Notes under the pieces: model-generated
What the model saw: the letters and a program-made list of their open reading frames with translations, nothing else
Told to the model about the DNA's origin: nothing
Databases searched by the model: none
Position numbers and translations under genes: made by a program
Source of the DNA: Colwellia sp. BRX10-3
Lineage (GTDB): Bacteria > Pseudomonadota > Gammaproteobacteria > Enterobacterales > Alteromonadaceae
DNA length: 64,000 nt
Reading direction: 5' to 3'
Assembly (NCBI RefSeq): GCF_014077505.1
Contig: NZ_JACGWA010000002.1
Span: forward strand, 248,001 to 312,000
Shown: one piece after another, positions 1-64,000 of the stretch
How the letters are laid out: every line of letters begins with the position of its first letter
Numbering within the stretch: position 1 is the stretch's first letter

Positions 1-327
1 AACTTCAGCAAATTTTTCTAGATCGAAAAGCGTCTCAACATCTTGATGGAGTATTTTCAGTGAAAATTTTAAAAAGGTTTTATCGTCAACGTCCAAGGTT
101 AAATATAGCTCTATATTATCATTGCCTTGTAAAACCCATTCAGCTTGGGTTTTATGTTCAAATTCATAGCTATTAACCGCAGTTACTTGAAATTCTTGCG
201 CTCGCAGTGCTGCAGGCAAACCAAAACTGTCAGACATGACAATAATGTCACCTAAGGTGAGCTCTTTAACATTATCGAGTTTGCGCTCTTGCGTTGGTTT
301 TTTGAATATATTTTTAAAAAAACTCAC
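1..327 (-). CDS. Partial unknown protein of the PspA locus (DUF4178/DUF2491-like, YjfK position)
   Basis: The reading frame is open from a GTG at 325-327 to the window edge (109 codons visible, C-terminus missing). The GTG is preceded on the minus strand by GGAG at a good distance (about 7 nt). The product begins VSFFKNIFKKPTQERK and contains LTLGDIIVMSD followed by a beta-rich stretch (WVLQGNDNIELYLTLDVDD). It has no signal peptide or membrane segment in the visible part. It lies just downstream of the PspA-family gene, the position held by yjfK (DUF2491) in E. coli, but the visible sequence reminds me equally of DUF4178 proteins. Function is unknown; a small cytosolic partner of the PspA protein is an inference. 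A terminator-like hairpin separates it from pspA, so it may be transcribed at a lower level. Confidence 0.6.
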   Translation of the reverse strand, partial: MSFFKNIFKKPTQERKLDNVKELTLGDIIVMSDSFGLPAALRAQEFQVTAVNSYEFEHKTQAEWVLQGNDNIELYLTLDVDDKTFLKFSLKILHQDVETLFDLEKFAEV

Positions 328-372
328 TGTCTGCTCCGAATAATAATGGCTAAAAATGGCAATAAATTAAGC

Positions 373-408
373 TAAAAAACCGCTTTGTATCATAGATACA
401 AAGCGGTA
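373..408 (-). terminator. Terminator or attenuator between pspA-like gene and the next gene
   Basis: Perfect inverted repeat ACCGCTTTGTATC / GATACAAAGCGGT (379-391 and 395-407) with a 3-nt loop, followed on the minus strand by a run of six T. This is a canonical Rho-independent terminator for the PspA-family transcript. Because the next gene (1-327) is on the same strand only about 50 bp further on, it may act as a partial terminator inside the unit. Confidence 0.75.
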
Positions 409-423
409 ATAGTAATTTTTGAG

Positions 424-1113
424 CTATTTTTGTTTAGCTTTTAAGCGCTCTAATACTGAATTTGCATTGTTGTCATTAGCACCAATGCCGGCTTCTTTAA
501 GCTTAGCTTCTAGTGAGTTATCTGAATTTTCAGACTCAAGTACTTCAGCTGCTTTCATTCGGTCATCAAATTTTTGTTGCTTAGCTTTAATACGCTCTAA
601 TGAATCTTTAGCGTTTAATAACTTAGAGTTGCTTGATGAGAAGTTATCGGTTATTGCTGACGTCGCTTTTTGTACGCTTTCAGTGGTTTTCACCATAGAC
701 AATTGACGCTTGTATTCAGCAACATGGCGTTCACTCTTTTTCACTAACTCTTTCAAACGCTCAGCATTACCTTGAAAGCTGTCAAGCGCTTGTTGTTGAG
801 TAGTTAATTCATTTTCAAGCGTGGAAATTTTTTCTGCAACAGCCATGGCAAGTTCATCATCACCTTTTTCAAGGGCTTGAACGGCATAGCCTTCATGTTC
901 AACAACTTCACGTTTAATACGCTCAACGTCACGACTAGAAGACATTTGCTGTGCCATAACACCGGTTAAATCACGTTTAGCTTTGGTAAGGTGGTTTTCT
1001 GCGTCACGAATTTCTTGTTCAAAAATGCGCGTAGCATTTGAGTCAATAATTGATTCACCCACTTCACTTGCACCGCCGCGAATTGCGGTCATAATTTTTT
1101 TAAAAATACTCAT
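424..1113 (-). CDS. PspA/IM30-family protein (YjfJ-like)
   Basis: 229 aa, close to the usual length of PspA/IM30 proteins. It begins MSIFKKIMTAIRGGASEVGE, the short amphipathic N-terminus of the family that touches membranes, and continues as almost uninterrupted heptad-rich coiled coil (for example the QEIRDAENHLTKAKRDL region, then long Glu/Lys/Gln helices to about residue 150) with a charged C-terminal tail ending VLERLKAKQK. PspA-family proteins oligomerise on the inner membrane and protect it under stress. It is the second gene after a DUF2170 gene, as in the E. coli yjfI-yjfJ pair, so it is the YjfJ type and not the pspF/sigma-54 controlled PspA. AGGAGT lies a few bases upstream of the ATG. 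Whether it protects membranes here is inference. Confidence 0.88.
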   Translation of the reverse strand: MSIFKKIMTAIRGGASEVGESIIDSNATRIFEQEIRDAENHLTKAKRDLTGVMAQQMSSSRDVERIKREVVEHEGYAVQALEKGDDELAMAVAEKISTLENELTTQQQALDSFQGNAERLKELVKKSERHVAEYKRQLSMVKTTESVQKATSAITDNFSSSNSKLLNAKDSLERIKAKQQKFDDRMKAAEVLESENSDNSLEAKLKEAGIGANDNNANSVLERLKAKQK

Positions 1114-1136
1114 AATAATACTCCTAAGGTGGCTGC

Positions 1137-1550
1137 TTAAATTAAGTAATCACTCATGTCGTCAATAATTTCTAGCGCATTGTTACTTAATACGGCTAGT
1201 TCGTGTTCGATATCATCAAATGTTGAGCTAATAGCTAGCGCACCAAAAATGACATATTTATCACCAATTTTTGAAAATGAAGATAATGGCATAGGTATGT
1301 TCATCTCTAGCATACTGACATGCATCTCATTCATTTTACTTGATTTAACTTCTTCTTCACCCCAGAGGTAGGTGATACAAAGAATTTGATCATCAGTTAC
1401 CGAAACAAAAATTGGTAACTCTTCACGGCCAAATACCGTTATTTGTAGTACATCAACTTCACCTGAAATAGGTTGGCAATCAAAAACCATCCCGGTGTCT
1501 GAATTGTCGGCCAAAGTATTCAGGTAGTCAGCTATCTTATGAATATTCAT
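1137..1550 (-). CDS. DUF2170 family protein (YjfI-like)
   Basis: 137 aa from the ATG at 1550, which has GAGG 6 nt upstream on the minus strand; an ATG four codons earlier overlaps that ribosome binding site and is less likely. The product is acidic, has no signal peptide, and reads as one alpha/beta domain (VDVLQITVFGREELPIFVSV, then ILCITYLWGEEEV). YjfI-type DUF2170 proteins are found next to PspA-family genes; their role is not established and a regulatory or chaperone-like partnership with the PspA protein is an inference. It is the first gene of the DUF2170-PspA unit and is preceded by a predicted promoter flanked by two copies of a 13-bp palindrome, the best evidence of tight control in this locus. 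Confidence 0.82.
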   Translation of the reverse strand: MNIHKIADYLNTLADNSDTGMVFDCQPISGEVDVLQITVFGREELPIFVSVTDDQILCITYLWGEEEVKSSKMNEMHVSMLEMNIPMPLSSFSKIGDKYVIFGALAISSTFDDIEHELAVLSNNALEIIDDMSDYLI

Positions 1551-1608
1551 GTAATTCCTCATGCTCTAATAAGTAGCGTAAAAATCAGTGATACTGTTTT
1601 TACTTAAC

Positions 1609-1621
1609 GACATATTATGTC
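1609..1621. promoter_or_regulatory. Candidate operator, copy 1 of 3 (GACATATTATGTC)
   Basis: Near-perfect palindrome GACAT-ATT-ATGTC, just downstream of the predicted minus-strand promoter of the DUF2170-PspA unit. The same 13-mer recurs at 1645-1657 and, as its exact reverse complement, at 5445-5457. The regulator that would bind it is not in the window. Confidence 0.6.
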
Positions 1622-1631
1622 GTATTGGGTT

Positions 1632-1659
1632 AATTTAGCATTGTGACATATTATGTCAA
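1632..1659 (-). promoter_or_regulatory. Predicted sigma-70 promoter of the DUF2170-PspA unit
   Basis: Reading the minus strand, TTGACA (1659-1654) is followed after 16 nt by TAAATT (1637-1632). The TTGACA overlaps operator copy 2 and operator copy 1 lies about 11 bp past the -10, an arrangement typical of repression by two dimers. It is placed about 80 bp upstream of the start at 1550. Confidence 0.5.
1645..1657. promoter_or_regulatory. Candidate operator, copy 2 of 3 (extended TGACATATTATGTCA)
   Basis: The 13-mer GACATATTATGTC extends here to a 15-bp palindrome TGACAT-ATT-ATGTCA (1644-1658). It overlaps the predicted -35 box. Centre-to-centre distance to copy 1 is 36 bp, about three and a half helical turns. 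Confidence 0.62.
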
Positions 1660-1704
1660 GTGCTAATTCATTTTATTTCTTAATTTATCTTAATTTAATT
1701 ATTA

Positions 1705-3411
1705 TCATTGTAAATGGGCATTATTTAATCCTTGCTGATCTTGCCATGCTTGCTGATGTAGCTGGTAAATGGCATGGCTACCAAGATAATTAATCGGTAC
1801 CGCTTCGCTATCTAGATAAAAATCGCGAGAAAATTCAAAGGCATTCATCACCATAGGTAAGGTTAACCAATGGTGTGAAACTGGCAGTTCTGGTAAGTTG
1901 TTAAGTCTCGTTAAAGGACCTGCGCCCATTTTACTCGCAATAGTCCAGCCCCATTCGCCAAAACTAGGTACGTTGTCATGATATTGCTGAACGGTTGAAT
2001 AGCCTGCAGCTTGAACCGTTTTTCCAATGGCGATAAAGGCATTTTTAGCATGATAAGGGCTGGCCGATTGAATACCAATTAAACCATCGCCTGCCAATAA
2101 CTGCTTTAAGCGGGCGTAAAAGTTAACCGAGTAAAGTTTATTGAGATCCGGATGGCTAGGGTCGGGTAAATCAACAATAATAGCGTCGAAGGTCTGCCGG
2201 CTTTGCAATAATTTATCGATAGCGAGAAAGGCATCAGCAGCAATAATTTCCACGCGTTTATCGCGTAAACTTGCCGCATTTAAGTCTTCAATGGCATTAG
2301 CTAATGATTGCGGTAATTTATCATGTGGATTTTTAAATAGTTCAATAAGCTCATTATCTAAATCAATTAAGGTGACTTTGCTAGGTTGCCATTGTAAAAC
2401 GTCCCTGAGGGCTAAGCCGTCACCACCACCAATAATTAGAATGTTTTCATGACGTGCTGAACCTGCTAACACCGGGCTTACAAGATAACTGTGGTAAATA
2501 AATTCATCTGAAGATGAAAACTGTAAACGACCATTTAGATAGAAGTTAATAATGTTGCCATCGTTGGGCCCCATATTTCGCTGGGTAAAAGTCAGTTGTT
2601 GATATCGGGTTTTGTCACTATAAACCACTTTGTCGAGATAAAGTAAGTTGCTCATTTGACTCAACCAGCTATTACCAAATTGATAAATAGCCATGATCAT
2701 TAACAACAAAACACCATGAGCCGATATTAAGGTTTTTCTCCAGGTCAGCCTTTGCCAATAGTAGAGTATAAATACGATACCGGCGGTTAGGTTTAATGCC
2801 GCGGTTAATGCACTGGCTTTGCTGATGTCTATGGATAATAAAAATATAACCCAAATTGCAGCGCCGATACCTGCGCCGATATAATCAGCACCGTAGATGG
2901 TGCCCAGATTATTTTTGAGATGCTTTTGGTGTATTTCTTCGCGAATACGCGCAATTAGCGGTATTTCCATACCGATAAAAAATCCTAAAATTAAACCGAA
3001 AAAGTAAGGGCTATTAAAAGCAATAAAGCTCAGTTGTTTAAATAAGCCACCACGTGGGTATGCATCTGGGGGCAAGTTGAACATTGAGCCTAATATTTCA
3101 GGGAAGGTCTGGGTTAGGGCGATTAGGCCGCCAATAATCAATATTGAGCTGCTACCTAAAAACGCAATGGTAAGCTCTAACCAAACAAAACCATTAAAAG
3201 CGCATTGAATTTTTCGTGCCGCAAAAGCACCTAAACCCATAGCGACAATCATCAGGCCGATCATGGCATATATGGTGCTTTCCATAATGCCAAGCACTCG
3301 ACCAGCATAATGCGATAAAAGGTATTCGTATATCAGCCCGCAACCCGCTAAAACAGCCATAGTTAAAATCAGGAGAACATCGTCCCAAAGTCTATTTCTG
3401 TTGATTATCAT
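1705..3411 (-). CDS. Membrane-anchored spermidine-synthase-like aminopropyltransferase
   Basis: About 568 aa in two parts. Residues 1 to about 235 hold seven or so hydrophobic segments (LLILTMAVLAGCGLIYEYLL, then IYAMIGLMIVAMGLGAFAA and others). Residues about 260 to 490 form a class I methyltransferase-fold spermidine synthase domain with the SAM-type loop ILIIGGGDGLALRDVL and the catalytic-loop equivalent IIVDLPDPSHPDLNKLYS. Classical SpeE transfers an aminopropyl group from decarboxylated SAM to putrescine; the acceptor of this membrane form is unknown. I chose the ATG at 3411 because AGGA lies 6 nt upstream; the ATG at 3417 is directly against that site. It follows the DUF350 gene in one unit, an association also known for glutathionylspermidine-synthase-like yjfC loci. 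Polyamine modification of an envelope component is inference. Confidence 0.85.
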   Translation of the reverse strand: MIINRNRLWDDVLLILTMAVLAGCGLIYEYLLSHYAGRVLGIMESTIYAMIGLMIVAMGLGAFAARKIQCAFNGFVWLELTIAFLGSSSILIIGGLIALTQTFPEILGSMFNLPPDAYPRGGLFKQLSFIAFNSPYFFGLILGFFIGMEIPLIARIREEIHQKHLKNNLGTIYGADYIGAGIGAAIWVIFLLSIDISKASALTAALNLTAGIVFILYYWQRLTWRKTLISAHGVLLLMIMAIYQFGNSWLSQMSNLLYLDKVVYSDKTRYQQLTFTQRNMGPNDGNIINFYLNGRLQFSSSDEFIYHSYLVSPVLAGSARHENILIIGGGDGLALRDVLQWQPSKVTLIDLDNELIELFKNPHDKLPQSLANAIEDLNAASLRDKRVEIIAADAFLAIDKLLQSRQTFDAIIVDLPDPSHPDLNKLYSVNFYARLKQLLAGDGLIGIQSASPYHAKNAFIAIGKTVQAAGYSTVQQYHDNVPSFGEWGWTIASKMGAGPLTRLNNLPELPVSHHWLTLPMVMNAFEFSRDFYLDSEAVPINYLGSHAIYQLHQQAWQDQQGLNNAHLQ

Positions 3412-3452
3412 GGACATTCCTAGCTTGAGTTATTTGCTTTTAAATGGCAGGA

Positions 3453-3487
3453 AAGGAATCAAGCGCATAAGTTGCGCTTGATTCCTT
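3453..3487. repeat. 15-bp perfect hairpin between DUF350 and spermidine-synthase-like genes
   Basis: AAGGAATCAAGCGCA (3453-3467) and its exact reverse complement (3473-3487) with a 5-nt loop. Neither strand has a T-run after the stem, so this is not a standard Rho-independent terminator. In an intra-operon gap of about 90 bp it could set mRNA processing or stability, or be a protein-binding cruciform. Confidence 0.7.
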
Positions 3488-3509
3488 AAATAGAACAGGT
3501 GCGATAACG

Positions 3510-4412
3510 TTATGACATTAACGCGGTTAAAATAAGTGCGATAGAAATACTGATTGCCATTTCAACACTCGCAACACCAATATTATGTTGCTGGTCTACT
3601 TCTTCAACTAAGTTGATGCCCATAAGGACTAGGCGCTTGGCAATTGAAGTGAGTAGGGCGACCAATAAGGTCATGATCATACCAAAGACTAACCAGCCAA
3701 CTAAGTTAACCAATAAGGTATCTGGGCTATAGGTTAAAAAGTGACTCGCTGCGGTTACGGCTAAGGCGGTACTAATAGCTTGGCCAGCGTAGCGAATGGC
3801 TAATGCAACATGACCTTCAGCAAAAGCATTTTGCATACTGTGGTTTTTATTGTTTTTCGCGTACTGACGCTCTTTAATACGAGTAACTAACACTAACATG
3901 GCTTGTGAAACAATAAAGCCGGCAGCGATGGCAGTAAATGTGCTGATATCTAAGCCATAAACCCAGAGTAATACAGCACGAATAACAATTGCTGTGGCAA
4001 TAGCACCAGAAGCATCGACGATACCAACAGCAATATTACGTGCTTTAATTTGCGCGTTTTTATCAATTTTATTTAAAGCAAAACGGTCATGAAAAACTCG
4101 GCCAATTTTAATCAAAATTAAACCAAAAATTCCGTAACTGGCCATGCCGATAATTTCCATTAAGTAACTATCAGCATTTTCACCACTAATGGCACCTGTT
4201 AATACGATGCCCAGCGCAGCAACACTGCCGGCAACGCTAATACCAAAGGCAAAATTATCTTCTTTGGCAAGTTCATCGGTTGAGTTTACTTTTGCTGATA
4301 AACCACTGATGAAGCGCATAGCGCCAAGTAATATAATGGCAATAGTAATATCGATAGCTAAGAAGATTAATAGCTCTATATTTAGTCCGGTTATTTCAAT
4401 AAATGTATTCAT
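3510..4412 (-). CDS. Tandem DUF350 membrane protein (YjfL-like)
   Basis: 300 aa with about eight hydrophobic segments arranged as two similar halves. The first carries LELLIFLAIDITIAIILLG-type and FAFGISVAGSVAALGIVLTG helices; the second carries HVALAIRYAGQAISTALAVT and LLVNLVGWLVFGMIMTLLVA. E. coli YjfL has a single DUF350 unit of about 130 aa, so this is a duplicated version. DUF350 proteins are inner-membrane proteins of unknown activity that recur beside PspA-family and glutathionylspermidine-synthase-like genes. The start ATG sits 8 bp after the stop of the upstream lipoprotein gene, and the TAG stop overlaps the AGGG ribosome binding site, so the two are probably translationally coupled. 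Confidence 0.85.
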   Translation of the reverse strand: MNTFIEITGLNIELLIFLAIDITIAIILLGAMRFISGLSAKVNSTDELAKEDNFAFGISVAGSVAALGIVLTGAISGENADSYLMEIIGMASYGIFGLILIKIGRVFHDRFALNKIDKNAQIKARNIAVGIVDASGAIATAIVIRAVLLWVYGLDISTFTAIAAGFIVSQAMLVLVTRIKERQYAKNNKNHSMQNAFAEGHVALAIRYAGQAISTALAVTAASHFLTYSPDTLLVNLVGWLVFGMIMTLLVALLTSIAKRLVLMGINLVEEVDQQHNIGVASVEMAISISIALILTALMS

Positions 4413-4420
4413 ATTTATCC

Positions 4421-5398
4421 CTACTTTCCACGTCTAAAGCTACGTGACGTTGTGCTTTTACTGTTTCTAAAGCTAGCATTTTTTCCGCTTTTACTTGATT
4501 TTGCATAAGCGCTTTTATTGGTGGTTTTGCTAGCAAATCGATTGGCACTGGTTTGTGCACTTTTACTTTGACTAGAGATACTTGACGCGCCCGTTCTATT
4601 TTTACTATAGGCACTGGTGTATTTTTGGCCACGGCTTTGAAATGATTTTTTGGTACGGGTATCTAAATCATTTTGCTTACGCAGCTGATCGGGTGAACTG
4701 TAGCGCTTGCGGCCATAATCATTGTAATAACTATAATTTCGGCCACGGCCCCAATCATTATAACTGGTTCGGCGAGAGCCAAATACATCACCCATCATAG
4801 AGTACATACCATACCAAGCCCAAAACGACATCCCATTAGAGCCAGACGTCCAACTACCGTATGATGGATTGCCGATTAGTTGTTCTCCGGTGCCAAAGTC
4901 TTGCGCCTTATTAGCCGCCATACTTTGTGCTTTGGACATAGCGTTAACCCGCGGTAAACTACCATCAGACATATCGGCTAATACATTAAGTGGATCACTT
5001 AAAGCATCAGAATACAAAACCGGATCGGCTGCTTGATAAAGATTTAAAAGTTCATCATAAATAGCTTGAGAGCTCTCAAACATTTGAGGCTGATTTTTTA
5101 CCGTGTTTAATCGCTCAACTAAAGCAACAAACATCGGGCCTTTTGTGCCAGTGTCTTTTAGAAACTCGTCAATTAATGGTTTATAACTTGGTTTGCTTTG
5201 AAGTAATCTTTCTCCGTATTGGCTAATTAAATTAGCATTACGAACTTGCCCGTCAGCAAGTGATTGAGCAAGTAATTCAATACGTTGTTCAGTGAGTGGG
5301 ATTTGTTGGGTGATTTGCTCTTTTATTGGATCTCCACAAGCGGAGAGCAATAACATTAGCAAGAGTATCATTGATTTTAGCGGCTGCATTCCTGCCAT
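4421..5398 (-). CDS. Lipoprotein with basic Ser-rich disordered tail, first gene of the DUF350 unit
   Basis: 325 aa from the ATG at 5398, which has GAGG 5 nt upstream. An upstream ATG at 5449 lies inside the candidate operator and is therefore unlikely. The N-terminus has a hydrophobic stretch ending in the lipobox LLSAC, so the protein should be lipid-anchored after Cys. Residues up to about 165 look folded and helical. After that comes a Trp/Tyr/Gly/Arg-rich stretch (SFWAWYGMYSMMGDVFG, DWGRGRNYSYYNDYGRKRY), and the last 90 residues are Ser/Lys/Arg/Thr/Gln-rich and probably disordered, ending SRSFRRGK. It occupies the place of yjfM (DUF1190) in the E. coli locus but I see no clear DUF1190 similarity. 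Function unknown; a cationic envelope lipoprotein is what the sequence shows. Confidence 0.78.
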   Translation of the reverse strand: MAGMQPLKSMILLLMLLLSACGDPIKEQITQQIPLTEQRIELLAQSLADGQVRNANLISQYGERLLQSKPSYKPLIDEFLKDTGTKGPMFVALVERLNTVKNQPQMFESSQAIYDELLNLYQAADPVLYSDALSDPLNVLADMSDGSLPRVNAMSKAQSMAANKAQDFGTGEQLIGNPSYGSWTSGSNGMSFWAWYGMYSMMGDVFGSRRTSYNDWGRGRNYSYYNDYGRKRYSSPDQLRKQNDLDTRTKKSFQSRGQKYTSAYSKNRTGASSISSQSKSAQTSANRFASKTTNKSAYAKSSKSGKNASFRNSKSTTSRSFRRGK

Positions 5399-5444
5399 AG
5401 TGTCCTCAAAAATGCTATGGTTATCATTCATTAGTATCACTTTT

Positions 5445-5457
5445 GACATAATATGTC
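5445..5457. promoter_or_regulatory. Candidate operator, copy 3 of 3 (GACATAATATGTC)
   Basis: Exact reverse complement of copies 1 and 2. It lies 47 bp upstream of the lipoprotein start at 5398 on the minus strand and about 87 bp upstream of the divergent glnE start. On the minus strand it contains TATTAT, which could serve as a -10 box, so a bound repressor would block the promoter of the lipoprotein-DUF350-synthase unit. Confidence 0.6.
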
Positions 5458-5543
5458 TATGTTTTTAGGTGTATCAGTGAAATTAGTTTATTACTCATTA
5501 TTAATTATTATCATTTGTTATTGTAACTTTTATCGAGGATAGC

Positions 5544-8441
5544 GTGCCTAATTCATCTCCTTTACCCTTTTCGATGTTACTTGTAAGTCAACAAGCAAAA
5601 AGTTGGCTAGAGTTTTCACAACAATATCCTAGTGTTACAGATAGTTTACCGCCAGAGCGTTTAACGTTGTTTAAAAAATCGTTAGCGTTAAGTGACTTTA
5701 TTCTGCGCAGTGCCATTCAAGCACCAGAATTGCTCGTTAAACTTTTTAATAGCGAGCAGTTACTTTCAACCAATACGCCTGAATATAGTGTTATGTTGGC
5801 TCAGGCTATAGAAAAATGTACAACAGAAGAACAATTACAAAAGTGCCTTAGGTTGTTTCGTTTAGAACAAATGGTGCATATTGCTGTTGGTGATTTTTTG
5901 TTGAATATTTCGCTTGATGAATCGTTAAAGCGACTTTCCTTACTCGCCGATAGTTTGGTAATTGCCGCCAACAATTGGTTATCAAAATTTTGTGAAAGTA
6001 AGTGGGGTGTGCCGGTTAACAGCGCCGGAGAAGCACAAAGCTTACTGGTATATGCCATGGGGAAATTAGGTGGGCAAGAGCTCAACTTCTCATCAGATAT
6101 TGATTTAATTTTTGTTTATCCTGAAGCGGGAGAAACCCAGGGCCTTAGGCGCAGTATCGACAATCAATTGTTTTATACGCGCCTAGGACAAAAATTAATT
6201 ACCGCGCTAAATCAACAAACAGCGGACGGCTTTGTATATCGCGTTGATATGCGTTTGAGACCTTTTGGCGAAAGTGGACCCTTAGTGTTGTCGTTTACTG
6301 CCATGGAAAATTATTACCAAGATCAAGGGCGAGATTGGGAACGTTACGCCATGCTTAAGGCGCGCCTGATTGGCGAAGGCAAATATCATGGGCAATTGTC
6401 CAATATGTTGCGGCCTTTTGTTTATCGCCGCTACATTGATTTCAGTGTTATTGACAGCCTGCGACGGATGAAAGCCATGATTGCCCAAGAGGTTAGGCGT
6501 AAGCAGCTCAATAACAATATTAAGCTAGGTGCTGGCGGTATTCGCGAAGTTGAGTTTATTGTGCAAGTTTTTCAAATGATCCGGGGTGGCCGAGATAGTG
6601 ATTTACAGCATCGTAACTTACTCACCGTTGTACCTTTATTAGTAAAGCACGGTGAGCTTACACCACAGAGTGCGATAGTGTTAACGGATAGTTATCGATT
6701 TTTGCGACGTGTTGAAAACATTATACAAGCGTTGAATGATCAACAAACACAAACGTTACCTGACGATGAGTTAGATCAGGAACGTTTACTGACTATTCTT
6801 GCTGATGATAACTGTACAAATTGGTCAACTTTTCTTGAACATCTTTCTTTTCATATGAAAGGGGTTCATCAACAATTTGTTGAACTAATTGGTGAGGAAA
6901 GTCCAAATCGTCAGGCGGTTGATCAGTATTGGACAACCTTGTGGGATAGCCAATGGAGCGATGAGGAATCTATTGCTTGGATTGAACAATCTCCCCAGCT
7001 ACTAGACAAAATAGATGGCGTTGAGTTTGCTCACAGTGAAACCATCTGGCTAGCGCTCAGAGATTTTCGTCGTGAAATGATCAAACGCAGTATGGGGAGC
7101 CGTGGTAGACAAGTGTTAGATAAATTGATCCCAACTGTGCTGTGGCACCTCGCCGATTTAAAACTAACGGATCAAACATTAGCACGTGTTTTAGGCGTGC
7201 TAACAACGATTGCCACGCGCACGGCCTACCTAGAATTATTATTTGAAAATGAAGGCGCATTAAAGCAATTAATTCATTTATGCCGAAATAGCAGCTGGGT
7301 AGCAGAGCATATCGCTAAATTCCCAATTTTACTGGATGAATTGATTGACCCTAAATTATTTCATCAACCACCGTTACTATCTTCATATGTCGCAGAATTG
7401 CGTGAAACTATGCTACGGGTACCTGAAGACGACCAAGAAGCGCAAATGATCACTCTACGGCAGTTTAAACAGGCTAAACAGTTGCGTATTGCTGCCGCAG
7501 ATATTACTGGCATTTTACCGATTACCAAAGTTAGTGATCACTTAACCGCACTAGCAGAAGCACTGGTTGAAGAAGTCGCTAACTTAGCGTGGCAACAAAT
7601 GACACTGCGTTTTGGTGTGCCAACCAGCAAGTTAGAGAGCCAAGATAAAGGCTTTGCTGTTATTGGTTATGGAAAATTAGGTGGTATTGAACTCGGGTAT
7701 AGTTCGGATTTAGATTTAGTCTTTGTACATAACGCAGATGTAGCCGAAATGACAACAGGAGAAAAATCGATTTCTGCTGGCCAATTTTACCTAAAACTTG
7801 CCCAACGTATGATGCACTTATTTAATACTCGTATGGCCAATGGCATCTTATACGAGTTAGATATGCGCTTGAGACCTTCGGGTAATGCCGGGCTTTTAAT
7901 GGTACACATTGATACCTTTGCTCATTATCAATCTACAGATGCTTGGACGTGGGAGCATCAGGCGCTGGTCCGTACCAGAATAATTTATGGTCATGAAGGG
8001 TTAGCAGAAAGATTTAAAGAAATTAAGCGTGAAGTGCTGATGAGAAAACGCGATAAAGCATTACTACGTGAAGATGTGATAAAAATGCGTAATAAAATGC
8101 GCGAACACTTGGATAAATCAACAAAGAGCGAAGTCGACATTAAGCAAGGGCTGGGTGGTTTAGTCGATATTGAATTTCTCGTACAATATTTAGTTTTAGC
8201 CCATAGTGCTGAGCACCCAAAATTGAGCGATTATTCAGATAATATTAATCTACTGGAGTATTTAGCAAACATTGGCTTAATTACAGCACAACAACAGCAT
8301 TCTTTAGTTGATAATTACTGTAAATTACGTGATTTAAGTCATCTTGCAACTCTGCAAAACAGCGCTGCAATGATCCCTGCAACTAAATTTTCAGCTGAGT
8401 ATAGTGAGGTAATGGAGCTTGTTGAACAGTTATTGCAGTAG
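5544..8441 (+). CDS. glnE: Glutamine synthetase adenylyltransferase/deadenylylase
   Basis: 965 aa, the usual size of this bifunctional enzyme. It attaches AMP to glutamine synthetase, or removes it, in response to the PII protein, and so sets nitrogen assimilation. Two nucleotidyltransferase domains are visible: YAMGKLGGQELNFSSDIDL near residue 170 (deadenylylase half) and GYGKLGGIELGYSSDLDLVF near residue 706 (adenylylase half), each with the G-K-L-GG and D-x-D metal-binding signature. Each is followed by its helical linker with MRLRPFGESG and MRLRPSGNAG. The start is GTG with GAGGA 5 nt upstream. It stands alone, divergent from the lipoprotein unit; operator copy 3 lies in the shared upstream region and might influence it. 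Confidence 0.97.
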   Translation: MPNSSPLPFSMLLVSQQAKSWLEFSQQYPSVTDSLPPERLTLFKKSLALSDFILRSAIQAPELLVKLFNSEQLLSTNTPEYSVMLAQAIEKCTTEEQLQKCLRLFRLEQMVHIAVGDFLLNISLDESLKRLSLLADSLVIAANNWLSKFCESKWGVPVNSAGEAQSLLVYAMGKLGGQELNFSSDIDLIFVYPEAGETQGLRRSIDNQLFYTRLGQKLITALNQQTADGFVYRVDMRLRPFGESGPLVLSFTAMENYYQDQGRDWERYAMLKARLIGEGKYHGQLSNMLRPFVYRRYIDFSVIDSLRRMKAMIAQEVRRKQLNNNIKLGAGGIREVEFIVQVFQMIRGGRDSDLQHRNLLTVVPLLVKHGELTPQSAIVLTDSYRFLRRVENIIQALNDQQTQTLPDDELDQERLLTILADDNCTNWSTFLEHLSFHMKGVHQQFVELIGEESPNRQAVDQYWTTLWDSQWSDEESIAWIEQSPQLLDKIDGVEFAHSETIWLALRDFRREMIKRSMGSRGRQVLDKLIPTVLWHLADLKLTDQTLARVLGVLTTIATRTAYLELLFENEGALKQLIHLCRNSSWVAEHIAKFPILLDELIDPKLFHQPPLLSSYVAELRETMLRVPEDDQEAQMITLRQFKQAKQLRIAAADITGILPITKVSDHLTALAEALVEEVANLAWQQMTLRFGVPTSKLESQDKGFAVIGYGKLGGIELGYSSDLDLVFVHNADVAEMTTGEKSISAGQFYLKLAQRMMHLFNTRMANGILYELDMRLRPSGNAGLLMVHIDTFAHYQSTDAWTWEHQALVRTRIIYGHEGLAERFKEIKREVLMRKRDKALLREDVIKMRNKMREHLDKSTKSEVDIKQGLGGLVDIEFLVQYLVLAHSAEHPKLSDYSDNINLLEYLANIGLITAQQQHSLVDNYCKLRDLSHLATLQNSAAMIPATKFSAEYSEVMELVEQLLQ

Positions 8442-8463
8442 GCAATTAGTCTTTGAGCTTAGA

Positions 8464-9147
8464 TTAGCTACTGCCGTTTGGCAGTAGCATGCATTCATTT
8501 ACTAAGTAAGGAATGCTGTACTCGATCAAAACAATGGCACGTTGCTGATAGCAAAAGTAAATAGATAGGCCATTTTCAAAATGACCTTCAACGGCCTTAC
8601 CTACTTGATAAGAGGTAGCGATGATATTTTTATTGACTCTAAAAGCACTTTTAACCACAAAGTCACGATTTAGCCACCAAAGCATTTCTAGGTCATTATC
8701 TTGAGCATACTCAGATAGTTTTTGAAATAAAGTTTCGCCAAGGCGAAATGGGTGGTTATCAGTTTTCCCTGTCCAATCTTTACGTAAGGGCTGAGTGATT
8801 AAACGTCTTGCTTCTAATATTTTTTCTAAATCACCTTTTGGATCTGGTAAATAGACAATATTATTACGAATTTTAGGACCTTTGCCATCCATGTCGCCAT
8901 GAAGGTTAGCGTAATAGCGAGAAAGCCCATCAGCAGCGGCATTTGTACTTTCTTTAGCAACAACAATTTTTTCTTCTGGTGCTACTGGCTCAGCTCCCTC
9001 TTCATGGTGAAGGTCAACTTTTGTTGCAACAACTGCATCAGCTGTATTTCCGCTGAGTGAAAATAATAGTTCTCGGTTGAGCAATAACGCTGTAGCCAAG
9101 CCAATTAGAATCAAGCCTAAAATAATACTTCGTAACCAAAATTTCAT
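8464..9147 (-). CDS. Membrane-anchored protein with possible TcpQ-like C-terminal domain
   Basis: 227 aa. Residues 6-24 form one N-terminal transmembrane segment (IILGLILIGLATALLLNREL), followed by an acidic linker rich in Ala and Glu to about residue 70. The C-terminal 110 residues (FRLGETLFQKLSEYAQDNDLE, then SAFRVNKNIIATSYQVGKAV and FCYQQRAIVLIEY) resemble the TcpQ/PilL-type domain found in pilus and secretion accessory proteins; this is recalled pattern similarity, not a search. It would face the periplasm. It lies between glnE (convergent) and lpxL on the same strand as lpxL, with 52 bp between them. A short hairpin (8467-8475 / 8480-8488) overlaps its last codons. Role unknown. Confidence 0.6.
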   Translation of the reverse strand: MKFWLRSIILGLILIGLATALLLNRELLFSLSGNTADAVVATKVDLHHEEGAEPVAPEEKIVVAKESTNAAADGLSRYYANLHGDMDGKGPKIRNNIVYLPDPKGDLEKILEARRLITQPLRKDWTGKTDNHPFRLGETLFQKLSEYAQDNDLEMLWWLNRDFVVKSAFRVNKNIIATSYQVGKAVEGHFENGLSIYFCYQQRAIVLIEYSIPYLVNECMLLPNGSS

Positions 9148-9198
9148 AAATTACTTATAGTTAAGTTTATATCTCACCAACACCATAACGAACAATAA

Positions 9199-10137
9199 CT
9201 ATTTATACAATGATGGGTCATCTTCGTTAGGGCGAGTTTTAAAGCGACGATGTAACCACATATACTGCTCAGGTTTTACCATAATGGCTTTTTCTAACTC
9301 TTGATTTATTCTCAATACATCAGCGGTGTCATCGCCAGTTGGAAAGTTTTCTAGCATAGGTTTTATCTCTAATGTGTAACCACTGCCGTCGTCATTACGC
9401 GTTGGAATTAACATGTGCGTTTGAGTGTTTTTTTGTCGAGCAAATATTAATGTACCTGTAGTCGATGCCGCTTCTGGCACGGCGAAAAAGGGCACAAATA
9501 CACTACGATTGCGACCGTAATCTTGATCAGGTAAATAAATACAGGCTTCACCGTCATTGAGTGCTCGAAGTAAGCCTTTAACATCACGTTTGCCCAACAT
9601 ATATTTGTTTGAACGCCCACGCCCACGAAACTGAAAATATTCCATTAACGGATTGTTATGCGGTCGATAAAATACCACCATAGGATGGCCATAACCAATG
9701 CCTCTACAGTTAATCTCGGCGCTAAGATAATGCATAGCAAGTAGCAGTATGCCTTTACCTTGTTTTTGTGCTTCTTCAATGTGTTCAAGGCCGATAACTT
9801 TGGTTTTTCGTTTTACACGCCAATTTGGCCACCACCAACCCATACCAGTTTCCAATAAAGCAATACCGGTATTTTCAAAATTGCGTTTAAGCATAACTTG
9901 GCGTTCAGCATCTGGCATATCAGGAAAGCAAAGCTCTAAATTTCGCAAAGCAACTTTCTTACGGCTTGAGCCAATTTTATAGAGTAAGCGACCGATTATT
10001 TTACCGAGAAATAGCTGAAACCTATAAGGTAGCCAAGAAATGGTATAAAGAATAAATACCCCGAGCCAAGTTAGCCAATATTTTGGTAACAGGTAAGATA
10101 TTTTAAAATTTGGTTGTAAAACTTTGTTTTTACTCAC
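9199..10137 (-). CDS. lpxL: Lipid A lauroyl acyltransferase
   Basis: 312 aa. It transfers a secondary acyl chain to Kdo2-lipid IVA at the inner membrane. One N-terminal membrane segment (WLTWLGVFILYTISWLPY) is followed by the acyltransferase domain with the H-x4-E catalytic motif in LLAMHYLSAE, the block YRPHNNPLMEY, and the LpxL signatures KRDVKGLLRAL, YLPDQDYGRNRSVFVPFFA and EQYMWLHRRFKTRP. The similarity to E. coli LpxL runs over the full length, including FEN-GM-L-ETGM-W-WP near the N-terminus, so LpxL is preferred over LpxM or LpxP. The start is GTG with no strong ribosome binding site; it matches the E. coli protein start within a few residues. It diverges from hldE, another lipopolysaccharide gene. 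Confidence 0.92.
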   Translation of the reverse strand: MSKNKVLQPNFKISYLLPKYWLTWLGVFILYTISWLPYRFQLFLGKIIGRLLYKIGSSRKKVALRNLELCFPDMPDAERQVMLKRNFENTGIALLETGMGWWWPNWRVKRKTKVIGLEHIEEAQKQGKGILLLAMHYLSAEINCRGIGYGHPMVVFYRPHNNPLMEYFQFRGRGRSNKYMLGKRDVKGLLRALNDGEACIYLPDQDYGRNRSVFVPFFAVPEAASTTGTLIFARQKNTQTHMLIPTRNDDGSGYTLEIKPMLENFPTGDDTADVLRINQELEKAIMVKPEQYMWLHRRFKTRPNEDDPSLYK

Positions 10138-10206
10138 GGGATGATTTCAACTCATTGAATTGCTTGTGATACAATATTGCTTATTATATCTGTTATAGGG
10201 CACAGG

Positions 10207-11634
10207 ATGAAAGTAGATATTCCCGCTTTTGATAAAGCGCGTGTTTTAGTGGTTGGTGATATCATGTTAGATCGCTATTGGTATGGACCTACACAACGTA
10301 TTTCACCCGAGGCACCTGTGCCGATTGTTAAAATACATCAAGAGGAAGATCGACCAGGAGGCGCAGCCAACGTAGCTTTGAATATTGCTTCGCTAAATGG
10401 TCACGTAACTTTATTGGGTATCACTGGCGAAGATGAAGCGTCACAAACATTGCAAACACAGTTGTCAGCAATGAATATAAATTGTCAATTTATTCAATCT
10501 ATCGATCACCCAACCATTACTAAATTACGTATTTTAAGCCGAAATCAGCAATTATTGCGCTTAGATTTTGAAGAATCTTTTGCTGAACTTGATAAAAAAG
10601 CATTGATTGAACAAACCAAAGCCTTAGTTGCTCAGCATGATCTTTTGTTGTTATCTGATTACGACAAAGGCACATTATCTGAAGTTCAGGCACTTATACA
10701 AGTAGCAAAAGCGCAAAATATTCCTGTGTTAGTTGATCCAAAAGGCACTGACTTTTCACGTTATCGTGGTGCGACATTAATTACGCCAAACCTTGCAGAA
10801 TTTGAAGCCGTAGTTGGACATTGTAAAACTGAAGCTGAAATTGTTAGTAAAGGCCAAGCACTATTAAAGGAATTAGATTTAACAGCCATGCTAGTCACTC
10901 GAAGTGAACACGGCATGACTCTGTTACGCCATGGCCAAGAAGAATTTCATTTACCCACGCAAGCGAAAGAGGTTTATGACGTAACTGGCGCTGGCGATAC
11001 GGTTATTGCCACATTAGCTCTTGCTATAGCAGCAAAAGCCGAGTTTACCCAAGCCAGCGCCTTAGCAAATATTGCGGCTGGTATTGTTGTCGGTAAATTG
11101 GGTACGTCGACGGTCAGCGAAGCTGAATTAAGTGCTGAGTTATCATCAGGTCAAGAAAGTGGTTTTGGTGTGATGTCTGAAGAACAGCTAAAAATTGCCG
11201 TTGAATTAGCCCAAGCGCGCGGTGAAACTATTGTGATGACCAATGGTTGTTTTGATATTTTGCATGCGGGCCATGTTTCATATTTAACTACCGCGAATAC
11301 CTTAGGTACGCGTTTAATTGTTGCGGTTAATGATGACGCTTCAGTAACGCGATTGAAAGGCCCGGGTCGCCCGGTTAACCCAGTGGATCGTCGAATGGCG
11401 GTGCTCGCTGGTTTAGGCGCAGTCGATTGGGTAGTGCCTTTTAGTGAAGATACTCCGCAACGTTTAATTGCCAACATTTTACCCAATACCTTAGTTAAAG
11501 GTGGTGATTATAAAGTAGAAGATATCGCAGGTGGAGCTGAAGTTATCGCGGCAGGTGGTGAAGTAAAAGTACTTAATTTTGAAGATGGAATTTCGACAAC
11601 CAAAATTATTAACGCGATAAAACGAGAAGATTAG
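10207..11634 (+). CDS. hldE: Bifunctional heptose-7-phosphate kinase / heptose-1-phosphate adenylyltransferase
   Basis: 475 aa from the ATG at 10207, the start that matches E. coli HldE (MKV-P-F); an earlier in-frame start at 10177 would add ten residues with no counterpart. The enzyme makes ADP-D-glycero-manno-heptose for the inner core of lipopolysaccharide. Residues 1 to about 315 are a PfkB/ribokinase-type kinase ([15 protein letters not shown] and the catalytic [15 protein letters not shown]). Residues about 340 to 475 are the nucleotidyltransferase ([18 protein letters not shown] with the HxGH motif, then [14 protein letters not shown]). It is divergent from lpxL and closed by a terminator shared with the convergent tolC. 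Confidence 0.96.
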
Positions 11635-11708
11635 TCATTCTGATTTTATCTTCTGATCTTCGTTCTTTCACATTCATGTGAACACAAGATACTGTTTGTC
11701 CTGAGCAT

Positions 11709-11737
11709 AAAAAAGCAGCATTTAATGCTGCTTTTTT
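11709..11737. terminator. Bidirectional terminator between hldE and tolC
   Basis: AAAAAAGCAGCAT-tta-ATGCTGCTTTTTT: a 7-bp GC-containing stem extended by A/T pairs, with T-runs on both strands. It lies between two convergent genes and can serve both. Confidence 0.88.
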
Positions 11738-11762
11738 ATTTTTCATTAAAAGTTACGCTTTA

Positions 11763-13121
11763 TTAATTTTCTGTTAAACCTTGGTTTATATCAGCTAAAT
11801 CTTGCTCGGTAATGGTACCGCCAGCACGTTTTAATGCTAATACATTTTGAATATAATCATATCGTGTTGACGATAAGTTACGCTTGGCGTTGTACAAGTT
11901 TCTGGTACTGTTTAACACATCAACAATAGTACGTGTGCCCACTTCAAAACCCGCTTCTGTTGCTTTTAATGCACTTTGTGCACTAATCTCTGATTGCTCT
12001 AATGATCTAATAGCTGAAACCGCTGCAATCACAGTGTTATATGCATTGCGCGTGTTGCGTACTACATTTCGGTGCGCTTGTTCCATATTTTGGCTAGCGG
12101 CAACATAATTGTTTTGTGCTTTGCGAACCGTGCTTGATATCGCGCCGCCTGAATAAATAGGTACATATAAAGAAATGCCAATTGAATGGCTATCTAATGC
12201 AGGGTTATTAAAGTTGATACTGTTAACTTCATTATCTTGCTCTCTGCTACCGTAGCTGCCCGATAAACTTAATGTAGGGTAATGTCCAGAACGTGCAATG
12301 TTGATATTTTCTTTAGCAATATCAATGCTTATTCTTTCTGCAATGAGTTCTAAGTTTTTAGCTTCTGCAGTTTGTTGCCATTCATTAGCACTGTCAGGAG
12401 ATGGACGAGAAGTACTGAAACGCTCAGTATTTAAAATGTTCAAATCACGAGGATATATATTGGTGATAACCCGTAAAGCTTCTTCGGCATTAAATACTTT
12501 GTTTTCAGCTCTAATTTCATCGGTTACAGCATTGTCGTATTGTGCTTGTGCTTCATGAACATCAGTAATTGCGGTTAAACCAACAGAGAACCTTTGTTTT
12601 GTTTGTTCTAGCTGGCGTTCAATTGCGGTTTTCTCAGCAATCGAAAATTCCAAATCATCTTTTGCTCGCAGCACCTGAAAGTATGATTGTGTTAAGCGTA
12701 CAATTAAATCTTGCTTAGCTAATTGGTAGATAACATCACTCTGGTGGGCAATTTTTTTCGCATTATCGAGTTTTAACCAAGTACTATGATTATATAACTC
12801 CATGTCTAAATTAAGACTATAGCTAGTAGTATCACTTTTATTGGTAAGAAGTAGACCTGAGGACTGTCCAGTATCTGAAGTAGGAATAAACTCGTTTTCG
12901 CTTTCTGTATAGCTTGCTGCGCCGTAAATTTGGGGTAATAACACTGAGCGAGCTTGTTCAATACCTTCTTCAGCTGCTAAAAATTGTGCATGCGCTCTAA
13001 GAACAACCGGATCATTGTTTTTTGCCTGCTGGTATACTGACAGTAAATCTTCGGCATTAGCTAAAGAGCTACTTGCAGCACACGCAAGGCCAATAAAAAG
13101 TGTGGTTATTGTTTTTTTCAT
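11763..13121 (-). CDS. tolC: Outer membrane efflux channel TolC
   Basis: About 452 aa from the ATG at 13121 (MKKTITTLFIGLACAASSS, signal peptide ending near ANA-ED); the longer frame to 13154 adds a non-signal stretch. TolC trimers form the outer membrane beta-barrel and periplasmic helical tunnel used by tripartite pumps and type I secretion. Visible features are the duplicated outer-membrane-efflux repeats: LLSVYQQAKNNDPVVLRAHAQ, then QSYFQVLRAKDDLEF, and in the second half DIAKENINIARSGHYPTLSLSGSY and AYNTVIAAVSAIRSLEQS, with SALKATEAGFEVGTRTIVDVL near the end. It is divergent from nudF, the same arrangement as in E. coli. Confidence 0.95.
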   Translation of the reverse strand: MKKTITTLFIGLACAASSSLANAEDLLSVYQQAKNNDPVVLRAHAQFLAAEEGIEQARSVLLPQIYGAASYTESENEFIPTSDTGQSSGLLLTNKSDTTSYSLNLDMELYNHSTWLKLDNAKKIAHQSDVIYQLAKQDLIVRLTQSYFQVLRAKDDLEFSIAEKTAIERQLEQTKQRFSVGLTAITDVHEAQAQYDNAVTDEIRAENKVFNAEEALRVITNIYPRDLNILNTERFSTSRPSPDSANEWQQTAEAKNLELIAERISIDIAKENINIARSGHYPTLSLSGSYGSREQDNEVNSINFNNPALDSHSIGISLYVPIYSGGAISSTVRKAQNNYVAASQNMEQAHRNVVRNTRNAYNTVIAAVSAIRSLEQSEISAQSALKATEAGFEVGTRTIVDVLNSTRNLYNAKRNLSSTRYDYIQNVLALKRAGGTITEQDLADINQGLTEN

Positions 13122-13303
13122 CTTGAAGCGATTCCTGTAATAATGAACGTGCAATTATTTTTCTAATTGTAACTATCTTATCGCGAATAAGGAATTAGCT
13201 AAATAAAATAAGTGTTTAGGGAAGTATTCTAGTGTAACAAAATGTTAAGTGCGAGTGAATCGAAAATTGTTTAGTAACATGTCTAGTAACACAGGAAGAA
13301 TGA

Positions 13304-13942
13304 ATGATTAATATGACCAAAGCACCTTTATTACGCTTTAATTTAGCTGATATAGAAGTGATCGAAAAATCAAGAAAATACCAAGGTTTCTTTGCCATTG
13401 ATGAGTATTTATTTCGTCATAAACTTTATCAAGGTGGCTACAGTAAGGTATTAAAACGAGAGGTTTTTGAACGTGGCGACGCTGTTGGCTTATTGCCTTA
13501 TGATCCGGTCACAGATTCTGTAATACTTATTGAACAATTTCGCTCTGGCGCACTGCGCAGTAAAACTGGGCCATGGCAATTAGAACTAATCGCTGGTATG
13601 TTTTCAGAAAATGAAGTGCCATTAGAAGTCGCGATTCGTGAAGCAAAAGAAGAGGCTAACTTAGAAATAAGGCCTGAAAAAGTAATTAAAGTGATGGATT
13701 ATCTTTCAAGCGCTGGCGGCATGAGTGAATGTATTCATCTTTATTGTGCCTGTGTAGATAGTGAAAATGTTTCAGGTGTTTTTGGCCTAGCCTCAGAAGG
13801 CGAAGATATTTTAGTGCATGTTATGTCGCGCCAAGATGCACAGAAGTTACTTGAACAGGGAAAGATACTGAATGCTGCTACTATTATTGCGCTACAATGG
13901 TTAGCTCTAAATCTTGATAAGCTTAAATCAAGCTGGAAATAA
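13304..13942 (+). CDS. nudF: ADP-ribose diphosphatase (Nudix)
   Basis: 212 aa. It hydrolyses ADP-ribose to AMP and ribose 5-phosphate. The Nudix box is intact, GMFSENEVPLEVAIREAKEE, matching G-x5-E-x7-R-E-U-x-E-E. Upstream lies the substrate-positioning region (VILIEQFRSGALRSKTGPW). AGGAAG 5 nt before the ATG at 13304 decides the start; the ATG four bases earlier runs straight into a stop. It is the first gene of the conserved nudF-yqiB-cpdA-yqiA-parE order, and its stop is immediately followed by the yqiB start. Confidence 0.94.
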   Translation: MINMTKAPLLRFNLADIEVIEKSRKYQGFFAIDEYLFRHKLYQGGYSKVLKREVFERGDAVGLLPYDPVTDSVILIEQFRSGALRSKTGPWQLELIAGMFSENEVPLEVAIREAKEEANLEIRPEKVIKVMDYLSSAGGMSECIHLYCACVDSENVSGVFGLASEGEDILVHVMSRQDAQKLLEQGKILNAATIIALQWLALNLDKLKSSWK

Positions 13943-14401
13943 ATGTCAGTTGTTGAAAAAAAATATCGTCCTCACTTACCGACTTTAATGTCCTTATTTG
14001 AGGTTAATTATATGTTATTACTGCGTGTTCTTGCGGATAAAGAGCAGGTGGGAGAACAGCGGTGCTTTTTTATTTCTGACTTTTTAAGCTATCGAGTAAA
14101 AGTAAATGAAGTGACAAAGTACACGACATTATTAACGATTAACCAAGAGGCGAATATTCACGGCTATAATTTGACAGAGTTATTTCGCCCCAAAATGGTC
14201 GTCCGCTTATATCATGACGCTCGCATGGCTGAAGTGATCAGTAATCAAGATGTAAAACAGATCAAGCCACGTTATGACTATCCCAACGATAAAATGCATT
14301 TACCCGATGAAAAGCAACAAGTGAACTATTTTTTAAAAGAATGGCTACAACTTTGCTTACAATTGGGCCAAGTACATTTTAATATGACAAAAAAATCTTA
14401 A
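13943..14401 (+). CDS. yqiB: DUF1249 family protein YqiB
   Basis: 152 aa, no signal peptide. It begins directly after the nudF stop codon with no intervening base, which implies translational coupling. Recognisable family features are the N-terminal LPTLMSLFEVNYMLLLRVL and the C-terminal YPNDKMHLPDEKQQVNYFLKEWL. The function of DUF1249 proteins is unknown; their position between nudF and cpdA is conserved in many gammaproteobacteria, including E. coli. Confidence 0.9.
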   Translation: MSVVEKKYRPHLPTLMSLFEVNYMLLLRVLADKEQVGEQRCFFISDFLSYRVKVNEVTKYTTLLTINQEANIHGYNLTELFRPKMVVRLYHDARMAEVISNQDVKQIKPRYDYPNDKMHLPDEKQQVNYFLKEWLQLCLQLGQVHFNMTKKS

Positions 14402-14434
14402 GTTAATGTCACACAAACCAATAGCATAAAACAA

Positions 14435-15205
14435 ATGATACAAACAAAAATATCAAAGCAACTTACCCTAGCGCAAATTAGTGATAGTCACTTATTTGCC
14501 GAACGTAATGGTTTACACCATCAGGCTAATGTTTTCCAGAACTTGAAAAATGTGCTTTTGGCCATTAAAAGTCAGCCTTCAATTGATGTTATTGTTTTCA
14601 CTGGCGACTTAACACAAGATCACACTGAAGGGTCTTATCAACTATTTGTCCAAGCCTTTGAAGAATGCGAAATTACCACCCCCGTTTATTATGTTGCCGG
14701 TAATCATGACGAGCCGCAGTTATTAAATCGCTATTTGTCGAACGCACCCTTTCTCCAAGAGAGCCTAATCGAAGGTAACGATTGGCAAGTGCTATTATTA
14801 GAAAGTAAGAGTACTACACCTGCTGGCGTGTTCAGCAAAGCACAAGGTGATAGTGCTAGCCGTGTAATTGACCCCGCTAAATCTCAATTGGTATTAATGC
14901 ATCATCATGCTGTAGATGCGGGCTTTTTTATTGATCAGCATGGTTTGATAAATAAAGCCGAATTCCAAAATTTTTTAACGGCATATCCTTCGATAAAAGC
15001 GATCGGATGTGGCCATATTCATCAAGCATTAACTTTGCCTGTAAAACTGCCAGCAAGAACGATTAATTTATACAGCTGCCCAGCAACATCTATTCAATTC
15101 GACATCAATTCTCAGACCGCCAAATCAAATGGCCAACCACCAGGTTATCGAATATTTACCTTGGCTGACAATAGCCAAATAACCAGTAAGGTGTTTTATG
15201 TCTAA
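14435..15205 (+). CDS. cpdA: 3',5'-cyclic AMP phosphodiesterase
   Basis: 256 aa metallophosphoesterase that hydrolyses cAMP and so opposes CRP signalling. The metal-binding motifs of the family occur in order: ISDSH near residue 17, FTGDLTQDH, VAGNHDEP, LMHHHAVDAG and GCGHIHQ. It follows yqiB by 33 bp in the same direction. The identification rests on the motifs and on the conserved neighbourhood (E. coli has cpdA at this place); some related enzymes act on other substrates. Confidence 0.92.
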   Translation: MIQTKISKQLTLAQISDSHLFAERNGLHHQANVFQNLKNVLLAIKSQPSIDVIVFTGDLTQDHTEGSYQLFVQAFEECEITTPVYYVAGNHDEPQLLNRYLSNAPFLQESLIEGNDWQVLLLESKSTTPAGVFSKAQGDSASRVIDPAKSQLVLMHHHAVDAGFFIDQHGLINKAEFQNFLTAYPSIKAIGCGHIHQALTLPVKLPARTINLYSCPATSIQFDINSQTAKSNGQPPGYRIFTLADNSQITSKVFYV

Positions 15206-15229
15206 AACAATGAGAGAAAATAATTCGTT

Positions 15230-15814
15230 ATGATTAATATATTGTATATTCATGGTTTTAACTCTTCGCCTTTGTCGATGAAAGCTGAACTCACACGAAA
15301 GTTTTTCGCTAAAAATCATCCAGAAATAAACTTTCATTGTCCGCAATTAGTGTCTTCTCCTAATGCGGCCATTAAACAACTTGAAGATATTATTGCCCTT
15401 GAACCTAACGCTACTTGGTTATTAATGGGCTCATCTTTAGGGGGTTATTTTAGCACCTATTTAGCAGAGAAATATCAAACGAAAGCGGTGCTAATTAACC
15501 CCGCGGTTAAACCGTTCGAATTAATGAACGATTATCTTGGAGAACAAGTAAACCCGTATACCCAGAAGCGCTATCAAGTTAAAGAGCTGCATATTGCTGA
15601 ACTAAAAGCGCTCGAACAGGAAAATATTTCTAAAAATAATTACTTGGTCATGGTACAAACCGGTGATGAAGTGTTAGATTACCAACAAGCCGTTGAAAAA
15701 TACCGTCATTGCCAATTGGCAGTGGAGCAAGGTGGCGATCATAGTTTTATTAACTATGAAAATACCTTGCCTAACATAGCGTTATTTTTCAATTTACCAC
15801 TAATATCAGCCTAA
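15230..15814 (+). CDS. yqiA: YqiA-family esterase
   Basis: 194 aa alpha/beta hydrolase. It shows the N-terminal strand and oxyanion region ILYIHGFNSSPLS and the nucleophile elbow G-S-S-L-G-G (WLLMGSSLGGYFSTYLAEKY), with a C-terminal GGDHSF that supplies the catalytic His. YqiA of E. coli has esterase activity on short acyl esters; its physiological substrate is unknown. It lies between cpdA and parE as in E. coli, 16 bp before parE, so it is probably co-transcribed. Confidence 0.9.
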   Translation: MINILYIHGFNSSPLSMKAELTRKFFAKNHPEINFHCPQLVSSPNAAIKQLEDIIALEPNATWLLMGSSLGGYFSTYLAEKYQTKAVLINPAVKPFELMNDYLGEQVNPYTQKRYQVKELHIAELKALEQENISKNNYLVMVQTGDEVLDYQQAVEKYRHCQLAVEQGGDHSFINYENTLPNIALFFNLPLISA

Positions 15815-15830
15815 TTATCAGAACATATAA

Positions 15831-17720
15831 ATGAGCGAACAATATAATTCCGACTCCATTGAAGTCTTAAGTGGCCTCGACCCGGTACGTCATCGTCCTG
15901 GCATGTATACCGATACCACTCGTCCTAATCATATAGGCCAAGAAGTTATCGATAACTCTGTTGATGAAGCATTAGCAGGGCATGCACAAAATATTACTGT
16001 GATTCTTGATAAAGATCAGTCATTAGAAGTTATTGATGATGGTCGAGGTATGCCGATTGATATTCACCCAGAAGAAGGTGTATCTGGCGTAGAACTTATT
16101 TTTTGTAAACTGCACGCTGGTGGTAAGTTTTCCAATAAAAACTATCAATTTTCAGGTGGTTTGCACGGTGTGGGAATTTCTGTTGTCAACGCCTTATCTA
16201 CCCGAGTAGACGTTTCAGTTAGGCGTGATGGTAAAGTATACGAAATGGCTTTCGAAAGTGGCTATAAGGTAGAAGAGTTAAGAGAAACAGGTACAGTGGG
16301 CCGTCGTAATACCGGCACCCGCGTAAAATTTTGGCCTGATGCTAGCTATTTCGATTCGGCCAAGTTTTCAGCACGTCGATTAGTGCATTTATTAAAAGCT
16401 AAAGCCGTACTTTGTCCTGGGTTAACTATAAAGTTTCATGATAAAAACGAAGATGATAAATATGAATGGTGCTATGAAGATGGCTTAGTCGATTATTTAA
16501 AAGAGTCAGTTAAAGGTTTTGAAAGCTTGCCAGAAGAGCCTTTTGTTGGCAGCTTTACTTCGCAACATGAAGCAGCTGATTGGGCAGTAACTTGGCTACC
16601 TGAAGGTGGCGAATCAGTTGGTGAGAGTTATGTTAACTTAATTCCTACCGTGCAAGGTGGTACACATGTTAACGGCCTTCGCCAAGGCTTGTTAGAGTCA
16701 ATGCGCGAGTTTTGTGAATTTAGAAACTTACTCCCACGTGGTGTTAAGTTAACACCAGACGACATTTGGGATAAATGTGCTTATATCTTATCAGTGAAGA
16801 TGGAAGACCCACAATTTGCCGGACAGACTAAAGAACGACTCTCTTCTCGCCAATGCGCGGCATTCGTTACTGGTGTAGTAAAAGACTCATTTAGTTTGTG
16901 GTTAAACGAGCATACGAGCATTGCGGAAACCTTAGCTGAGTTTTGTATTTCTAATGCCCAGCGACGTTTACGTGCTAGTAAAAAAATCATTCGAAAAAAG
17001 GTCACTCAAGGGCCAGCTTTACCAGGCAAGTTAACCGACTGCGGTAGCCAAGATATTTTGCGTACAGAGCTGTTTTTAGTAGAAGGTGACTCTGCGGGTG
17101 GTAGTGCAAAACAGGCAAGAGATCGTGAAATTCAAGCCATTATGCCGCTGCGTGGTAAAATTTTAAATACTTGGGAAGTAGACTCAGGGCAAATATTAGC
17201 ATCACAAGAAGTTCATGATATTTCAGTTGCTTTAGGTATTGACCCTGATACGGATGATTTATCAGGACTTCGCTACGGTAAAATTTGTATTCTTGCCGAT
17301 GCCGATTCTGATGGTTTACATATTGCGACCTTACTTTGTGCGCTATTTACTCAACATTTTCTACCTTTAGTGCAAGCTGGGCATGTCTATGTCGCTATGC
17401 CTCCATTGTATCGAGTTGATGTGGGTAAAGAAGTATTTTACGCGTTAGATGAAGCTGAAAAAGACGGTATTTTAGACCGTATCGAAGCCGAGAAAAAACG
17501 TGGAAAAGTCAATGTACAGCGATTCAAAGGGCTGGGTGAAATGAATCCGTTACAATTACGTGAAACTACCATGGATCCCAATACACGTCGCTTAGTACAG
17601 TTAACCGTAGATGATCATTCAGAAACTATGGAATTGATGGATATGTTACTCTCTAAAAAACGTGCAGGCGATCGTAAAGATTGGTTGCAATCTAAAGGCG
17701 ATATGGTTGAATTAGATTGA
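15831..17720 (+). CDS. parE: DNA topoisomerase IV subunit B
   Basis: 629 aa, the normal ParE size. It is the ATPase subunit of topoisomerase IV, which decatenates daughter chromosomes. The GHKL ATPase region shows QEVIDNSVDEALAGHA (ATP-magnesium Glu/Asn), DDGRGMPID and FSGGLHGVGISVVNALS. The TOPRIM domain shows EGDSAGGSAKQ near residue 417 and DADSDGLHI near residue 489. The C-terminus includes VQRFKGLGEMNPLQL. The DADSDG form and the short length favour ParE over GyrB. It closes the nudF operon and is followed by a strong terminator. Confidence 0.97.
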   Translation: MSEQYNSDSIEVLSGLDPVRHRPGMYTDTTRPNHIGQEVIDNSVDEALAGHAQNITVILDKDQSLEVIDDGRGMPIDIHPEEGVSGVELIFCKLHAGGKFSNKNYQFSGGLHGVGISVVNALSTRVDVSVRRDGKVYEMAFESGYKVEELRETGTVGRRNTGTRVKFWPDASYFDSAKFSARRLVHLLKAKAVLCPGLTIKFHDKNEDDKYEWCYEDGLVDYLKESVKGFESLPEEPFVGSFTSQHEAADWAVTWLPEGGESVGESYVNLIPTVQGGTHVNGLRQGLLESMREFCEFRNLLPRGVKLTPDDIWDKCAYILSVKMEDPQFAGQTKERLSSRQCAAFVTGVVKDSFSLWLNEHTSIAETLAEFCISNAQRRLRASKKIIRKKVTQGPALPGKLTDCGSQDILRTELFLVEGDSAGGSAKQARDREIQAIMPLRGKILNTWEVDSGQILASQEVHDISVALGIDPDTDDLSGLRYGKICILADADSDGLHIATLLCALFTQHFLPLVQAGHVYVAMPPLYRVDVGKEVFYALDEAEKDGILDRIEAEKKRGKVNVQRFKGLGEMNPLQLRETTMDPNTRRLVQLTVDDHSETMELMDMLLSKKRAGDRKDWLQSKGDMVELD

Positions 17721-17810
17721 TTTTTTTAGCATGCTAATGAAAAACCAAGTGGATAAATTAACGTTATTATTAAATGTTAAATCTAATCAATACTTATTTA
17801 CTGTTAATTA

Positions 17811-17841
17811 AAAAAGGTATAGTTACTCACTATACCTTTTT
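17811..17841 (+). terminator. Terminator of parE
   Basis: AAAAAGGTATAGT (17811-17823), loop tactc, ACTATACCTTTTT (17829-17841): a 13-bp perfect stem ending in a T-run, with more T after a short break. It is AT-rich but perfect. Confidence 0.85.
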
Positions 17842-17859
17842 GCTTTTTTAGGAAAACTC

Positions 17860-18267
17860 ATGATTGAACACCGTCTGTTACGCAGTATATGTCATGCGTC
17901 AGTAGGGACTAATAACCTCACGAAGGCAAAGTCCTTTTATACTCCTGTGTTGGCAAAATTAGGTATAGAACTAGTTAGCGAATATGAACATGCGGTTGCA
18001 TACGGCAAGGGCTATCCTGAATTTTGGCTACAACTACCTTTTGATAAAAAGTTGGCAACAGCTAGCAACGGCGTTCATTTTGGTTTTGTTGCGTTAAATA
18101 AGCAGCAGGTTGATGACTTTTATCGGTGCGCAATTACCTTAGGTGGACGTTGTAACGGTGAACCAGGTCCAAGGCCTGAATATGGAGAGCCTTATTATGG
18201 CTGCTTTATTGTAGACCTTGATGGTAATAAAATAGAAGCAAGTTATTGGCTAGTTACTGAAAAATAG
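17860..18267 (+). CDS. Glyoxalase/VOC superfamily protein
   Basis: 135 aa single-unit vicinal-oxygen-chelate protein. Motifs: ICHASVGTNNLTKAKSFYTPVLAKLG at the N-terminus (metal-ligand His in a beta strand, then the typical helix), FWLQLPF, GVHFGFVALNKQQVDDFY with a second ligand-type His, and GCFIVDLDGNKIEASYW with the third (Glu). These proteins include lactoylglutathione lyase-like and dioxygenase-like enzymes; the substrate cannot be told. It stands alone behind the parE terminator. The length and motifs are complete, so it is probably active. Confidence 0.85.
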   Translation: MIEHRLLRSICHASVGTNNLTKAKSFYTPVLAKLGIELVSEYEHAVAYGKGYPEFWLQLPFDKKLATASNGVHFGFVALNKQQVDDFYRCAITLGGRCNGEPGPRPEYGEPYYGCFIVDLDGNKIEASYWLVTEK

Positions 18268-18397
18268 TTTTAAAATAATTATTTTTTCGCATTTTTATTT
18301 GTGTTTTTAACTCATCATAAATAATAGTTTATCATTTAAGCAAATTCGTTTTATACTGTAATTTGCATATTATCGCACGGGCCGTTGGAGCGCGAAT

Positions 18398-20314
18398 TTG
18401 TTAAAGAGCTTTATAAAATTAACCTTTCAAAATAGTGCCCCGATTCTCTTTATTTTCTTGTTAATATCTTGTAAATCAAATGCTTTGCAGTCTGTAACTG
18501 ACAGTGACTTTAATACGTTTTTATTACGTGCAGAGCAGCTCAACAACAGTGATCCTAAAGCGGCGCTGTTTTTATTAAATGCGCATAAAGAACAGCTAGA
18601 CACTCAGCCCGTTTCCAACCAAGTAAATTACTATCGCATTCAATCAGCAGCCTATGCCGACCAAGCACTATACAGTTTAAGTGAGGCTTCGGCAGAACAG
18701 GGCTTAAAACTTGCCAAGAAAATGAATAATCCGAGTGTGTTTATTGCTGAGCTTGCTTACACCAAAGGTTTTTCGCTTGAAAGTTTGGGCAATTTTGACG
18801 GCGCTTTTCAAATCTATCAAAATGGTTTAGATGTTGCACGTTCTATGAATAATCAGGAATTAACCGCTCGAGGTCTGATTAATATTGGCGCGATATTATA
18901 TTTACAAAAAGACTACAAACAATCGTTAATCACCCTAAATCAAGCTTTAGAAATAGCCAATGACATTGCAGATGATTCACTGTTAGGCGACGTCAGCAGT
19001 GAGTTAGGTATTTTATATGGAAATTTAGGCGAAGAAAGCCAAGCAAATGATTACTTTCAAAAATCGTATCAGCATTTTAAGAAAGCTGGCAAACAGAACT
19101 ATGCACTTAATAGTTTGCACAATGTTGCTAATAACCACGCTAACCAAGAGCGCTATGAACAAGCCATTAAAGTTTACCGCGTGTTAGAAAGTGAGATTCA
19201 GCCAAATACCAGTAATCAGTTTATCGCCGATGTTTATCGAAATATAGCTTGGGTGCTGCTAAATAAGGAAGATGCAGATACAGAAAATGCTTATCGCTAC
19301 ATTCTACTGGCAGGTGAGTATGTTAAAGAAGTTGAACAACATGCGGTTAAACTTCAATACACTGTAGATAAGGCCTTTGTTTTAGAAAAAATGGGTCGTT
19401 ATCAAGAAGCGCTAGACAACCTAGAGCAAGCTCAAATACTGCTCGAGCGCAAAGCGAGTGATAATTATGACACCAGTGCACTAAATATTCTCTTTTTAAG
19501 CGCTAAATTACATTATGCTTTAGGCCATTATAATCAAGCATATAAAATTCAAACTCAGTATTTTACTCAATCTATAGTATACGAGCAGGCACGAGAAACC
19601 ACTGAAATAGATGAGTTAATTTTGCAATATGAAAGTGCAACCGCTCAACGACAGAATAATATATTAGAGAAAAAACAACGCATACAAAATTTACAACTCC
19701 AACAAATGGCACTTGAAGCGGATGGTCGTCAGGTACTTGTTATGGTGTTGGCTGTTTGTACCTTGCTATTAGCCTGGTTCTTATATCGTGTGATAAAAGG
19801 ACAAAAAAACTTAATTCGCGCGACTCGAACCGATAGCTTAACCGGTGTAGCTAACCGCCGAAGACTGCTTGAGTTAGGTGAAGAGTATTTTTTAAATGCC
19901 AAAAAGAGTCAGCAAGTCTTTAGTCTGTATATGATTGATATTGATTTTTTCAAAAAAATCAATGATCAGTTTGGTCATAGTATTGGTGATAAAGCCTTGC
20001 AAGAAATTGCTATTCAAGGCCAAAACCTCATGCGAGCTAGTGATGTATTTGGTCGCTTTGGTGGAGAAGAGTTTATTGCACTGCTGCCAGAAACCGGTAG
20101 TATCGAAGCACTTGAGGTTGCTCAGCGACTTCGACAAAATATTGAGCAATCAAAATGGCAAACTCAGCAAATAAACCATTTAACGGTAAGTATTGGTGTA
20201 GCAACTTTTGAGCGAGATAATTATGCAAACTTTTCGGCTTTGTTAAAGGCCTCTGATGAGCAATTATTAAAAGCCAAACAATCAGGCCGTAATAAGGTTA
20301 GTTACAATGCGTAA
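18398..20314 (+). CDS. TPR-sensor diguanylate cyclase, predicted lipoprotein
   Basis: 638 aa. The start is TTG with GGAG 7 nt upstream; no ATG fits better. The N-terminus has a hydrophobic segment ending LLISCKSNA, a lipobox (L-I-S-C). Residues about 35 to 420 are a series of TPR repeats (for example YKQSLITLNQALEIANDIAD), predicted periplasmic. A short coiled coil and one transmembrane segment (VLVMVLAVCTLLLAWFLYRV, near 445) precede a C-terminal GGDEF domain with the active-site GGEEF near residue 555 and an RASD product-inhibition I-site five residues before it. It should make c-di-GMP from GTP in the cytosol in response to an extracytoplasmic signal. It overlaps the next cyclase gene by 8 bp. 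Confidence 0.9.
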   Translation: MLKSFIKLTFQNSAPILFIFLLISCKSNALQSVTDSDFNTFLLRAEQLNNSDPKAALFLLNAHKEQLDTQPVSNQVNYYRIQSAAYADQALYSLSEASAEQGLKLAKKMNNPSVFIAELAYTKGFSLESLGNFDGAFQIYQNGLDVARSMNNQELTARGLINIGAILYLQKDYKQSLITLNQALEIANDIADDSLLGDVSSELGILYGNLGEESQANDYFQKSYQHFKKAGKQNYALNSLHNVANNHANQERYEQAIKVYRVLESEIQPNTSNQFIADVYRNIAWVLLNKEDADTENAYRYILLAGEYVKEVEQHAVKLQYTVDKAFVLEKMGRYQEALDNLEQAQILLERKASDNYDTSALNILFLSAKLHYALGHYNQAYKIQTQYFTQSIVYEQARETTEIDELILQYESATAQRQNNILEKKQRIQNLQLQQMALEADGRQVLVMVLAVCTLLLAWFLYRVIKGQKNLIRATRTDSLTGVANRRRLLELGEEYFLNAKKSQQVFSLYMIDIDFFKKINDQFGHSIGDKALQEIAIQGQNLMRASDVFGRFGGEEFIALLPETGSIEALEVAQRLRQNIEQSKWQTQQINHLTVSIGVATFERDNYANFSALLKASDEQLLKAKQSGRNKVSYNA

Positions 20315-21557
20315 ATATTCGTGGCTCAAAACTATCACTTTATATTTGTTCACGATATCTATCAGCACTGTTGCCTGCGCAGATGAAATTATCGGTCAAC
20401 AACAGGTATTCAATAATATTGATAGCCTTAGTGCAAAACAGCAAAAATCAATAGTCGCTTTGGCGGTTAATAACGAAATATTATCGCTATTAACCTTGAG
20501 TGTGTATGACAAAGCGGCAGCGCAAGTTAAGTTATTGGCTTTACAAGAATTACCCTTAACAGTAAATATCGCTGAGCAATATTTACTGTATATCGTGCGT
20601 GCCAATATTTCTGATATTGAAGGGCAAGAGCATAAAGTGATTAATTGGCTCAATAAAGCAATTAAGCTTGAGCCGTTACTGACTAAAAAACAACTCGATA
20701 CACCTTTATTTTCTAGTGCTTATTTAACCCTAGCAGACATTTATGCAAGGCAAGGCGAAGGAAAGAAAGCCTATGACACTAAACGGCTGTATATTAAAAA
20801 ATATTTTGCACATTTGAACCATCAAAAAGAGTTAAGTGTTAAGCGTTTAGATGAAAAATATAACATTGAAAAAAAACATGAAGAAAACGAGCTGCTTACG
20901 CAAAATAGCCAAATAAAGCATTATGCGCTTGCCAGCGCTGAAGCTGAGCGTAGTGAACAATATCTTAATATTGCCATTTTTATTGCCGCAGTCAGCGTTT
21001 TCTTTTTACTACTTTTACGACAATTTAAAATTAGCCGAGCATTAAAGTTACTGGCAAAAACCGATAGTTTAACGTTATTACCTAACCGTGGGGCATTCTT
21101 TAGTAATGGTTATAATTTTATGACACGAGCATTATTGGCTGATAAAGAACTCAGTGTTTTAATGTTAGACATAGATAATTTTAAAAGTATAAACGATAAC
21201 TTTGGTCATGATGTTGGCGACAGCGTTATTTGCCATGTTGCCGCGTTAGCTAGTGAAACCATGCGTTCTCGAGATTTTTTTGCCCGTATTGGTGGTGAAG
21301 AGTTTGCTGCCATTTTACCTGATGCGAGTATCGAACAAGCTCACGCAATTGCAGAACACATGCGTGAGAAAATTCAAGATGATATTAGTATGTATAAAAA
21401 CAACAAAATTCGGGTGACAGTTAGCATAGGTATTGTCAGCATTGCTGATGTTAGAGAAAGTTTTGATAGCTTGTTACACGCAGCAGATATGGCAATGTAT
21501 CAAGCAAAAATTAATGGTCGCAACCAAGTGTGCAGCTTTGCGAAAGAAAAAAAATAA
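20307..21557 (+). CDS. Second diguanylate cyclase, overlapping the first
   Basis: 416 aa. A signal sequence (LKTITLYLFTISISTVACA) precedes a mostly helical periplasmic region of about 200 residues with weak TPR character (YLTLADIYARQGEGKKAYDT). Then comes one membrane segment (IAIFIAAVSVFFLLLLRQFK-like, near 220-240) and a GGDEF domain with GGEEF near residue 329 and an RSRD I-site five residues before it. Catalytic activity and product inhibition are both predicted. The start codon lies inside the end of the upstream gene (ATGCGTAA), so translation is coupled. The same architecture in two adjacent genes suggests an old duplication or a hetero-complex. Confidence 0.9.
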   Translation: MRKYSWLKTITLYLFTISISTVACADEIIGQQQVFNNIDSLSAKQQKSIVALAVNNEILSLLTLSVYDKAAAQVKLLALQELPLTVNIAEQYLLYIVRANISDIEGQEHKVINWLNKAIKLEPLLTKKQLDTPLFSSAYLTLADIYARQGEGKKAYDTKRLYIKKYFAHLNHQKELSVKRLDEKYNIEKKHEENELLTQNSQIKHYALASAEAERSEQYLNIAIFIAAVSVFFLLLLRQFKISRALKLLAKTDSLTLLPNRGAFFSNGYNFMTRALLADKELSVLMLDIDNFKSINDNFGHDVGDSVICHVAALASETMRSRDFFARIGGEEFAAILPDASIEQAHAIAEHMREKIQDDISMYKNNKIRVTVSIGIVSIADVRESFDSLLHAADMAMYQAKINGRNQVCSFAKEKK

Positions 21558-21705
21558 AATAAAAATTAATCACTGTTGTGTGATATTTATCGCCTAAAAG
21601 TGTTCTTTCCACCGGTATAATCAGCTAAGCTACCCCTAGAACAATAATAATAAAAGTTACGTTTAATAATTCGGCATTAATCGAACTTTTTAGGAAAATA
21701 CTTTC

Positions 21706-23994
21706 ATGTCAGATGCAATCGACTTTAGTTTAGACGGTATTGAACAGCGCCCTCTAAGACAGTTCACTGAAGAAGCTTATTTAAATTACTCGATGTATGT
21801 CATTATGGACCGTGCCTTGCCACATATTGGTGATGGCTTAAAACCGGTGCAACGTCGTATCGTTTATGCAATGTCCGAGCTTGGCTTATCCGCATTAGCG
21901 AAATATAAAAAATCTGCTCGTACTGTTGGTGATGTACTAGGTAAATTTCATCCCCATGGTGACTCTGCCTGTTACGAAGCTATGGTATTAATGGCGCAGC
22001 CATTTTCATACCGTTATCCGTTAGTTGACGGACAAGGTAACTGGGGTGCTCCTGACGATCCAAAATCATTTGCGGCAATGCGTTATACCGAAGCGCGTTT
22101 ATCACGTTTTAGTGAAGTTTTACTAGCTGAATTAGGCCAAGGCACTGTTGATTGGTCGCCTAACTTTGATGGCACCATGAAGGAGCCTAAAACCTTACCT
22201 GCACGTTTGCCACACATTTTATTGAACGGTATTACAGGCATAGCAGTAGGTATGGCAACAGACATTCCTCCGCATAATGCCAGAGAAGTTGCGAATGCTT
22301 GTATACATTTAATTGAGCAACCGAAAGCTGAATTAGCCGATCTACTTGAAATTATTCATGGCCCCGATTATCCAACCGACGCTGAAATTATTACGCCTAA
22401 AGCCGATATTGAAAAAATTTATCAAACCGGTCGTGGCAGTATTAAAATGCGGGCAGTTTATGAGATGTTGCATGGTGATGTGGTTATTACCGCATTGCCA
22501 CATCAAGCCTCAGGCGGAAAAATATTAGAACAAATTGCCAATCAAATGCAGGCCAAAAAGTTACCAATGGTGGTTGATTTACGTGATGAATCTGATCATG
22601 AAAATCCTATCCGTTTAGTTGTTGTTCCACGTTCAAACCGTGTTGATATTGAACAACTTATGCAGCACTTGTTTGCCACCACAGATTTAGAAAAAAACTT
22701 TCGTGTTAACTTGAACATGATCGGTTTGAACAACAAGCCAGCCGTTAAAGATATTAGAACCATATTAAGCGAGTGGTTAGAGTATCGACGCGAAACAGTG
22801 CGTCGTCGCTTGCAATATCGATTAGATAAAGTATTGGCTCGTTTGCATCTTTTAGATGGCTTATTAATCGCGTACCTTAATATTGATGAAGTTATTGAGA
22901 TAATTAGAGGCTTTGATAACCCCAAAGCTGAGTTAATGTCACGCTTTGAACTTTCAGAACGCCAAGCCGAATCAATATTAGAAATTAAGCTTCGCCAACT
23001 CGCTAAGCTTGAAGAAATTAGGATCCGTGCTGAGCAAGCGGAATTAAATATAGAACGTGAATACCTGGAGAAAATTCTCAGCTCTAAAGTTCGCATGAAT
23101 ACCTTAATGAAGAAAGAAATTCTAGAAGCAGCTGAAAAATATGGTGATGATCGCCGCTCGGTTATTGTTGAGCGCAGTGAGGCAAAAGCCTTATCTGAAA
23201 AAGACTTGATGCCAAGTGAGTCAGTTACTGTTGTTGTTTCTCAAAAGGGCTGGGCACGTTGTGCAAAAGGCCATGATATTGACGCAGAAGCATTAAGCTA
23301 CAAGTCAGGCGATGAATACTTATGTTCAGCCAAAGGACGAAGCAATCGCCCTGTGGTGTTTATTGACTCATCGGGAAGGGCATACGCCACTGATGCGCAT
23401 AGTTTACCTACGGCGCGAAGCCAAGGAGAGCCGCTCACAGGGCGCTTTAATTTGTCGAGCGGTGAATACTTTGAACAAGTCTTGATGGCTGATGACGAAT
23501 GTCGTTACTTACTCAGCAGCGATGCAGGTTATGGCTTTGTTGGCAGTTTTGCCGACATGGTCAGTCGTAATAAAAATGGTAAAGCGTTATTAAGTTTGTC
23601 TGTAGCAGCGAAAGTAATGACACCAAAAGTCATTAGCAATTTAGATACAGAATTAGTACTTTCAATTACCTCGGAAGGACGCATGCTGGTTTTTCCAGTT
23701 AAAGACTTACCTATTTTGACTAAAGGTAAAGGCAACAAAATAATTAATATTCCTACAGCAAAAGCAAAAGCGCGTGAAGAATATGTAACCTTGCTCGACG
23801 TCTTGCCACCAGATAGTGCTGTTACCTTGCATGCAGGTAAACGTAAGTTAACTCTAAAAGCTAGCGACATTGAGCATTATAAAGGTGAACGTGGACGTCG
23901 AGGTAATAAACTACCAAGAGGTTTACAGCGTGTTGATCATATCGTTGTAGAGAAATCCACTACGGATATAGAGCCTGAAGTTCCTGAAAGTTAA
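21706..23994 (+). CDS. parC: DNA topoisomerase IV subunit A
   Basis: 762 aa. It is the cleavage/rejoining subunit that pairs with ParE. The winged-helix region carries the catalytic Tyr in [11 protein letters not shown] (near residue 127). The quinolone-determining region reads [20 protein letters not shown], with Ser87 and Glu91 equivalent to the sensitive-type Ser80 and Glu84 of E. coli. A long coiled coil follows (residues about 360-470), and the C-terminal domain has only degenerate blades, as in other ParC proteins and unlike GyrA. It lies about 4 kb downstream of parE, separated by the glyoxalase-like gene and the two cyclases. Confidence 0.97.
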
Positions 23995-24017
23995 CGCACT
24001 GCTAAGCTGTTAATATC

Positions 24018-24050
24018 AAAGCCCTAAATTAATCGTTTAGGGCTTTTTTT
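24018..24050 (+). terminator. Terminator of parC
   Basis: AAAGCCCTAAA (24018-24028), loop ttaatcg, TTTAGGGCTTT (24036-24046), followed by further T. Strong Rho-independent terminator 25 bp past the parC stop. Confidence 0.9.
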
Positions 24051-24134
24051 ATGTTTAGGCCCCTCCCAGACATCTTGCTGATATCCTATCTTATGGATAT
24101 CGGTTACAGCTCTATAGTAAAGAAAGGGCTAATG

Positions 24135-24752
24135 CTATGCTTCTGGCGCTGTTAATTGCCGAATTAGAGCCGCAAGTTGGACAATTTTTATATTTGATAA
24201 TTGTCGATAATCAAAATATGGGCAAATAATAATGCCTAACTCATTATTAATAGCAAAATCATGACTAAGCCAAGTGCAGTCGTAACAAAGCCCCAGTTGT
24301 TCTGCATAACCTTTGCCTAATATAACGTGCAGTTTTTTAACAGGTTTAGGTGTTGTAGAACTGAGTGTTTTAGAGTCAGGTGCTTTGAGCTCTGGTAGTT
24401 CAGATTCGATAGAAATTTTTGCTAAAAAATTCGTTTCACAATGGTTAGTCGCTAAAAAGCAGGGCGCTGAAAAAAGTAAGCAATTATCACTGTGTGACTG
24501 TAATAGAAAATCATCTCTTAAGTGTTGCCAACTAGAAAATTGCTTTGATGATAATTCAAATAATAACTTAGCGTAAACATTAAATATTTTCCGCCAATGG
24601 TTACCGGTTTCCTGACAAATATAGGCAATTTCACTAGGAACTATCGCTTTAACACAATTTAGGCTTTCATAAGAAGTGAGAGGTGGGCGGTTTTTTATAT
24701 AAAAAACGAGTTTGGCATCAATATTACCTAAACCAATAGCGGTATTTTTCAT
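24135..24752 (-). CDS. Conserved hypothetical protein (possibly DUF6942)
   Basis: 205 aa, no signal peptide or membrane helix. I do not recognise the fold. Visible blocks are IGLGNIDAKLVFYIKNRPPL at the N-terminus, CQETGNHWRKIFNVYAKLLF, a Pro/Ser/Thr-rich linker near 120-140, then KKLHVILGKGYAEQLGLCYD and NELGIIICPYFDYRQLSN. It has several Cys (about eight) but no regular zinc-binding spacing. From memory it resembles a family of short proteins restricted to Colwellia and relatives (DUF6942); that is unverified. It is the last gene of a minus-strand pair, separated from the DUF3545 gene by a terminator. Confidence 0.55.
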   Translation of the reverse strand: MKNTAIGLGNIDAKLVFYIKNRPPLTSYESLNCVKAIVPSEIAYICQETGNHWRKIFNVYAKLLFELSSKQFSSWQHLRDDFLLQSHSDNCLLFSAPCFLATNHCETNFLAKISIESELPELKAPDSKTLSSTTPKPVKKLHVILGKGYAEQLGLCYDCTWLSHDFAINNELGIIICPYFDYRQLSNIKIVQLAALIRQLTAPEA

Positions 24753-24777
24753 TGACTTTCCTAAATAAAAAGCAATA

Positions 24778-24803
24778 AAAAACCCGGTATAATCCGGGTT
24801 TTT
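24778..24803 (-). terminator. Terminator of the DUF3545 gene
   Basis: AAAAACCCGG (24778-24787), loop tataat, CCGGGTTTTT (24794-24803). The stem is perfect with T-runs in both orientations; on the minus strand it lies about 30 bp past the DUF3545 stop. Confidence 0.85.
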
Positions 24804-24833
24804 AGTCGTTTATATTAGCTATTCTAAGCTTAG

Positions 24834-25007
24834 TTAAAACTCTTTCAACATGCTTTCCAAAGAATTGTCATATGCTTTTAATTCTCTTTCCAGTTGAAAT
24901 TTTTCTTTCAGTTGTTCAATTTCACGCCATTTTCTTTTTTTATTATTACTTGAACTTGATTTCGGCTGTGTGCCTAAAGAGTCCAATACTTGTTGAAACT
25001 TTTCCAT
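24834..25007 (-). CDS. DUF3545 family small protein
   Basis: 57 aa from the ATG at 25007, chosen because GGAG lies 6 nt upstream; a longer frame starting at 25049 lacks such a site. The product (MEKFQQVLDSLG, then KKRKWREIEQLKEKFQLERELKAYD) has the basic K-R-K-W-R-E-I-E core followed by a charged helix that marks DUF3545 proteins, small cytosolic proteins common in marine gammaproteobacteria. Function unknown. Confidence 0.8.
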   Translation of the reverse strand: MEKFQQVLDSLGTQPKSSSSNNKKRKWREIEQLKEKFQLERELKAYDNSLESMLKEF

Positions 25008-25127
25008 GGTATGCTCCTTGTTTTTACAACTGCAGCTTTTTAATATCACAGTTGTTCACAAAATAGAAACATTATTTTGTATTTTCGTTACAAAGTCATG
25101 AATTTCACAAGTTTTATAATTTATAAA

Positions 25128-26081
25128 TTAAAGCATTGCCTGTAATTGTTGCTCAAGTTTAACTTGGTCAATGGTAAAGTTTCGAATGCCTTCTGCCAAC
25201 TTTTCAGTTGCCATAGCATCTTGGTTCATCTGCCATCTAAATTGTGCTTCAGTTAGTGGAGCTTCATCTGCTAATGGCGCATGGTCGCTAAAAAGCTTTT
25301 GCGTAACTGTTGCTGTTGAATTTGCTAATTCGTCCATAAGATTTGGGCTGATCGTTAGTCGGTCACAACCAGCCAGTTCAAGTATTTCACCAATATTGCG
25401 GAAACTAGCACCCATCACAACCGTTTTGTGGCCTTTAGCTTTGTAATAATTATAGATACTCGTTACTGACACTACACCGGGATCTTCGCTAGCTGAGTAG
25501 TCAGTGCGGCCAGTATCTTTTTTATACCAATCTAAAATACGACCAACAAAAGGTGAAATCAGATAAATATTAGCTACGGCACAGGCTTGCGCTTGAGCAA
25601 AGTTAAATAGTAAGGTTAAATTACAGTTAATGCCTTCACGCTCTAATTGCTCTGCCGCTTTAATGCCTTCCCACGTAGAGGCTACTTTGATCAATATGCG
25701 ATCATTAGTAATGCCAGCTTCGTTGTACATAGCCATAAGCTTATAAGCTTTAGCGACAGATGCTTCAGTATCAAAAGATAAGCGAGCATCAACTTCTGTT
25801 GAAATTCTACCAGGTACTATCTTTAAAATTTCTAAACCAATTAATACCGAAAGTTTATCTGCAGCGTCAGTAACTTGCTGTTCAGCATTTGCCGACTGAG
25901 TTTTCGCCCATGCTACTGCAGTAGCCAGTAGATGTTGATAATTAGGCAGAGAGGCGGCTTTTAATAATAAAGACGGATTTGTAGTGGCATCTTGTGGTTG
26001 AAACTTAGCAATAGCTTCAATATCGCCGGTATCGGCAACAACAGTTGTCATTGCTTTTAATTGAGAAAGTTGATCGGTCAT
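25128..26081 (-). CDS. talB: Transaldolase B
   Basis: 317 aa from the ATG at 26081, matching the E. coli start (MTD-L--L) and preceded by AAGGGA; the frame could open at 26102 but without support. It moves a dihydroxyacetone unit between sugar phosphates in the non-oxidative pentose phosphate pathway. Family signatures: [28 protein letters not shown] at the N-terminus and the Schiff-base lysine in [17 protein letters not shown]. Also [14 protein letters not shown] and [10 protein letters not shown]. It stands alone on the minus strand. Confidence 0.96.
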
Positions 26082-26385
26082 AACATGTCCCTTGATATTC
26101 ATAATGGAATCAGATGAATGTGAGTGTATTAGTTAATTTTGGTGAAATATTACAACGTTTTTCAAGCAAGATAGGTTGAAATTGCTAGGTATCTGTTTTA
26201 TTCATCTATATTTGTATCAAATTTTCATAATTTAGCAAGGGTGATAACGAAATAATTTAGATAAAACGCACTATTGTATGCTGTGTGGGCGATAAGTTAG
26301 ATGATGAATTCATAATGAAGATAATTATATTCGTTTTTTCCTGTGTTATAGTGACAAAAATTTTTTAAGATAGAGTAGATATATA

Positions 26386-27162
26386 ATGTTGCTTGTTGTT
26401 TCTCCAGCTAAGAATCTAGATTATGAATCCCCCGTTGCTACTGAAAAATATACTCAACCTGAACTATTAGCACACAGTAAAGTGTTAATGAAAAAGTGTA
26501 AAACACTGACTCCAGCTGATATCAGTTCATTAATGGGTATCAGCGATAAATTGGCCGGTTTAAATGCCGCGCGTTTTGGCGAGTGGGCAACCCCTTTTAC
26601 ACCAGAAAATTCTCGACAAGCCGTATTAGCTTTTAATGGCGACGTTTATACAGGCTTAGATGCTCCATCGTTTAACGAAGAAGACTTTGAATTTGCTCAG
26701 CAGCATATGCGGATATTATCTGGATTATATGGACTATTAAAGCCGCTAGACTTGATGCAAGCGTATCGACTAGAAATGGGCAAAAAATTAGACAATGATC
26801 GCGGCAGTAATTTGTATCAGTTTTGGGGCGATATTATCACCGAGCATTTAAATGCAGCGATTGGAGCTCAAGGCGACAATGTGTTAATTAACTTAGCGTC
26901 AAATGAATACTTTAAATCAGTTAACAAGAAAGTACTAAAAGCTGAAATTATTACACCGGCATTTAAAGATTGGAAAAACGGCCAGTTTAAAATGATCAGC
27001 TTTTTTGCCAAAAAAGCCCGCGGTTTAATGGCACGCTATATTATTGAGCACCAAATCACTGATGTTGAAAAGCTAAAAGAATTTGATGTGGCAGGGTATC
27101 AATATTCGAGTGAATTGAGTAAAGGTAATGACTGGGTGTTTACCCGTAAAGAAGTCGATTAA
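26386..27162 (+). CDS. yaaA: Peroxide stress resistance protein YaaA
   Basis: 258 aa YaaA/DUF328 protein. In E. coli it lowers free iron during peroxide stress and binds DNA. Full-length match to the family: [55 protein letters not shown] (here [17 protein letters not shown]), [12 protein letters not shown] and [15 protein letters not shown]. It is a single gene, followed by an AT-rich inverted repeat. Confidence 0.94.
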
Positions 27163-27476
27163 ACTAATTGAATTTGATTAAATATAAAAGCTATAAAGGT
27201 GAAACAACTCATTTATAGCTTTTATAGAAGATAGTACCTGAATAGATAATCACGCGACCCCTGCCTTATAATATTTGTAGAAGCCTACATTTAAACTGAT
27301 ACTTTTGGATAGAAAACTAAACTTAATATTATAATTATTTAAGCCTGCTTTGAGCTGTGAGTTCAATAGGTCATTGCAGCCGTTGGACATCATCACTTGA
27401 TGTTAATTTTGAGCCTTGAGTGACCGTTAACCGAATTTAGTTTAATTTCTGTTGTAGGCTTACAAAGGTTACATGA
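27163..27476. other. Intergenic region between yaaA and dipeptidase genes
   Basis: 314 bp between convergent genes. It holds an inverted repeat (27183-27197 / 27212-27226) with 15-bp AT-rich arms, TATAAAAGCTATAAA and its complement, 14-nt loop. This is the likely transcription end of yaaA. I see nothing else in it. Confidence 0.5.
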
Positions 27477-28703
27477 CTAATGAGTTTGCAAAGCTAATTT
27501 TTCAGCTCCAGATTCAATCTCATTCCAAACGCGTAAAAAATTTCCTCCTAGAAGTTTAGTTATTTGCTCATCGCTATAACCACGGGTTTGTAAGCCTGCA
27601 ATTAAATTAGGGTAATCGGCAACAGATTTTAGACCTTCCGGTAATGCTCCTTGTACGCCATCAAAATCTGAACCAATACCAATATGATCAATGCCTACAA
27701 GTTTTATAGCATAGTCAAATTGATTAAGCACAGCGTCTATGGGTGTCACTGGAATAGGATGTTTATCCCACCAATTTTTATCAAACGATTGTTCATCTAT
27801 TAATTCTGTGCCTGAAACAATAGCTGCTTGGTTTTGCTTGGCTACTGCCGCTTTTTCTTTAAAAAAAGCTTGAAGGTCATCGGCCGATTTTCGATTAATA
27901 AAAGGTATGCCAAAGGATATTTGTATCACCCCGCCTTTAGCCGCTATAGCCAATGCAAGTTCATCACTAATATTGCGTTCAAATCCGGGAGTAAAATGTC
28001 TAAAAGCAGAGTGGCTCGCAATTACCGGTACTTTGCTCAATAACAGAACATCTTTAACAGCTTTATCGGATAAATGCGACACGTCTACTATCATACCTAG
28101 CCGATTCATTTCACTCACAACGTTCTTACCAAAAGGGCTTAATCCGTTCCATTGGCGTCTGGGATCATAAGAAGAATCGCTAATGCGATTGCTAGCGCTG
28201 TGAGCTAATGTAATATAACGGACCCCACGTTTAAAAAATTTACCCACTTGATTAATGTCATCCTCAATTGGAGCGCCATTCTCCATACCAAGAGCTAACA
28301 AAACACGGTTTCCCGTTTTTAATCGTTCAATATCTTTTGGTGAACTTAAAAGTCCAAATTTATCAGGATGACGTACAATTAATGCTTCAATACTATCAAT
28401 CTGTGTATGGGCAATTTGTTTTGCTTTGCCTTGCTGATCATCACGAGCTGAAGTGTAAATTGACATAAAAGCTACATTAAGGCCGCCAGAATAAGCACTA
28501 GGGTAATCAAATTCACGACTAGGTGCAGTAGAGCCAAGATCACGCCACTCAGCAAGTAACTTGGTAGGGGCATCAATGTGTGTATCAACAATGATGGCTT
28601 TTTTCGCCAACTCCATAGCTGTGAGGGTTGTTGAGTTCGCTAATGTGTTTGCTGTATTAAGTAACAAAGCTATAACGATCGTTATCGATAGTTGCTTATT
28701 CAT
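27477..28703 (-). CDS. Secreted renal-dipeptidase-like peptidase (M19)
   Basis: 408 aa. The N-terminal signal peptide (SITIVIALLLNTANTLANS) indicates export. The rest is an M19 membrane-dipeptidase TIM barrel: the metal motif HxD in IVDTHIDAP, the Glu ligand region LALGMENGAPIEDD, a His ligand in VIASHSAFRHFTPGFERN, and GIGSDFDGVQGALPEG near the C-terminus. These zinc enzymes cleave dipeptides, including D-amino-acid-containing ones. GGTG lies upstream of the ATG. It is monocistronic. Whether it stays periplasmic or is attached to the membrane cannot be seen; no lipobox is present. Confidence 0.92.
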   Translation of the reverse strand: MNKQLSITIVIALLLNTANTLANSTTLTAMELAKKAIIVDTHIDAPTKLLAEWRDLGSTAPSREFDYPSAYSGGLNVAFMSIYTSARDDQQGKAKQIAHTQIDSIEALIVRHPDKFGLLSSPKDIERLKTGNRVLLALGMENGAPIEDDINQVGKFFKRGVRYITLAHSASNRISDSSYDPRRQWNGLSPFGKNVVSEMNRLGMIVDVSHLSDKAVKDVLLLSKVPVIASHSAFRHFTPGFERNISDELALAIAAKGGVIQISFGIPFINRKSADDLQAFFKEKAAVAKQNQAAIVSGTELIDEQSFDKNWWDKHPIPVTPIDAVLNQFDYAIKLVGIDHIGIGSDFDGVQGALPEGLKSVADYPNLIAGLQTRGYSDEQITKLLGGNFLRVWNEIESGAEKLALQTH

Positions 28704-29184
28704 TGTTCACCTTTCCTTTTAATATCGAAAAATACTTTATCTAATTTTCAACTTATCGGTGTGACTTTTATCCTAATGCGATAATTTTTTGAGTAATCGA
28801 TTTACTTTATTATAGAAGTTAGCATACAACATGGTAGGTGATATTTATTGTTGATTAAAGTAAGCATGCCCAATAAAAAATATTATGTCTGCAATTGTTA
28901 AATAGCTGCGGCCTTGATTTCAAAGTATCTATGACCTAAATACTGGCTTAGTTGTCTATCAAGATGAAATAAGGTCAACGTCTTTTGAATACCCAAAGTA
29001 GCTTAAAATTTAATTGTTCCTAATGCCCGTAATGTCGAAACAGTTGCCGTTAGCAAAAGATAAACCAATAACTAGATTACTATCACCTTATCACTATCGA
29101 TAAAACTCAATTAATAATTAAGTGACTAAAAACAAAAAAACCTAAACGAGTGCGTTTAGGTTTTTAGATTTTAAAAGGCAGATT
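28704..29184. other. Intergenic region upstream of the dipeptidase gene
   Basis: 481 bp. The end near 29136-29165 carries the srmB terminator; the rest should contain the dipeptidase promoter. I see no RNA gene, repeat family or reading frame of note. Confidence 0.4.
29136..29165 (-). terminator. Terminator of srmB
   Basis: AAAAACCTAAACG (29136-29148), loop agtg, CGTTTAGGTTTTT (29153-29165). Perfect 13-bp stem with T-runs both ways, placed 20 bp past the srmB stop. Confidence 0.88.
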
Positions 29185-30420
29185 TTAACTTTTGGTGCGT
29201 TTCGCTATTTTTTTTGCTTTAGCTTTTTTCTGTGCCACAGTTCTTTTCACTTTAGTCTTTTTCGTGGCAACACGTGCTTCTTTAAATTTTGGTCTTAAGG
29301 TTTCAATTACACGACGTGGTAGGCGCTCTTTTATGTAACGTTCAATTTTACCAATGACTGTCATGTCGTGTGCTTCAACCAATGATATAGCTGTACCTTT
29401 ATTGCCAGCGCGACCTGTGCGGCCGATGCGGTGCAAATATATATCGGCTGTGCGGGGCATATCAAAGTTTATTACATGCGTTATATCGTCAATATCAAGA
29501 CCACGTTCAGCGACATCTGTAGCTACAAGCACATTAACGGTACCATTGCGCAAACGTTCAACTGATGTGTTGCGTTTGTCTTGTTGCATTTTACCTTCAA
29601 GCCATACGCAAGGTACGTTATCGGCGTAAAGTTTGCCTGATAGATGCTGCACGGTTTCACGTTTATTGGCAAAAACAAGGGCACGTTCTACTTCTTCTTG
29701 TTGTAATAAGTTTAGCAATAAGGCGTATTTATGATCTTTGTCGTCAGCTAAGTGCATCCACTGGTGAATTTTTGCTTTTTCTTTTCGAGAAGGATTTGCT
29801 TCTAAAAATACAGGGTCGTTCAAAAGTTCGCGAGAAAAACGTACTACTGCGGCACCTTCTAATGTTGCAGAAAATAGCATGGTCTGTTTACGCCAGCGTG
29901 CTTCGCCAACAATGCGATTAATGGTTTCAGCAAAACCCATAGCGAGCATACGATCTGCTTCATCTAAAATAAGAATTTCAATTTCACGGCTATCAAACTG
30001 CTCGCTTTCAATGTATTCCATTAAACGGCCAGGTGTAGCAACCAAAATATCGGTGTTACCTGTAAGTACTTCTTTATGACTGCCATAATTAACACCACCG
30101 GTAATTACCGCGGATTTAATATTGGTAAGCGCGGTTAACTTCTCACATTGCTCATGAGTTTGTATGGCCAGTTCGCGTGTTGGTGACAAAATTAGCACAC
30201 GTGGAAAACCTTGCTGTGGACGGGGATAGTCAAGCAAGTGTTGAGCGGCTGGTAAAATGAACGCCGCTGTTTTTCCCGTTCCTGTAGGGGCTGAAGCTAA
30301 TACGTCTTTGCCTGTCATAGCCACAGGAAGTACTAATTCTTGGATAGACGTCGGCTTTTTAAAGCCTGCATTTTCAACGCCGCCTAATAACGCGGAATCT
30401 AGGTCAAACTGCTCAAACAT
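29185..30420 (-). CDS. srmB: DEAD-box RNA helicase SrmB
   Basis: 411 aa. All helicase motifs are visible: Q motif (GFKKPTSIQELVLP), I (APTGTGKT), Ia (PTRELA), Ib (TPGR), II (DEAD in LILDEADRML), III (SAT), IV to VI (VLVATDVAERGLDIDD and HRIGRTGRAGNKG). Over its length it follows E. coli SrmB closely (ETRWRKQTLLFSATLEG-type block, IHQWMHLADD, VIETLRPKFKEAR). SrmB acts early in assembly of the large ribosomal subunit. The C-terminal 35 residues are Lys/Arg-rich, an RNA-binding tail that is shorter than in E. coli. Confidence 0.93.
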   Translation of the reverse strand: MFEQFDLDSALLGGVENAGFKKPTSIQELVLPVAMTGKDVLASAPTGTGKTAAFILPAAQHLLDYPRPQQGFPRVLILSPTRELAIQTHEQCEKLTALTNIKSAVITGGVNYGSHKEVLTGNTDILVATPGRLMEYIESEQFDSREIEILILDEADRMLAMGFAETINRIVGEARWRKQTMLFSATLEGAAVVRFSRELLNDPVFLEANPSRKEKAKIHQWMHLADDKDHKYALLLNLLQQEEVERALVFANKRETVQHLSGKLYADNVPCVWLEGKMQQDKRNTSVERLRNGTVNVLVATDVAERGLDIDDITHVINFDMPRTADIYLHRIGRTGRAGNKGTAISLVEAHDMTVIGKIERYIKERLPRRVIETLRPKFKEARVATKKTKVKRTVAQKKAKAKKIAKRTKS

Positions 30421-30521
30421 GTAATAATTTTCTTTGGGGATTAATAACGCGGATTATAATGGCAAAATACGATTTATCCTAAAGATCTTGCCAAATTAAT
30501 CTATTTATTATGATATTTAAC

Positions 30522-31046
30522 TTAATCCGCTAGTATATCAGCGATTTCATGGTTTATTTGTTGGCACCAAACTTTGATGCGCTCTTCACTGGCATCATAT
30601 TGGTTGTCTTCATCAAGGGCTAAACCAACAAATTGTTGTTTGTTTTCGGTCAAAGCTTTTGACTCTGCAAATTCATAACCTTCATTTGGCCAATAACCGA
30701 TAACATAGCCACCTTGTGCCAGCACTTGTTCATGTAACATGCCTAGCGCATCTTGAAACCAATCGGTGTAGCCAATTTGATCGCCCATGCCATAAAGCGC
30801 TACTATTTTACCTTCGAGATTAATCTCGGAAATTTCTGGCCAGTGTGACTCCCAATCTTCTTGAATTTCACCATAATCCCAAGTAGAAATGCCTAAAATT
30901 AACATGTCGTGATTTGCCATTTCGGCCAATGGTGTATCTTTTATATTAAATAAAGTGACTATGTCAGCGCCAAGTTCTGTTTGAATTTTTTCTGCTGCTA
31001 TTTCGGTATAACACGTGGTTGAGCCATAAAATAATGCAATGTTCAT
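30522..31046 (-). CDS. fldB: Flavodoxin FldB
   Basis: 174 aa from the ATG at 31046 ([15 protein letters not shown]), which matches E. coli FldB; the frame opens ten codons earlier without homology. It is a long-chain flavodoxin binding FMN: phosphate loop GSTTCYTE, the isoalloxazine loops [14 protein letters not shown] and [20 protein letters not shown], and the C-terminal [16 protein letters not shown]. The STTCYTE loop and GEIQEDWE identify FldB and not FldA. In E. coli fldB precedes xerD-dsbC-recJ; here it points away from dsbC and xerD is missing from the interval. Confidence 0.93.
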
Positions 31047-31318
31047 TGATAAATTACCGAGGTTTTTACGAACCACTTTAGGTGGCAGGTGAGCGAGTGA
31101 CGAGATTTTAACAAAATTTCAGTAAATAAGAAGCTTTGCGTTACGAGACAAATTAATATTTTATTAGATATATTAGCTATTGGAGGTCTCAGTGTTATTG
31201 CAATTATGACTTTTTCACTGTAATTTTAGCGGGATTAAAGCGGTCTTTGTATTTAACTAAATATTGCAAATGTAATTTTCCGCTCATTTTCCGCTTATTT
31301 AAGGTATGGAATTGATTT

Positions 31319-32107
31319 ATGTCTAAGAATTTTTTATTGGCCGCAGCATTTGGCGTGTTAAGTTTGACTCACCATGTTGCCGCCTATGCTGAACCTGCAA
31401 CGCCATCAAATAATAGTGTTATGTTACCCGTTGCACAATCGCCTGAGGTTGAAGCCGTTAAAGCAAAACTTTCGCAAACTTTAGGATTCAATGTTGCCAG
31501 TATTAAACCATCTCCAATGACTGGCGTGATTGAAGTGCTTACGGATCAGGGCTTATTTTATGCCAGCGCCGATGGTAACTTTTTATTGCATGGAAAAATG
31601 TACGGATTAGGCGATAACGTTACTAATTTAACCGAAGCAAGCTTAGCGCAAGTGCGTGTGGAAGGCATGGTTAAGTTTTCTGATGCTATGATTGTTTATC
31701 CAGCAAAAAATGAAAAACACGTAGTTACCGTTTTTACCGATATTACCTGTGGTTACTGTCGTAAAATGCATGAACAAATAGACGACTATAACGATAAAGG
31801 TATAACTGTTCGTTACTTAGCGTATCCACGTGCTGGCGTGAAAGACCGTTCAGGTGGTTATTCACAAGGCTTTAAAGATTTACGTTCAATATGGTGTCAT
31901 GAAGATGCTAAGTCGGCGCTAACAAAAGCGAAAAGTGGCTCTAAGGTGGCAGCACGTATTTGTGATATGCCTATCGAAGAAGAATTTGACTTTGGTCGCC
32001 AAGTTGGCGTTACCGGAACACCTGCTATTATGCTTGAAAATGGCATGATGGTGCCAGGTTATCAAGACCCTGATAAATTATTTACGTTATTAGAATCCGC
32101 TCAGTAA
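31319..32107 (+). CDS. dsbC: Thiol:disulfide interchange protein DsbC
   Basis: 262 aa periplasmic disulfide isomerase. It has a signal peptide (MSKNFLLAAAFGVLSLTHHV, cleaved near AYA-EPA), an N-terminal dimerisation domain (residues about 40-90) and a thioredoxin-fold domain with the redox pair CGYC near residue 143 (TDITCGYCRKMH). The cis-Pro loop GVTGTPAIMLENG is near the C-terminus. It repairs wrong disulfides and is kept reduced by DsbD. It is followed by its own terminator, so recJ has a separate transcription start or depends on read-through. Confidence 0.95.
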   Translation: MSKNFLLAAAFGVLSLTHHVAAYAEPATPSNNSVMLPVAQSPEVEAVKAKLSQTLGFNVASIKPSPMTGVIEVLTDQGLFYASADGNFLLHGKMYGLGDNVTNLTEASLAQVRVEGMVKFSDAMIVYPAKNEKHVVTVFTDITCGYCRKMHEQIDDYNDKGITVRYLAYPRAGVKDRSGGYSQGFKDLRSIWCHEDAKSALTKAKSGSKVAARICDMPIEEEFDFGRQVGVTGTPAIMLENGMMVPGYQDPDKLFTLLESAQ

Positions 32108-32168
32108 GGTGGTTAATATCATACTGGTTAAGCCGTATTTTCAAATGGTGTAACTAAATTTTTTCATA

Positions 32169-32197
32169 AAATGGCAAGTATTTAACTTGCCATTTTT
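32169..32197 (+). terminator. Terminator of dsbC
   Basis: AAATGGCAAGT (32169-32179), loop attta, ACTTGCCATTT (32185-32195) then TT. Perfect 11-bp stem between dsbC and recJ. Confidence 0.85.
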
Positions 32198-32229
32198 GTA
32201 TCTAGCGTTTTAAGTATAAAGGTTCATTC

Positions 32230-34014
32230 ATGCATAAAGAGATCATTCGTCGAGAGCAAGTAAGCGATGAGCATTTACCCGATACGCTGCATCCTATTAT
32301 TCGACAAATATACGCGCGGCGCGGTGTTACTAGTAAAGAGCAGCTTGAATTAACCGCGTCACATTTATGCGCCGTTGATTCGTTGAAAGGTTTACCTGAA
32401 GCATGTGCGCTTTTATATCAGGCGCTACAAGAGAAAAAAAATATCACTGTGATTGGTGACTTTGATGCCGATGGCGCTACAAGTACTGCATTAATGATGG
32501 AAGCATTACACATGCTAGGGTCGAAAAATCATCATTTTCTTGTGCCCAACCGATTTAAATATGGTTATGGCCTTACGCCTGAAATTGTTGATATTGCAGC
32601 CTCTCAAGGCGCTCAAGTATTAGTCACTGTTGATAATGGCATTAGTTGTGTTGCCGGTGTAAAAAGGGCAAAAAATTTAGGGCTTCAAGTAGTGGTTACT
32701 GATCATCACTTACCTGGCGCGGATACACCACCTGCTGACGCTATTATTAATCCCAATCAACGAGGTTGTAACTTTGCTAGTAAGTCGTTAGCTGGTGTTG
32801 GTGTCGCTTTTTATTTTATGTTGGCATTAAGAAAATATTTACGCGAGCAACAATGGTTTGAACAACAGGGAATTAAAGAACCTAATATTGCGCAATTACT
32901 TGATTTAGTTGCACTAGGTACGGTTGCCGATGTGGTGTCACTTGATGCCAATAATCGTATTTTAGTTGAACAAGGACTAAAACGTATTCGCGCAGGTGCC
33001 ACGCGTCCAGGTATTCAAGCATTAATCGAAATTGCCGGCAAAAATCAGCAAAAATTGATTGCTAGCGACTTTGGCTTTGCTTTAGGACCACGTATCAATG
33101 CCGCAGGGCGTTTAGACGATATGGCTTTTGGTATTAATTGTTTATTAGCAAAAGATTTATCAACCGCAAGAGTAATGGCCGCAGACTTAGATGACTTAAA
33201 CAAAACACGCCGAGAAATAGAGCAGGGCATGCAACTTGAGGCTGAACAAGTGCTAGCAAGCTTAAAGTTTAGTGAAGATAATTTACCGCATGGCATTAGT
33301 TTGTTTCATGGCGATTGGCATCAAGGCGTTATAGGCATTGTTGCGGGGCGATTAAAAGAAAAATATCATCGACCTAGCATTGTTTTTGCCAAAGGTAATG
33401 ATGACACTGACGAAAATAGTACTGACCTTAAAGCCAGCAGCATCGATAGCAATAGTATTGATATAAGTAACAACGAAATAAAAGGCTCAGCGCGCTCAAT
33501 TCCTGGTTTACATATTCGTGATTTATTAGAGTACATTGACAGTCAACATCCTGGTATTATTATCAAATTTGGTGGCCATGCCATGGCGGCAGGTTTGTCG
33601 ATAGCGGCTAATCAATTCCAACAGTTTTCATCACTATTTGAAAAATATGCAGAGCAATGGTTAAGCAAAGAAGCACTAACCGGCGTTTTATCTTCAGATG
33701 GTGAACTATTAACTAACGATATGACCCTTGCCTTTGCTGAAGTATTACGTGACGCCGGGCCTTGGGGACAGAACTTTCCAGAGCCAGTATTTGATGATGT
33801 TTTCACCCTTGTTCAACAGCGCATTGTAGGCGAAAAACACTTAAAGCTAGTGGTAGAAAAAGAAAAGCAAATATTTGATGCTATTGCCTTTAATGTTGAT
33901 ATAAAACGTTGGCCTGACAGCCAAGCGAAGCAAGTAAAATTAGCCTATCGTCTCGATATTAACGAGTTTCGTGGTAAGCAATCAGTGCAATTAATGGTCG
34001 AACAATTAGACTGA
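32230..34014 (+). CDS. recJ: Single-stranded-DNA-specific exonuclease RecJ
   Basis: 594 aa. RecJ degrades single-stranded DNA 5' to 3' in recombination and mismatch repair. The DHH metal motifs are seen: VIGDFDADGATSTALM near residue 77, VTVDNGISC, VVTDHHLPG (DHH), and ALGTVADVVSLD. The DHHA1 part carries the block GSARSIPGLHIRDLLEYID and GGHAMAAGLS. Compared with E. coli RecJ it has about 25 extra residues, Asp/Ser/Asn/Ile-rich (around residues 392-416), inserted just before the GSARS block. It is otherwise complete. It sits in the conserved dsbC-recJ-prfB-lysS order. Confidence 0.95.
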   Translation: MHKEIIRREQVSDEHLPDTLHPIIRQIYARRGVTSKEQLELTASHLCAVDSLKGLPEACALLYQALQEKKNITVIGDFDADGATSTALMMEALHMLGSKNHHFLVPNRFKYGYGLTPEIVDIAASQGAQVLVTVDNGISCVAGVKRAKNLGLQVVVTDHHLPGADTPPADAIINPNQRGCNFASKSLAGVGVAFYFMLALRKYLREQQWFEQQGIKEPNIAQLLDLVALGTVADVVSLDANNRILVEQGLKRIRAGATRPGIQALIEIAGKNQQKLIASDFGFALGPRINAAGRLDDMAFGINCLLAKDLSTARVMAADLDDLNKTRREIEQGMQLEAEQVLASLKFSEDNLPHGISLFHGDWHQGVIGIVAGRLKEKYHRPSIVFAKGNDDTDENSTDLKASSIDSNSIDISNNEIKGSARSIPGLHIRDLLEYIDSQHPGIIIKFGGHAMAAGLSIAANQFQQFSSLFEKYAEQWLSKEALTGVLSSDGELLTNDMTLAFAEVLRDAGPWGQNFPEPVFDDVFTLVQQRIVGEKHLKLVVEKEKQIFDAIAFNVDIKRWPDSQAKQVKLAYRLDINEFRGKQSVQLMVEQLD

Positions 34015-34115
34015 AGTGCAGTAAGAACATTATTAGCTTAATCGCTTAGATTAATAGTGACATTAAACGGATAGAAAAATATAATAAAAATGGCGTTTCA
34101 TTGCACAAGCAAGCG

Positions 34116-34144
34116 TTTATTTAATCGCATAATTAAGCTACAAT
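34116..34144 (+). promoter_or_regulatory. Possible prfB promoter
   Basis: TTTATT (34116-34121), 17-nt spacer, TACAAT (34139-34144). It is about 88 bp before the prfB ATG, in the 217-bp gap after recJ. The -10 box is good, the -35 weak. Confidence 0.35.
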
Positions 34145-34231
34145 GCGCGACTGTTTTTTTGTTGTTTTTCCTTAATCAGTAATTATATTCACCATTTATA
34201 TTCATCTATGACGGCGTAACAGTTAAAAAGT

Positions 34232-35330
34232 ATGTTAGAAGTTAATCCAGTACTCAATAAAATTAAAGAAATTCGCGAACGCACCAACCTGCTTCGGGGG
34301 TATCTTTGACTACGATCAAAAGTCAGAACGTTTGGTTGAAGTTACACGCGAGTTAGAATCTGCAGATGTTTGGAATGATCCTGAACGTGCTCAAGCATTG
34401 GGTCGTGAACGCGCGGCATTAGAAGCCGTAGTTGAAACCATAGACGAAATGGATTCAGGTTGTGAAGACATTGAAGGCTTGGTTGAGCTTGCTGTTGAAG
34501 CAGAAGATGAAGAAACCTTTGTTGATGCCGAAGCTGAAACAAAAACTTTAGAAGCTAGTCTTGAAAAGTTAGAGTTTCGTCGCATGTTCTCTGGCGAGCA
34601 CGATGCCAATAACTGCTATTTAGATATCCAGTCAGGATCTGGCGGTACAGAAGCGCAAGATTGGGCCGAAATGCTGATGCGTATGTATTTGCGTTGGGGG
34701 GAAGCCAACGGCTACAAAACTGAAGCGATTGAAGTTACGGGTGGTGATGTCGCCGGCATTAAAGGTTGCACCATTAAATATACTGGTGAATATGCTTTTG
34801 GTTGGTTACGCACCGAAACCGGTGTTCATCGTTTAGTACGAAAATCACCTTTTGACTCAAGTGGTCGTCGCCATACCTCGTTTGCTTCTGCGTTTATATA
34901 CCCAGAAATTGACGACAATATTGAAATTGATATTAACCCAGCAGATTTGCGCATAGATACTTTTCGCGCTTCTGGTGCGGGTGGTCAACATGTTAACAAA
35001 ACTGATTCTGCCATACGTATTACTCATGAACCAACAGGTGCAGTAGTAGCTTGTCAGGCGGACCGTTCTCAGCATAAAAACCGTGCAACAGCCATGAAGC
35101 TTTTAAAAGCTAAATTGTATGAAATGGAAATGCAAAAGCAGAATGAAGGTAAACAAGAATTAGAAGACGGCAAATCTGATATTGGCTGGGGCAGTCAAAT
35201 ACGCTCTTATGTTTTAGATGACAGCCGTATTAAAGATTTACGTACCGGAATAGAAAACCGTAATACGCAAGCAGTATTAGACGGTGATTTAAACAAATTT
35301 TTAGAAGCTAGTTTGAAATCTGGCTTATAG
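34232..35330 (+). CDS. prfB: Peptide chain release factor 2 (with programmed +1 frameshift)
   Basis: 365 aa after frameshifting, the same as E. coli RF2. The first 25 codons begin at ATG 34232 ([17 protein letters not shown]) and end at an in-frame TGA at 34307-34309. Translation continues in the +1 frame from GAC at 34308 ([12 protein letters not shown]). RF2 recognises UAA and UGA. Visible are the SPF anticodon-like motif in [12 protein letters not shown] and the catalytic GGQ in [14 protein letters not shown]. Because the stop is read by RF2 itself, the protein controls its own amount. It lies between recJ and lysS. Confidence 0.96.
34296..34310 (+). promoter_or_regulatory. Programmed +1 frameshift site of prfB
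   Basis: CGGGGGTATCTTTGAC: an internal Shine-Dalgarno-like GGGGG, the slippery CTT codon, then TGA followed by C, which makes a weak stop. The arrangement is the same as in E. coli (AGGGGG-TAT-CTT-TGA-C) except for C in place of the first A. Confidence 0.93.
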
Positions 35331-35441
35331 ATACCTTAATTAATTTGAAAATATTTTTAATAGAATATACCTGTAATGGCAAAATTTGAGCGCTAATTAA
35401 CTGAGCTTAAATAACAAATTACGTTAAACACGAGAAATAAA

Positions 35442-36983
35442 ATGACTGATCAAGCACACCAAGACGAAAATAAATTGATTGCCGAGCGTCGTGGCAAATT
35501 AGCAAAAATTCGCGAAAACTGTCCGGCTAATGGCCACCCAAACAAGTTTGACCGAAAACACTATGCTGCTGATTTACAAGCTGAACACGGTGAGAAAGAT
35601 AAAGAAACGCTTGAAGCTGAAACTGCTCTTTACAGCATTGCTGGTCGTGTAATGGCAAAACGTGGTCCATTCTTAGTTTTACAGGATATGTCTGGTCGCA
35701 TTCAGGCATATGCACACAAAACTGTGCAAAAAGATATTAAAGAGCGTTGGGGCACTTTAGACATTGGCGATATTATCGGTGTTACCGGTACTATGCATAT
35801 GTCAGGTAAAGGTGACTTATACGTTAATATGGATAAATATGAGCTATTAACCAAATCGCTACGTCCATTACCAGAAAAATTCCATGGCTTATCAGACGTT
35901 GAAACAAAATATCGTCAACGTTACGTTGATTTAATTATCAACGAAGACACCCGTAACACTTTTAAAATACGCTCGAAAATTGTTGACGGTATTCGTAAGT
36001 TTTTAACTGACCGTGACTTTATGGAAGTTGAAACGCCAATGCTGCAAACCATCCCTGGTGGTGCAACAGCTAAACCTTTTAAAACCTTTCATAATGCGCT
36101 CGATATTGAAATGTTTATGCGTATTGCACCTGAACTTTACCTAAAGCGTTTAGTGGTTGGTGGTTTCGAAAAAGTATTCGAAATTAACCGTAACTTCCGT
36201 AACGAAGGTTTATCAACGCGCCATAATCCAGAATTCACTATGATTGAATTTTATCAAGCTTATGCTGATTATCATGATCTAATGAACCTGACTGAAGACA
36301 TGTTACGTACGTTAGCTGAAGACGTAATGGGCTCAGCTATTATTCGTAATACAGTTAAAAACTCTGATGGCGAAGTAGTAGAAGAGAAATTCTATGATTT
36401 TGGCCAAAAATTTACTCGTTTATCAATGGTTGATGCGATTTTATTACACGGTAATAATTTAGACGAAAATATCTTACGTAACCCAGAAGCTAACTTTGAC
36501 GCGCTTAAAGCAATGGCGAAATCTGTTGGTGTGAAAGAAACCGAAGCATCCAAAGTATGGGGCGCAGGTAAGTATATTTGTGAGATATTTGAAGAAGTTG
36601 CCGAGCATATGCTTGACCAACCTACTTTTATCACTGAATACCCATGGGAAGTTTCACCATTAGCTCGTAGAAATGATGACAACGCATTTATTACTGACCG
36701 TTTTGAATTCTTTGTGGGCGGACGCGAACTTGCCAATGGTTTCTCAGAGCTTAACGATGCCGAAGACCAAGCGGCACGCTTCCAAAACCAAGTAGAGGGT
36801 AAAGACGCTGGTGATGATGAAGCAATGCATTTTGACGCTGATTATATTCAAGCGCTTGAATACGGTTTACCACCAACAGCTGGTGAAGGTATTGGTATTG
36901 ATCGATTAGTGATGTTGTTCACTGATTCACCAACCATTAAAGACGTTATTTTGTTTCCACATATGCGTCCACTTTCTGAGTAA
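35442..36983 (+). CDS. lysS: Lysyl-tRNA synthetase (class II)
   Basis: 513 aa. It charges tRNA-Lys. The N-terminal OB-fold anticodon-binding domain is residues about 60-180 ([21 protein letters not shown]). The class II catalytic core follows with motif 1 around [21 protein letters not shown], motif 2 [20 protein letters not shown] and motif 3 [20 protein letters not shown]. It follows prfB by about 110 bp, as in E. coli, and ends at a UUCG-loop terminator. Confidence 0.97.
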
Positions 36984-37377
36984 TAGATAGCTGAATAAGT
37001 TTAGTTAAACGTATAATCTAAAAAAGCACCTTCGGGTGCTTTTTTATGTTCAGGCCATTCCTATCCATCACGGTAATTGCTTCTGCATTACACCAATGAT
37101 TTACATTCCTGTAATAAAATGGCTTTACGGTATTAGCCTTAACATTTAAGTACATGATAATGAATGTATTAATGCACAGTTGTTATACTTATGTCGGTAA
37201 TGTTTTGATTTAAATTAAACTATGACTTATGCCTAAATCGTTATTGAATTATTTTAATTGGGCCGCTGATGTTGAAGTGAATTGTTAATATTTGTGTATA
37301 TTAGTGGTGTATTAAAAATCTTCTGTTAAATTAAAGGTGTACTAAATTCAAGCAAGCCAAATATTAGGAGAATTATA
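36984..37377. other. Intergenic region between lysS and the DUF1232 gene
   Basis: 394 bp, AT-rich. It contains the lysS terminator at its start and, at its end, AGGAGA 8 nt before the DUF1232 ATG. A promoter for that gene must lie between but none stands out. Nothing else is seen. Confidence 0.4.
37020..37046 (+). terminator. Terminator of lysS
   Basis: AAAAAAGCACC, loop ttcg (37031-37034), GGTGCTTTTTT. A stable UUCG tetraloop with a 5-bp GC stem extended by A-T pairs. Confidence 0.92.
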
Positions 37378-37926
37378 ATGGCATTTGAAGTTACCTTCGA
37401 GTTAAAAGAATCAGATTTAGAGTATTTTCGTAATGTAATGCGCGAGTCAAAGTCGGACGCTAAAAGTTTAAGTGAAGCAGAAATTTTAGCAAACGCAAAA
37501 ATCCTTAGTGAAGACGTAAAAACTGATGTACCGGAATTTGTCAGCGATCGCATTAAAAAATTAGGCACCTTAGTCGCTATGATTGAGGATAGTGAGTGGA
37601 AAATACCTGATGAAGCGCGCGCTGATGTATTAAGTGCTTTAGCTTATTTTAGTGACCCTGAAGATTTAGTGCCTGATCATATTCCAGTGTTAGGTTTTTT
37701 AGATGATGCCATCATGATCGAGTTAGTTGTTGAAGAACTCAAAGACGACATTGAGGCTTTCTTAGAGTTTTGCAAATACCGAACGCGTGAAGAAGGTCGC
37801 CATGGCGATGCGGATGTTACTCGAGATGAATGGTTAGACTCAAAGCGTAAAGAGTTGCACAGTAGAATGAGAAATCGTCGTTCAGGTCGCAGCGGTGGTC
37901 GTTCAGGTTTCCGTTCAGTTTTTTAA
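37378..37926 (+). CDS. DUF1232 (YkvA-like) protein with Arg/Gly/Ser tail
   Basis: 182 aa. The central block LSALAYFSDPEDLVPDHIPVLGFLDDAIMIELV (around residues 80-110) is the DUF1232 signature, with the D-P-x-D-x-x-P turn. Many DUF1232 proteins are membrane-associated, and this one has only the moderately hydrophobic helix after FLDD. The N-terminal third is an acidic helical region, and the last 20 residues (MRNRRSGRSGGRSGFRSVF) are an Arg/Gly/Ser tail that could bind nucleic acid or acidic lipids. Function unknown. It is a single gene with a strong ribosome binding site and its own terminator. Confidence 0.85.
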   Translation: MAFEVTFELKESDLEYFRNVMRESKSDAKSLSEAEILANAKILSEDVKTDVPEFVSDRIKKLGTLVAMIEDSEWKIPDEARADVLSALAYFSDPEDLVPDHIPVLGFLDDAIMIELVVEELKDDIEAFLEFCKYRTREEGRHGDADVTRDEWLDSKRKELHSRMRNRRSGRSGGRSGFRSVF

Positions 37927-37970
37927 CTGATATAGATTAAGTTAACTTTACATTTTTTAATTTAATGTCT

Positions 37971-37998
37971 AAAAAAAGCCGCGGTAAGCGGTTTTTTT
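37971..37998 (+). terminator. Terminator of the DUF1232 gene
   Basis: A-run, GCCGC, loop ggtaa, GCGG then TTTTTTT. Short GC stem with a G-T pair and flanking A/T pairs, about 45 bp after the stop. Confidence 0.75.
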
Positions 37999-38183
37999 AG
38001 TTTATAGCAGGCAACTGCAAAATTCCTATAATATTGCTTAATATGTATATTATGGTTTTAGTCAATAATAGACAGTTATACCGATTTATTTAAAGGCATA
38101 AATTTTATTAACTTACATAACAATGTTTGCTTTAAATAGATTAAGCCATGTTTCTCTAGCATTCTTAAATAGCTCTGTTGAAT

Positions 38184-39980
38184 CTATTTTGGAATAACAT
38201 CAAATGAGATAGTCATTCTAGTTTCATCGGAAGTAAATGGCTTTGTACCGTGCCAGAAGTAGGAAGGGAAAAGCACTAGTAATCCATTTTGCGGCTTAAC
38301 AACATAGTCTGCTTCAAGTTTATGTTTCATATTGAATCCAGGTACACCAAACTCTATCCAGCCTTCACCATTATTATTAACTGCACTCGGTATTTGGTTA
38401 TAATATGGGCCGCTTATCCATCCTTCTGAGTGGTAATGGTTTTTATGGAAACCTTGTTTTTGTAATAAAACTGACCAAGAACCCTGATACTGAAAACTGG
38501 ACATTATTCGCTTTAAAAACGGATGACTTTTGTGCTGACTAAAACCATTTATATAGCGCTGTATATGCTTTTGTAATTCAATGTCGAGTAAGTTAATCAC
38601 AGGTGATTTTGATGGAAATAAATCTCCAATGGTTTGTGTTCCATTAATTAAAGACTGATCAAGCGGGTGTTGTTTACTAGTATGTAACTTAGTTAACTCA
38701 GTATTTAATTCTTGATTAAATTCTATCAATGATTGGCCGTCATTAGGGGGTGTTACTTCTGCGCTATATATAAATTTATTGGGATCGCATAGCTCGTTAT
38801 ATTCTTTGGTTTTCCCAAGCATTTTTAAACTTGTTGATTTTAGAGTGATACAACTTAGGTTGTTTCGATCACTGTGGGTTAATCGGTCGAATATCTTTAA
38901 TGATGCACTAGCATTATCATTAGCAATAAATGCGTGGCCTTGTTCATATAATAAATGAATATTATTTTTATTGTTTTTTAAGCCTTGAGTACTGATTGAT
39001 ACTGCTTCTTCGAATTCTCCAAGTTCCCTCAGAGCGTTAGATTTTATAATGTATGCGAGCGCTTCATTTTTATCTACAGTGAGGATTTTATCGGCAATTT
39101 TTATAGCTTTATCATACGCTTTTGCATGTAATAATTTTCTGCCAAACTCTCCCATCAAAGCAGTTGAATTTGTTCTTTCGATAGCAGACTTATAATTAGA
39201 AAAACATTCGTCTACAGGTAATGATCTTGACCATTTAATTAAGCTTAATTGATGATGAGCATCATAATCTAATGGAAAATCGTTAATAATTTTTTCATAT
39301 ACACTGATTGATGAATCAACTTTTTCTTCAATTAGGTAACAACTGGCTAACGCTTTATTTGATTCTGTACTTGCTCCATTTTGAGCTAATATTGATTTAA
39401 AATATTTCTTTGCTTCTGGTATGTTTCCATACTCTTTTTCAATTTGTCCCAGCAAATACAGACTTTGTTCGTTATGAGGATTATTATCCAAAATCTCTAA
39501 CAGGATGTTTTTTGCTTTTAAGCTATCTTCTGTTTTGTTGTAACATTTCGCTAATCCAACCTTTGCACCGATGCTGTTACTATTTATCAATAAAGCACTT
39601 TTAAAGTAAGCTTTTGCGTCAACATAAGCATCTTCTGAGAATAAAATGTTTCCAAGGTTAATATGTGGGTCTATATATGTGGTTCTGCAACTTATAGCTT
39701 GCTTAAATTTGAGTTTTGCTAGCTCAACTTTATTTAATTGATTTAATAAGTTTCCATAGGCGTTAATTATTTCAGCTTGGTTAGGAGCCAACTTTAGTGC
39801 TTTTAAAAAATGTTTTTCACTTGCTTTAAAAAGGCTAAGTTTTCTTTCTGCAACTGCACGCAGATGCCAAAGCTGCGGGTTTTTACCCTGTAAACCTGTT
39901 AAGTTTTTGAAAATATCTAAAGCTAAATTAAATTCGCCGTTATTAAGATGATTGATTGCTTTTGTAATATTCGCTTGCAT
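38184..39980 (-). CDS. TPR protein with C-terminal 2OG-Fe(II) oxygenase domain
   Basis: 598 aa from the ATG at 39980; a longer frame to 40010 has no better start. Residues 1 to about 400 are roughly ten TPR repeats (for example AIINAYGNLLNQLNKVELAKLKFKQAI and LYLLGQIEKEYGNIPEAKKYFKSI regions). The C-terminal 200 residues resemble the putative 2OG-Fe(II) oxygenase family: KNHYHSEGWISGPYYNQIP (first ligand region), GWIEFGVPGF, GLLVLFPSYFWHGTKPF (distal His) and RMTISFDVIP (2-oxoglutarate Arg). It has no signal peptide, so it is cytosolic. The TPR part may present a protein or peptide substrate for hydroxylation; this is inference. It is monocistronic and flanked by unrelated genes. Confidence 0.85.
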   Translation of the reverse strand: MQANITKAINHLNNGEFNLALDIFKNLTGLQGKNPQLWHLRAVAERKLSLFKASEKHFLKALKLAPNQAEIINAYGNLLNQLNKVELAKLKFKQAISCRTTYIDPHINLGNILFSEDAYVDAKAYFKSALLINSNSIGAKVGLAKCYNKTEDSLKAKNILLEILDNNPHNEQSLYLLGQIEKEYGNIPEAKKYFKSILAQNGASTESNKALASCYLIEEKVDSSISVYEKIINDFPLDYDAHHQLSLIKWSRSLPVDECFSNYKSAIERTNSTALMGEFGRKLLHAKAYDKAIKIADKILTVDKNEALAYIIKSNALRELGEFEEAVSISTQGLKNNKNNIHLLYEQGHAFIANDNASASLKIFDRLTHSDRNNLSCITLKSTSLKMLGKTKEYNELCDPNKFIYSAEVTPPNDGQSLIEFNQELNTELTKLHTSKQHPLDQSLINGTQTIGDLFPSKSPVINLLDIELQKHIQRYINGFSQHKSHPFLKRIMSSFQYQGSWSVLLQKQGFHKNHYHSEGWISGPYYNQIPSAVNNNGEGWIEFGVPGFNMKHKLEADYVVKPQNGLLVLFPSYFWHGTKPFTSDETRMTISFDVIPK

Positions 39981-40060
39981 TGTTTCTTCTTTATTTTGTA
40001 AATTTATCAACGAGTGAAGATTAATAATATAATTGTAATGTCGATTTAAATATCACGTTA

Positions 40061-40231
40061 CTAATGGGTTACAAATAACATTAAAACAAAAAAAGCGATA
40101 ATTGTACCGTTAAACGCAAAGATATAACCGAAGCCTTTTAAGCCCTGTTTCATCGTGTAATTGTTACTTTTTAAATACCAATACCAAATAGCGCACATTA
40201 GTATGGGAACGAGAAAAAATAGTTTAATCAT
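40061..40231 (-). CDS. Small membrane protein downstream of ampG
   Basis: 56 aa, start ATG at 40231, two bases after the ampG stop codon, stop TAG at 40061-40063. The translation begins MIKLFFLVPILMCAIWYWYL, continues with a short basic loop (KSNNYTMKQGLKGFGY), and ends with a second hydrophobic helix (FNGTIIAFFVLMLFVTH). It therefore looks like a two-helix inner-membrane protein with a positively charged loop. The tight spacing to ampG suggests coupled translation. I do not recognise the family. Confidence 0.6.
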   Translation of the reverse strand: MIKLFFLVPILMCAIWYWYLKSNNYTMKQGLKGFGYIFAFNGTIIAFFVLMLFVTH

Positions 40232-40233
40232 AT

Positions 40234-41493
40234 TTACGCTATCTCCTGTGGTGCTGGTTTAGTTGGCTCTCGCCAAGGTGCAACTTTCAATAGCATTAGC
40301 ATACCGGGTATGGCTAATGCTGTGCACATAAAGTAAAAATTAGTCCAGCCTATTTGTTCGACAATAACGCCTGTTGTGGCATTAGCAAATGTTCTTGGTA
40401 GCGCTGTTAAGGCAGTAAATAATGCAAATTGTGTTGCTGCAAATGCTGGGTTAGTCGCTCTGGCTATAAAGGCGACAAAAGCTGCTGTACCAAGACCAAC
40501 GCCTAAATACTCAAAGCCCATAGCGAATGCTAAAGCGTAGGTGTTGTGGCCAATTTCTGCCAGTGCTGCAAAGCCCAATATACTGATGATTTGAACAAAA
40601 CCAAATAACCAAAGCGCACGATTAATACTTAATTTTATCATCACTATACCACCAACAGCCAAACCTATAGTCATAGCGATTAATGACGCTGTTTTAGCCA
40701 CCACTCCAATTTCAGTATTGGTGAAGCCTAAATCTATGAAAAATGGCGTTTGTAGTGCAGTCGCCATGCTATCGCCGAGTTTATATAAAAATAAAAAAGC
40801 GAGAATTTGTAATGCAGATTTTGTGCCTTTTCGGTTGATAAAGTCTTTAAAAGGCAATACAACGGCTTGTTGTAATGTTTTTGGCGCTTGGGCAGAAGTT
40901 TTAAGCTCTTTTATTGAAAGGCTCAATAGAATACCGACGAGCATAAATGCAGCGACAACAATGAATACTGCTTGCCAACTGATGTGGTCAGCAAGAATAA
41001 ACCCCAATGAACCTGGTACTAAGCCAGAAAGTCGATAAGCTTGTACATGAATAGAGTTGCCCAAGCCAAGTTCATGTTCGGGCAATAATTCGCGGCGATA
41101 AGCATCCAGTACAATATCTTGGCTAGCACTGAAAAATGCGACTGCAGCCGCTAAATAAGCAACATTCCAGATATTCATTACGGGGTCAACAAAACCAAAA
41201 CCTGCGATAGAAAACAATAAAAGCACTTGTGTTAGCAACATCCAACTACGACGGCGGCCAAGTACAGGTAAAGAATATCGGTCCATTAATGGCGACCAAA
41301 TAAACTTCCATACGTAGGGTATACCAATAAGAGAAAATAAGCCTATTTCCGCTAAACTGACGCCTTCGGAGCGCAGCCAGCCAGGTACAAGTTGATAAAG
41401 AATAAATAAAGGCAACCCGGAGCTAAAACCGGTGAAGATACAAATTAGCATACGACGATTAAATATTGCTTGCTTAAAGGTTGGAGAATGCAT
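40234..41493 (-). CDS. ampG: AmpG-type muropeptide permease (MFS)
   Basis: 419 aa with about 12 transmembrane segments. AmpG carries GlcNAc-anhydroMurNAc peptides from the periplasm into the cytosol for cell-wall recycling and beta-lactamase control. AmpG-specific blocks: GFSSGLPLFILYQLVPGWLRSE, PYVWKFIWSPLMDRYSLPVLGRRRSWM, FFSASQDIVLDAYRRELLP and AATQFALFTALTALPRTFAN. It is close to bolA and yajG, as in E. coli (ampG-yajG-bolA). At 419 aa it lacks the two extra C-terminal helices of E. coli AmpG (491 aa); the small membrane gene that follows directly is worth comparing with that missing part. Confidence 0.93.
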   Translation of the reverse strand: MHSPTFKQAIFNRRMLICIFTGFSSGLPLFILYQLVPGWLRSEGVSLAEIGLFSLIGIPYVWKFIWSPLMDRYSLPVLGRRRSWMLLTQVLLLFSIAGFGFVDPVMNIWNVAYLAAAVAFFSASQDIVLDAYRRELLPEHELGLGNSIHVQAYRLSGLVPGSLGFILADHISWQAVFIVVAAFMLVGILLSLSIKELKTSAQAPKTLQQAVVLPFKDFINRKGTKSALQILAFLFLYKLGDSMATALQTPFFIDLGFTNTEIGVVAKTASLIAMTIGLAVGGIVMIKLSINRALWLFGFVQIISILGFAALAEIGHNTYALAFAMGFEYLGVGLGTAAFVAFIARATNPAFAATQFALFTALTALPRTFANATTGVIVEQIGWTNFYFMCTALAIPGMLMLLKVAPWREPTKPAPQEIA

Positions 41494-41631
41494 TGCTCAA
41501 AGCCTAATGAATGCGAAAAGGTAATGCTGATAGGCTATCAAAATGTATTAGTAAACAGAAGTTTAATCTTTTCAAACAGCTAATTAGTTGTTAAATATTA
41601 ACTGACATTTATCAGCTTTAGCTGGGTAATG

Positions 41632-41961
41632 TTAAGGTATCGGGCGCCAACCTATACAATCAATAGGGTAGCTGCCTGTACCAGAGAAAAAGTCTAAACA
41701 GGTTGATATTTCACTTTTAAAATATAAATCACGGTCAAGATCATTAGCGCTATGTAAACTAAGTTCATGCATTATATGCCAAAAAACACGTTCTCTAGCA
41801 TTACTGGGGGTTTCATCACTAACGTGCAGTAAAGTCCATTCTGCCATGGTGTTTTCGACGAATTGATCAAGCTCAGTGTAATGCAAAGAATGATTAATAA
41901 CAGCGATGATATAGGCCCGGATTTGAGTGATTTTCTCATTGATAAACTGCTCAATTATCAT
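41632..41961 (-). CDS. Conserved hypothetical protein, about 109 aa
   Basis: 109 aa from the ATG at 41961, preceded by GGAA; a start at 41979 would be a poor choice. The protein (MIIEQFINEKITQIRAYIIA, HYTELDQFVENTMAEWTLL, ERVFWHIMHELSLHSANDL) is helical and cytosolic. It ends GTGSYPIDCIGWRPIP. I do not recognise a named family, though similar short proteins occur in Alteromonadales near ampG from memory. No function is suggested. Confidence 0.7.
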   Translation of the reverse strand: MIIEQFINEKITQIRAYIIAVINHSLHYTELDQFVENTMAEWTLLHVSDETPSNARERVFWHIMHELSLHSANDLDRDLYFKSEISTCLDFFSGTGSYPIDCIGWRPIP

Positions 41962-42229
41962 GTTGTTCCTTTTGTACAATTAAGCTAATAAAGGGACTTA
42001 GCTAAGGAGAATAATGATGTTAATCGCCTTGTAATCTTGTTTGATACTGTTTAGTTATCGTAGATAAAACTAAAATTGTCAAAGTTCATGGGGTGTGAAA
42101 TTGTAACTTAAAGACCATTTTGACAAACTATTTAGCAATCAAGTCAGCACTTGAAAGGGGAGGGATGCTAATTTTAAGTGCTTTAAAATTAGGTTTACCC
42201 TTAATATTCGATGTATTAAAGTTACAAAG

Positions 42230-42814
42230 TTATATTGCCGGTAATAAACTAGCCTTGATTAACATGATAGGTTCAATTGGCACATCTTCCCAGCCCATCT
42301 CTTCATTATAATCTGTTGCTACTAAGGCCATAGCATCGACGACTTCTTGCCCTTCAACGATGCTACCAAAAACCGCGTAACCCCAACTTCTGCCGGGGTC
42401 TAAGCTACTATTGTCTGTAATGTTGAAAAAGAATTGTCTATTCGCAGTATGGGGACGGTTTTCTTTAGCCATGGCAATTGTGCCAATTTCGTTTTTTAAA
42501 CCATTACCCGATTCATTTATAATGGTTTTATCCACTTTTTTAAGCTCAAAATTTTTGCTATAACCACCGCCTTGGACAATAAAATCAGGCACAATGCGAT
42601 GAAAAATTGTGTTGTTGTACTCACCCGTAACCACGTAAGTCAAAAAGTTATCGACAGTGAGTGGTGCGCGAACTCTATCAAGCTCAACAATAATAATCCC
42701 CATCGAGGTTTCTAATTTAACCTGTGGGAATAAGTTATCAGGGTCAATAGCCAGGTTTTTCGCATTACAGGTGACTGAAAGTAAGAATAATATAATTGAA
42801 ATAATTTTCATCAT
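42230..42814 (-). CDS. Periplasmic cyclophilin-type peptidyl-prolyl cis-trans isomerase
   Basis: 194 aa. An N-terminal signal peptide (MMKIISIILFLLSVTCNAKN) is followed by a bacterial cyclophilin domain: VKLETSMGIIIVELDRVRAP, NFLTYVVTGEYNNTIFHRIVPDFIVQGGGY (active-site FHR and QGG), EIGTIAMAKENRPHTANRQFFFNI, and WGYAVFGSIVEGQEVVDAM. It resembles PpiA or PpiB types; the signal peptide makes it periplasmic like PpiA. The active-site Arg and Phe are present. It lies downstream of yajG on the same strand. Confidence 0.93.
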   Translation of the reverse strand: MMKIISIILFLLSVTCNAKNLAIDPDNLFPQVKLETSMGIIIVELDRVRAPLTVDNFLTYVVTGEYNNTIFHRIVPDFIVQGGGYSKNFELKKVDKTIINESGNGLKNEIGTIAMAKENRPHTANRQFFFNITDNSSLDPGRSWGYAVFGSIVEGQEVVDAMALVATDYNEEMGWEDVPIEPIMLIKASLLPAI

Positions 42815-42845
42815 GGCGTTCTCTATCTGAATATTAGGACTTAAA

Positions 42846-43415
42846 CTATTGAATGAATTGCTGTAATTCTTCGCTTTGCACTATTTGTGTTAACAACTTT
42901 GCCAGTTGTTGGTTAAAATCGCGCTCTAATACCGCAAGATCTGCCTTTAGTGGTCCATTACTTGTGCCGGTTATTTTAAATGCTTTCGTTAAAGTGTTTT
43001 TACCATTGTTGATCACAACACGAAAACTCATTTGATTACTGGCGCTGTATTTTAACATTTCTTGTTGAACACTCACTAAAGCGTTGTCGATAATGACATC
43101 AACTTGATTGGCTGCTAGTGGTTGAACTGCTAAACCATTTACTTTTAATGCTGAGGTAAGTGACTTTTCAACTGTCTCAACAAGTGGTTGTTGAGGTGAA
43201 TATAATTGTGCAGCTTCGTCCGTACGTAAAATTTGCACAATATGTGGTGAGGAGCGTAAATCACTAAAACGCAATTGTGCTTGTTTTTGTTGGAAGACAT
43301 TACTGTTGGAAATATTTAGCTCAGGGCTAACAATAACCTGTTTTATTGGCGAACTACAGGCGAGTAATAACGTTGTAGAACTTAAAAGGATAAACTTTAA
43401 TATAGTTGATTTCAT
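42846..43415 (-). CDS. yajG: YajG-family lipoprotein
   Basis: 189 aa. The N-terminus has a signal with lipobox LLLAC-SS, so it is lipid-anchored, and the second residue after Cys is not Asp, which suggests the outer membrane. The body is the YajG/LPS-assembly-like fold (VSPELNISN, RFSDLRSSPHIVQILRTDEA, LAANQVDVIIDNALVSVQQE). YajG proteins are of unknown function. The gene is near ampG and bolA as in E. coli. It is followed 31 bp later by the cyclophilin gene. Confidence 0.85.
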   Translation of the reverse strand: MKSTILKFILLSSTTLLLACSSPIKQVIVSPELNISNSNVFQQKQAQLRFSDLRSSPHIVQILRTDEAAQLYSPQQPLVETVEKSLTSALKVNGLAVQPLAANQVDVIIDNALVSVQQEMLKYSASNQMSFRVVINNGKNTLTKAFKITGTSNGPLKADLAVLERDFNQQLAKLLTQIVQSEELQQFIQ

Positions 43416-43444
43416 ATAATATTCTTCAGAGTTAAGTGAGTTAA

Positions 43445-44584
43445 TTAACGTTTTATTGCTGAAATAGTGACAAACTTATCATTGCTAGCGATCAGTGTTT
43501 CATTGCCAAAAATACGTTTTAATTTTATATGGTAACCGAGCTGACGATTGCCAATAATGCGCAACTCACCGCCTTTTTTCAATACTCGATGACTGTCTTT
43601 AAACATCTGCCACGCGATATGATCTGTGGTGGCGGTTTGTTGGTGAAACGGAGGGTTACATAAAACCACATCAACACTGCCACCTTCAACGCTGGTTAAA
43701 CAATCATTTACTTGAAATTGGCATTGCTCAAGGGCTGATGGTAAGTTTTCAGTCATATTTAGCCTTGCTGATTCAATGGCCATGTATGATTCATCAATGA
43801 AATGCACCTGCGCTTCAGGCTGTTTTGATAATACATGTAAGCCAATAACTCCATTACCGCAACCGAGATCGATCACCTGAGTGTTAGCAGCAATAACGGG
43901 TAAATTTTCCATAAAATAACGCGCACCAATATCTAGTTTTTCTCTGGCATAGACATTGGCGTGATTATGCAAAGTAAAGTCGGTGTTTTCCAAAGGCCAT
44001 GAAGTTAGAACGTCAGCCGTTGTAGCTTTTTCATTATTAAGTTCGCAAAATACTAGTCGTGCTTTTTTTACTGCTAATGACGTTTTTGTGGTGCCTAAGT
44101 AGTTCTCAAATAACTTTAGTGTTGAGCTGTGAATTTCTTTGGCGCGATCACTGGCAATAAAAATAACATCTTTATTAAGTTGCTGTTTTATTTTACTGAG
44201 TTGCTGACAGAGTAAGCTTTTGCCTTTTGGAATTTTATATAGCACGATATTAATATCACTCGGCAAATCATCAAGACTGCTAAGTAAAGTGATGTTTTCG
44301 TTTGATAAACCATTCTGCTCTATATTAAGTTCAATACCTTGGTGACTTAAAAAAGAGTCATTAACACAATACAATTGATGACCAGTTAAGTTACAAGCTA
44401 TAGCGCCAAAGTTATCGTTGAAAATAAGGATTTTTTGTTTTGAGTCACTTAAAGACTCTTGCTCTAAATAACTAATAATATATTCATCAGCTGCATCCCA
44501 TGCCTGCAAGCTTCTGTTAACTTGTCCAGTTGGAAAACGATCGAGAAAAAGATTTTTGTCGTTAATAATAAAAGGGCTGATCAT
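43445..44584 (-). CDS. rlmG: 23S rRNA (guanine-N2) methyltransferase RlmG
   Basis: 379 aa. E. coli RlmG methylates G1835 of 23S rRNA. The protein has a degenerate N-terminal Rossmann domain (LQAWDAADEYIISYLEQE, KILIFNDNFGAIAC) and a C-terminal catalytic domain with motif I VIDLGCGNGVIGLHVL, the acidic FIDESYMAIESARLN and the catalytic NPPF in VVLCNPPFHQQTATTDHIAWQMF. The block FTLHNHANVYAREKLDIGARYFMENLP is shared with RlmG and the related RsmC; N-terminal similarity favours RlmG. It heads the minus-strand cluster opposite alkB. Confidence 0.92.
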   Translation of the reverse strand: MISPFIINDKNLFLDRFPTGQVNRSLQAWDAADEYIISYLEQESLSDSKQKILIFNDNFGAIACNLTGHQLYCVNDSFLSHQGIELNIEQNGLSNENITLLSSLDDLPSDINIVLYKIPKGKSLLCQQLSKIKQQLNKDVIFIASDRAKEIHSSTLKLFENYLGTTKTSLAVKKARLVFCELNNEKATTADVLTSWPLENTDFTLHNHANVYAREKLDIGARYFMENLPVIAANTQVIDLGCGNGVIGLHVLSKQPEAQVHFIDESYMAIESARLNMTENLPSALEQCQFQVNDCLTSVEGGSVDVVLCNPPFHQQTATTDHIAWQMFKDSHRVLKKGGELRIIGNRQLGYHIKLKRIFGNETLIASNDKFVTISAIKR

Positions 44585-44722
44585 GGCGATAAATACTTGG
44601 TTGGCGTAGCGGATATTGTGACAAAATTTATCTCCTCGAGCTAGTTAATTACATAATTTATCGAGATAATAGCTTTAACTAAGGCAAACTCAACTTTATA
44701 GCGCGATAAGGAGGCTATTCGT

Positions 44723-45298
44723 TTGAAAATAAACTGTTCAGATGCCGATATTGAATATATCGAAAACTTTTACTCTTCAGATGAAGCCCGAGTGCTTTTT
44801 AAAGAATTAGGGCAAAACTTAGCCTGGCGACATGATGATATTAAATTGTTTGGTAAGGTGATGAAAATACCAAGACTACAGGCTTGGTATGGTGACAATA
44901 ACCTGAGTTATCGCTATTCAAATATGACATTGACAGCTGAGCCCTGGGCGGCAAGTTTACGGGCACTAAAAGCGAAAGTTAGCGATTATTGTCAGCATGA
45001 CTTTAACGCGGTTTTAGCAAATTTATATCGTAACCAACAAGATAGTGTGGGCTGGCACAGTGATGATGAGCCTGAACTAGGTGAAATGCCGACGATTGCG
45101 TCGTTATCTTTTGGCGCAGAGCGTGAGTTTCAGCTTAAACACATAGTGACTAAAGAAAAAATAACTATCTCTCTTGCGGCTGGTAGCTTACTGATTATGA
45201 AAGGGGAAACACAAGATTGTTGGCAACACTGTTTACCAAAAAGAACAAAGGCAATATCACCACGTATAAACCTTACCTTCAGAAAAATATGCCTTTAA
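44723..45298 (+). CDS. AlkB-type 2OG-Fe(II) dioxygenase
   Basis: 191 aa. The start is TTG at 44723, decided by a perfect AAGGAGG 8 nt upstream; no ATG or GTG fits as well. AlkB-like enzymes remove alkyl groups from N1-methyladenine and N3-methylcytosine in DNA or RNA. Motifs: substrate loop LAWRHDDIKLFGKVMKIPRLQAWYGD, iron ligands H-x-D in VGWHSDDEPELG, distal His in CWQHCLPK, and R-x5-R in SPRINLTFRK. It is of the short ALKBH2/3-like kind, not the Ada-operon AlkB. It lies between rlmG (divergent) and bolA. Confidence 0.9.
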   Translation: MKINCSDADIEYIENFYSSDEARVLFKELGQNLAWRHDDIKLFGKVMKIPRLQAWYGDNNLSYRYSNMTLTAEPWAASLRALKAKVSDYCQHDFNAVLANLYRNQQDSVGWHSDDEPELGEMPTIASLSFGAEREFQLKHIVTKEKITISLAAGSLLIMKGETQDCWQHCLPKRTKAISPRINLTFRKICL

Positions 45299-45432
45299 AG
45301 CTATTTTAGTGATTTTTAGAAAATAATAATATTAAAAATAACGCTGTCAGCCATCTAGATAGATGGCATAATTATCAGTAACGACTAAAATTAAAAGTGA
45401 TCCATTAGCCGGTCAACCTTAGGGAAATTATT

Positions 45433-45756
45433 ATGACAATCGAAGCTGTTATCGAATCAAAACTACTTTCTGCTTTCTCACCTATTCATCTCGATGTTAT
45501 AAATGAAAGTCATCAACATAACGTTGCCCCGGGCAGCGAGTCGCACTTTAAAGTTATTATTGTTTCAGAAGAGTTTGAAGGTGAACGTTTGATTAAACGT
45601 CATCGTGCGATTAATTCATTATTAGCGGAAGAGCTAGCAGAAAAAATTCATGCATTAGCTTTACATACTTATACCGAAAAGGAGTGGAACAACTATTATG
45701 CTGATAACACACCTTTATCACCTAAGTGCTTAGGTGGTGGCAAAAAAACAGGATAA
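45433..45756 (+). CDS. bolA: BolA family protein
   Basis: 107 aa. It has the BolA signature at the nucleic-acid-binding/glutaredoxin-contacting region (HQHNVAPGSESHFKVIIVSEEFEG and LIKRHRAINSLLAEEL). BolA proteins pair with monothiol glutaredoxins around an iron-sulfur cluster and affect morphology and biofilm. In E. coli bolA lies next to yajG-ampG, and the same neighbours are close here. A 7-bp hairpin GCCATCT-agat-AGATGGC lies about 65 bp upstream; it has no T-run. It is followed by a terminator. Confidence 0.94.
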   Translation: MTIEAVIESKLLSAFSPIHLDVINESHQHNVAPGSESHFKVIIVSEEFEGERLIKRHRAINSLLAEELAEKIHALALHTYTEKEWNNYYADNTPLSPKCLGGGKKTG

Positions 45757-46063
45757 ATTATCCATGTATCTCTAGTCAGTATTTAGTTATTATATTTTGC
45801 ACCGTTAATGTAATGTTAGCGGTGTTTTTATGTACAGGATGTACGGTCAGTTTTTTTGTTCCAGACAAAAACTAAGTACCACATCCATGTCCGCAATGTT
45901 GCGTCACATGAGCACTCTTAGTTAGTAGTCCATTTAAGAAAATAGCACATAATATTAATGTGTCTTTAAATCTTAGCGTCCATGAGCGAATATTTACACT
46001 AGGTGGTATTACTTAATTTTTGGCAATTAATTTTCAAATAATAATAAAAATAGATGGAAAACT
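45757..46063. other. Intergenic region between bolA and the TRAP genes
   Basis: 307 bp. It starts with the bolA terminator and ends with the untranslated leader of the TRAP operon. I see no reading frame or operator that I would name. Confidence 0.35.
45800..45829 (+). terminator. Terminator of bolA
   Basis: CACCGTTAA (45800-45808) and TTAGCGGTG (45816-45824), 9 bp with one G-T pair, followed by TTTTT. Confidence 0.75.
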
Positions 46064-46609
46064 ATGTTGTTAACACTCGCAAATAAATTTGTTCAAACCA
46101 TAGATATGATAACCGAATTACTGGGTAAAGCGGTTGCTTGGTTGACGCTGTTAATGGTTTTGCTGACCTTTAGTATTGTTGTACTTAGATACGGTTTTAA
46201 TCTTGGTTGGATCGGCATGCAAGAATCAGTGCTTTACTTTCATGGTCTTGTTTTCATGTTAGGTGCTGCTTACACCTTAAAACATGACGGCCACGTCCGC
46301 GTTGATATTTTTTATCAAAAATACTCTCATAAACAAAAAGCCTTACTGAATTTATTTGGCAGCATTATGCTGTTATTACCGGTTTGTATTTTTATATTTT
46401 TTATCAGTGTTAATTACGTAATGTCGTCATGGCAAATCATGGAAAGTTCGCCAGAAGCCGGTGGATTACCTTTAGTTTACCTAAACAAATCATTAATTCT
46501 TTTATTGGCTATAACGCTTTCTTTACAAGGGCTAGCTGAAATAACGCGAAATTTATTGATACTATTTCAAGACTTACCTAATACCAAAAATACAGCAGGG
46601 GCAAAATAA
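46064..46609 (+). CDS. TRAP transporter small permease (DctQ type)
   Basis: 181 aa with four transmembrane segments (AWLTLLMVLLTFSIVVLRYG, QESVLYFHGLVFMLGAAYTL, LFGSIMLLLPVCIFIFFISV and SLILLLAITLSLQGLAEI). It shows the DctQ features NLGWIGMQES and LKHDGHVRVDIFY. It forms the membrane complex with the large permease, driven by the Na+ gradient. Its TAA stop overlaps the ATG of the large permease by one base. It is the first gene of the operon. Confidence 0.9.
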   Translation: MLLTLANKFVQTIDMITELLGKAVAWLTLLMVLLTFSIVVLRYGFNLGWIGMQESVLYFHGLVFMLGAAYTLKHDGHVRVDIFYQKYSHKQKALLNLFGSIMLLLPVCIFIFFISVNYVMSSWQIMESSPEAGGLPLVYLNKSLILLLAITLSLQGLAEITRNLLILFQDLPNTKNTAGAK

Positions 46610-47991
46610 TGGAATATCTAGCCTTATTGATGTTTGTTGCTGTGTGTGGCGTATTATTGCTGGGCTACCCTGTTGCCTTATCACTTGCTGGTACTGCCTT
46701 ATTATTTGCCGGTATAGGGATCAGTTTTGAACTTTTCGAAAGTTCTTTTTTATATGCTCTACCGAATCGACTTTATGGTGTGCTCAACAATCAAACCCTA
46801 TTAGCCGTGCCGCTGTTTGTTTTTATGGGCGCTATGCTAGAACGCTCAAAAGTAGCTGAAAATTTACTCAACGCCATGGCATTGTTGTTTGGCCGATTTA
46901 ATGCGGGCTTAGCTATTTCTGTGACCTTAGTCGGTATGTTGTTAGCGGCGAGTACTGGCATTGTTGGCGCAACGGTTGTCACTATGGGCTTATTGTCTTT
47001 ACCTACGATGTTAAAGCGCGGATATAGCCCTGCATTTTCCTCCGGTATTATTTGTGCAACCGGAACGCTTGGGCAAATAATACCGCCTTCAATTGCTTTG
47101 GTGTTACTCGGTGATGTTTTATCTAGTGCTTACCAAAAAGCTCAGTTAAGCATGGGTATTTTTAGCCCTAAAACCGTTTCAGTGGGCGATTTATTCGCAG
47201 GTGCGGTTATTCCTGGTTTGATGTTAGTCATATTTTACATTTTGTATTGTATTGCTGTGGCGGTATTTAAACCTGATGCCATCCCTAAACGAGCGCCTGA
47301 GGATCAAGCTGACGAGCAAAGTTCGCTTACTATTGTGTTATTTATTTCAGCTTTATTGCCGCCATTGTTATTAATGTTTGCGGTACTGGGTTCAATATTA
47401 TTAGGTTTTGCTACACCAACAGAAGCTGCTGGCGTTGGCGCTATGGGGGCCTTGTTATTAGCGTTATGGAAAGGACAATTATCGAAAGATAATTTAACCT
47501 CAGTAATGCAAACTACGGTTAAAATCACCTCAATGGTGTTTCTCATTTTGATCGGAGCAAGTCTATTTTCGCTAGTTTTTAGAGGTTTTGGCGGTGAAGA
47601 GTTAGTGCATGGGTTATTTCAGCAAATGCCGGGTGGGGTGGTTGGCGCTACATTAATTGTTATGTTGGTTATTTTTCTACTTGGCTTTATATTAGACTTT
47701 ATAGAAATTACTTTTGTTGTAGTGCCAATTGTTGCGCCGGTATTAATGGCTATGGGTTTAGACCCTATTTGGTTGGGGATTATGATCGCCGTTAACTTAC
47801 AAACATCGTTTTTAACACCGCCATTTGGTTTTGCGCTATTTTATTTACGCGGTGTGGCAGACAAGTCAGTAACCACCGCCGACATTTATAAAGGCGTTAT
47901 TCCTTTCATTATTATACAGTTAATATTACTGTGTGCTTTAGCTTACTGGCCAAGTTTAGTGACTTGGCTACCCAACGTAATATATGGATAA
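46609..47991 (+). CDS. TRAP transporter large permease (DctM type)
   Basis: 460 aa, about 12 hydrophobic segments. Conserved DctM features: N-terminal GYPVALSLAGTALLFAGI, NQTLLAVPLFVFMGAMLERS, LLAASTGIVGATVVTMGLLSLPTML, the CATGTLGQIIPPSIALVLLGDV block, LLGFATPTEAAGVGAMGALL and NLQTSFLTPPFGFALFYLRGV. It is the ion-coupled transport subunit. The gene overlaps its neighbours at both ends by a few bases, so the three are one operon. Confidence 0.94.
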   Translation: MEYLALLMFVAVCGVLLLGYPVALSLAGTALLFAGIGISFELFESSFLYALPNRLYGVLNNQTLLAVPLFVFMGAMLERSKVAENLLNAMALLFGRFNAGLAISVTLVGMLLAASTGIVGATVVTMGLLSLPTMLKRGYSPAFSSGIICATGTLGQIIPPSIALVLLGDVLSSAYQKAQLSMGIFSPKTVSVGDLFAGAVIPGLMLVIFYILYCIAVAVFKPDAIPKRAPEDQADEQSSLTIVLFISALLPPLLLMFAVLGSILLGFATPTEAAGVGAMGALLLALWKGQLSKDNLTSVMQTTVKITSMVFLILIGASLFSLVFRGFGGEELVHGLFQQMPGGVVGATLIVMLVIFLLGFILDFIEITFVVVPIVAPVLMAMGLDPIWLGIMIAVNLQTSFLTPPFGFALFYLRGVADKSVTTADIYKGVIPFIIIQLILLCALAYWPSLVTWLPNVIYG

Positions 47992-47995
47992 AATT

Positions 47996-49096
47996 ATGAC
48001 TAGAAACTTTACTCGTTCGTCGATTTTAATGCTCATGGCTTTATTTACCTTGGCAGCGTGTGGCGATAAACAAAACATGGCTAAAACTGAAAAAGTTGAA
48101 CAGCCACAAGAAAAATTTACTTGGAAACTCGTGACGTCTTGGCCAAAAAACTTCCCTGGTTTAGGTATGGCACCAGAGAAATTTGCGAACTACGTTAACG
48201 CGATGAGTAATGGTCGATTAACGGTGAAAGTTTATGGTGCAGGTGAATTAGTACCGGGTTTTGAAGTTTTTGATGCCGTATCGCAAGGTACGGTTGAAAT
48301 GGGGCATAGTGGCTCGTATTACTGGAAAGGAAAAATACCAGCATCACCTATTTTTAGTGCTATTCCATTTGGTATGACAGCAACAGAATTCAACGCTTGG
48401 TTACATTACGGTGGTGGTATTGAACTTTGGCAAGAACTTTATAAGCCTTTTGGTATTAAACCAATGCCGGGTGGTAACTCTGGAGCTCAATTTGGCGGTT
48501 GGTTTAAAAAAGAAATTAATTCCGTTGCCGATCTACAAGGTTTGAAAATGCGTATTCCTGGGCTTGCAGGTGAAGTGCTTAAAAATGCGGGCGCCATTCC
48601 GGTAACATTGACCGGTGGTGAAATTTTTTCGGCATTACAAAGTGGTGCTATTGACGCGACAGAGTGGGTGGGTCCATATAATGACTTAGCTTTTGGTTTT
48701 TATCAGGCAGCAGATTACTACTATTCTTCGGTATGGCATGAGCCAGGCACCGGCTTAGAATTTTTAGTGAACCAAAAAGCTTTTGATGCTTTACCTGCTG
48801 ATTTGCAAAGCATTGTTGAAGTGGCGGCGAATGCGGCGAACGAGTCTACACTAGCAGAATACAATGCCCGCAATAATACGGCCTTAAAAACCTTAGTAGA
48901 AGAGCACAATGTGCAATTACGTCAATTCCCTGCTGAAGTAATGCAAGCACTTAAACATCACACCGATGCTTTGATTATAGAACAAGTTAAAGCCGATAAA
49001 GACTTTGCCCGAATATGGCAGTCGTATAGTGAGTTTTTAGCGTCTATGCGTGAGTATAATAAGTTAACATTGCAGGCTTATTACGAAAATCGCTGA
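47996..49096 (+). CDS. TRAP solute-binding protein, predicted lipoprotein (TakP/DctP-like)
   Basis: 366 aa from the ATG at 47996, with GGA 8 nt upstream; an ATG at 47984 lies inside the dctM end and gives a longer N-terminus. The signal ends in the lipobox LTLAAC-G, so the binding protein should be lipid-anchored. The body begins FTWKLVTSWPKNFPGLGMAP and includes AVSQGTVEMGHSGSYYWKGK, the conserved Arg region LQGLKMRIPGLAGEVLKNAGA and GAIDATEWVGPYNDLAFGFY. These features point to the TakP-like branch that binds keto or hydroxy acids. The substrate itself is not known. Confidence 0.88.
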   Translation: MTRNFTRSSILMLMALFTLAACGDKQNMAKTEKVEQPQEKFTWKLVTSWPKNFPGLGMAPEKFANYVNAMSNGRLTVKVYGAGELVPGFEVFDAVSQGTVEMGHSGSYYWKGKIPASPIFSAIPFGMTATEFNAWLHYGGGIELWQELYKPFGIKPMPGGNSGAQFGGWFKKEINSVADLQGLKMRIPGLAGEVLKNAGAIPVTLTGGEIFSALQSGAIDATEWVGPYNDLAFGFYQAADYYYSSVWHEPGTGLEFLVNQKAFDALPADLQSIVEVAANAANESTLAEYNARNNTALKTLVEEHNVQLRQFPAEVMQALKHHTDALIIEQVKADKDFARIWQSYSEFLASMREYNKLTLQAYYENR

Positions 49097-49262
49097 TTTT
49101 TTTATAAATAATGCCGAATATTGCTACTGGTCACACCTCATGAAAGGCCAAGCCAGAGTAAACTAGTCGGCAAATTGCTTTTAGATAGTATATTAAGCTT
49201 AGTTGATTTTAATTAAGCATTTTTCAAACTCAAATTGTTGCTTTGAATAATCCCGTATTACG

Positions 49263-49281
49263 ATACCAGTTTGTGTGGTAT
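49263..49281. promoter_or_regulatory. Palindrome upstream of fabV
   Basis: ATACCA-gtttgtg-TGGTAT: perfect 6-bp arms with a 7-bp spacer, 40 bp before the fabV ATG. Its position fits an operator for a fatty-acid regulator, but it does not match the FadR or FabR consensus as I know them. Confidence 0.35.
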
Positions 49282-49320
49282 GTCAGCGGAATTTTGAAGT
49301 TACATTAAGAAGGTATAGTT

Positions 49321-50511
49321 ATGGTTATTAAACCAAAAATTCGTGGTTTTATTTGTACAAATGCTCACCCTGCCGGTTGTGCAGCGCATGTTAATGAGCA
49401 AATTGCTTATGTGAAAAGTCAGCCTCAAGCCGATGCTAAACCTAAAAACGTATTAGTTATTGGTGCATCAACCGGTTACGGTTTGGCTTCTCGAATTACT
49501 GCTGCTTTTGGTAACGATGCTAAAACATTAGGTATTTTCTTTGAAAAACCACCCACAGAAAGAAAAACTGCATCAGCGGGTTGGTATAACACAGCTGCCT
49601 TTCAAACAGCTGCAGACGAAGCGGGTCTATGGTCAAAAAATATTAATGGCGATGCGTTTTCACATGAAATTAAAGCAAAAGCTATTGAAACTATAAAAGC
49701 AGAATTAGGTGAAATTGACCTAATTGTTTACAGCTTAGCTTCGCCACGTCGTACTGATCCTGATAGCGGCGAAGTTTATTCATCAGCACTTAAACCTATT
49801 GGTAAAAGTGTTACCACGAAAAACTTAAACACCTCGAAACGTATTATTGATTCAGTGTCAGTTGATGCTGCATCAGAAGAAGAAATTCAAGGTACTATCG
49901 ATGTGATGGGCGGAGCTGATTGGGAGCTTTGGATTAAAGCACTTGGCGATGCTGGTGTGTTGGCCAAGGGTTTTAAAACCGTTGCTTATACCTATATTGG
50001 TAAAGAATTGACTTGGCCAATATACGGACATGCCACTATTGGTCGTGCAAAAGAAGATTTAGATCGCGCGTCAACGGCAATAAAAGCAACAACCGCTAAT
50101 ATTAAAGGCGAAGCTTATGTTACGTCACTTAATGCTGTGGTAACACAAGCCAGTTCAGCGATTCCTATTATGCCATTATATATTTCAGCGATGTTTAAAG
50201 TGATGAAAGCTGATGGCACGTATGAAGGTTGTATCGAGCAAATTCAAGGTTTATTTAGAGAGAACATTTACGGTAAAAACCCTACTATTGATGACGCTGG
50301 CCGCTTACGTCAAAATAATAAAGAGCTTGAAGATAGTGTTCAACAACGTGTTACCGATATTTGGAATACCGTTGATAGTGATACCATTGATGAGTTAACT
50401 GATTACGTTGGTTATCATCAAGAGTTTTTGAAATTATTCGGTTTTGATGTTGCGGGTGTTGATTATGAGACAGACGTTAGTCCTGAATTAGCCATCAATA
50501 ACTTACTATAA
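49321..50511 (+). CDS. fabV: Enoyl-ACP reductase FabV / trans-2-enoyl-CoA reductase
   Basis: 396 aa, the size of FabV. It reduces the trans-2 double bond of enoyl-ACP in the last step of fatty acid elongation and is often naturally tolerant to triclosan. N-terminus MVIKPKIRGFICTNAHPAGCAAHV, the nucleotide-binding VLVIGASTGYGLASRITAAFG, YSLASPRRTDPDSGEVYSS, and the catalytic Tyr-x8-Lys in PIYGHATIGRAKEDL. It is monocistronic, with AAGG before the ATG and a strong terminator after it. I see no FabI in the window. Confidence 0.96.
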   Translation: MVIKPKIRGFICTNAHPAGCAAHVNEQIAYVKSQPQADAKPKNVLVIGASTGYGLASRITAAFGNDAKTLGIFFEKPPTERKTASAGWYNTAAFQTAADEAGLWSKNINGDAFSHEIKAKAIETIKAELGEIDLIVYSLASPRRTDPDSGEVYSSALKPIGKSVTTKNLNTSKRIIDSVSVDAASEEEIQGTIDVMGGADWELWIKALGDAGVLAKGFKTVAYTYIGKELTWPIYGHATIGRAKEDLDRASTAIKATTANIKGEAYVTSLNAVVTQASSAIPIMPLYISAMFKVMKADGTYEGCIEQIQGLFRENIYGKNPTIDDAGRLRQNNKELEDSVQQRVTDIWNTVDSDTIDELTDYVGYHQEFLKLFGFDVAGVDYETDVSPELAINNLL

Positions 50512-50551
50512 ATTAGCCGCTGTTAATGAATTAGATGATCATAGCGAGTAG

Positions 50552-50578
50552 AAAAAGCCGACAATTAGTCGGTTTTTT
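50552..50578 (+). terminator. Terminator of fabV
   Basis: AAAAAGCCGAC (50552-50562), loop aatta, GTCGG (50568-50572) and TTTTTTT. Short GC stem with A/T extension. Confidence 0.88.
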
Positions 50579-50736
50579 TATGTCAAAATTTCTTGTGAAT
50601 AACGAATTTTTATAGCTTTGTAGCTTAGTATGAGTAGTTAAAAGTTAGCTTTTATTTAACTTTTTTCGTCGAAGTTTTTCGCTAAAAAAGAATGTTTTGT
50701 TCTATATTTGCGCGAATTATAGATTTTTCGACTAAA

Positions 50737-50765
50737 TTGTTATTTATTGTGGCGCTTAATATAGA
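50737..50765 (+). promoter_or_regulatory. Possible promoter of the nqr operon
   Basis: TTGTTA (50737-50742), 17-nt spacer, TATAGA (50760-50765). It lies about 220 bp before nqrA, so the leader would be long. Confidence 0.35.
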
Positions 50766-50988
50766 ATCAAAATGTGGTTTTGTGCTAGAATCGCGCCAGA
50801 AATTTTAACTAGAGCCAGTGAACCTTAATTTATCAAAAGTAAATTAGGATTTTGCTGAAATACACTGAAATCGGTCATTTATGTTAGTTGGTTGCTTTAC
50901 TTATTGCTGTACATTGCAATAGATAAACTCAATTAAATAGCTTGATAATTGATTTTGATTACTCCCATCAAAAGTAGTGCAAGTGTTT

Positions 50989-52326
50989 ATGATTACAATA
51001 AAAAAAGGTCTGGATGTTCCTGTAGTAGGTGCACCCCAGCAGGTAATCCATGATGGTCCGTCCATCAAAACTGTTGCAACATTAGGTGAAGAGTTTGTGG
51101 GTATGCGCCCAACCATGTTTGTTAAGGTTGGAGATAGCGTTAAAAAAGGTCAGGCACTTTTTGAAGATAAAAAGAATCCTGGCGTTAAATTCACAGCTCA
51201 AGCTTCAGGTGTTGTTAAGGAAATCAATCGTGGCGAAAAGCGCGTATTGCAATCGGTTGTCATCGAAATTGGTGGTGACGAGCAAGAAACGTTTACTAGC
51301 TATGCTGCTAACGAACTCAGCTCAATTGCGCGCGAAGATGTTGTTGCAAACTTAGTTAACTCAGGTTTGTGGACGGCATTACGTACGCGTCCATTTAGTA
51401 AAGTTCCTGCTGTAGATGCTACGCCTGTTGCGATATTTGTTAGCGCTATGGATACTAATCCGCTCGCCGCAGATCCTGCAATAATTATTGCTGAGCAAAG
51501 TGAAGCCTTTGTAAATGGCTTAACTGTTCTTGCTCGTTTAACTGACGGTGAAGTTTTTGTTAGTAAAGCACCTGGCAGCGATATTGCGGTTAATTCATCT
51601 ACTAAAGTAAATGAATTTGCGGGTAAGCATCCTGCTGGCTTAGTTGGCACTCATATGCATTTTTTGAAGCCTGTTAATGCTGATAATGTTGCATGGCATG
51701 CGGGCTATCAAGATGTAATTGCGATTGGTAACTTGTTTACTTCTGGTGAGTTAGACAGCCGTCGTGTTATTTCTTTAGCTGGTCCTGCTGCAAAGAACCC
51801 GCGCTTAGTTCGTACCTTTTTAGGTGCTAGCGTGGCAGAAATTACTGCAGATGAAAAACTTGATGGAGAGTTACGTGTTGTTTCCGGCTCTTTACTATTA
51901 GGCTCAGTTGCTTCAGGTGTTAAGGGTTACTTAGGTCGTTATCACACGCAAATTTCTCTGATCTGTGAAGGCAGAGAGAAAGAGTTTATTGGCTATATGT
52001 ATCCTGGTCCTAATAAGTTCTCGGTAACGCGTGCGTACATGGGGCACTTCTTCTCTAAGAAGCGGTTCAACATGACCACAACAACTAATGGTAGCGCTCG
52101 TGCTATGGTGCCAATTGGTAACTTCGAACGTGTTATGCCGTTAGATATTTTACCAACAATGTTATTGCGTGATTTATGTGCCGGTGATACCGACAGTGCT
52201 CAACAATTGGGTGCCTTAGAGCTTGATGAAGAAGATTTAGCCTTGTGTACGTTTGTTTGCCCTGGCAAAACAGATTACGGCGTGATCCTTCGTGATTGCC
52301 TAACCACAATTGAGAAGGAAGGTTAG
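50989..52326 (+). CDS. nqrA: Na+-NQR subunit A
   Basis: 445 aa from the ATG at 50989 ([20 protein letters not shown]), the start of the V. cholerae protein; the earlier start at 50977 has no support. NqrA is the peripheral subunit A of the Na+-translocating NADH:ubiquinone oxidoreductase. Full-length match: [38 protein letters not shown]-type block, [24 protein letters not shown] and [17 protein letters not shown]. First gene of nqrABCDEF, two bases before nqrB. Confidence 0.97.
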
Positions 52327-52328
52327 TC

Positions 52329-53546
52329 ATGGGCTTGAAAAAGTTTATTGAAGATATCGAACCGCAATTTGAAAAAGGCGGTAAATTTGAAACTTGGTAT
52401 GCGCTTTACGAAGCAGTAGCAACGGGGTTATTTACTCCAGGCCAAGTGAACAAAGGTCATACTCACGTTCGTGACAGTATTGATCTTAAACGTATCATGA
52501 TCACAGTATGGCTAGCGGTTTTCCCTGCCATGTTCTGGGGTATGTACAACATAGGTTTTCAAGCAACTGACGCAATAGCGGCTGGTTATGCTTTACCTGA
52601 TACGTGGCAAGTAGGTTTGTTTGAAATGTTGGGCGGTAGCTTATCACCTGAATCTGGTTGGTTCAGCATGATGCTTTACGGCGCTATGTTCTTTTTACCT
52701 ATCTATGCAACGGTATTTGTTGTCGGTGGTTTTTGGGAAGTATTGTTTGCCTCAGTGCGCAAGCATGAAGTTAACGAAGGTTTCTTTGTTAGTTCAATTC
52801 TTTTCGCGTTAATCCTGCCTGCAACTATTCCGTTATGGCAAGCTGCTATCGGTATTACCTTTGGTATTGTTATTGCCAAAGAAGTATTTGGTGGTACAGG
52901 TAAAAACTTTTTAAACCCTGCGTTAGCAGGTCGTGCGTTTTTATTCTTTGCTTATCCAACTGAAATCTCTGGTGATGCTGTTTGGGTTGCCGTAGATGGT
53001 TTTTCAGGTGCAACAGTATTAAGTGCCGCAAACCAAGGCCTTGTAGATTTTTCTATTAATGGTTTAGCTATGAGCGAAGCTTGGTGGAATGCATTCTGGG
53101 GTTATATTCCAGGTTCTGTTGGTGAAGTTTCAACGGCGATGATTCTACTTGGTGGTGCTTATATCCTTTATAAAGGTATTGCTTCATGGCGTATCGTTTT
53201 AGGTGTGTTTGCCGGTATGGTTATTACGGCCATGCTATTTAATGCTATCGGTAGTGACACTAATGCAATGTTCGCTATGCCTTGGTATTGGCACTTAGTT
53301 ACCGGTGGTTTTGCCTTTGGTATGATGTTTATGGCAACAGACCCAGTGTCGGCGTCATTTACTAATACGGGTAAATATTGGTTTGGTGCGTTAGTTGGTA
53401 TCATGGTGGTATTGGTTCGTGTAGTTAACCCTGCATTCCCAGAAGGTATGATGTTAGCTATTTTATTCGCTAACTTGTTTGCACCTCTTTTCGACTATTT
53501 TGTTGTTCAAGGGAATATCAAACGGAGGCTTGCTCGCAATGTCTGA
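52329..53546 (+). CDS. nqrB: Na+-NQR subunit B
   Basis: 405 aa membrane subunit with about ten transmembrane helices. It binds one covalent FMN by a phosphoester bond at the Thr of the S-G-A-T motif in [10 protein letters not shown] (Thr229 here) and riboflavin non-covalently, and it is part of the Na+ path. The N-terminal [23 protein letters not shown] and [25 protein letters not shown] are characteristic. The stop overlaps the nqrC start (ATGTCTGA). Confidence 0.97.
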
Positions 53547-54315
53547 TACTAAAAAGAAAGAAACTTTCGGCAGAACAGTCGGGTTTGTATTTGTTATTTG
53601 TTTAGTTTGTGCTGCCTTAGTCTCTATTTCGGCAGTAGGTTTAAAGCCATTACAAACGGCGAATAAGTTGCTGGATAAGCAAACTAAAATTCTTGAAACT
53701 GCCGGTCTTTTAGAACTTGCAGGTGACGATATTGTTGCTACCTATGAAAAGTTTGTAGATGCAAAAATGATTGACTTAGCAACAGGTAAAGTTGTTGAAG
53801 GTGATGTGAAAACATTTGAAGAACGTGCTGATGCTCGTGATGTAGCTAAAAGCTCCAAACCTGAAAATGATATCGCTGGTCTAAATCGTCGCGCTGATAA
53901 AGCTGTGGTTTATTTAGTTAAAGATGAACAAGGTAAGGTAACAACAATAGTATTACCTATTGTAGGCTCTGGGCTTTGGGATCTTATGTATGGTTTTATC
54001 GGCTTAGAATCTGACCTAAATACCGTAAAAAGCGTTATATATTCTGACTTAAAAGAAACTCCAGGTTTAGGTGCTGAAGTGCTTAACCCGAAATGGAAAG
54101 CTTTGTGGCCAGGTAAGAAAATGTTTGACGAGCAAGGCAATATAGCGATTGAAATTGTTAAAGGTGGCGCTAAAGCGGGTAATGTTCATGGTGTAGATGC
54201 TTTATCTGGTGCGACATTAACCAGTAATGGTGTTGAGCGAACATTGCACTTTTGGTTAGGTGAAGAAGGCTATGGCCCATTTATTACTAACTATCGTGCT
54301 GGAGGATTAAACTAA
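53539..54315 (+). CDS. nqrC: Na+-NQR subunit C
   Basis: 258 aa from the ATG at 53539, with GGAGG 11 nt upstream; the longer frame starting at 53479 lies inside nqrB. NqrC has one N-terminal membrane helix ([20 protein letters not shown]) and a periplasmic FMN domain. The second covalent FMN site is S-G-A-T in [14 protein letters not shown] (Thr226), matching Thr225 of V. cholerae NqrC. It overlaps nqrB by 8 bp and nqrD by one. Confidence 0.97.
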
Positions 54316-54938
54316 TGGCTACTGATACTAAAAAGGTTCTATTTGGACCTGTTATTGATAATAACCCGATTGCCTTGCAAGTACTTGGTGTGTGTTCTGC
54401 GCTGGCAGTTACAAGCTCACTTGCCAATGCCTTGGTTATGACCGTTGCGGTAATGCTAGTAACAGGTTTTTCGAATTTGTTTATTTCACTTATTCGTAAT
54501 CAAATACCATCGAGTGTGCGTATTATTGTACAAATGGTAATTATTGCCTCATTGGTAATTTTAGTTGACCAAGTGTTAAAAGCGTTTTCTTATCAACTAT
54601 CAAAAGAACTGTCAGTATTTATTGGACTGATTATTACCAACTGTATTGTTATGGGCCGTGCTGAAGCTTTCGCGATGAAAGAAAAACCCGGTGTAAGCTT
54701 TTTAGATGGTATTGGCAATGGTTTAGGCTATGGCGCTGTGTTGATGGTTGTTGCTTTTTTCCGTGAACTATTTGGTTTTGGTACATTATTTGGTTTTGAA
54801 GTTTTTACTTTGACTCAAAATGGTGGTTGGTATCAAGGTAATGGCTTACTCGTTTTACCATTTAGCTCATTCTTCATTATCGGTTTAATCATCTGGGCAA
54901 TTCGCCAGTACAAACCAGAACAAGTAGAGAAGGACTAA
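54315..54938 (+). CDS. nqrD: Na+-NQR subunit D
   Basis: 207 aa integral membrane subunit with six helices. Sequence blocks of the NqrD/RnfE family: [55 protein letters not shown]-like (here [18 protein letters not shown]) with the conserved Cys that binds the intramembrane iron centre with NqrE, and [19 protein letters not shown]. Start ATG overlaps the nqrC stop (TAATG). Confidence 0.97.
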
Positions 54939-54944
54939 GCTGTC

Positions 54945-55568
54945 ATGGAACATTATTTAAGTTTATTTGTTAAGACCATATTTATTGAAAATTTGGCATT
55001 AACCTTTTTCCTTGGCATGTGTACTTTTTTAGCAGTTTCTAAAAAAGTTAGCACGGCGATAGGTCTAGGTGTTGCCGTTGTTGTGGTATTAGGTATTGCG
55101 GTGCCTGTTAACCAAATTATCTATCAAGCGATTTTAGCGCCAGGTGCGTTAGATGGTTTAATGGGTGTTACCGAAGCGAAAGACTCTATTGATTTAAGCT
55201 TCTTGTCATTCATTACCTTTATTGGTGTGATTGCAGCATTAGTACAAATTCTTGAAATGGTTTTAGATAAATACTTTCCTGCGCTATACCAAGCGCTTGG
55301 TATTTTCCTACCCTTGATCACAGTTAACTGTGCCATCTTCGGTGGCGTTTCATTTATGGTCGCGAAAAACCTTACCTTAGGCGAAAGTGTTGTTTACGGC
55401 ATTGGCTCTGGTATTGGTTGGATGTTAGCAATCGTATTGATGGCGGGTATTCGTGAAAAGATGAAATACTCAGATGTACCTGATGGCTTAAAAGGCTTAG
55501 GTATAACGTTTATTACTGCAGGATTGATGGCATTTGGCTTTCTTTCTTTCGGTGGTATTTCACTTTAG
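54945..55568 (+). CDS. nqrE: Na+-NQR subunit E
   Basis: 207 aa, six helices, the partner of NqrD and similar in sequence to it and to RnfA. It starts [20 protein letters not shown] and includes [20 protein letters not shown] (Cys for the shared iron centre) and [17 protein letters not shown] (second Cys). Six bases follow nqrD. A hairpin lies between it and nqrF. Confidence 0.97.
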
Positions 55569-55577
55569 GTTTATGTC

Positions 55578-55622
55578 GGTTTTAGCGAGTGTTACTCTCG
55601 AGTAATTTACCCAGCTAAAACC
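55578..55622. repeat. Hairpin between nqrE and nqrF
   Basis: GGTTTTAGC (55578-55586) and GCTAAAACC (55614-55622), 9-bp perfect arms with a 27-nt loop that itself holds GAGT/ACTC. It has no T-run and lies within an otherwise tightly packed operon, so mRNA processing or a folded RNA element is possible. Confidence 0.55.
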
Positions 55623-55648
55623 CTTAGAGAAGATTAAAGGAAAAGTCG

Positions 55649-56875
55649 ATGGAAATTATTGTTCTCGGCGTATCGATGTTTACCGTGATAGTACTTTTAT
55701 TAGTGATGGTGATATTACTCGCCAAATCTAAGTTAGTGTCTTCAGGTGACGTTACGATTAGCATAAATGGCGATCCAGAAAAAGCAGTAACAACTGCTGC
55801 TGGTGGTAAGCTTTTAGGCGCATTGGCTGACCAAGGTATTTTTATACCTTCAGCTTGTGGTGGCGGTGGTACTTGTGGCCAATGTCGTGTCGAAATACAT
55901 TCAGGTGGTGGTGATATACTTCCGACTGAATCAGGTCATATTAATAAGCGTGAAGCGAAAGAAGGTTGTCGTTTAGCCTGTCAAGTGGCAGTTAAACAAG
56001 ACATGGATATTGTACTTGAAGATGAAATCTTCGGAGTTCAACAATGGGAATGTGAAGTTATCTCTAACGATAACAAAGCAACCTTCATTAAAGAACTTAA
56101 GTTACAAATTCCAAATGGCGAATCTGTACCTTTCCGTGCGGGTGGTTATATTCAAATTGAAGCTCCTGCTCACCATGTTAAATACAGCGATTTTGATATC
56201 GATGATCAATACAAAGGTGACTGGAATCATTTTGGTTTCTTCGATGTAGAATCAAAAGTGGATACTGCCACATTACGTGCATATTCAATGGCGAACTACC
56301 CTGAAGAAGAAGGCATTATTATGCTGAACGTGCGTATTGCTACGCCGCCTCCAGGACGTTTACATTTACCAGCAGGTAAAATGTCATCTTATATCTTCAG
56401 CTTAAAAGCGGGTGATAAAGTGACTATTTCAGGTCCATTTGGTGAGTTCTTCGCAAAAGAATCTGACAATGAAATGGTCTTTATTGGTGGTGGTGCGGGT
56501 ATGGCGCCAATGCGTTCACACATATTCGATCAACTTAAACGTCTTAATTCAAAGCGTAAAATGTCGTTTTGGTATGGTGCTCGTTCTAAACGTGAAATGT
56601 TCTATGAAGATGATTATAACGGCCTTGCGGCTGACAATGACAACTTCGAATGGCATGTTGCGTTATCAGATCCACAACCAGAAGATAACTGGGATGGCAT
56701 GACAGGTTTTATTCATAATGTACTGCATGAAAACTACTTGAAAGATCATGAAGCACCAGAAGATTGTGAGTACTACATGTGTGGTCCTCCAATGATGAAT
56801 GCTGCAGTTATTCATATGTTGAAAGATCTAGGTGTTGAAGATGAAAACATCATGTTAGATGATTTCGGTGGCTAA
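55649..56875 (+). CDS. nqrF: Na+-NQR subunit F (NADH dehydrogenase, FAD and 2Fe-2S)
   Basis: 408 aa. N-terminal membrane anchor (residues about 3-25), a plant-ferredoxin-like 2Fe-2S domain with ligand Cys70, Cys76, Cys79 and Cys111 ([12 protein letters not shown] and CRLACQ), then an FAD domain with [11 protein letters not shown] and GPFGEFF, and an NADH domain with [14 protein letters not shown] and the terminal [17 protein letters not shown]. It takes electrons from NADH. A good ribosome binding site (AAGGAAAAG) precedes the ATG. It is the last nqr gene and is followed by a terminator. Confidence 0.97.
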
Positions 56876-56902
56876 TTAAGCTCGCGAACTCATGAAATGA
56901 AG

Positions 56903-56925
56903 AGGCGGCCCTAGGTCGCCTTTTT
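56903..56925 (+). terminator. Terminator of the nqr operon
   Basis: AGGCGGCC (56903-56910), loop cta, GGTCGCCT (56914-56921) then TTTT. GC-rich 8-bp stem with a single G-T pair. Confidence 0.9.
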
Positions 56926-57039
56926 AATATCTGTTTTTTCAACGTTTACTACTTAAGAGTTTATTTAGCTAAATCATATTGTTTTGAATTTTATAAAACA
57001 GTTGTTTTAGTTAAATAAAATTTTATTAAGGATATTGTT

Positions 57040-58083
57040 ATGTCAGCTAGTGTTAACTTCTTTAAGTTCAAACCAACCATTAAGTTGCTTTTACTAACCA
57101 TCATAGTGGTAATAGTTAGTGGTTGTTTTCCCAGCAAGGATCTCGGTCGGCAAGAGTATTTGGTGCAAGGCAATACTATGGGAACTACTTATAACATTAA
57201 AGTGGTTGGGGAGAATATCGATACAGTTAAACTACAACAAGGTATTGATAAAAAACTGAAACAATTGAATCAAGAAATGTCGACTTACATTGGCGACTCC
57301 GAACTATCTGCATTCAATAAATCGACCTCACTTTCGGTTGTTACAACATCGCCAGGTTTAGCTAGGGTTCTCAATGAGGCTATTCGTTTAGGAAAGTTAA
57401 GTAATGGGGCACTTGATGTAACCGTAGGGCCGTTGGTTAATTTATGGGGTTTTGGCCCTGAATATCGTCCTGAAACTGTGCCAAGTGATGAATTACTAGC
57501 GGCGACTAAAGCGCGAGTGGGTTTAGACAAATTAGCTTTTAAAAATGGTATGTTGAGCAAAAGTATTCCAGATCTTTATGTTGATTTATCGACCATTGCC
57601 AAAGGTTATGGCGTTGATTTAATTGCTGAGTTTATAGAGGATAAGGGCATCAATAACTACCTAGTTGAAATTGGTGGCGAGATGCGTCTCAAAGGCTTTA
57701 AACATACCGGTGAGCTTTGGCATGTTGCGATTGAAAAACCCTTAAGTAATGAACGTGCTGTGCATCAAATTATTGTACCAAAAGATAACGCTGTCGCGAC
57801 TTCGGGTGACTATCGCATTTATTTTGAGGCTAACGGCCAACGATTTTCGCATATTATAGACCCAAAAACTGGCAAGCCAATTAACCATAAACTGGTCTCT
57901 GTTACTGTCATTCATCCTTCTTCAATGACCGCTGACGGTTTATCTACCGCTATGATGGTAATGGGCGAAGAAAAAGCATTAGCGTTTGCTGAAGCTAATG
58001 ATCTTGCGGTGTACATAATTGCTAAAACTGATCATGGCTTTGTTGAGCAAAGCACGGTAAAATTCATGCAGTACCTCAAGTAG
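57040..58083 (+). CDS. apbE: FAD:protein FMN transferase
   Basis: 347 aa lipoprotein: hydrophobic N-terminus ending in lipobox VSGC-F. ApbE transfers FMN from FAD to the Thr of the D-x-x-S-G-A-T sites of NqrB and NqrC, which are both present here. Motifs: QGNTMGTTYNIKVVG, the core GALDVTVGPLVNLWGFGP, STIAKGYGVDLIAEFI, VEIGGEMRLKG, SGDYRIYFEANGQRFSHIIDPKTG and SMTADGLSTAMMVMG (conserved metal and FAD residues). It acts in the periplasm. It follows the nqr terminator but is clearly part of the same functional block. Confidence 0.95.
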   Translation: MSASVNFFKFKPTIKLLLLTIIVVIVSGCFPSKDLGRQEYLVQGNTMGTTYNIKVVGENIDTVKLQQGIDKKLKQLNQEMSTYIGDSELSAFNKSTSLSVVTTSPGLARVLNEAIRLGKLSNGALDVTVGPLVNLWGFGPEYRPETVPSDELLAATKARVGLDKLAFKNGMLSKSIPDLYVDLSTIAKGYGVDLIAEFIEDKGINNYLVEIGGEMRLKGFKHTGELWHVAIEKPLSNERAVHQIIVPKDNAVATSGDYRIYFEANGQRFSHIIDPKTGKPINHKLVSVTVIHPSSMTADGLSTAMMVMGEEKALAFAEANDLAVYIIAKTDHGFVEQSTVKFMQYLK

Positions 58084-58198
58084 GTTTGCATTCTTTACAT
58101 AAGCTATTTTAAAATTGTTTTAAGTTATTGAAAGCTGATTTTTAATCAAACTTTTATAATTAAATATTGAAATATTATCAAATAGGTAGGCAGTCATT

Positions 58199-58420
58199 AT
58201 GGCTATATTTTTAATCACCTTAGGCTTTTTTCTCGTTATTGTTATGGCAATGGCCGTAGGTTATATTTTTCAAAGAAAAACCCTTGCTGGTAGCTGTGGT
58301 GGTTTAGCTAACGTTGGTATCGACAAGTCATGCAATTGTGATAATCCATGTGAAAAACGTCAAGAACGTGACCGGGTAGCAGCGTTACAAATTGGCGATA
58401 TTAGCGTAAAAAACATTTAA
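58199..58420 (+). CDS. nqrM: NQR maturation factor NqrM (DUF539)
   Basis: 73 aa. One N-terminal membrane helix (LITLGFFLVIVMAMAVGYIF) and a Cys-rich tail GSCGGLANVGIDKSCNCDNPCEK with four Cys. NqrM is required in Vibrio for NQR assembly, probably for iron delivery to the NqrD/NqrE centre. It is the expected third member of the nqr-apbE-nqrM block and is closed by a terminator. Confidence 0.93.
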   Translation: MAIFLITLGFFLVIVMAMAVGYIFQRKTLAGSCGGLANVGIDKSCNCDNPCEKRQERDRVAALQIGDISVKNI

Positions 58421-58481
58421 GCTGTTTATATAAAATAGATCTGGCGATTATAAGATTACTGTCAGCATGGTTCTAATAATG

Positions 58482-58509
58482 AAAAGGTGAGCTGAGCTCA
58501 CCTTTTTTT
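58482..58509. terminator. Bidirectional terminator between nqrM and the HupE-like gene
   Basis: AAAAGGTGAGC (58482-58492), loop tga, GCTCACCTTTT (58496-58506), then TTT. It has T-runs on the plus strand and, less long, on the minus strand, so it can serve both convergent genes. Confidence 0.9.
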
Positions 58510-58566
58510 ATTGTGAAATTTAATGATTTAAATGCTGATTGCGGTTAAGTCAGTAATAAAACTTAA

Positions 58567-59787
58567 TTAGTTAAGTCGTTCAATTAGCCAATACGTTGCG
58601 ATAATAGTAATGGTTATATTTAGTGCTAGCACCAATTTAGTTTGATACCAGCTTTTATGCCTAAATGGTGATAAACAAATAAAAGCGAGAGCAATAACCG
58701 TTAGTTGCCCCAACTCAACGCCAATATTAAATGAAACTAGACTCAAGGCATATTGGCTTTGTGGTAATCCTACATTCCCCAATACCGAGGCAAAACCTAA
58801 GCCATGTAATAACCCAAAGGCAAATATTACCGGTATGCGTGTATGGTTTTTGGTATTTTGTTTAGCTCGGTAAATATTCTCTAATCCTATATAGACAATA
58901 GAGAGGGCAATCAATGGCTCTACCATGTTGCTAGGTAGAGCTATCATGCCATAAATACCTAAAGCAAGCGTTACGGTATGCGCTAGAGTAAATGCCGATA
59001 TTTGCCATATTAAGGTCGAGCGGCGTTTAGCAAAAAGTAACAGTGCTAAAACAAAAAGAATGTGATCTAATCCTCGCGGCAGTATATGAACAAAGCCTTG
59101 ATAAATGTAGTCAGCGGCAATACTTATTTTTGCCGGGATTATAATGCCTTTTTCGGAAGAGTTAGCGTTTGCAAGCTTGAGTAGATAATTATTACTGAGT
59201 GTTGCAGCACTGATGATTTCTTGTTGTGGCCGAATGACGTTCAGCACTATGTCGCCAAGTAATGGCGAAAATCTCACGGCAACATCAGTCACTCCTTTTG
59301 GAATATCACCAGTTGCGCGAAGTTGGGTTTTATATTCTGCTAAATTTGCTTGTTGGGATAATATTCGTTTTAAATGCTGTAACTGTAAGCCTTTAAGTTG
59401 CATATTTTCTGGTAGGCTGTTTTGTTTATTATTCTCATGGGTATTTTTTATCGGACTTTTTTCAGTGCTACTTTTAGTGTGTGAAAAATAGAGCTTTGTT
59501 TGCTGACTCAAAATAGCTTCAAGGTTTTCGATGAGTTTTTTTTGTTCAATAAATGACAGTTGATTGAGTACCTCTATCACTTTGGCGTCATCACCAGATA
59601 TTTCTAAGTGTTTTTTTAGTAAATGAATGAAGTCGACTGTAACAACAAGCTGGAAATGTTCATTGTTCTCTAAAGATAAAGTTGCTTTATTAATATCGTC
59701 ACTATGGGCAAAGCTAGATAATGAAAAAAGTGTGGTGGTAAATAAAATCACAAAAAAATATAGCGCTGAAAGTGCTCGAATACGCAA
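58567..59787 (-). CDS. HupE/UreJ-like membrane protein
   Basis: 406 aa. A signal peptide (ALYFFVILFTTTLFSLSSFA) leads into a periplasmic region of about 190 residues (residues 30-220), helical in its middle. The C-terminal half has about six membrane helices with the HupE/UreJ_2 signature: GFVHILPRGLDHILFVLALLL (His-x6-Asp-His), FTLAHTVTLALGI, YIGLENIYRA and FGLLHGLGFASVLG. The His/Asp residues in the membrane suggest transport of a metal or other cation. No hydrogenase or urease genes are near, so the usual nickel link does not hold. It stands between the NQR block and nhaD, convergent with nqrM. Confidence 0.85.
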   Translation of the reverse strand: MRIRALSALYFFVILFTTTLFSLSSFAHSDDINKATLSLENNEHFQLVVTVDFIHLLKKHLEISGDDAKVIEVLNQLSFIEQKKLIENLEAILSQQTKLYFSHTKSSTEKSPIKNTHENNKQNSLPENMQLKGLQLQHLKRILSQQANLAEYKTQLRATGDIPKGVTDVAVRFSPLLGDIVLNVIRPQQEIISAATLSNNYLLKLANANSSEKGIIIPAKISIAADYIYQGFVHILPRGLDHILFVLALLLFAKRRSTLIWQISAFTLAHTVTLALGIYGMIALPSNMVEPLIALSIVYIGLENIYRAKQNTKNHTRIPVIFAFGLLHGLGFASVLGNVGLPQSQYALSLVSFNIGVELGQLTVIALAFICLSPFRHKSWYQTKLVLALNITITIIATYWLIERLN

Positions 59788-60287
59788 AATAAAAGCCTAT
59801 GTAATAAAAACAGCGTTAACCTATCGAATCTTTTATAAAATTAATAGCACTTTTACAGCCAATAGGATTTTTCAATTAGCGCATCCAATTTTATACTAGA
59901 TGAATTAAGTCATTCATCTAAGGCTTATTAAGGTATAAATGTTAGTCACTAATACACAACACTTATCATCATCATGGCGAGTGATTTTACTTTGTCGTAT
60001 ATCATGATTTAGTACAAAATATTTGAAAAAAATATAAGCCAAAATGCCATAGCACGGATTATAATACTGCTAATAAAATTTATTCGATGCTTAAGGTTTA
60101 GATAAATTATCTAGCGTTGAATTGAGTTTTGTTAATTATGTATTAAGTTCAATAGGAACAAATTGATACATTAAAAAGTGAGCAAATAGCAACATTAACA
60201 TTGAAAATGCCAGCAACCAAATTAAAGCTAAATTTCAATCATGGTAAACGCTAATAACCATAACAATATCCAGTTCATTAGGTACTT
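59788..60287. other. Intergenic region between the HupE-like gene and nhaD
   Basis: 500 bp holding the promoters of both divergent genes. One inverted repeat, TAGATGAAT-taagtc-ATTCATCTA (59897-59920), is the only structured element I see. A 22-codon frame at 59939 with a weak AAGG is not convincing. Confidence 0.4.
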
Positions 60288-61709
60288 ATGTTTAAAAAAA
60301 TATTACTAACCTTGTTACTTTCTAGTATTTCTGCTGCTTCTTGGGCTGCAGGTGCAGGCAGTATTGATTTAACCAATTCTATATTTGGTTTTACTGCACT
60401 TATCTTATTTTCAATTGCCTACCTATTAGTTATCGGCGAAGATTTAATACACTTAAGAAAGTCGAAACCTGTACTGGTTGCCGCGGGTGTTATTTGGCTC
60501 ATTATCGGTTGGGTATACACCCAACATGGTTTTCCGCTAGAAGCTGAAGAAGCGTTTAATCATAACTTACTTGAATATGCACAATTATTATTATTTCTGC
60601 TAGTGGCAATGACCTACATTAATGCCATGGAAGAAAGAGGCATTTTTGATGGCTTGCGTTTGTGGATGGTATCTAAAGGCTTGAGTCTAAGATCGTTATT
60701 TTGGTTAACCGGTATTTTAGCCTTTGCTATTTCTTCATTCGCTAACAACTTAACTACCGCGATGTTGATGTGTGCCATTATTTTAAAAGTGGCATCCAAT
60801 GATAAGAAGTTTATCAATATAGCTTGTATTAATATTGTTGTTGCTGCCAATGCAGGTGGTGTATTTAGTCCATTTGGTGACATAACCACTTTAATGATTT
60901 GGCAATCAGGCTTGGTTAAGTTTGAACAATTTATCGTTTTGTTTATACCTTCTTTAGTCAATTTTTTAGTACCAGCAATTATCATGAGCTTTTTCATTTC
61001 AAATGAAAAGTCGGCACCGGTAGTCAGTGAAAACTTCCAGATAAAAAGAGGGGCAAAAAGAATTGTCGTACTTTTTGTCCTGACCATTGCAACGGCAGTG
61101 CTATGCCATAGTGTTGTTAACATGCCTCCGGTGCTGGGTATGATGTTGGGCTTAGGCTATCTAAAATTCTTTGGTTTTTATTTACGTATGAGCCTGCCGC
61201 GCTCATTAGATAAAAAACGCAGTAAAGCTGAAGCTGAAAATGATGCAGAGGCATTAAAAAAATTGGGTAACATTGTTCCGTTTGATATTTTCGATAAAAT
61301 TGCGCGCGCAGAATGGGACACCTTACTGTTCTTTTACGGTGTTGTTATGTGTGTTGGTGGCCTAGGTTTTATGGGCTACCTAAGTTTAGTGTCAGAAACC
61401 TTGTACAGTAGCTGGAGCCCAACGTATGCCAATATTGCTGTTGGTGTATTGTCTGCTATTGTTGATAACATTCCGGTAGTGTTTGCGGTCTTGAGTATGA
61501 ACCCAGAGATGGATCTTCAGCAATGGTTATTAGTAACTATGACCGCAGGTGTAGGTGGTAGTTTATTATCAATTGGCTCTGCCGCAGGTGTTGCTTTAAT
61601 GGGGCAAACCAAAGGTGTTTATTCATTTATGGGTCACTTGAAGTGGAGCTGGGTAATTGCGCTAGGCTACGCAGCGAGTATTGGTGTACATTTTTTGATT
61701 AATGGTTAA
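60288..61709 (+). CDS. nhaD: Na+/H+ antiporter NhaD
   Basis: 473 aa. A signal-like N-terminus (ILLTLLLSSISAASWAAGAG) is followed by about twelve membrane segments of the ion-transporter superfamily. NhaD blocks: IAYLLVIGEDLIHLRKSKP, LLEYAQLLLFLLVAMTYINAMEERG, FANNLTTAMLMCAIILKV, VAANAGGVFSPFGDITTLMIWQSG, and near the end SAIVDNIPVVFAVLSMNPEMD and GVGGSLLSIGSAAGVALMGQ. It swaps internal Na+ (or Li+) for external protons. It complements the Na+ pump NQR nearby; NhaD is typical of marine bacteria. Confidence 0.95.
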   Translation: MFKKILLTLLLSSISAASWAAGAGSIDLTNSIFGFTALILFSIAYLLVIGEDLIHLRKSKPVLVAAGVIWLIIGWVYTQHGFPLEAEEAFNHNLLEYAQLLLFLLVAMTYINAMEERGIFDGLRLWMVSKGLSLRSLFWLTGILAFAISSFANNLTTAMLMCAIILKVASNDKKFINIACINIVVAANAGGVFSPFGDITTLMIWQSGLVKFEQFIVLFIPSLVNFLVPAIIMSFFISNEKSAPVVSENFQIKRGAKRIVVLFVLTIATAVLCHSVVNMPPVLGMMLGLGYLKFFGFYLRMSLPRSLDKKRSKAEAENDAEALKKLGNIVPFDIFDKIARAEWDTLLFFYGVVMCVGGLGFMGYLSLVSETLYSSWSPTYANIAVGVLSAIVDNIPVVFAVLSMNPEMDLQQWLLVTMTAGVGGSLLSIGSAAGVALMGQTKGVYSFMGHLKWSWVIALGYAASIGVHFLING

Positions 61710-62382
61710 ATGCATTCAGCCTTAGTTAACTGAATTCTTACAATGTTTAACCAGCTTAGCGATGCTATACATAAATAGTAACACTCGGCTGGTTTATATC
61801 CAAGCTACCTGAAATCAGCATTTTCAAATGCTTTAGCTAAAAATTAACATAATACAGATTAACGCCAATCACTCAGCAGCGGCTTTGCTGCAATCACGCC
61901 CTGCATCAATTTGTCAGTTCTGACAACGCATAATGATTAAGATTAGTCTCATTTAAGGTTGTTTGTTTATAAAAGGATACTGCCAATAACACTTTTCTGA
62001 CAAGACGACTTTTCTATCATAATACCTGAGACTTAATCAGTAATATTTAGGATCACTTTGTGCGCATTGCGGAAGAAAAATTCTGAAATTTTTTAGGTAG
62101 GTCGAAGACTGTACACCTGTTAGTTGACTTAAGCAGGTCGACAGTTAACTTAATAACCTTCGGCTTAGCGGACGTTCCATAAATTATTTTCGAGACTAAT
62201 TTCAAGTTAAAAAAGCAAAATACAGTTATAGAACGTGAGCAATATCTATGACTGTAGCAAGCTCATTGGGGGACATTAGCTTTTCCATAAAGTTCTTGTT
62301 GTACTTTTACCTGAGTTAAACGCATAAATCTGTCAATATTTAGGAAACTTGTTACAATGCTATTTTTGATTTTAGGTAGACT
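61710..62382. other. Intergenic region, 670 bp, no gene found
   Basis: AT-rich and without a supported frame. It holds weak structures: AACCAGC/GCTGGTT (61749/61788) and AGCATTT-tc-AAATGCT (61817-61832). The second sits in the motif CCAAGCTACCTGAAATCAG, which reminds me of dispersed repeats in Alteromonadales. It is flanked by degenerate GCGGAC/CTGACGTTCC-type words also found at 62770-62830. It looks like decayed sequence, but nothing proves it. Confidence 0.4.
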
Positions 62383-62712
62383 ATGAATAAAAGTAATGAT
62401 CCGCTACACGGCGTGAAACTTGAACAGATTCTAACCGAACTGGAGAAGAAAATTGGTTGGGATAAGATGGGTGAGTTACTTAATATTCGTTGTTTCACCA
62501 ATAAACCGCGTCTTAAATCAAGTTTGAAATTTCTGCGTACAACCCCTTGGGCACGCAGTAGAGTTGAAATTTTATACCTAAAAACATTTTGTAGTAAACA
62601 TAAAGAAACGGGAAAATTAATCAGGGGGATACTCGCCCAGAATACAGCTGTAGCAGAAATGACTTCCAGCAAGCCCGCTCCCTTTGTTTGGCCAACATCG
62701 AAAAACAAATAG
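62383..62712 (+). CDS. VF530-family DNA-binding protein with C-terminal extension
   Basis: 109 aa. Residues 7-68 are the VF530 (DUF2132) domain: DPLHGVKLEQILTELEKKIGWDKMGELLNI, CFTNKPRLKSSLKFLRTTPWARSRVEILYL. The family has a helical fold suggested to bind nucleic acid. Most members end there; this one has about 40 extra residues (CSKHKETGKLIRGILAQNTA, ending FVWPTSKNK), polar and basic. The protein is cytosolic. GGTAG lies upstream of the ATG. It is a single gene in a gene-poor region, so it may be mobile in the accessory sense, but there is no sign of an integrase. Confidence 0.85.
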   Translation: MNKSNDPLHGVKLEQILTELEKKIGWDKMGELLNIRCFTNKPRLKSSLKFLRTTPWARSRVEILYLKTFCSKHKETGKLIRGILAQNTAVAEMTSSKPAPFVWPTSKNK

Positions 62713-62841
62713 ACTTAGGCCACACTGAAGACATTTTTATACTGAAAATTTTTGTATGTTTTGATCCACAGCGGACATGACTTAACAATCAAATTTCTCT
62801 AGCAGTTTCCCGATAGCTGACGTTCCCAATAGATAAAAACT

Positions 62842-63024
62842 TTAAGCTTTTGATGGTTTTTTGCCAATAAGTCGTTCAGCCTCTATGTGAACTAAGCCAC
62901 CATTACCTTCAGTCGCAAAGTTGCATTGGGATGACTTCAAAGTGCGCAACTTGTTAACCCTAAATTCCGCTTCAAGCTCAAAGCCGTCGGTGGTATTTAG
63001 TACCTGAACGCTAACATTTGCCAC
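62842..63024 (-). CDS. Short unknown ORF, possibly a 5'-truncated remnant
   Basis: 60 aa from a GTG at 63024. The same frame stays open about 15 further codons upstream (IIFRIILDRS) but without a usable start, and no strong ribosome binding site is seen. The product (VANVSVQVLNTTDGFELEAEF, SSQCNFATEGNGGLVHIEAERLIGKKP) looks like real protein, with a beta-rich middle. I do not recognise it. Its position in gene-poor sequence suggests either a small gene or the remains of a larger one. Confidence 0.4.
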   Translation of the reverse strand: MANVSVQVLNTTDGFELEAEFRVNKLRTLKSSQCNFATEGNGGLVHIEAERLIGKKPSKA

Positions 63025-63192
63025 ACTGCGGTCAAGTATAATCCTAAAAATGATATAAATTACATGTCAGCTTTGAGATTCTAAAAACTGACAACAGTAT
63101 TGATTTCATATTTTGTAGCACATAGAAAGACAAGGTCATAATCATTGATAAATTTAATGCCCCTTAATACAGACCTAACACCAAACCAGTAT

Positions 63193-64000
63193 CTAATTGA
63201 TTTTACTTTTAATCAGTGGATTCTTGAGTTCAAAACTTATTCTGTCAGCTAGATGTAGGCGGCTATATAAATGACCGAAGTGTTGGTCAAACATGGCCTT
63301 TAAGCTGCCATTTTTAATGATCAGTTCTAGCCCTGTATTTAGGTGTTTCGCGAGTTCAGGGTTGTTGGGGTTAACATAAAAAACTACAGGAAAATTATAA
63401 CGGAGCATTAATGTCGGCGCTATAGTTAAATCCAATTTTTCCAAATCAGCTTGTTGATATACTTGTTCAATTTCATTGGCTCCCAGAGCTAAATAGTCAA
63501 AGTCATTATTCACTAAATAATGAAAAATAGTTTCAAAATTACCGATTTCAACAGTGTTATATTGATTTGCTTTAAATAAAGTAACATCTGCCCAGCCAGT
63601 AGGAATTCCTGAACGCATTTTTTTCATCTCATCGGTCTGCTTTATTGCATCAAAACGTGCTGAATCTGTTTTGCGGATGATTAATAATCGCTGACCAAGC
63701 AAGCCCTGCATTATGGGTTTAGCGATTAAAATTTTGTTTTCTGTATTGAGTTTTGGGTTGCCTTGTACAGTGGCAAAAACATCAAATAATTGCTTGCTAA
63801 AAACGCTTGCTTCTTCACTAATTGATAGATTACGTTCATCGATATCAATACTTGTCTTCACCCCTGCAGCGCTGAGGGCAGCTTGCAGTACTTGTTGTTC
63901 GTAAAGTTGTCTTGAGGGCGTTTTATTGCCGTTCCAGAATGATACTTGATGAGCCTGCGCCGTCAGAGGTACCAGGAGTGTAAGACAAAGCAGATAATGA
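63193..64000 (-). CDS. Periplasmic solute-binding-like protein (5' end beyond window)
   Basis: The frame is open on the minus strand from the window edge to a stop at 63193, about 268 codons. The start is beyond 64000 because a GTG at 63861 is internal: the frame reads on upstream through GNKTPSRQLYEQQVLQAALS to a signal-peptide-like LLCLTLLVPLTAQA ending near residue 15 of the visible part. The body resembles family 3 solute-binding proteins (IKQTDEMKKMRSGIPTGWAD, YLALGANEIEQVYQQADLEK, IAPTLMLRYNFPVVFYVNPN, LNTGLELIIKNGSLKAMFDQ). Many such marine proteins lack a permease partner and act as sensors or are orphan. The ligand is unknown. Confidence is high for the frame, moderate for the family. 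Confidence 0.75.
   Translation of the reverse strand, partial: HYLLCLTLLVPLTAQAHQVSFWNGNKTPSRQLYEQQVLQAALSAAGVKTSIDIDERNLSISEEASVFSKQLFDVFATVQGNPKLNTENKILIAKPIMQGLLGQRLLIIRKTDSARFDAIKQTDEMKKMRSGIPTGWADVTLFKANQYNTVEIGNFETIFHYLVNNDFDYLALGANEIEQVYQQADLEKLDLTIAPTLMLRYNFPVVFYVNPNNPELAKHLNTGLELIIKNGSLKAMFDQHFGHLYSRLHLADRISFELKNPLIKSKIN

Follow-up and report, generated by a model that had tools for sequence, protein, structure and literature searches.

The ampG locus of the window

The window, a 64,000-nucleotide stretch of DNA from Colwellia sp. BRX10-3, carries on its minus strand a short open reading frame that lies directly behind ampG. A sequence-only reading of this DNA had described the frame as 56 codons encoding an easily missed two-helix membrane protein, starting two bases past the ampG stop and likely translated with it. 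The placement is confirmed, the ampG stop codon lying at 40234-40236. We refer to the frame as the hairpin gene, and the features of the locus are as follows.

40061..40231, minus strand: hairpin gene, 56 codons (56 aa) with ATG start and stop; predicted two-helix, presumed inner-membrane protein
40234..41493, minus strand: ampG, 419 aa, TIGR00901; belongs to a short AmpG subfamily that lacks the C-terminal extension of E. coli
40243..40248, minus strand: CAGGAG, Shine-Dalgarno-like, inside the ampG 3' end, 11 nt before the hairpin ATG
41632..41979, minus strand: 115-aa ORF ('c9'), member of the conserved ampG locus, without a Pfam match
42230..42814, minus strand: cyclophilin-type peptidyl-prolyl isomerase (ppi), PF00160
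42846..43415, minus strand: putative lipoprotein, PF03923, which we take to be YajG-like
43445..44584, minus strand: 379-aa ORF, presumably methyltransferase-like (rsmC-like), at the upstream end of the conserved locus

In genomes where the hairpin gene is linked to ampG, the usual gene order is the rsmC-like gene, the yajG-like lipoprotein gene, the peptidyl-prolyl isomerase gene, the 115-aa ORF, ampG and the hairpin gene, with some members absent from, or outside the fetched stretch of, part of the linked loci. In 16 of 21 linked loci the 115-aa ORF is placed between the isomerase gene and ampG, some of the others being incompletely covered, and in E. coli yajG precedes ampG. We compared nine loci and one genus locus of the order, in which families, genera, genomes and loci carry handles beginning with f, g, G and L, and f1 is the window's own family. 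The upstream block, whole or partial, is also found by ampG in f2, f6, f12, f20 and f25, and in f16 it stands beside an oppositely oriented ampG; it was not seen at the f11 ampG, and at that of g25 only the 115-aa ORF was seen. In f2, f6, f12, f16, f20 and f25 the hairpin gene lies elsewhere or is missing. In much of the order ampG is thus part of the block, with the hairpin gene at its end in one clade.

Downstream of the hairpin gene, on the same strand, positions 38184-40010 encode a TPR protein of 608 aa that ends in a 2OG-Fe(II) oxygenase domain (PF13759) and was not matched within 1.5 kb downstream of the hairpin gene in the 32 tabulated loci.

Conservation and distribution of the hairpin gene

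The sequence-only reading had made the reality of the gene depend on conservation of the frame in close relatives, and the frame is kept, at an identical length of 171 nt, in 17 of 17 members of the window's genus (the window's own genome and 16 others, from Colwellia and Cognaticolwellia). Among these 17 members, mean dN is 0.081 and mean dS 1.31 (Nei-Gojobori, 103 usable of 136 pairs), giving a ratio of ∼0.06 that is approximate because dS is near saturation. The hairpin ORF is a real gene under purifying selection. An RNA element in place of the ORF was considered and rejected, the interval 39800-40600 being without an Rfam match.

In a set of 40 genomes, 28 carry a homologue at E <= 1.1e-6, the window's own genome counted, and 36 give a match at E <= 1, the weak ones probably by chance. 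Across the order, a 19-row profile matched 59 of 148 genomes and a 34-row profile, with up to 16 candidates scored in each genome, matched at least 130 of 394, spread over ten families. With the latter profile there was a single match per genome, except in G578, where a weak second match is interrupted by a stop. A class-wide sample of 185 genomes yielded the hairpin gene in two, namely the window's own genome and one other of the same family.

Predicted fold and family searches

The hairpin protein is predicted with good confidence to fold as a two-helix hairpin, with AlphaFold2 placing the helices at residues 4-22 and 31-55 (mean pLDDT 90.5). Hydropathy is maximal at both ends of the protein, and a basic loop with the motif K-Q-G-x-K-G-F lies between the two predicted helices. 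This prediction, together with the frames and dN/dS ratio of the genus members, bears out the description of an easily missed two-helix membrane protein. In an alignment of 34 chosen rows, residues M1, P9, W16, G33 and I37 are invariant and L7, G30 and T55 nearly so. Over the same rows the mean net charge is +2.5 for the loop, +1.0 for the N tail and +0.1 for the C tail, and the loop charge exceeds that of both tails combined in 25 rows, a rule broken in the other 9. Judging from this charge distribution, the basic KQGxKGF loop is probably cytoplasmic.

Searched against Pfam and NCBIfam, the window's hairpin protein matched no family at E <= 1. The 34 members gave only weak matches in Pfam, to 12 families, among them TssN, matched by 6 of 34 members with E values down to 0.012, and a GPCR fragment, matched by 3 with E values down to 0.00054, and in NCBIfam they matched five families with a best E of 0.0096; we take these matches to be chance between hydrophobic helices. 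There was no match among phage records or PHROGs, and solved structures returned a single match by sequence (E 1) and a single match by fold (E 8.9), neither of them relevant. A limited literature search turned up no publication on this small protein, which does not mean that none exists. As judged from these searches and the distribution above, the protein is best read as belonging to an orphan, order-restricted family of small membrane proteins.

Relation to AmpG and its C-terminus

By family membership, the upstream gene is an AmpG muropeptide permease: its product scores 481.8 bits against NCBIfam TIGR00901, for which the cut-off is 350, over residues 11-402. Its MFS core is untruncated, because a solved AmpG structure (9c3f) aligns with residues 12-405. 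The sequence-only reading had noted that this AmpG is about 70 residues shorter than that of E. coli, and had suggested that the hairpin protein could be a split-off version of the two extra C-terminal helices. The length difference is correct (419 versus 491 aa, 72 residues), and it is ordinary, since 24 further AmpGs of the order, compared by their C-terminal tails, likewise stop soon after the last MFS core helix. AmpGs on the E. coli side, in f5 and f18, are 492 and 501 aa long and probably retain the E. coli-type extension.

The suggested origin is not supported by sequence. The hairpin profile showed no significant similarity to 26 AmpG proteins, those of E. coli and the window included (hmmsearch; best E 0.61, E. 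coli E 4.8), and against the C-terminal 96 residues of the E. coli protein (∼396-491) the hhalign probability was 0.1%. The hairpin gene is also found behind long AmpGs of 531-558 aa, whose extra length seemingly lies in the middle, because the offsets in their alignments with the window and E. coli AmpGs shift by ∼100 between the two halves. Like the E. coli extension, the hairpin protein supplies hydrophobic segments just where the MFS core ends. Unlike it, the hairpin gene constitutes a stand-alone family, without detectable sequence relation to the extension and unlinked to ampG in all checked families but one.

The ampG-hairpin junction

All 17 genus members have a CAGGAG motif no more than 30 nt upstream of the hairpin start. 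The hairpin frame begins +2 nt from the ampG stop in 14 of them, the others having gaps of 0, +1 and -4 (the last in L016). Judging from this junction, the hairpin protein is very probably co-translated with AmpG in the window's genus, so that the earlier expectation of joint translation stands as an inference. Outside these members, the two frames overlap by 4 nt in G019, G551 and G560, which represent three AmpG types, and the gap is 19 nt in G398, as calculated from locus offsets and an alignment, and 32 to 100 nt in five long-type loci. The remaining linked loci have gaps of 241 to 4566 nt, including g251 at 519-520 nt, whose AmpG nevertheless belongs to a type other than the long one; wide gaps are also those of g2 (1.0 kb), g29 (2.7 kb) and g253 (4.6 kb). 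A gene on the opposite strand intervenes between ampG and the hairpin gene in g2 and g29, and for this reason the hairpin gene presumably has its own promoter there. In the window, a scan of 39950-42000 detected no promoter-like site on the minus strand; it is a weak test, because none was detected before ampG either. Since tight joins occur with three non-long AmpG types but not with every type, and opposite-strand genes intervene in some arrangements, dependence of the hairpin gene on the ampG message looks derived.

Linkage to ampG across the order

Smaller initial samples hinted at linkage to ampG in few f1 genera, and the 394-genome sample gave 16 of 32 listed f1 carriers with ampG at most 5 kb upstream on the same strand. 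Another 11 carry ampG elsewhere, five of them on another contig (G376, G408, G428, G476 and G586) and one, G142, with an AmpG score under the family cut-off. In the other five (G018, G387, G467, G486 and G578), AmpG was not found at E <= 1e-10 with TIGR00901; these genomes are 99-100% complete, and all but G387 belong to genus g3.

Outside f1, linkage was counted on 50 carriers from the 148-genome sample by comparing the ampG and hairpin tables by hand. All 50 encode AmpG, and in no case do ampG and the hairpin gene lie less than 20 kb apart on a shared contig. In 20 of them the two genes share a contig, the nearest pair being 21.7 kb apart (G052), and in 30 they lie on different contigs, so that the distance is not measurable. 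In the 148-genome sample, AmpG was present in 133 genomes at E <= 1e-40 and the hairpin gene in 59, and AmpG without the hairpin gene is common.

Because many relatives carry the hairpin gene away from ampG, and a few carry it without a recognisable AmpG, the position after ampG seems to be a local arrangement. The best reading is that the function of the hairpin protein is AmpG-independent and that AmpG is an unlikely obligate partner. A search for homologues downstream of ampG in relatives, which the sequence-only reading had proposed, is positive for half of the listed f1 carriers and negative, on the contigs available, for the 50 carriers outside the family. Its suggestion of an accessory subunit of muropeptide uptake is not supported as far as an obligate subunit is meant, and keeps a low probability as a clade-limited link.

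Other neighbours accompany the hairpin gene outside f1, among them genes for an SDF (sodium:dicarboxylate) symporter, an M16 peptidase, a zinc-binding dehydrogenase, a VTT-domain protein and the oxaloacetate decarboxylase beta subunit. The gene immediately upstream, on the same strand, belongs to the SDF symporter cluster in L081 (f20, 4-nt overlap), L086 (f20, gap 18 nt), L041 (f15, gap 65 nt) and L082 (f6, gap 110 nt), the Pfam match to SDF being established for L081 and the other three being placed by cluster. Na_Pi_cotrans lies upstream of the hairpin gene in L036 (g7, gap 69 nt).

Probable exchange of ampG at a fixed locus

In a tree of 57 AmpG rows, the 22 hairpin-linked AmpGs are scattered over several places. 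The long type and the g250 type fall in one larger group, while the short type common to the window's genus, g4 and G398 is sister to the short AmpGs of f16. Further linked types are the f11-like AmpG of G560, that of g251 next to f20 and that of g254 next to f2. The hairpin-linked label requires six changes on this tree, five of them forced by well-supported branches, and none of 500 shuffles gave a count as low; the exact counts and directions are soft, because the tree carries a long-branch warning.

The histories of ampG and the hairpin gene at the locus differ, because the window AmpG is close to f16 and the window hairpin is closer to f1. The window AmpG shares 82% identity with the f16 AmpG and only ∼30% with the long AmpGs found in f1; the window hairpin shares 55-88% identity with most of the linked hairpins of f1, 46-54% with those of g250 and g254, and 41-47% with those of f16. 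Genus g249 offers the clearest case, in which the AmpG of G560 is 80% identical to the f11 AmpG and that of G398, of the short type, is 82-83% identical to the g4 and window AmpGs, and the two hairpins are 88% identical to each other. In a tree of flanking genes, G398 and G560 group with full support, G560 contributing only 309 residues; the deep branches of this tree are weakly supported, and we relied on it for the groupings of g249, g250 and g251 only. Taken together, these comparisons suggest that ampG was replaced in place at the rsmC-yajG-ppi-c9 locus (window positions 40234-44584; L031-L033, L071-L073 and L122-L133), with a direction that we infer.

A candidate history of the hairpin gene

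We consider it probable that an order-restricted hairpin protein with an AmpG-independent function became encoded by the last cistron behind ampG in Colwellia. The gene would have taken its place after rsmC-yajG-ppi-c9-ampG in the ancestry of the Colwellia-related clade. In Colwellia the slot holds an ampG from a short subfamily that is foreign to the greater part of f1. Because only a few bases separate the end of the ampG frame from the hairpin frame, the hairpin gene would now be translated from the ampG message, by way of the Shine-Dalgarno site in the ampG tail, stop coupling or both, the two genes being presumably co-transcribed. Where ampG is not adjacent, the hairpin gene would be expressed from its own promoter. 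By analogy with the class of small membrane proteins, the hairpin may pack against a larger inner-membrane protein or complex. The account draws on the conservation of the gene, the purifying selection, the hairpin prediction, the AmpG-independent distribution and the varied AmpG subfamilies beside a constant hairpin gene. Set against it, linkage in 16 of 32 f1 carriers and frames joined at -4 to +2 nt in four genera and with three AmpG types (one member at +19) amount to more coupling than indifference predicts.

This coupling could be attributed to the recruitment of the hairpin protein, within the clade, as an accessory or stabilising subunit of whichever AmpG fills the slot, which would be why it was kept beside ampG through the swaps. 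Adjacency with several AmpG subfamilies, and the 4-nt overlaps in G019, G551 and G560 and in the genus member L016, fit such a helper. We nevertheless consider it unlikely, while giving it some weight, since the same clade has the wide gaps of g2, g29, g253 and g251 as well as intervening opposite-strand genes, hairpins elsewhere occur without a linked ampG and even without AmpG, and short and long AmpGs, at ∼30% identity, would be hard to serve through one specific contact. A related proposal, that the Colwellia-clade hairpin is a swap-tolerant companion able to work with several distant AmpG subfamilies, would, if true, account for ampG exchange without hairpin loss and for frames repeatedly drawn to near-contact or overlap; this too seems unlikely to hold. 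Because the gene stands behind AmpG, an SDF symporter and a Na+/Pi cotransporter in different groups, the hairpin may instead be a general small partner of inner-membrane transporters that aids the insertion or stability of carriers at large. Many of 27 loci, however, have opposite-strand or distant neighbours only, and they share no common transporter, which makes such a role quite unlikely despite the SDF and Na_Pi_cotrans neighbours.

The remaining readings carry far less weight. A split-off C-terminal piece of an E. coli-type AmpG would have the right place, two helices and a shortened AmpG in front of it, but we regard it as ruled out, or at best very improbable, by the lack of sequence similarity, the coexistence of the hairpin gene with long AmpGs, the other AmpGs of the order that also end without the extension and the homologues in nine further families, which have no ampG nearby to the extent that contigs show it. 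A frame this short and hydrophobic, under the usual cut-offs, might also be non-coding or spurious, but the low dN/dS ratio, and homologues from ten families that can be aligned at both start and end, make that exceedingly improbable. The preferred reading remains a hairpin protein of AmpG-independent function that came to lie behind ampG.

Small inner-membrane accessory or regulatory proteins such as CydX, AcrZ, KdpF and MgtS mostly consist of one helix and work with a known partner. The hairpin protein is likewise very short, hydrophobic and conserved, but it has two predicted helices, and the likeness is to the general description of the class. Subunit c of F-type ATPases is a two-helix hairpin with a polar conserved loop, an arrangement that the hairpin protein shares; unlike subunit c, it has no conserved acidic residue in helix 2, and its Pfam and NCBIfam searches gave no family match.

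The position of a gene directly behind ampG, overlapping frames included, is not in itself evidence of a role with AmpG. What the locus adds is a well-conserved family of small membrane proteins that spans ten families of one order, has no convincing counterpart in Pfam or NCBIfam and is short enough that common ORF cut-offs may exclude it. Swapping of ampG within a constant locus provides a natural experiment on whether the type of the neighbouring AmpG matters to the hairpin.
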